DNA from: Phycisphaerae bacterium
Lineage (GTDB): Bacteria > Planctomycetota > Phycisphaerae > Sedimentisphaerales > SG8-4
DNA length: 22,609 bases
Direction of reading: 5' to 3'
NCBI GenBank assembly: GCA_030603035.1
Contig: JAUVYQ010000025.1
Coordinates: forward strand, 1-22,609
Below the pieces are notes generated by a model. The model ran no database searches and was not told the origin of the DNA. It worked only from the letters and a program-made list of their open reading frames with translations. Position 1 is the stretch's first letter; the number at the start of each line of letters is the position of its first letter. The position numbers and the translations under genes are program-made. This document shows, piece after piece, positions 1-22,609 of this stretch.

Positions 1-100
1 CGAAATCCTGCAAATTCTCAGCATTGTACTTTTCGAGAAAGTTCCTATTACACAAGTACTTACGAAAAACGTCTTGCAAAACGAAATTGTTCAGTTTCAT
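1..100 (-). CDS. Possible 5' end of a leftward gene, cut by the window edge
   Basis: On the minus strand an ATG at 100 opens a frame that stays open to the window edge, 33 codons, beginning MKLNNFVLQDVFRKYL. I do not recognise it. No good ribosome binding site lies just before this ATG. A very strong one lies 80 bases further upstream, in front of a four-codon ORF. The frame is short enough to be open by chance, so this is only a candidate. Confidence 0.3.
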   Translation of the reverse strand, partial: MKLNNFVLQDVFRKYLCNRNFLEKYNAENLQDF

Positions 101-323
101 AACCAATTGTTATTATTCAACTTATAATGGGACAGTAGTGACAACATCTCAATTCTAATTAGCTCACAATCATAGGCATCACCTCCTTTCTTCCTTGGTG
201 AATACTTTTATTTACAATCAACTGTGTTAATCATGAGGTTATCGTGGAAAAAAGCGTCCACCACGGCTGTAATATCCAATTCGGTCATTTCACTGGCTAA
301 ACTACTTATAGGGATCACTCCGC
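101..323. other. Intergenic stretch holding a strong Shine-Dalgarno site and a tiny ORF
   Basis: No real gene is visible. On the minus strand the sequence GGAGGTGAT (178..186) is a near-perfect Shine-Dalgarno site. It lies seven bases before an ATG at 173 that opens only four codons, MIVS, then TAA at 159..161. This could be a leader peptide for whatever starts near position 100, or a remnant of a lost gene. A second minus-strand frame is open beyond the glycosidase stop and ends near 220. It has no ribosome site of its own and I do not call it. Confidence 0.45.
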
Positions 324-2960
324 CTACAACTGTAAGCCCTTTCCGTTGAGCAAGTCTTTCTGCTTGTTCTCCTTCTTGAAAACCGCTTCCCTCTGCTCTG
401 GTGTGAGCATGACTGGCGCCTCTACTTTCAGTAGCTCCCCACCATCAGCGGCAAACTCTCTGCAACGTCTCTCGTATTCCTTGACAAATGCTTTTCTCAC
501 AAGTTCGAAACTCAATGGCTCAGGCTGATGGTTTCTTTCATCGTCCATCAGGAACGGCTTGCCCGCATTTTCCGGCGCATAATCAGCTTTCTCGGTTCCC
601 CCCATATAACCGTATTCACTGCGGTAGCCGATAAGAATATCCTGAAAGGTATTCGAATGAATTGCCGGCTTCATGGTCCACTCCAACGACAAAGTTGTTG
701 CATCCGGACTGAAATAAAGCGCCCCGTTCCTTTTTCGAATATCACCCTTGTCTGTCTTGAAGCTCTTGAGGTCCACGAAGTACGGTATCCTGAAAACTAG
801 GTGTCTGGGCGGATGGTGAAAATCGGCCTTTATCTTGATCCTTGCTCCTTGTTCCGTAAATTCCAGACTGCTGGATACCTGCCCCATCTCTGTGGGCGCG
901 TTGCTGATTTCGACCTTTTCTCCAGCCCTGACCCATGCCGGGGAAAGCAATGAGAACAGGTAGAGATCCCGCTGGTCCTCATGAAGGCCGACTTCGCCGC
1001 CATACTCCACAAGCATCATGTTACGGATGAACAGGGCTGTCTTCGCGGCTGCCCAGGCATGCGGGGGCGGACAGCGGTAAAGGGTCCGGGTCCATGGCAC
1101 GACCAGGTTCTCAAAACCTTCATGGGTAGAACCGTTATGCAGCAAAACATGATACAGGTCCAGGAGGGCATGTTTCTGATCTCCAATCAACAGGTACTGA
1201 TTGGCCTGGTTTAATGTGACATACTGATGGATGTGCATGCCGTTGCGGTAAGTCATACATCCTTCACGGTACTTGCGCGTGCGAATCGTTTTCAGTGTCG
1301 CGGCTACTCGATCGTCCACGGGTTCCAGTACTTCACAGGGATAGACTAACAGATTGTTCTCCCAGTCCTGGCCAGAATATATGTTGGGTCCCTTACGTCC
1401 CTGGACCCTCCCCGCAGTCCATTCATACAAGCCCGGTCCGATGTAACCCTCTTTCCTGAATGTCCAGTCAATAGCTTTCAGTACAGCGGCTTTATAGCTT
1501 TCATGGGCCCGGTTCCAGGTTTTCACATCTTCCGTCTTACCTAACAGATCAGCCATACGAATGGAAGACCGCAAGGCTAACAGTCCAAATAGATTGTGAC
1601 ACGTGTGGTATCCGGTTATCATAGGCGCATCGTAAGGAATTGAAGGGCGAAGCAAACCCTTTGGGTCGGATTTATGATCATTAATGATGAACTGCACACC
1701 CTTGCGAATAGACGGATATACTTTTTCCGCGTAAGCTTTGTCCCGAGTCATTATGAAGTGGTGAGCGAGGCTGTACAGCGCCTGGCCATGCGAAGTTAAT
1801 ATCTCCTTGTTGCCGCGGCTGTGCACATCCATGAACATACCGCTTTCTATCTGCTTACCTATCAGCCAGTCAACGTTAGGCCGTACAAACTCATGAAGGC
1901 CCGCTGTGTCATAGGCCAAGCGCATGTCGATATAATCATTCAGGAAAAGCCTGTCATAAGGTAGCCCGCTCCCCTGACGCCTTGTCCTTTTATCAGTACG
2001 TGTCGCCAAGATCAGATGGACCAGGGCCGCACGGTACGAATTATTTACCCGCGGTTCAGGAATGGACAAGGACATTTCTCCTCCAAGCAGCTTCTTCCAG
2101 AAATCAATGGTGCGTTCACGGTATGCCCCGTACTCAGCGTCAAGCACATCTTTGCTATCCTCATACGGGCAACCAGGCATCTTGAATTCAGCCGCAAAGC
2201 TTTGCCCGGGCGCTAGTTCCTTTTCATAACAGACCATTCCGACTTCACTGCGACTGCTGACAAAACACTCTTCTGCCGTAAACGGCTTTTCGTAGGGGAC
2301 CTCTGGAACGGCAAACCGTCGAGCACCGGGCGAAAAGGTGAATAGCAGTCTGTCATTGGCAAGCAGGCTGTCGTCAGTCATGCAAAACATCGTATCTGTT
2401 GAAAAGCTGGCTCCTTCGCCCTTCCGGGCGTCTTCGCCCGAGCCGCGAAACGCCGCTGAAATTCTGCCTGTCGCACGTTTGCTGCCGCTGTTCTTCATCC
2501 GCAGTCGTACGAACTGGAGCGTGTTGCCTGCGCCGAGCTTTGGATGTTCAGCTGAGAATATCTCTATGTCGTAGGCAATATCGCCTTCGCGCCAGTCATA
2601 CACAACCACAGGAATCCATCCCTCAAGAAATGTCTTCTGCCGCGCCAGTAGCGGCTTGTCTTTCTCTCCATAAAAGAAGCATATCTCACCATGTCCAGCA
2701 CAAAATACAGATCCGTCAAATGTCACCTGTACCGGCTTAACAGCAAAAGGAACACCAATGACCGTGGTAGATTTAGTCAAATAACACCATTCTCGCGACG
2801 GATCATCGACCGGGACAAATCTCGCCTGTGCTTCCTTTTCTTCGGCAGATGCCGAAGTGTTGAGTAGTATTCCGATTATCATAAACAACTTAACCAAAAT
2901 GAAAGTCGTTAAAAGACCGAGTCCCGACAACCTGTTGTTTGGTTCTGCATGTTTGTTCAT
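324..2960 (-). CDS. Secreted glycosidase-like protein (six-hairpin type), family not identified
   Basis: The protein is 878 residues. The ATG at 2960 is chosen because AAGGAG lies ten bases upstream and the protein then begins with a signal peptide: a polar start, a hydrophobic stretch at about residues 12 to 34, and a likely cleavage after ASA near 39. The body has the helical repeats rich in W, H and Y that are typical of (alpha/alpha)6-barrel glycosidases, for example PPHAWAAAKTALFIRNMM near residue 634. A beta-rich C-terminal domain follows, with VEISNAPTEMG and LVFRIPYFVDL. It is therefore probably an exported carbohydrate-active enzyme. I cannot assign a GH family or name the catalytic acids. 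It lies on the same strand just downstream of topA, and the two were probably adjacent before the IS landed between them. The open frame continues upstream into the antisense strand of the IS, but that extension is not part of the gene. Confidence 0.72.
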   Translation of the reverse strand: MNKHAEPNNRLSGLGLLTTFILVKLFMIIGILLNTSASAEEKEAQARFVPVDDPSREWCYLTKSTTVIGVPFAVKPVQVTFDGSVFCAGHGEICFFYGEKDKPLLARQKTFLEGWIPVVVYDWREGDIAYDIEIFSAEHPKLGAGNTLQFVRLRMKNSGSKRATGRISAAFRGSGEDARKGEGASFSTDTMFCMTDDSLLANDRLLFTFSPGARRFAVPEVPYEKPFTAEECFVSSRSEVGMVCYEKELAPGQSFAAEFKMPGCPYEDSKDVLDAEYGAYRERTIDFWKKLLGGEMSLSIPEPRVNNSYRAALVHLILATRTDKRTRRQGSGLPYDRLFLNDYIDMRLAYDTAGLHEFVRPNVDWLIGKQIESGMFMDVHSRGNKEILTSHGQALYSLAHHFIMTRDKAYAEKVYPSIRKGVQFIINDHKSDPKGLLRPSIPYDAPMITGYHTCHNLFGLLALRSSIRMADLLGKTEDVKTWNRAHESYKAAVLKAIDWTFRKEGYIGPGLYEWTAGRVQGRKGPNIYSGQDWENNLLVYPCEVLEPVDDRVAATLKTIRTRKYREGCMTYRNGMHIHQYVTLNQANQYLLIGDQKHALLDLYHVLLHNGSTHEGFENLVVPWTRTLYRCPPPHAWAAAKTALFIRNMMLVEYGGEVGLHEDQRDLYLFSLLSPAWVRAGEKVEISNAPTEMGQVSSSLEFTEQGARIKIKADFHHPPRHLVFRIPYFVDLKSFKTDKGDIRKRNGALYFSPDATTLSLEWTMKPAIHSNTFQDILIGYRSEYGYMGGTEKADYAPENAGKPFLMDDERNHQPEPLSFELVRKAFVKEYERRCREFAADGGELLKVEAPVMLTPEQREAVFKKENKQKDLLNGKGLQL

Positions 2961-3052
2961 ATTTAGTTTTCTCCTTGTCGCATGTGTTTGTTTCTTTCCC
3001 CAGCAATTACCATGGTCACCCGAAGCGACCGAAAATAATTTACCGGCCGCCG

Positions 3053-3073
3053 TAAGCTCGACTTTTGCCATTT
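3053..3073 (+). repeat. Left terminal inverted repeat of the IS
   Basis: These 21 bases begin TAAGCTCGAC and end GCCATTT. They are an exact reverse complement of 4528..4548. The next base outwards does not match, which fixes the end of the repeat. Confidence 0.9.
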
Positions 3074-3173
3074 TTTTGGGTGTATGATGGATTGGAGAAA
3101 CACTGATGGAATAGATAGACTCCTGCCGATTCCTATTACTGTAAAAGGTAATATTGTCGGAAAGGAGTCCACT

Positions 3174-4520
3174 ATGCTTTCTATTCCATCGGCAGCACAG
3201 TCGCTTTTCATGAGTTTTTCTATAGCATTCACCCAGCCAACGTTCCAGCGAATTCTTCCATTGGCAATTGGAGGTGTTCTTACAATGGGACGCCGAACCG
3301 TCACTGGGATACTCTGGACGATGCGAGGACTGATCAAAGGGCATTCCAGCACCTACCACCGGGTTTTCTCTCGCGCCGTTTGGTCGCTGTGGCCTTTGGG
3401 CAAAGTTCTGGCGGGAACGATCCTGCGTCAGATCCCACCCGACGAACCGGTTCTGGTCCCTATGGACGACACCACCGCCCAGCATCGCGGTAAGTGTGTC
3501 TACGGCAAGGGCTGCCATCATGACGCGGTGCGTTCGGCCCATAAGCACGTGGTCTTTCGCTGGGGATACCGCTGGGTCGTACTGGCTATCTCCGTAAAGT
3601 TCCCTTTTACCTCGAAGCGTTGGGCTCTGCCGGTATTGGTGGCATTGTACCGTCCGGAGCAACTTAACCACGCCGAAAAACACCGGCATAAAACACCTCC
3701 TCATCTGGCCCGTCAATTGATGGCGGTGCTGATTCACTGGTTTCCTGAGCGAAAATTCGTGTTTTTGGGTGATGGGGGTTACGCCTCGCATGAGTTGGCG
3801 AACTTCTGTTATCGCCATCGACGTCATGCCACGCTGGTCAGCCGCTTTCATGGCGATGCCAATCTCTACGCTCCAGCGCCGAAACGAAAACCACGAATAG
3901 GTCGGCCACGAATCAAGGGACGTAAACTGCCAACGCCCCAAGAAGTGGTGGTACATCGTCAACTCACCGAAGCTACGGTCAGTTGGTATGGTGGCTCTGA
4001 CCGTCGTGTCCAACTTACCAGCGGTACCGGGCATTGGTATAAGTCCGGTGCGGGTTTGGTGCCGATTCGTTGGGTCTTCGTCCACGATATTCAAGGTACA
4101 CATCGGGACGAATACTTTTACACCACCGATACGAGCCTCAGTGGTGGGCAAATTGCCAGCTGGTTTACGTCCCGCTGGCCTATCGAAACCACATTTCAAG
4201 AGGTGCGTGCCCACCTGGGTTTTGAAACGCCGCGACAGTATGTCGCCAAGTCGGTATTGCGTACCGCCCCGTGTCTGCTGGGCTTGTTCAGCGTGGTCTG
4301 CCTGATTTTTGCTGAGCATACGCGGTGTCATCGTATCCGAGTACGACGGACAGAATGGTATGTCAAAGCCGAGCCTACCTTCTCTGATGCCATCGCAACC
4401 GTACGACGACTGTTTTGGCAAAAAACTATTTTTGAAAAGTCTTCGTATCATAAGGGTTTCAAAAAACTATCGCCCCAATTAAGGAACTTGCTGCTGGACT
4501 ACCTGAGTCAGGCAGCGTGA
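3174..4520 (+). CDS. IS4/IS701-like DDE transposase
   Basis: The protein is 448 residues and catalyses cut-and-paste movement of the surrounding IS. The ATG at 3174 is preferred over the in-frame ATG at 3084 because AAAGGAG lies six bases before it. The RNase-H-fold acidic triad is visible as the D pair in MDDTT (residues 98 and 99), D200 in LGDGGYAS, and E338 in SRWPIETTFQE. Spacing and wording (the DDT box, then the HWF...GDGGY box, then W-x-IETTFQE) match the IS4 superfamily, and within it the IS701/DDE_5 type seems closest. No internal stop is seen, so the enzyme looks functional. It is transcribed against topA and the glycosidase gene on either side. Confidence 0.9.
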   Translation: MLSIPSAAQSLFMSFSIAFTQPTFQRILPLAIGGVLTMGRRTVTGILWTMRGLIKGHSSTYHRVFSRAVWSLWPLGKVLAGTILRQIPPDEPVLVPMDDTTAQHRGKCVYGKGCHHDAVRSAHKHVVFRWGYRWVVLAISVKFPFTSKRWALPVLVALYRPEQLNHAEKHRHKTPPHLARQLMAVLIHWFPERKFVFLGDGGYASHELANFCYRHRRHATLVSRFHGDANLYAPAPKRKPRIGRPRIKGRKLPTPQEVVVHRQLTEATVSWYGGSDRRVQLTSGTGHWYKSGAGLVPIRWVFVHDIQGTHRDEYFYTTDTSLSGGQIASWFTSRWPIETTFQEVRAHLGFETPRQYVAKSVLRTAPCLLGLFSVVCLIFAEHTRCHRIRVRRTEWYVKAEPTFSDAIATVRRLFWQKTIFEKSSYHKGFKKLSPQLRNLLLDYLSQAA

Positions 4521-4527
4521 TTATATA

Positions 4528-4548
4528 AAATGGCAAAAGTCGAGCTTA
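4528..4548 (-). repeat. Right terminal inverted repeat of the IS, overlapping the topA stop
   Basis: This is the exact inverse of 3053..3073. Its last three bases (4546..4548) read TAA on the minus strand and now serve as the stop codon of topA. Confidence 0.9.
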
Positions 4549-6909
4549 GTGGCTGATTCTTTTCTTTTTTCTTCCGAGGATTTTGTCGGCTTCTTCCCAA
4601 GTTTCAGGCGGCCATTGTCCGGCTGATTGCAATTGTCTTAAATAGTCTAACTGCTTGATGCTGATAATGGTCCTGCACTTGGGGAATCGGCCGCAGCCCA
4701 GGAATGGTCCTTTTTTGCTTTGCCTGATTACCAACTGGCCGTCTTTACACTTATAACACTTTATCCCGGTGGGCTCAGGCGGCGGCTTGGGCGGCAAAAT
4801 GTTTCCGTCCTTGTCGATATTGAGGATGGTTTTGCAATTCGGATAGTCGCTGCATCCCAGGAATGGGCCGAACCGGCCGTTTTTATACACCATCGGCTTG
4901 CCGCAGACGGGACATTTATGTTCGCTTACCTTTTCTTCGAGCATCTTGCCTTCTTTATCACAGGGGGAGGTGAATTTGCAATCAGGGTAGGCCGAGCAGC
5001 TCAGGAACCTTCCGTTTTTGCCGAATCTATAAAGGAGCGGCTGCCCACACCTGGGGCATTTATATTCGCTGGGGGTGACCTCGGCTTTGGCGTGCTTCAT
5101 TTGCCTGGTGGCTGTGGCGAGGCTTTGCTTGAACGGGCCGTAAAAATCCTTTAACACACCAAGCCAGTCGAGGTGATGTTCTTCGATTTTGTCGAGCTGC
5201 TTTTCCATATGGCGGGTGAAGGCGATGTCCATTATTTTCGGGAAGTATTCGTTGAGTTTGTCGGTAACCACTTCGCCGAGGTCGGTGGCGAAGAACTTTT
5301 TGTCCGTCTTCTCGACGTAACCACGGTCCTGGACGGTGCTGATGATTGTGGCGTAAGTGCTCGGCCGGCCGATGCCTTCTTTTTCGAGGGCCTTTACCAG
5401 CGAGCCTTCGGTATATCGAGCGGGCGGTTTGGTGAAATGCTGTTCGGCCTTGATATCAACTGCCGCTAAACGCTGGCCAACCTTCGTTGGGGGCAACCGC
5501 TGCTCGGTTGATGTAGTCAGCCAGATTTTAGTAAAGCCGTCGAAGACCAGAACTCGGCCGGTGGTTTTATACCAACAGTGGCCGATGGAAGTTTCCGCGG
5601 CGATATCCAGATTCGTTATGTCCCACCTGGCCGATGTCATCTGGCAGGCTATGAAGCGGCGCCAGATAAGGTCGTAGAGTTTGAATTGCTCGTCGGTAAG
5701 AAACGGCTTAATATCGGCCGGCGTGAAATCAACATCAGTGGGCCGAATGGCTTCGTGTGCCTGCTGGGCGTTTTTCTTTGAAGTGTAAATCCTGGCTTTT
5801 TCGGGCAGGTAATCGGGGCCGATATGCCTGTTGATATAACTGCGTGCCTCGTTGATAGCTTCGCCTGAGAGTTGTGTGCTGTCTGTTCTCATATAAGTAA
5901 TAAGGCCCAGATGACCCATTGAGCCCAAATTGAGACCTTCGTACAGTTGCTGGGCTACCCGCATCGTTCGTTTTGTCGCAAAGCCCAATTTATTTGCGGC
6001 GGTCTGCTGCAATGTGGAAGTTATAAAAGGCGCTGATGGATGAGAAATGGGTTGCTTGGTTTCTATGTCGGCGAGCTTAAACTCCGCGTCCTTTAGCGCG
6101 CCGAACACCTTCTCGGCTTGTTGTTTGTTGGATGCATCGAATTTTTCGTCACCGACTCTGTCCAATTCAGCCTTAAAAGCATTATGCTCCGCCAGCCATT
6201 CGCTTTGTTCCGCGATGGTAGGTGGCTTATCGTCTTCGGTTTCAGGTGTGATAAAATCGAGCCATTGCTGATAATAGTCGGCCTGGAGGTCGGTGGTGAA
6301 AACGGCGGGAATAAGCCAGTACTCGATGGGTTTGAAATCGCGGATTTCCCTCTCTTTTTCGACAATCATTTTAACGGCGACAGACTGGACCCGGCCGGCG
6401 GAGAGCCCCCAGGCGATTTTCTTCCACAGCAGCGGTGAAATCTGATAACCGATGATTTTGTCGAGGATTTGCCGGGCCCGCTGGGCCATAACCTTGTCCA
6501 TATCGATTTTGCCCGGCTCGGCAAAGGCATGCTTTATAGCCGTTTTGGTTATAGCATTGAAAATCACGCGGTAGGTTTTTGCTTCCGGCACGCCGAGGAT
6601 TTGTGCCAGGTGCCAGGCAATTGCTTCGCCTTCACGGTCGAGGTCGGTGGCCAGATAGAGGTCCCGGCATTTTTTCGCAGCGGCCTTTAAGCTTGTTACG
6701 ATGCGTTTTCTGTTGGGTAATATCTCGTAAGTCGGCTTGAAGTCGTTTTCTATATCGACGTTGAGCTCTCCCTTGGGAAGGTCACGGACATGGCCCATTG
6801 AGGCCTTTACGTCAAAGTCCGAGCCGAGATACTTGTTTATCGTTTTCGACTTGGCGTATGATTCGACAATCACCAGAGATTTAGTTTTAGATGAACTCGA
6901 TTTTGCCAT
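4546..6909 (-). CDS. topA: DNA topoisomerase I
   Basis: This type IA topoisomerase relaxes negatively supercoiled DNA through a covalent tyrosine link. The 787 residues, counted from ATG 6909, start directly at the TOPRIM domain: VIVES with E16, and DLDREGE with D89, D91 and E93. The active tyrosine is Y339 in LGLITYMRTDST. Three C4 zinc ribbons close the protein: CPRCG...CSAYPDC near 618, CPVCG...CSDYPNC near 666, and CYKC...CGRFPKC near 718. An in-frame ATG 39 codons upstream would add a cysteine-rich stretch read through a dispersed repeat, so it is rejected. The ribosome site is weak (AAAAAGAAG). The stop codon lies inside the IS terminal repeat. Without the IS the frame would run four residues further (YGGR) to TAA at 3040..3042, so enzyme function should be unaffected. 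Confidence 0.96.
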   Translation of the reverse strand: MAKSSSSKTKSLVIVESYAKSKTINKYLGSDFDVKASMGHVRDLPKGELNVDIENDFKPTYEILPNRKRIVTSLKAAAKKCRDLYLATDLDREGEAIAWHLAQILGVPEAKTYRVIFNAITKTAIKHAFAEPGKIDMDKVMAQRARQILDKIIGYQISPLLWKKIAWGLSAGRVQSVAVKMIVEKEREIRDFKPIEYWLIPAVFTTDLQADYYQQWLDFITPETEDDKPPTIAEQSEWLAEHNAFKAELDRVGDEKFDASNKQQAEKVFGALKDAEFKLADIETKQPISHPSAPFITSTLQQTAANKLGFATKRTMRVAQQLYEGLNLGSMGHLGLITYMRTDSTQLSGEAINEARSYINRHIGPDYLPEKARIYTSKKNAQQAHEAIRPTDVDFTPADIKPFLTDEQFKLYDLIWRRFIACQMTSARWDITNLDIAAETSIGHCWYKTTGRVLVFDGFTKIWLTTSTEQRLPPTKVGQRLAAVDIKAEQHFTKPPARYTEGSLVKALEKEGIGRPSTYATIISTVQDRGYVEKTDKKFFATDLGEVVTDKLNEYFPKIMDIAFTRHMEKQLDKIEEHHLDWLGVLKDFYGPFKQSLATATRQMKHAKAEVTPSEYKCPRCGQPLLYRFGKNGRFLSCSAYPDCKFTSPCDKEGKMLEEKVSEHKCPVCGKPMVYKNGRFGPFLGCSDYPNCKTILNIDKDGNILPPKPPPEPTGIKCYKCKDGQLVIRQSKKGPFLGCGRFPKCRTIISIKQLDYLRQLQSAGQWPPETWEEADKILGRKKKRISH

Positions 6910-6950
6910 CTTCTTTTTACCGCAGAGTACGCAGAGACCGCAGAAAAATT
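6910..6950 (-). repeat. Dispersed repeat family 1, copy A, in the topA leader
   Basis: The plus strand at 6919..6950 reads ACCGCAGAGTACGCAGAGA followed by CCGCAGAAAAATT. It is nearly identical to 19090..19120, with about four differences over 30 bases. Here it lies nine bases upstream of the topA start codon, so it is part of the untranslated leader. Sequences of this ACCGCAGAG-type are, to my knowledge, common as short dispersed repeats in intergenic DNA of several bacterial groups. Confidence 0.6.
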
Positions 6951-7062
6951 CAAATATGGATACATACGCTTCTGACAGGCGTATCAAAACTCGATTCCTG
7001 AACGAGCATCGAGCGTCACGAACCACTTATCGGCGATTTTCACAATAAAATTTAGAAATGAA

Positions 7063-7091
7063 CAAATAAAGGCGGTTTACAGGAATGTCAA
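7063..7091 (-). promoter_or_regulatory. Possible sigma70-type promoter for topA
   Basis: On the minus strand a perfect TTGACA (7086..7091) is followed after 17 bases by TATTTG (7063..7068). That is a poor -10 with only three of six consensus bases. Transcription would start near 7056 and give a leader of about 147 bases. The -35 hexamer and the spacing are convincing, but the -10 is not. Confidence 0.35.
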
Positions 7092-7191
7092 GAAAAAACA
7101 ATTTTACGCAAATTCACCCGAATTCCACGGCTCACGGGCTTTTGTTGTAAGTGTTGTCTGCGCGCTAATATTTTGATAATACGAGAAACTC

Positions 7192-7815
7192 TTAAATATT
7201 TTTTAAGAGTTGAGCTAACAAGGGTTTCAATTTTCGGATTGCGTTGCCGCGGTGCGAGATTGCGTTTTTTTCCTCGATGGTCAATTGGGCTACGGTTTTG
7301 TTCAGGTGCGGGACAAAGAAAATCGGGTCGTAGCCGAAGCCGTTTTCTCCGATTTCTTTCTTGGTTATAAGACCTTCCAGCGTTCCCTGAGTTTCGATTA
7401 AGATTTCTTCGGGACTTGCGAGGCACAGAGAGCAGACAAATCTTGCTGTTCGTTTTTCAGTGGGTACGCCTTCTAAAAGTTTCAGGACCTTTGCGATGTT
7501 CTTATGGTCTATTAGCTTTCTATCCTCGCATATTTGGCCGCAGAATCTCGCCGATTCAATGCCGGGACCGCCCTCAAGGGCGTCGATTACCAGGCCTGAG
7601 TCATCGGCGATAGTCCACAGGTCGGTCGCCTTAGCGTAGCCGATTGCTTTTTTGGAGGCATTTTCGACAAAGGTGAGGCCGTCCTCCGGGATTTCAGCGA
7701 TATCACTGAAATCGGCAAGACTGACCCACTTAACGTCGGCTTCGAGCATAGCTGTCAATTCAGCGATTTTGCCGGGATTGGTAGTAGCAACGAGAATTTT
7801 TCTTGTTGTAGCCAT
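7192..7815 (-). CDS. rdgB: XTP/dITP pyrophosphatase (RdgB/HAM1 family)
   Basis: This 207-residue housecleaning enzyme hydrolyses ITP, dITP and XTP to the monophosphate and pyrophosphate, which keeps deaminated purines out of DNA and RNA. Family motifs are clear: TTNPGK at 11 to 16 (substrate phosphates), the acidic pair D71-D72 in ADDSGL (metal and catalysis), GFGYDPIF at 159 to 166, and SHRGNA at 187 to 192 (base recognition). Length matches the family. The ATG at 7815 gives the standard start, although no clear Shine-Dalgarno site precedes it. The gene follows the restriction gene by 12 bases if the displaced tail of that gene is counted, and by 115 bases if not. The 282 bases after it, before topA, hold no gene but do hold a possible promoter and a repeat. 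Confidence 0.95.
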   Translation of the reverse strand: MATTRKILVATTNPGKIAELTAMLEADVKWVSLADFSDIAEIPEDGLTFVENASKKAIGYAKATDLWTIADDSGLVIDALEGGPGIESARFCGQICEDRKLIDHKNIAKVLKLLEGVPTEKRTARFVCSLCLASPEEILIETQGTLEGLITKKEIGENGFGYDPIFFVPHLNKTVAQLTIEEKNAISHRGNAIRKLKPLLAQLLKNI

Positions 7816-7827
7816 GGTTAATAATCT

Positions 7828-7933
7828 TCAACTCTGCAATCTTTTAATTTCGTTTTGAATTTTTTCGATTATATCAGTGTTATATATTTTTTTCTTTTTG
7901 CCGGACTTGATGGAGTAAACGAAAAAAACTTTA
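7828..7933 (-). pseudogene. Displaced C-terminal tail of the MjaI-family restriction enzyme
   Basis: Skipping one base in the G run (7934..7938) lets translation continue for 34 more codons, KVFFVYSIKSGKKKK... and ...IIEKIQNEIKRLQS, to a stop at 7828. This tail ends in a beta-strand and a basic helix of the kind that closes PD-(D/E)XK restriction enzymes. It starts exactly where the upstream frame stops, so it is the natural end of that gene rather than an independent ORF. The ATG-initiated frame through it (from 8049) runs antiphase through conserved restriction-enzyme sequence and has no ribosome site. Confidence 0.72.
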
Positions 7934-8527
7934 CCCCCAAATTTCCTCGAATCTTTTATGATTGACTTCATGCATCTTATCCCACTTATATTGGTCCAAT
8001 GCCAAACCGGAAGATATAGGTTTAATTTGAAGCCCGATATATTTTTCACCTACCTTAATGTAAAAATCCACATTGTAAGTTCTGTCCCATTTATCTGGAG
8101 CAGGGTGAATTTTGACTCCTAAACGTGCCTCTAATTGCCCATATACTGTGTCGATTTCCGATCTGTAACCTTCGTACGTTCTGTTGAGAACAAGATTATA
8201 GGCATAATCGATACATTCCTGCTCCTCGATGGATTCCAATTCGTTTTGCACTACTTCAGAAAGTTTCACATAAAGCCTTCGTCCCAAATCTGTGACGTAT
8301 TCTCTTGTTATCTTAACGCCATTTCGTTTCTTTTGGGTAGCGTTGTCGAAGTAAAAAGTCTCCCACTGCTCAAACGATTTAGGCGAAGATTTTCTTATCA
8401 ATTCAGAAGTAGGACCTACACTGTGTGCCTTATTGAGTGCCCAGCGGTTCATAGCATAATTTAAGAGAGCTTCCCTTTTAAACTTAAGATTTCTACCTTC
8501 CCTGCCTATTATCCATTCTTTGGCCAT
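7931..8527 (-). CDS. MjaI-family type II restriction endonuclease, frameshifted near its 3' end
   Basis: This 198-residue product resembles the MjaI restriction family (RE_MjaI), whose type member cuts CTAG. A PD-(D/E)XK-like core is seen near the end: D154 in YNVDFYIKVG, then QIK at 167 to 169 in IGLQIKP. The N-terminal half is helical and basic. The gene stops early at TAA just after GGGGG (7934..7938). Removing one G restores a 232-residue protein ending in IKRLQS. It may be an inactivated toxin half, a phase-variable gene, a programmed +1 shift or a read error. The catalytic core precedes the shift. The start overlaps the methyltransferase stop by one base (TAATG), so translation is coupled. 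Like its partner, it is visibly richer in A and T than the arg genes beside it, which suggests acquisition. Specificity for CTAG is inferred, not seen. Confidence 0.8.
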   Translation of the reverse strand: MAKEWIIGREGRNLKFKREALLNYAMNRWALNKAHSVGPTSELIRKSSPKSFEQWETFYFDNATQKKRNGVKITREYVTDLGRRLYVKLSEVVQNELESIEEQECIDYAYNLVLNRTYEGYRSEIDTVYGQLEARLGVKIHPAPDKWDRTYNVDFYIKVGEKYIGLQIKPISSGLALDQYKWDKMHEVNHKRFEEIWG

Positions 8528-9813
8528 TAGTTTCTTTCCCCTGCTGTTAAAAACTTCTCCTTGAATTTATAATCAAATGAAGTATCAACATCGGCCAACC
8601 CATTTTTTATCAGATGAGCGTTAAGAAAGGTTTTATTCTGAAGGTACAAGTAGCAAAGCAAGTTGTTGTCCTGGTCGTATTTTACAGTGTCGAACTTCAT
8701 AAAAACTTTTTGTCCACGGGTTTTACCTCTGAGAAATTCAACGGCTTCATTACTCTTTCCAGGTTTTTCACGTACTCCGAGCAGTCTCACTTTCAGTCCA
8801 TCTCCGACAACCAATCGCTCCGGAGAAATTATGTCTTTTACAAGATAGTATTTCTCTCTCTTGGAATTTTGATTATTAATTTTCGACCCAAACTGTAACT
8901 TCCGGGGGTCAACTTTCTTGTCGAATTTGACAGGGTCTTTGAAAGTATAAGGTAATTGTTTGACTGCTTCTTTATAGTCCGTATCTGCTTTATTCTGTCT
9001 GATTATTTCAAAATCAGCCTCCTCAAAAATCATCCTTTGGCGTATCCCTAACTTCTCCTTTATCAGCGGCAGAAATTCAGGGTTTATCTCATATCCAATA
9101 GAGTTTCTCTTAAGTTTCTTGGCTGCCAAAGAAGTTGTGCCGCTACCGAGAAACGGGTCAAGAACTGTATCATTTACAAAACTGAACATTTTTATTAGCC
9201 GGTCCGGCACCTCTTCAGGAAACATCGCCAAATGCTTGTCTTGCTTTTCTCCCGGAATATTCCAATGGCCGGTAAAAAATTGGTTCCATTCTTCTATAGT
9301 CATTTTCGATTTTTCTTTAATTTCCCTGCTGACTTTTGGTGGAGTACCATGTTTTTTGAAAATCAGAATAAATTCATAATCAATTTTGAGAATCCCGCTT
9401 CTTGGAAAGGGGAACGAGCCCATTATTGTTGCTCCGCCGGTAGTATTACAGGTCGTAACTTTTTGCCAGATAATTGCTCCCATATAGTCAAAACCGACCG
9501 TTTCGCAGAACTTTATGATTTCAGTTCTTATAGGAATAACTTTGTATCTTCCGTAGTAAACAGAGCGAGCAAATTGGTCACCTATATTGACACACAAACG
9601 ACAGCCTTTATGTAAGACTCGGTGGCACTCGTTCCAGACCAGATTCAGATTGTTGATATAATCCTCGTAGCTGTCATCAAAACCTATTTGGCTCCCATTG
9701 CCATAATCTTTGAGTTGCCAGTATGGTGGAGACGTAATCACAAGATGGACAGACTCGTCCCCTACCTGCCTCATAAGTCTTGAATCACCAATAATTATTT
9801 TATGATGTGTCAT
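8527..9813 (-). CDS. Beta-class N4-cytosine DNA methyltransferase with C-terminal SNase-like domain
   Basis: This 428-residue protein methylates DNA using S-adenosylmethionine and should protect the site cut by the nuclease encoded directly after it. The catalytic motif TSPPYW (27 to 32) comes before the SAM-binding motif DPFLGSGTT (219 to 227), which is the order of beta-class enzymes. SPPYW favours N4-cytosine over N6-adenine as target. Residues about 322 to 425 look like a staphylococcal-nuclease OB fold: GDGLKVRLLGV, LLCYLYLQNKTFLNAHLI and KNGLADVD. Against S. aureus nuclease the arginine after KV is kept, but the positions of Glu43 and Arg87 fall on non-matching residues. The domain may therefore bind DNA rather than cut it. 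The gene begins two bases after the argF stop with no Shine-Dalgarno site of its own, so it probably depends on argF translation. AT-rich codon use sets it apart from argF. Confidence 0.88.
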   Translation of the reverse strand: MTHHKIIIGDSRLMRQVGDESVHLVITSPPYWQLKDYGNGSQIGFDDSYEDYINNLNLVWNECHRVLHKGCRLCVNIGDQFARSVYYGRYKVIPIRTEIIKFCETVGFDYMGAIIWQKVTTCNTTGGATIMGSFPFPRSGILKIDYEFILIFKKHGTPPKVSREIKEKSKMTIEEWNQFFTGHWNIPGEKQDKHLAMFPEEVPDRLIKMFSFVNDTVLDPFLGSGTTSLAAKKLKRNSIGYEINPEFLPLIKEKLGIRQRMIFEEADFEIIRQNKADTDYKEAVKQLPYTFKDPVKFDKKVDPRKLQFGSKINNQNSKREKYYLVKDIISPERLVVGDGLKVRLLGVREKPGKSNEAVEFLRGKTRGQKVFMKFDTVKYDQDNNLLCYLYLQNKTFLNAHLIKNGLADVDTSFDYKFKEKFLTAGERN

Positions 9814-9815
9814 TA

Positions 9816-10724
9816 TTAGCTCATTAGTTTTTTTAGCAAAGCCCGCTGGAAGTGGAGGCGGTTTTCGGCCTGGTCGAACATAATCGAATTAGGCGACTCA
9901 GCAACTTCATCGGTGATTTCAAAGCCGCGATAAGCCGGCAAACAGTGCATAATCTTGGCGCGAGGTGCGGATTTAAGCAATTCGGCGTTAACCTGAAAAC
10001 CTGCGAAGTCGGCGCAGCGTTTTTGCTTTTCCTCCTCCTGGCCCATACTGACCCAGGTGTCGGTATAAATGATGTCGGCGTCAACGACGGCCTGGGCGGG
10101 GTCGCTGGTTTGCCGGACGGTGTCGGCTGATATTTCGTTTGCCTTCTGGATTGATTCGGCGTCGAGCTCGTAACCGGCAGGCGAAGCAACAACCATTTTC
10201 ATACCCAGCTTTGCGCAGGCAAAGGCCAGCGAGCGAGCCACGTTATTGCCGTCGCCGATAAAAGCGATTTTCACACCTTCCAGCTCGCCGCAGTGCTCGC
10301 CAATGGTAAGGACGTCAGCCATTGCCTGGCAGGGATGCAGCCAGTCCGTCAGGGCGTTTATTACCGGCACCGTTGCGAAGGCGGCCAACTCGGTAACGGT
10401 GCTGTGCTCGAAGGTTCGTGCCATTATGCCGTCAACATATCGGCTCAGGACTCTTGCCATATCTTTGATTGGCTCGCGCTTGCCGATGCCGCCTATGTCT
10501 TCGGGCTTAACGTAAATTGCATTGCCGCCGAGGTCTGTCATAGCGACCTGGAAACTAATTCTGGTTCGCAGGCTCGGCTTCTCAAAAAGCATTGCCAGCG
10601 TCTTGCCGGGAAGGCATAAATCATTGCTGCCAACGCTGTATAAGCTCTTCAGCCGAGTGCTTATCCGAAGCAGCTCTTTTAGCAGCTCGGGCGGACAGTC
10701 ATTTATGGAAAGAAAATCTTTCAT
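9816..10724 (-). CDS. argF: Ornithine carbamoyltransferase
   Basis: This enzyme transfers carbamoyl from carbamoyl phosphate to ornithine and gives citrulline, in the arginine pathway. The 302 residues carry the carbamoyl-phosphate motif SLRTR (51 to 55, in the FEKPSLRTR box), HPCQ (130 to 133), the ornithine-side DTWVSMGQE (222 to 230) and HCLPAYRG (260 to 267). The DxxxSMG signature separates it from aspartate carbamoyltransferase. Succinyl- or acetylornithine variants cannot be fully excluded by eye. The start ATG overlaps the argD stop (ATGA), a typical coupled pair. The next gene downstream is the foreign-looking methyltransferase, two bases away, so the arg transcript probably also carries the restriction-modification genes. 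Confidence 0.95.
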   Translation of the reverse strand: MKDFLSINDCPPELLKELLRISTRLKSLYSVGSNDLCLPGKTLAMLFEKPSLRTRISFQVAMTDLGGNAIYVKPEDIGGIGKREPIKDMARVLSRYVDGIMARTFEHSTVTELAAFATVPVINALTDWLHPCQAMADVLTIGEHCGELEGVKIAFIGDGNNVARSLAFACAKLGMKMVVASPAGYELDAESIQKANEISADTVRQTSDPAQAVVDADIIYTDTWVSMGQEEEKQKRCADFAGFQVNAELLKSAPRAKIMHCLPAYRGFEITDEVAESPNSIMFDQAENRLHFQRALLKKLMS

Positions 10725-11905
10725 TTTGCGCTCTCACTCAAAACGGTATCGAGTATATCAACGGCCTGGTCGATCTGGCTTTTAGTGGCTATCATCGGCG
10801 GCATAAACCGCAGGACCGTATCACAGGTGCAATTTATTCGCAAACCCTTCTGCAAACATTTATCGACTATTTCGGTGCCGGGCCCGGTCAATTGGACGCC
10901 AATCATCAAGCCGACGCCGCGAACATTATCGATAATATAATGCTTCTGCTTTAGCTGTTCGAGCTTATCTTTAGTATATCGGCCAAGCTCGGCGGCGTTT
11001 TCCAGAAGATTGTCTTCTTCTATTGCCTTAATAACGGCAATGGCTGCGGCGCAGGCCAGGGCATTGCCGCCGAAAGTTGAAGCGTGCTTGCCGGGGACAA
11101 GCGAGGCGGCGATTTCTTCTTTAGCCATCATAGCTCCTATTGCAACCCCGCCGCCGAGGGCCTTTGCCATAGTCATAATATCCGGCTCGACATCGAAATG
11201 CTGGTATGCGAACCATTTGCCGGTTCTGCCGACTCCGGTCTGGACTTCATCTAAAATCATTACCGCCCCATTTTCATCGCAGAGCCGGCGAATCGCCCGC
11301 AGATATTCGGCGGTTGCGATGTTTATTCCTCCCTCGCCCTGAATCGGCTCGACCATTACCGCTGCAACCTCATCGCTGAAGGCTGATTCGAGTGCGGCAA
11401 TATCATTGAACGGCACATAAACGAAGCCCGGCAGCAGCGGCAGCAAACCTTCATGGTGCTTCGGCTGAGCGGTCGCTGTCAGGGTGGCAAGAGTTCGCCC
11501 GTGGAAGCTGCCCTCGGCGGTGATGAATTTATATTTTTCCTGCGAGGTGTGCAGCCGTGCAAGTTTAAGTGCCGCCTTGTTTGCCTCGGCGCTGCTGTTG
11601 CAGAAGAAGCACTTGCCGCCAAACGCCCGTTCGCTTAAGAGCTTTGCTAATTTGCCCTGCGGCTCAGAATAGAAAGTGTTATCGATATGCAAAAGCTCAC
11701 CGGCCTGTTTGCGTAATGCCTCAACGACCTTCGGATGGCAGTGACCTATTGCGCTGACGGCCCAGCCGGGAAACATATCAAGTATCTTATTGCCGTCGGC
11801 GTCAAAGCAGTAACAGCCATCGCCCTTGACGATAACCCGCGGCAGTCGGCCGTAATTAGAGATAACGTATTTATCAAACAAATCAATTGTTTCCTGCGTG
11901 GTCAT
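10721..11905 (-). CDS. argD: Acetylornithine aminotransferase
   Basis: This PLP enzyme converts N-acetylglutamate semialdehyde and glutamate to N-acetylornithine and 2-oxoglutarate, in arginine synthesis. It is 394 residues, a normal length for class III aminotransferases. The PLP aspartate is D219 in LDEVQTGVGRTG, and the Schiff-base lysine is K248 in MTMAKALGGG. SSAEANKAALKLAR (near 104) binds the cofactor phosphate, and STFGGNALACAAA (near 276) closes the site. The start at ATG 11905 has only a weak ribosome site. The stop overlaps argF by four bases. The 131 bases upstream, up to argB, hold a dispersed repeat and several inverted words instead of a gene. Position between argB and argF supports the acetylornithine assignment over GABA or ornithine transaminase. 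Confidence 0.95.
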   Translation of the reverse strand: MTTQETIDLFDKYVISNYGRLPRVIVKGDGCYCFDADGNKILDMFPGWAVSAIGHCHPKVVEALRKQAGELLHIDNTFYSEPQGKLAKLLSERAFGGKCFFCNSSAEANKAALKLARLHTSQEKYKFITAEGSFHGRTLATLTATAQPKHHEGLLPLLPGFVYVPFNDIAALESAFSDEVAAVMVEPIQGEGGINIATAEYLRAIRRLCDENGAVMILDEVQTGVGRTGKWFAYQHFDVEPDIMTMAKALGGGVAIGAMMAKEEIAASLVPGKHASTFGGNALACAAAIAVIKAIEEDNLLENAAELGRYTKDKLEQLKQKHYIIDNVRGVGLMIGVQLTGPGTEIVDKCLQKGLRINCTCDTVLRFMPPMIATKSQIDQAVDILDTVLSESAK

Positions 11906-11919
11906 AATTCGTATCTCAC

Positions 11920-12038
11920 AAAAAACTAAAAACTTAAAGCTAAAAGTGTAAAATCATAGCGTAAAATTAAAAACTGACTTGTCTTTGATTTTAAATTTTA
12001 AGCTTTGGTTTTACGTTTTACACTTTGAATTTTACGCT
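11920..12038. repeat. Dispersed repeat family 2, copy A, with interleaved inverted repeats, in the argB-argD gap
   Basis: The plus strand at 11922..11949 (AAAACTAAAAACTTAAAGCT and on) repeats at 20688..20715 with about three changes. The same gap also holds two 11-base words and their exact inverse copies: AAAGTGTAAAA (11943..11953) with 12016..12026, and AGCGTAAAATT (11958..11968) with 12028..12038. The order is A, B, A', B', so strict pairing is interleaved. The last copy runs into the argB stop codon. Confidence 0.6.
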
Positions 12039-12915
12039 ACCGTTTAATAATTTGCGTTCCGATGCCCTTATCGGTATAGATTTCCAATAGTAGTGAATGC
12101 TCGATTCGCCCGTCGATAATATGTGCCTTTTTGACTCCGGCGTCCAATGCCGTCAGGCAGGCCTCAACCTTCGGGAACATTTTGTCGGTGATAACACCGG
12201 CGTCAATCATATCTTTAATTTGCGCTTCGTCCAGACTTGAAGCTGTGCTGCCTGGGTCTTCGAGGTCGGTCAGTATTCCGTGGGTGTCGCTTACGACGAC
12301 GAGCTTTTCAGCGCCGACTTCTGCGGCGACCCTGCCGGCGGCACTGTCGGCGTTGACATTCAGCTTTCCGCCCGCCTTGTCTTTAGCCACCGATGCGATG
12401 ACCGGTATAGTTCCGTCGGCACATAGCGTCTTTAACAATTGCGCATTTATATCGACAACCTGCCCGACCAGGCCGAGGTCAAGTTTTCGTCCGTCTTCGC
12501 CGGCCAGTCTCAGGGTTTCGGCAAACAATACACAACTGCTCAGCGAGTGCAAGCCCATCGGCTGACAGCCTAACTCGGTGAGGGTCTTGCAAATAGGAGT
12601 ATTGATTTTGTGTACGAGCGTATGCTCTGCTATTGTCAGGGTTCGCTCATCGGTATATCGCCGGCCCTGCACCCAGACCGGCTCGAGGCCCGCCTCGTTC
12701 ATTGCCTTTGTGATGGCCTTTCCGCCGCCGTGGACGATAATCGGCCGCATCCCGACCGTGGCCATAAAGGCGATATCGGTCAGCAGCTTTTTTTGCAGGC
12801 AGGGTTCTTCGAGGACGCTGCCGCCGAGCTTTACTACCACGATTCGGCGGCGAAACCGGCGGATATACTCCATCGCCTCGATGAGCGCACCGGCTTTTGC
12901 AATAGCTTCTTGCAC
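12037..12915 (-). CDS. argB: N-acetylglutamate kinase
   Basis: This enzyme phosphorylates N-acetylglutamate with ATP, the second step of arginine synthesis, and is often the step inhibited by arginine. The protein is 292 residues with the amino-acid-kinase fold: VVVKLGGS near 26 to 33 (ATP phosphates), VHGGGKAITKAM near 61 to 72 (substrate loop), and NVNADSAAGRVAAEVGAEKL in the second half, followed by VSDTHGIL. The start is GTG at 12915 with CAGGAG seven bases upstream; no ATG fits better. An N-terminal helix (about 1 to 22) before the kinase core is of the type found in arginine-sensitive hexameric kinases, so feedback inhibition is plausible. It heads the argB-argD-argF series. Confidence 0.95.
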   Translation of the reverse strand: MQEAIAKAGALIEAMEYIRRFRRRIVVVKLGGSVLEEPCLQKKLLTDIAFMATVGMRPIIVHGGGKAITKAMNEAGLEPVWVQGRRYTDERTLTIAEHTLVHKINTPICKTLTELGCQPMGLHSLSSCVLFAETLRLAGEDGRKLDLGLVGQVVDINAQLLKTLCADGTIPVIASVAKDKAGGKLNVNADSAAGRVAAEVGAEKLVVVSDTHGILTDLEDPGSTASSLDEAQIKDMIDAGVITDKMFPKVEACLTALDAGVKKAHIIDGRIEHSLLLEIYTDKGIGTQIIKR

Positions 12916-13005
12916 TTCAAAACTCCTGAAAATAGCAATTAAACGAAGAAATGAGTGTATGAATGCGGCGGCTATTCGTCAAGCCAAATTTGCTGCCAGT
13001 AAGAA

Positions 13006-13455
13006 TTAGAACAGGCGGGAACTATCGAGTAGGAAGGTTACCGGGCCGTCGTTGGTACTGGTTACGTGCATATATTCGCCGAAAACTCCCTTCTCAACAG
13101 CAACGCCTTGTTCGGCAATCAGTTCAATTACTTTTTCGTAGAGCTGCTGTGCCAATTCCGGCTCGGCGGCGGCGTCGAAGCCAGGGCGACGACCCTTTCG
13201 GCAATCGCCGTGGAGCGTAAAATTGCTGACCAGCAAAATCGCTCCGCCAACGTCAAGCACGCTTCGATTCATCTTGCCGGCTTCGTCAGAAAAGATACGC
13301 AGGTTCACCAACTTCTCGGCCATAAACTCGGCATTCTTGATTGTGTCACCCTTGCCGACGCTGAGATAAACCAGCAGTCCCTTGTCGATTTGGCCTACTT
13401 GTTGGCTGTTGACCTTGACTTGGGCCTGCAAAACGCGCTGTATAACGGCTCGCAT
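13006..13455 (-). CDS. dtd: D-aminoacyl-tRNA deacylase
   Basis: This enzyme removes D-amino acids, and also glycine, wrongly loaded on tRNA, recycling the tRNA and protecting translation. The protein is 149 residues, the family length, beginning MRAVIQRV as is typical. Visible motifs are LLVSNFTLHGD (74 to 84, the SQFTL-type site loop) and TNDGPVTFLLDS (134 to 145, which contains the Gly-cisPro pair that reads chirality). ATG 13455 is chosen over an in-frame TTG four codons upstream because GAGG sits eight bases before it and the family start fits. It follows the dehydrogenase gene by 30 bases and precedes argB by 90. Confidence 0.95.
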   Translation of the reverse strand: MRAVIQRVLQAQVKVNSQQVGQIDKGLLVYLSVGKGDTIKNAEFMAEKLVNLRIFSDEAGKMNRSVLDVGGAILLVSNFTLHGDCRKGRRPGFDAAAEPELAQQLYEKVIELIAEQGVAVEKGVFGEYMHVTSTNDGPVTFLLDSSRLF

Positions 13456-13485
13456 CAGTGTCCTCAAATATAATATGGAGGGATT

Positions 13486-14214
13486 CTAAAACCACGGCGA
13501 AGAGGCCGCTCGTCGAATGTGCAGCTCATCTATAACGGCATTGCCTTTATGCGTTACGAGATAGAGCACCAACTCAGCAATTTCATCCGGCTGCATAAGT
13601 TCATCTTTTTTTATATCCGGCCGGACTTTTTGCACCAGCTCGGTATCCACACCGCCCGGGCAGAGCAAATGCACGCGGATATTCGAACCTTTGAGCTCCT
13701 CAGATAACGATATTGTCATCCCGCGGAGGGCGTGTTTGGAAGCAGTATAGGCGCTTTGAAGCGGATAACCTTTGACCCCTACGACTGAGGCGATATTGAC
13801 AATATATGCTGCTTCGGCCTTCCTTAACATCGGCAGAGCTTCTCTGCAAAGGATAAACGGCGCACGCGCATTTATCCGGATACAGCGTTCCCAGTCTTCG
13901 GTTGCGGTCTCTTCCAGCTTTGCCGAGTGAGTAACGCCTGCGTTGTTGACCAGTATATCCAGTCGGCTGAATTTTTCGCCGGTTACTTTGACGAGGTTTT
14001 TGATAGATTCTTCTTTGGATAAGTCGGTAACAACAATCTTGGCTTTTCCGCCGACGTGTGTTACTTGTTCAGCGGTTTCCTGGAGTTTCCGGATTGAGCG
14101 TGCAGCCAGGACGACCGTTGCGGCCTCTCTGGCTAATACAATACTAATAGCTCTGCCAATCCCCCTGCTGGCCCCTGTTACTATCGCGACTTTTCCAGCT
14201 AATTGCTTTCCCAT
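13486..14214 (-). CDS. Short-chain dehydrogenase/reductase, substrate unknown
   Basis: This is a 242-residue NAD(P)-dependent classical SDR. The Rossmann glycine motif is TGASRGIG (13 to 20), followed by NNAG (90 to 93) and the catalytic set S143, Y156, K160 in the order S-x12-Y-x3-K (IASVVG then YTASK). AARS after beta-strand 2 includes a basic residue, which leans to NADPH. The FabG-like outline is general and does not identify the substrate. ATG 14214 gives the standard MGKQLAGKVAIVTG start; a 30-residue upstream extension would overlap the ankyrin gene. It starts five bases after that gene stops, so the two are co-transcribed. The C-terminus is HIRRAASSPWF, slightly short of a full FabG tail. 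Confidence 0.88.
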   Translation of the reverse strand: MGKQLAGKVAIVTGASRGIGRAISIVLAREAATVVLAARSIRKLQETAEQVTHVGGKAKIVVTDLSKEESIKNLVKVTGEKFSRLDILVNNAGVTHSAKLEETATEDWERCIRINARAPFILCREALPMLRKAEAAYIVNIASVVGVKGYPLQSAYTASKHALRGMTISLSEELKGSNIRVHLLCPGGVDTELVQKVRPDIKKDELMQPDEIAELVLYLVTHKGNAVIDELHIRRAASSPWF

Positions 14215-14219
14215 TCTTT

Positions 14220-15713
14220 TCAGCGTCGGCGAGACCGACGCCTGGGCGGATTCTCTTCTTCTATAAGCTCCTGCTGGCCTCCTGTGCCTTCCGTGGGCGT
14301 CCATCCTCCGCCTCGTCTTTGCTCGGGGTTGAGTATGCTCCTTCGTTGTCCCATCATTCTTCTTGACCCTCGCTCGGGGAAGCGCATCCTTCTCAACTGC
14401 TCTTCCATTTTTTGGACCAATCTTTCCATCCGCTTCTGCCTGCTTAGCAACAGGCCGTCAATCGCTGCGGTCGTCTTTTTCGCTCTTTCTTCAACGGCAA
14501 ACTTTCGTATGTAGATGAGAACTGCCTTGATTGGTTCTTGCACCGCTTTTGCCAGACTTATCCTGTTTTCAACTCCCGTCTTCAGCCACTCGCTTATCTG
14601 TATCTCATTTTTGCCCTCTACGCCCGGCAATGCTTTCTCCGGAGTTCCAGCCGGACTTTCTACTCCCGTACCCGCAAATCCGCCTTGCTCTCTTATATCT
14701 TCTCCGGGCAGCCGTCCTCTGGTTCGCCTTTCTTCCCAGGCCCTTCGCCTTTCCTCAGGGTCAAGCATGCTTCTTCGTTGTCCACTGATTCCTCTTGCCC
14801 CTCGCTCGCCGAAGCGCATCCTTCTGATTTCCTCTTCCATTGTTTCGACAAGTGTCTTTAATCGCTCCTGCCTGTCCGGCAGCAGGTCATCAATTGCCTT
14901 CGTCGTCTTTTTCGCTTTTTCTTCGATTGCAACCTTGCGTATGAAACCAATCTCTATCTTTACCTGCATTTCCACGGCTTTTACGAGCTTTATTCTATTA
15001 TCAAATCTTGTCTGCAGCCACTCGCGTACCTCATATCGGCTGCGTCTATCCACCTGGGACAATGCTTTTTCCAGGCCTTCAAACGCCTTGATTCTGGCTC
15101 GAATCTCGTTTGGGTCAGCAAGTATATTTACCACAACTCTCGACTTGACGTCAGTTATCTCTCCGGGTTGCACGTATTCCGCTCCGGTTGTTTCCTCCGG
15201 CCTTGGCCGAAGAGGAGAAATCCTGCCCTCCACCCGGGCGACGGTGCCGACTTTAGCCGCCTGCTTACTTAGGAGATCAGCGATTTGACTGTGGCCTTGT
15301 GCTTTAGCCATCGCCAACGCAGTTCCGCCCATGAGGTTTCTTGCACCCACATCAGCGCCGTTCAAGATAAGCACTTCGCACACATCGTAAAGGCCATGCG
15401 CGGTCGCGTAATGCAACGGCGTATTGCCATACCCGTCCCTCGCGTTAACATTGGCACCCCCGCCAATAAGAAGTTCGGCCGCCTTCTTTTGCCCACTCTG
15501 GACTGCATAGAACAAGGGTGTATACCCGGTCATGTCTTTTGCGTTGACATCGGCGCCCTTTGAAACGAGTAATTTGACCTGGTCGATGTCGCCGTCAAAT
15601 GCAGCCTGGTGGAGCGACTTAGTTGATTTCTCCTTATTTTCCGCGGCAAAGCTGGCAGTAAGGCCGAGCGACGCTATCAGCAAAATCGATATTGAAATGA
15701 CCAAACGCTTCAT
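14220..15713 (-). CDS. Exported ankyrin-repeat protein with duplicated basic C-terminal module
   Basis: The protein is 497 residues. A signal peptide (about 1 to 23, cleavage after SFA or AA) leads to about four ankyrin repeats (33 to 152), with textbook words GADVNAKDMTGYTPLFYA and GNTPLHYATAHG. Next come a linker and two copies of a roughly 93-residue module (231 to 323 and 375 to 467), about 60 percent identical by eye. Each has EWL, a long charged helix with KAKKTT or RAKKTT and AID, and the basic motif MRF-x-ERG with GQRRS and PE-x-RR. Between them lies a P/G/E-rich spacer, and the tail is RRRSRRR. I do not recognise the module. The ankyrin part should bind a protein, and the basic tails could bind acidic surfaces or nucleic acid outside the cytoplasm. 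GGAGG eight bases before ATG 15713 fixes the start. Confidence 0.85.
   Translation of the reverse strand: MKRLVISISILLIASLGLTASFAAENKEKSTKSLHQAAFDGDIDQVKLLVSKGADVNAKDMTGYTPLFYAVQSGQKKAAELLIGGGANVNARDGYGNTPLHYATAHGLYDVCEVLILNGADVGARNLMGGTALAMAKAQGHSQIADLLSKQAAKVGTVARVEGRISPLRPRPEETTGAEYVQPGEITDVKSRVVVNILADPNEIRARIKAFEGLEKALSQVDRRSRYEVREWLQTRFDNRIKLVKAVEMQVKIEIGFIRKVAIEEKAKKTTKAIDDLLPDRQERLKTLVETMEEEIRRMRFGERGARGISGQRRSMLDPEERRRAWEERRTRGRLPGEDIREQGGFAGTGVESPAGTPEKALPGVEGKNEIQISEWLKTGVENRISLAKAVQEPIKAVLIYIRKFAVEERAKKTTAAIDGLLLSRQKRMERLVQKMEEQLRRMRFPERGSRRMMGQRRSILNPEQRRGGGWTPTEGTGGQQELIEEENPPRRRSRRR
14313..14591 (-). repeat. Second copy of the duplicated module in the ankyrin protein
   Basis: This codes for residues 375 to 467. 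It aligns without gaps to residues 231 to 323, offset 144 residues. Shared words include EWL, AKKTT, MEE, RRMRF, ERG and GQRRS. Confidence 0.8.
14745..15023 (-). repeat. First copy of the duplicated module in the ankyrin protein
   Basis: This codes for residues 231 to 323. The DNA words for KKTT, MRF and the GQRRS segment are also close in both copies, so the duplication is not very ancient or is kept by gene conversion. Confidence 0.8.
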
Positions 15714-15754
15714 TGGTATATCCTCCGAAATGTGATAATCTCAAATTCAGTTAA

Positions 15755-15779
15755 CGGCCGGCCTTAACCCGGCTGGCCG
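15755..15779 (-). other. GC-rich hairpin in the leader of the ankyrin gene
   Basis: GGCCGGCC (15756..15763) pairs with GGCTGGCC (15771..15778) across a seven-base loop, with one G-T pair and one extra C-G at the base. It lies between a possible promoter and the Shine-Dalgarno site of the ankyrin gene and after the end of parB. No T run follows on either strand, so it is not a standard terminator. A role as leader structure or transcript-end stabiliser is possible. Confidence 0.5.
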
Positions 15780-15795
15780 GACTACAGATATACCC

Positions 15796-15828
15796 ATTAT
15801 ACAGGAAATGCTTAATTCCTTGCATCAA
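15796..15828 (-). promoter_or_regulatory. Possible promoter of the ankyrin gene operon
   Basis: The minus strand shows a perfect -10 TATAAT (15796..15801). The best -35, TTGATG (15823..15828), lies 21 bases away, too far for ideal spacing. A start near 15789 would put the hairpin and the strong GGAGG site in the leader. Confidence 0.4.
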
Positions 15829-15860
15829 AATTATCCAAATTTGATTCTTTGGGCGATTTC

Positions 15861-16811
15861 TTAAACTTGCTCCAAAGATGCCAGACCAATGTTTTCTGCG
15901 ATTCTATCGAATTCGTCCAGAGAGTAAAACTCGATGATTATCTTGCCTCGCTGCCCATTTTTGCGGGTCTCAATGCTTACCCTTGTGCCGAGCTGACTGC
16001 TGAGTTTGGTTTCCAGGTCCAAGATATGGGCTGGTTTCGAGCGGGTGGTTGTCCTGGCCTGCTCTGTGCCGGTAAGATATTTTCGGACCAATCTTTCGAC
16101 TTCACGGACGCTGAGCCGGCCTGCCATTGCTCGATTGGCCAGCTTTCGGCGAAGGTCGTCGGTAGGCAGGGCAAGTATCGCACGGGCGTGGCCCATATTC
16201 AACCGGCGATGGACTAACATTTGCTTGATTTCGTCCGGTAAGTCCAGCAGTCGCAAGTAGTTAGCGATAACAGAGCGGTCTTCGCCAAGCCGTTGGGCGG
16301 CTTCGGCCTGGGTTAGAGAGAAAGTATTTAGATAGTTTTGATAGGCCTTTGCGCGTTCGAGGGGATTGAGGTCGGTTCGGTGAATGTTCTCGATTAGTGC
16401 CAACTCAAGCAGCTGCTGGTCTGTTGCCTGCCGAATTAGGGCGGGTATGGTAGTCAGCGAAGCTAATTGGGCGGCGCGGAACCGGCGTTCGCCGGCGATT
16501 AGCTGATATCCCGAGGCAGCCGGGCGAACAATAATTGGCTGAATTACGCCATTAGCTCTGATGGACTCGGCCAAATCTGCCAACTCCTGCTCATCCCATA
16601 CCGTTCGTGCCTGATAAGGATTCGGTACTATCGCATCGATACTAATCTCCTTTAGCGAATCGCGTAACTCTTTGTCTGGCGGGAAGTTAGGTTTTATCGC
16701 CGGTTCGGGCGATACCTGATTTGCCTCTGCGGTGCCGAATGTTATCGGACTTAAAAGCGACTGCAGCCCCCTGCCGAGACGTTTTGGTTTTTCTCTTTTT
16801 TTGTTGGTCAT
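15861..16811 (-). CDS. parB: Chromosome partitioning protein ParB
   Basis: ParB is a CTP-dependent clamp that loads on parS sites and spreads along DNA, directing origin segregation with ParA. It is 316 residues. The N-terminal KRLGRGLQSLL (10 to 20) matches the motif that contacts ParA. The CTP-binding core has GERRFRAA (107 to 114) and ENIHRTDLNPLE (141 to 152). A helix-turn-helix follows at about 165 to 187 (LTQAEAAQRLGEDRSVIANYL), then the linker and the dimer domain (KIIIEFYSLDEFDRI near the end). AAGGAG seven bases before ATG 16811 supports the start. The gene reads away from a 1.16 kb gap containing two parS sites. No parA is adjacent in this window, although the ParA-contact motif is kept, so parA must be elsewhere. 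Confidence 0.96.
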   Translation of the reverse strand: MTNKKREKPKRLGRGLQSLLSPITFGTAEANQVSPEPAIKPNFPPDKELRDSLKEISIDAIVPNPYQARTVWDEQELADLAESIRANGVIQPIIVRPAASGYQLIAGERRFRAAQLASLTTIPALIRQATDQQLLELALIENIHRTDLNPLERAKAYQNYLNTFSLTQAEAAQRLGEDRSVIANYLRLLDLPDEIKQMLVHRRLNMGHARAILALPTDDLRRKLANRAMAGRLSVREVERLVRKYLTGTEQARTTTRSKPAHILDLETKLSSQLGTRVSIETRKNGQRGKIIIEFYSLDEFDRIAENIGLASLEQV

Positions 16812-16959
16812 ATAAGTGCTCCTTCATAAAATATTAGGAATCCTGTTTTCCTTTGCCTGCTTTTAGCTGGCGTTCAGGCGTTAGCCTAAATGATATTTCG
16901 GAATTTTCACTGTAAATTCTGCAACTTTACCGGGCTAAAAAATGTTTTTTGGAAAAAAA

Positions 16960-16975
16960 TGTTTCACGTGAAACA
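16960..16975. promoter_or_regulatory. parS: parS site, perfect consensus
   Basis: TGTTTCACGTGAAACA is an exact match to the 16-base palindromic parS consensus bound by chromosomal ParB proteins. It lies 149 bases upstream of parB. Confidence 0.95.
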
Positions 16976-17029
16976 ATGGGAAAGAAAGCGAGCATCAGGC
17001 CCAAAACTTTTTTATTGCCTTAGAGTTAG

Positions 17030-17038
17030 TGTGTATCT
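17030..17038 (+). promoter_or_regulatory. Weak DnaA-box-like word
   Basis: TGTGTATCT matches seven of nine positions of TGTGNATAA. It is weak on its own and is noted because two more such words lie in the same gap. Confidence 0.2.
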
Positions 17039-17428
17039 ATAGAAGGACATAGAGAAAATGTTAAACAGGAAAGAGCTGCTTGCGGTTAACGAAGTCAGCT
17101 AAACAACCTTCAAACAGTAGTCAAATATCCGGGCTGGGTGTTTGTCGCAGTTTCTTTGTGCCTGGCGCCTTACGGAGTTTAACGGGAACCATCCTTTCCA
17201 CAAAGCCAGCTTTTGCGATGTGATACAAGGCGAGCAGCTTTGGAAGAGCTGTACTATGATGCGGCTTGATATGAAGAGCCGTTCGTAAATCGGCGCAAGA
17301 ACGACCAAATCAGCAGCGTTTGCCTGACATTTATGGGGGGGGGCATTGAATGGTTGCATTTTAGAGAGCACAGGTAGAGTCATTTGATTCAGCGGGATGT
17401 TTGGAGAGTCAGGTCGGTCAGGGCAAGA

Positions 17429-17444
17429 TGTTTCACGTGAAACG
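17429..17444. promoter_or_regulatory. parS: parS site, 15 of 16 match
   Basis: TGTTTCACGTGAAACG differs from the consensus only in the last base. It lies 469 bases to the right of the perfect site, in the same gap. Confidence 0.92.
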
Positions 17445-17665
17445 AAAGAGTAGCGGATAGGATTCAGCGTACAGCGGATAGGAAAAGAAACGAGACACAA
17501 GAGCAATCGAGAATATAGAATGATGAATTGCGAGGATGCAGGAGGGATTCAATTAGAGGTCATAAATTGAAAAATTAACAAGATGGCGGCGGGAATTGTT
17601 AGTTGGAAATGTACCAAATTAACCGAAGGCGGATAGCAGTTATCGCTTAGAAAACTGTATTACGG

Positions 17666-17683
17666 TGTGTATATTGTGTATCG
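17666..17683 (+). promoter_or_regulatory. Tandem DnaA-box-like words
   Basis: TGTGTATAT and TGTGTATCG stand head to tail without a spacer. The first matches eight of nine bases of the DnaA box TGTGNATAA, and the second seven of nine. Their place beside parS sites makes an origin role conceivable, but the match is too loose to assert it. Confidence 0.3.
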
Positions 17684-17735
17684 GGTATATCGATAGTTAT
17701 GAGCGCATAGAACGAAGAGGACTCCGAGCCATCCC

Positions 17736-17767
17736 CAAGCTCGTCCCGATTTTTCGGGACTCACTTG
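17736..17767. repeat. REP-like hairpin
   Basis: GTCCCGA (17743..17749), TTTT and TCGGGAC (17754..17760) form a perfect seven-base stem. Outer arms CAAG (17736..17739) and CTTG (17764..17767) pair again across a three-base internal loop on each side. No T run follows, so it is more like a repetitive extragenic palindrome than a terminator. Only one copy is in the window. Confidence 0.5.
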
Positions 17768-17936
17768 AGGCTGCCACCCATCAAATTAGATGTTACAGAA
17801 TAGTAGGTTATGTGAACACTTGTATCTTGTTTTTGGATTCCCGCTCTCATAGGCAAGAAGGCAAGAATATCTGGTTGCATATCCTCCTGTAATGTGGTAT
17901 AAGAACGAGAGGGCAGATGACGGACGACAGACGACG

Positions 17937-17964
17937 GAAGGCAGAGGACAGAAGGCAGAGGACA
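17937..17964 (+). repeat. Perfect 14-base tandem repeat that supplies the prfB ribosome site
   Basis: GAAGGCAGAGGACA occurs twice without a gap, preceded by related GACGGACGACAGACGACGG sequence. AGAGGA in the second copy (17957..17962) lies eight bases before the prfB start codon and is the only good Shine-Dalgarno match there. Confidence 0.75.
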
Positions 17965-17970
17965 GAATAA

Positions 17971-19090
17971 ATGGAAGTTGCGGAATTAAGGACAGCGATA
18001 TCAGAGTTGTTGGCCCGGGTTGAGAAAATCCGGGACTGGCTTTGACCTGTCTAATAAAAAATCTCAACTCAAAAAGCTCGAAAAGAAGATGTCCGGGGCG
18101 GGTTTCTGGGACAGTCCCGATACGGCACAACGGGTAGTTTCTCAATTAAGTGCGCTTAAATCAGTGATTGAGCCGGTGGAAGATATTCAGCGCGAGGCCG
18201 ACGATTTGGTGGAGCTTTTCGAGCTGGCGGCGGCTGAGTCGGATAAAGAGGAATTGGCACAATTAGAAGATGATTTGGCCGGGCTGGTAAAACAATGCGA
18301 GCAAATCGAATTGGCCGGGCTGTTGTGCAGGCCGGACGATATGAAGAATTGCTTTTTCAGTATTCACGCAGGGGCCGGGGGGACAGAGAGCTGCGACTGG
18401 GCAAATATGCTGCTGAGGATGTACACGCGGTATTTTGAGGCGAAAAAATACAAATTCCAGGAACTTGATATTACACCTGGGGAAGAGGTGGGCGTGCGAT
18501 CGGTAACGCTGCGGGTGAGAGGGCCTTTTGCCTACGGCAAGCTTTCGTGCGAGACGGGGGTGCATCGGCTGGTTAGAATAAGTCCGTTCGATTCGCAGAA
18601 ACGGCGGCATACGAGTTTTGCGGCGGTGGACTGCGTTCCTGAATTTGATGACGATATTGATATTGAAATAAACGAAGAAGACCTCAGGATTGATTTTTAC
18701 CGGTCGAGTGGGGCTGGTGGACAACACGTAAATAAAACAAGCTCGGCGGTGCGGATTACGCACGAGCCGACCGGCATTGTGGTGCAGTGCCAGAACGAAA
18801 GGAGCCAGCACAAAAACAGGGCGGAGGCGATGAAGGTGCTCAAGGCAAGACTCTATATGCGAGAGCAACAGAAGCGGGATGCTGAAGTCGCAAAACTGTA
18901 CAGCGACAAGGGCGAAATCGCCTGGGGAAACCAGATACGCAGCTATGTAATGCAGCCTTATCAAATGGTTAAAGACCATCGAACCGAGTTTCAGACGGGT
19001 AACGTGGCGGCGGTGCTGGACGGAGAACTCGACGCATTTATCGAAAACTATCTGCGGCATCGGGTGAAAAAGAGAGAAGGTAAAAATTAA
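17971..19090 (+). CDS. prfB: Peptide chain release factor 2, with programmed +1 frameshift
   Basis: RF2 recognises UGA and UAA stop codons and triggers peptide release on the ribosome. Translation starts at ATG 17971 (MEVAELRTAISELLARVEKI...) and meets TGA after 24 codons. A +1 slip at CTT TGA C (18040..18046) joins it to the main frame, which continues LDLSNKKSQLKKLEKK. The full product is 372 residues, the usual RF2 size. The SPF anticodon-like tripeptide (RISPFDSQ) and the GGQ loop (SSGAGGQHVNKTSSAV) are intact. Because the internal stop is UGA, low RF2 favours the slip, which is the known autoregulation. The good ribosome site lies in a tandem repeat. An in-frame ATG or other start at 18020 would lose the conserved N-terminal helix and is not the real start. 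Confidence 0.95.
18040..18046 (+). promoter_or_regulatory. Programmed +1 frameshift site of prfB
   Basis: CTT TGA C is the canonical RF2 slip site. The CUU tRNA moves one base to UUU and the next codon becomes GAC. In E. coli a Shine-Dalgarno-like AGGGGG helps. Here only a weaker CGGGA-like stretch precedes the site, at about the same place. Confidence 0.93.
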
Positions 19091-19120
19091 CCGCAGAGAA
19101 CGCGGAGAACGCAGAGAAAT
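19090..19120 (+). repeat. Dispersed repeat family 1, copy B
   Basis: ACCGCAGAGAACGCGGAGAA followed by CGCAGAGAAAT closely matches the topA-leader copy at 6919..6950. Its first base is the last base of the prfB stop codon, so the repeat begins at the gene end and fills the gap before pepA. Confidence 0.6.
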
Positions 19121-19155
19121 AATTAAAAATAAAAAAGTAAAAAGGGCTGGAAAGA

Positions 19156-20703
19156 ATGAAAGAGATTATTGATGTCGAACTGAAAACGCGGAAGGTTGAT
19201 TTTAGCAAGTGCGAAACAGAGCTGCTTGCGGTGGGTCAATTCAGCGACGCCAAAGGATTAGACAAACTGAGCGCAGAGCTCAACAGTAAGCTTGACGGTG
19301 CGATTGAGCGATTGATTAAATTAGGCGACTTCAAGGGGAAAGACGGTACGAGTGCAATTGTTTACGGCAACGGCAAGATAGGCGCCGAGAGGGTCCTGCT
19401 GGTCGGTCTGGGTGAAAAGAAAAAGGCGACGCTCGATACCATTCGCAAAGCGGCGGCTAACGCGGCGAATAAAGCGGTAGCGATGAAAGTAGAAGCCATC
19501 AGTCTGGCGCTGCACAAAGCGTTTGGGGTGCGGTTTGACTTGTCTGCGATGGGCAGGGCTATGGCAGAAGGGGCATATTTCGGCAGCTATCGCTATGATG
19601 AGTTCGTTACTGAAAGCGAAGACGGGCGATTGGGTTCGCTCGGCGCTGAGGTGATTGATTCTGATTCGGCGAAAACAAAAAAGTTAAACAAAGGAGTTTC
19701 AAGAGGGGCAGTTATCGGCAAGGCGCAAAGTTACGCCCGGACGCTGACGAATCGGCCGGCCAATGTAATGAATCCGGTTAAATTGGCCGCCGCCGCAAAA
19801 GAGCTGGCTCGCGGCTCGGAGAGATTGAGCTGTACGGTTTTTGATGAAAAGCAGTTGGCTGCGAATGGTATGGGTGGAGTGCTTGCGGTGGGGTCCGGCT
19901 CAGAAAACAAGCCGAGATTTATTGTTTTGAAGTACAGTCCTGCGAGTAAAGCTGCAAGCAGACTGCCTACGGTTGGTCTGGTTGGCAAGGCGATAACATT
20001 CGATTCCGGCGGGATAAGCATTAAGCCGGCGGAGAATATGAACCAGATGAAGCTGGATAAAACCGGCGGTATAGCGGTGTTAGGGACGATGAAAGCGGCG
20101 GCGGAACTGGGCCTGCCAGTCAATGTTTACGGGATAATTCCGGCGGCGGAGAATTTGCCGAGCGGGACAAGCTATCGGCCCGGTGACATTATTACAACTT
20201 TCAGCGGCAAAACCGTTGAGGTGCAGAATACCGACGCCGAGGGGAGGATGATACTGTGCGACGGGCTTCACTACGCCGTCAAGCAAAACTGCGATGTCAT
20301 CATTGATATAGCGACATTGACCGGCGCGTGCAGGATTGCGCTTGGCACCTATATGGCCGGGCTGATGGGTAACGATGAGAGACTGATAAAACAATTGCAA
20401 AGAGCGGCGGAGGACAGCGGTGAGAAGGTCTGGCCTATGCCGAGCGGTGATGAGTATGCAGAAGAGATGAAGAGCAAGATGGCTGACTTGAAAAATACCG
20501 GCAGTAAATGGGGCGGAGCCTGCACGGCGGCAGCTTTTTTGAGGCAGTTTGTGGATGATGCAAAATGGGCGCATCTGGATATTGCGGGGATGGAGGTGTT
20601 CGAGAAGGCCACGGAATTTTCAGCAGAAGGCTCAAGTGGATTTGGTGTGCGACTATTAGCCACTTACCTTATGAATCTGGCGGAAAAGAAAACTAAAAAC
20701 TGA
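19156..20703 (+). CDS. pepA: Leucyl aminopeptidase (M17 family, cytosol aminopeptidase)
   Basis: This two-metal enzyme removes N-terminal residues from peptides, in the cytoplasm. The 515 residues have the variable N-terminal domain (to about 180) and the catalytic domain. Metal ligands by motif are K278 and D283 in VGKAITFDSGG, D301 in MKLDKTGG, and D360 and E362 in NTDAEGRM. The catalytic residues are K290 and R364. These are the E. coli PepA positions shifted by eight. ATLTGACRIALG (386 to 397) is the other conserved block. Some M17 proteins also bind DNA, which cannot be judged here. The start at ATG 19156 is preceded by GGAAAG at short distance. It follows prfB by 65 bases that contain a dispersed repeat, and may share its transcript. 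Confidence 0.95.
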   Translation: MKEIIDVELKTRKVDFSKCETELLAVGQFSDAKGLDKLSAELNSKLDGAIERLIKLGDFKGKDGTSAIVYGNGKIGAERVLLVGLGEKKKATLDTIRKAAANAANKAVAMKVEAISLALHKAFGVRFDLSAMGRAMAEGAYFGSYRYDEFVTESEDGRLGSLGAEVIDSDSAKTKKLNKGVSRGAVIGKAQSYARTLTNRPANVMNPVKLAAAAKELARGSERLSCTVFDEKQLAANGMGGVLAVGSGSENKPRFIVLKYSPASKAASRLPTVGLVGKAITFDSGGISIKPAENMNQMKLDKTGGIAVLGTMKAAAELGLPVNVYGIIPAAENLPSGTSYRPGDIITTFSGKTVEVQNTDAEGRMILCDGLHYAVKQNCDVIIDIATLTGACRIALGTYMAGLMGNDERLIKQLQRAAEDSGEKVWPMPSGDEYAEEMKSKMADLKNTGSKWGGACTAAAFLRQFVDDAKWAHLDIAGMEVFEKATEFSAEGSSGFGVRLLATYLMNLAEKKTKN

Positions 20704-20721
20704 AAGCTAAAAGCGGAAAAC
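20688..20721 (+). repeat. Dispersed repeat family 2, copy B, at the pepA stop
   Basis: AAAACTAAAAACTGAAAGCT followed by AAAAGCGGAAAACT matches 11922 onwards in the argB-argD gap with about three changes. The copy overlaps the last codons of pepA and its TGA, so the repeat has become part of the coding end. Confidence 0.6.
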
Positions 20722-20734
20722 TATGCACTAACAA

Positions 20735-20803
20735 AATTCGAATATCGAAATTCGAAATCCTCCGCAGGACACCTTGCGGTGGAAACAAATTCGAATAACC
20801 GAA
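20735..20803. repeat. Hairpin flanked by TTCGAAT-rich words, pepA-folE gap
   Basis: CCGCA (20762..20766) pairs with TGCGG (20775..20779), extended by TCC/GGA across a T-T mismatch, for an 11-base arm (20758..20768 with 20773..20783). On both sides lie AATTCGAAT-type words (20736.. and near 20790). The unit looks like an intergenic repeat element instead of a terminator, since no T run follows. Confidence 0.5.
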
Positions 20804-20866
20804 GTACAAAACTAACAACACAGGAATGGGGACGTTGAACATTTAGAGCTACGGAAAGTTAGAAAT

Positions 20867-21451
20867 ATGAGTAAGAAAAACAAAACGGTAGATGTCGAAA
20901 GGATTGAGAAAGCGGTTACGGAAATACTTTTAGCGGTTGGCGAGGACACTGGGCGGGAGGGGCTAAAGGGGACGCCGGGGCGGGTGGCAAGGATGTACGC
21001 TGAACTTTTAGCCGGAATGCGCGAAGACCCTAAACAGCATCTTCGCAGTGTCTTTACCGAGAACTATGACGAAATCGTTCTGCTGCGTGACATACCTTTT
21101 TACAGTATTTGCGAACATCATCTGATGCCGTTTATCGGGTCGGCTCATGTTGCGTATTTGCCGTCGGGGACGGTGCTCGGGGTCAGCAAATTAGCTCGTA
21201 TTGTGGATTGTTTTGCCCGCCGACTGCAGACTCAGGAGCGGCTTACGTACCAGATAGCTGATTTTATAATGAACAGCTTAAAACCACAGGGCGTGGCGGC
21301 GGTGCTGAAAGCGTCCCATAGCTGTATGACCATTCGGGGTATAAAAAAGCCCGGCTCGATAATGGTGACATCGGCACTTCGCGGGATATTTAAGAGAGAC
21401 CCGAAAAGCCGAAGCGAGGTTTTGAGTTTGATGCATAACGGCAACAAGTAA
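20867..21451 (+). CDS. folE: GTP cyclohydrolase I
   Basis: This enzyme opens the GTP ring to give dihydroneopterin triphosphate, the entry to folate, queuosine and biopterin-type cofactors. It is 194 residues, normal for the bacterial enzyme. Zinc ligands are C82 and H85 in [10 protein letters not shown] and C153 in SHSCMTIRG. Other conserved parts are [10 protein letters not shown] (35 to 44), [18 protein letters not shown] (104 to 121) and QERLTYQIA. All three zinc ligands are present, so it is the zinc-dependent type IA. ATG 20867 is the natural start; the ribosome site (GGAAAG) is weak. The pterin-synthase-like gene begins 15 bases later, so the two are an operon. Confidence 0.96.
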
Positions 21452-21466
21452 AAGGTGTTTTGTTTT

Positions 21467-22276
21467 ATGCATAAAGCGGGAAGGCAGGTGCGGTTTTCGA
21501 TTAACCCTTTTTTGCCGAAGGACAGTTTGGGCTTTAATTCGTTTGCATCCAGGCCGGCTGGTGAAGGGTTATCGATATTTTTCGAGTTATGTGTGGAGGT
21601 GGCTGGTGAGGTTGAGCCGGCTACGGGGTTTGTTGTTAACGTAATCGATATTGACAAGAACGTTCGCGAATATGTCGTGCCGATTTTTAGCGAGCGAATA
21701 AGGGAAGATTTTCGGCAGGGCAGACATATCGGTTTTTTGGAAATAGCCGAACTTTTAAGGTCGGCCTGGGGCCAATTAGCTGATAAGTTTGGGTCGGCGA
21801 GGTTGAGCAAATTGAGTTTGAAACTGAATCCTTTCAGGCGGGTAATGATTGATTCAAAGGATTTCGAGATGATTTACTTTAGCGAGAAATTCGAGTTTGC
21901 TGCGACGCATAAGCTCTGGAACGATGATTTTTCCGATGAGCGTAATTTTGAGATTTTCGGTAAATGCGCGAACCCCGCCGGTCACGGGCACAACTATGTT
22001 GTTGAGGTTACGGTAAAGAGGCCGGCAGGCGGGAATGGCTTTTGTATCGGCGATTTTGAAAGAGTAGTGGACGATGAGCTTATAAAAGTTGTTGACCATA
22101 AGAATTTGAATGCTGACGTTGCCGAGTTTCGCAAGACCAATCCGACCGTTGAAAATATTGCGGCTTTTGCGTGGGACAAGCTGGTGGGTAAATTCGGCGA
22201 AGTCCGGCAAAATGCCGGACTGCACTGCGTTACCGTGTGGGAAACCGATAAGACGTATTGCTCGTATTACGGATAG
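21467..22276 (+). CDS. Tandem 6-pyruvoyl-tetrahydropterin synthase/QueD-like protein
   Basis: The product of the folE reaction, dihydroneopterin triphosphate, is the substrate of this family. It is 269 residues, twice the usual length. The C-terminal half (about 135 to 269) is a full PTPS domain: H148 in FAATHKL, C167 and H173/H175 in GKCANPAGHGHNY, DHKNLN (210 to 215), PTVENIA (227 to 232) and WETD with E259. Cysteine to HGH spacing is five, as in animal PTPS, not three as in E. coli QueD. The N-terminal half (about 8 to 125) keeps the outline (FFELCVEVAGEVEPATGFVVNVIDID, then a helix pair) but has no HGH zinc site, so it is probably structural. ATG 21467 has AAAGGTG nine bases upstream and replaces a GTG four codons earlier. 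Product, 6-pyruvoyl- or 6-carboxy-tetrahydropterin, is open. Confidence 0.88.
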   Translation: MHKAGRQVRFSINPFLPKDSLGFNSFASRPAGEGLSIFFELCVEVAGEVEPATGFVVNVIDIDKNVREYVVPIFSERIREDFRQGRHIGFLEIAELLRSAWGQLADKFGSARLSKLSLKLNPFRRVMIDSKDFEMIYFSEKFEFAATHKLWNDDFSDERNFEIFGKCANPAGHGHNYVVEVTVKRPAGGNGFCIGDFERVVDDELIKVVDHKNLNADVAEFRKTNPTVENIAAFAWDKLVGKFGEVRQNAGLHCVTVWETDKTYCSYYG

Positions 22277-22322
22277 CGATAAAAGTCAGGCCACGAAGAC
22301 ACCAAGACACGAAGTAAACAAA

Positions 22323-22343
22323 GAATATCGAATATCGAATATC
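22323..22343 (+). repeat. Three tandem GAATATC heptamers
   Basis: GAATATC repeats three times head to tail. The related words CGAATATCGAAATTCGAAAT occur in the pepA-folE gap near 20739, so both belong to one style of intergenic repeat. Confidence 0.6.
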
Positions 22344-22477
22344 GTGCGAGTGAAATTTTAAGTAAAAGGCCGATAAAAAACTCATTTTTGGCATCGAAAG
22401 GACGACGGTTTCAAGTAAATGCGTGTCTCGTACCGTGTTTCACAAATAACACGACTATACGAAAAAGGCCTCGTGTC

Positions 22478-22588
22478 TTACGCTAATTGAACAAATGGGA
22501 AGCTTAAAAGCTTACCAGAAACTCTCGCATAGCCGTTTTTGCTCAGTAAGAAACAGTAATCGAGGTTTGCAATATTGTGTTTTGCCAT
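22478..22588 (-). CDS. Doubtful small hypothetical ORF
   Basis: On the minus strand ATG 22588 opens 36 codons (MAKHNIANLDYCFLLSKNGY and on) to TAA at 22478. A weak AGG lies about eight bases upstream. There is no recognisable motif, and the length is compatible with chance. Confidence 0.2.
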   Translation of the reverse strand: MAKHNIANLDYCFLLSKNGYARVSGKLLSFPFVQLA

Positions 22589-22609
22589 ACGAATACCTGT
22601 TTTTATTCC

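Follow-up and report, generated by a model that had tools for sequence, protein, structure and literature searches.

A recent two-base deletion near the 3′ end of a gene for an MjaI-type restriction enzyme (R) has probably (probability about 0.7) inactivated this enzyme in a bacterium of the Phycisphaerae, while the intact gene for its partner DNA methyltransferase (M) was kept, which would be the first step toward a solitary methyltransferase. The locus lies in the window, that is, the whole stretch of 22,609 nt (contig JAUVYQ010000025.1) that was analysed. According to the proposed scenario, the deletion would have caused a recent frameshift, so that translation of R would end at residue 198, without the last core strand and helix of a PD-(D/E)xK-like nuclease fold; the intact M, the gene of which overlaps that of R, would go on methylating its sites. 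As R is truncated and M intact, the host would have lost restriction and kept modification. Loss of R first is the safe order in restriction-modification systems, because a host that lost M before R would leave its chromosome open to attack by R. Possible later steps in relatives are the loss of R together with the nuclease-like end of M, or the arrival of a new nuclease in the slot of R. The change from a restriction-modification pair to a lone methyltransferase is hard to watch; it would become testable step by step in related genomes where the partner of one kept M is intact, freshly broken, replaced, or absent.

Layout of the locus

The R and M genes are flanked by argF and argD upstream and by rdgB and topA downstream, as identified by profile searches of the window (Table 1). 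The initial annotation had recognized R as a restriction enzyme of an MjaI-like system, which is borne out by Pfam: the RE_MjaI profile (PF09568) is matched with 130.4 bits (cut-off 22.7) over positions 2–151 of 164. The stop codon of M and the start codon of R overlap by one base, and with an intact methyltransferase gene adjoining and overlapping R the arrangement fits that of a type II restriction-modification system. It was also correct that the fault in R leaves the methyltransferase untouched; residues 1–422 of M match positions 1–420 of the 423 in its PADLOC profile, and the C-terminal PF00565 (staphylococcal-nuclease-like) match spans residues 355–414 (E 9e-7). The reading frames of R and M fit a solitary methyltransferase, and M is presumably active.

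Table 1. Features of the restriction-modification locus and its neighbours in the window
Feature	Position	Strand	Evidence
R, RE_MjaI-family restriction enzyme gene, frame cut to 198 aa, ending in TAA	7931..8527	minus	PF09568 E 7.3e-38; PADLOC REase_II E 1.4e-25
Fault site, a shortfall of two bases relative to the intact L001, immediately before the G run	7942..7947	minus	four equal gap placements
Five-G run (plus-strand CCCCC), part of normal Gly-Gly codons in L001 and not the site of the fault	7934..7938	minus	comparison with relatives
3′ tail of R beyond the shift, out of frame, 34 codons and a stop	7828..7933	minus	other frame, stop at 7828-7830
M, DNA methyltransferase, 428 aa, N6_N4_Mtase plus C-terminal staphylococcal-nuclease-like domain, intact	8527..9813	minus	PADLOC MTase_II PDLC03259
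argF, upstream neighbour of M	9816..10724	minus	profile match
rdgB (XTP/dITP diphosphatase), downstream neighbour of R	7192..7815	minus	profile match

Position and nature of the frame fault

Several elements of the initial annotation agree with what was found at the 3′ end of R. The 198-residue frame does end with TAA directly behind GGGGG, and the 34-codon tail exists, the other frame running on to its stop, so that skipping one base gives a read-through product of 232 residues. D154 and the motif Q167-I-K169 precede the shift, as had been noted; D154, Q167, and K169 do not vary in any of the 58 rows of our alignment (A2, which includes the row of the window itself) and are presumably catalytic. 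The fault itself was misplaced. Removal of one G had been thought to join the two frames without loss; the closest homologues, however, have 233 residues, and at the joint they read E-E-K-F-G-G-K-V or nearly so, where the frame of the window has E-E-I-W-G-stop and its read-through product E-E-I-W-G-K-V. The nearest relative for which DNA is available (isolate UBA9295 of the Phycisphaerales, locus L001; 90.9% identity over residues 1–198) has an intact R and shares GGGGG, while the window is two bases shorter immediately upstream of the run, at about 7942–7947. Because the run occurs in the intact relative and the gap sits upstream of it, the difference is a two-base shortfall and not a fifth G; an extra base in the five-G homopolymer, initially taken as the site of the fault, is thus ruled out.

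The proposal that the homopolymer acts as a phase-variable switch fares no better. The suggested comparison of G counts reveals no maintained tract: when 65 distinct motif sequences of homologues are sorted by their longest G run, 37 have two bases, 15 have three, 12 have five, and one has six. It is true that phase-variable restriction-modification genes have been described and that the fault is found next to the G run in a short stretch rich in purines, where a change in length might toggle R on and off; but the fault is outside the G run, the length of which is not conserved, the run is present in the intact relative, and the A run at the fault is only three long in the window, which makes such a switch very improbable. 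Still more improbable is a programmed frameshift, also raised initially, by which ribosomes would slip +1 at GGG-TAA and make the full-length protein. A shift is conceivable at the Gly codon before the stop, and the sequence of the tail is well kept; however, there is no conserved recoding signal because relatives encode the same protein in a single frame, and a +1 shift would yield I-W-G where close homologues read K-F-G-G.

The truncated enzyme and its lost tail

The R of the window has its family, its catalytic-looking residues, and its overlap with an upstream gene of the MTase_II kind in common with RE_MjaI type II enzymes and their methyltransferases, but differs from them in being out of frame from residue 196 and lacking the last 34–35 residues, close homologues ending at about residue 233. 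The alignment recommended at the outset confirms that members of the family extend through the tail: of the best 120 of 3,321 homologues, 118 are 227–242 aa long, one has 266 aa, and one 195 aa. Of the 34 tail residues, 27 are shared with P0004 and 30 with P0005, the two best homologues; structure prediction assigns strands to residues 200–208 and 211–214 and a helix to residues 218–231. With the complete in-frame C-terminal strand and helix of RE_MjaI missing, the R of the window is a broken member of its family. Because the missing part includes the last helix and a predicted core strand, the 198-residue protein is most likely dead, that is, unfolded or inactive. Searching by sequence retrieved no solved structure for the R family (E up to 1), and Foldseek with the R model produced no match that reached 0.001; the weaker matches are consistent with a nuclease-like core only.

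That the shortened protein still works, for example as a nicking or binding protein, is hardly to be expected. The catalytic-looking D154, Q167, and K169 do precede the stop, but invariant residues go with the predicted core strand, and, besides P0040, none of the best 120 homologues is so short. P0040 (195 aa) is encoded on an 809-base contig and ends within a few residues of the stop of the window; it may simply run off the contig or may represent a second truncation. A separate gene in place of the tail was considered as well (a 73-aa frame with GTG start, 7828–8049) and rejected, as neither Pfam nor NCBIfam matches the frame, the last 34 residues of which are those of the R tail.

Mutation or read error

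A sequencing or assembly error that dropped two bases from the consensus of a gene intact in the organism is unlikely, though it carries more weight than the other alternatives: an error in assembly or base calling would leave the same trace, a loss of two bases, and the tail is still as similar to the two best homologues as stated above. Against it, 13 conserved genes, among them M, cover their profiles almost over full length (a judgement confined to frames of the window that have a good profile), and the fault lies in a gene the family of which breaks while that of its partner does not. In a set of 57 genome loci, R is intact in 46, stopped in three, frameshifted in three, partial in three, and cut by a contig edge in two; M is intact in 48, edge-cut in four, and was not counted in five, where it was not detected, lay on the opposite strand, or fell below 35% identity. 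Leaving aside partial and edge copies, R is broken in six of 52 loci and M in none of 48 (Fisher 0.027), and the codon-weighted probability that all six breaks fall in R is 0.0026. Random error alone fits this poorly because M is the longer gene, yet unbroken; as the 57 loci were picked by patterns in R, genomes without R are missing from the set.

Substitutions private to the window, compared with 11 close relatives in A2, occur at four of 34 tail positions and at two of 193 body positions (Fisher 0.005; joint residues 194–198 excluded, and P0010 and P0015 not contained in A2), which also speaks, though weakly, against an error: one of 11 intact controls treated in the same way, P0014, has a like skew (0.009), the other ten having none. 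When R is compared with that of L001, the changed fraction of nonsynonymous sites (uncorrected) amounts to 0.138 for the tail as against 0.040 for the body; for synonymous sites the values are 0.57 and 0.51, respectively. The tail is short, and it is not visibly degraded, because all four private residues are found in other homologues. Taken together, several indirect signs favour a real, recent mutation in R, and the two-base deletion is presumably present in the living organism.

The locus in relatives

For a view of the locus in related organisms, 89 genomes of the family to which the genome of L001 belongs were surveyed and all 33 copies of M examined, which are found in 32 genomes and match the M of the window at 62–89%. 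The partner is an open MjaI-type gene in 22 copies (“open” meaning that no stop occurs in the aligned part), a stopped one in one (L124, with an in-frame stop), another predicted nuclease in three (L131, L132, and L134, with a different gene in the R slot), and cut off in one (L129); for the remaining six (L128, L133, L135, L136, L137, and L138), tblastn at 0.001 found no MjaI-type gene in the fetched stretch. Some of the 22 open genes are only 20–55% identical to the close type; one of the three most diverged was scanned and matches RE_MjaI with E 6e-62. Two flags for stops were dismissed, that in L126/L078 because the stop precedes the start of R and that in L074 because the aligned R has none. 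MjaI-type genes with a single in-frame stop are those of L015, L019, L051, L066, and L124; a frameshift was seen in L046, L047, and L053.

Within the fetched stretches, argF upstream and/or rdgB downstream accompanies 23 of the 33 copies, with both in 11 and neither in 10; argF is beside M in 14 and rdgB downstream of it in 20. Eight of the nine copies without an MjaI-type gene have argF and/or rdgB; the exception, L128, which has neither, is a second M copy in one genome. The M frame comprises 317–380 aa in all nine, as opposed to 415–432 aa where R is present, and by frame length and alignment the nuclease-like C-terminal domain of M accompanies the MjaI-type gene, being absent or incomplete in the nine copies that lack this gene; absence of the domain in L133, the only one of the nine scanned, was confirmed with Pfam. 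There, the M frame (L133:3879-5153) ends in a piece resembling the last ~20 residues of R (mean score above all 2000 shuffles), likely the scar of a deletion that joined M to the last codons of R. In an even sample of the class, 25 of 397 genomes matched R, none more closely than G001, and no stretch of viral contigs matched the patterns of P0001, a search that detects close relatives only.

Possible repeated loss on the methyltransferase tree

A maximum-likelihood tree was built from the first 318 residues of M with 44 rows, that is, the window, 31 of the 33 family copies, and 12 others, leaving out L129 and L130 (cut by contig ends) and L033 (long branch). The window groups with L131 (support 97/87), and 20 of 41 inner branches are well supported. 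At least eight changes of state are needed for the MjaI-type gene, and eight also if the window and L124 are scored as lost; because the tree is one of M and not of species, exchange at the locus could mimic repeated loss. A wider reading may tentatively be offered, though the chances are rather against it: the planctomycete-family M beside argF and/or rdgB could be a resident chromosomal gene kept for itself, the R partner of which is repeatedly shed, with the window as the earliest stage caught. The routes would then include frameshift (window), stop codon (L124), apparent deletion (L133), traceless loss (L135, L136, L137, and L138), and exchange (L131, L132, and L134), and the window would precede the loss of the nuclease-like C-terminal domain of M.

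The predicted replacement nuclease

At L134 (3976-5067), and also at L131 and L132, the slot of the MjaI-type enzyme next to a shortened M is occupied by a protein of ~363 aa. The L134 protein has no Pfam or PADLOC match; of 118 homologues, none has a precomputed Pfam domain and one is named PDDEXK family nuclease. The model of one homologue (P0126, 79% identical; pLDDT 92.4) matches VcaM4I (E 4e-5); with E values of 5e-4 to 6e-4 it also resembles EndoMS and a repair endonuclease from Pyrococcus, and YTH domains follow as weaker matches (E 5e-3). A distant homologue has a partial resemblance to the NucS model that stays below the cut-off. The protein is predicted to combine a modified-base reader of the EVE/YTH kind with a NucS-like nuclease. 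In the class sample three of 397 genomes match it, two of them weakly, and of viral contigs two stretches matched a pattern, neither of which was confirmed as a relative.

Relation to known systems

Events of this kind are already known, and the window adds a further case; what deserves attention is the series of repeated changes around a single M. Solitary methyltransferases next to degraded restriction genes have been described (Seshasayee et al., via PMC6471742), and the window likewise has an intact M beside a broken R; the transition to a solitary methyltransferase is called infrequent in the discussion there (PMC6471742). What differs here is that within one bacterial family the partner of the same M may be intact, stopped, replaced, or absent, mostly with argF and/or rdgB alongside. 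In Haloferax volcanii, HVO_0794 is described as a CTAG solitary methyltransferase and homologue of M.MjaI (PMC5867850); there, as presumably here, a methyltransferase related to that of an MjaI system is kept without its restriction partner, but the locus of the window is bacterial and lies beside argF and rdgB.

Site frequencies and other observations in the window

CTAG occurs twice in the window where 21.1 occurrences are expected (ratio 0.09). Its avoidance was considered as a sign of R activity and discarded; the rarity does not discriminate because relatives with and without R have similar ratios of seen to expected sites, 0.23 for 13 loci with R, 0.19 for six without, and 0.26 for the three with the swapped gene. 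GATC is likewise strongly under-represented in the window (1–22609; 17 seen, 81.3 expected), and its ratio in the loci of relatives ranges from 0.0 (L010) to about 1, a hint that other DNA-cutting systems are gained and lost. Elsewhere in the window, a 1375-aa frame (324–4451) has faint glycosidase-like matches below cut-offs (DUF608, E 0.0012; oligosac_amyl, E 8e-8). Right after folE lies a 273-aa frame (21455–22276); its first 140 residues have no match above the Pfam cut-off, and a PTPS domain is restricted to residues 143–272.
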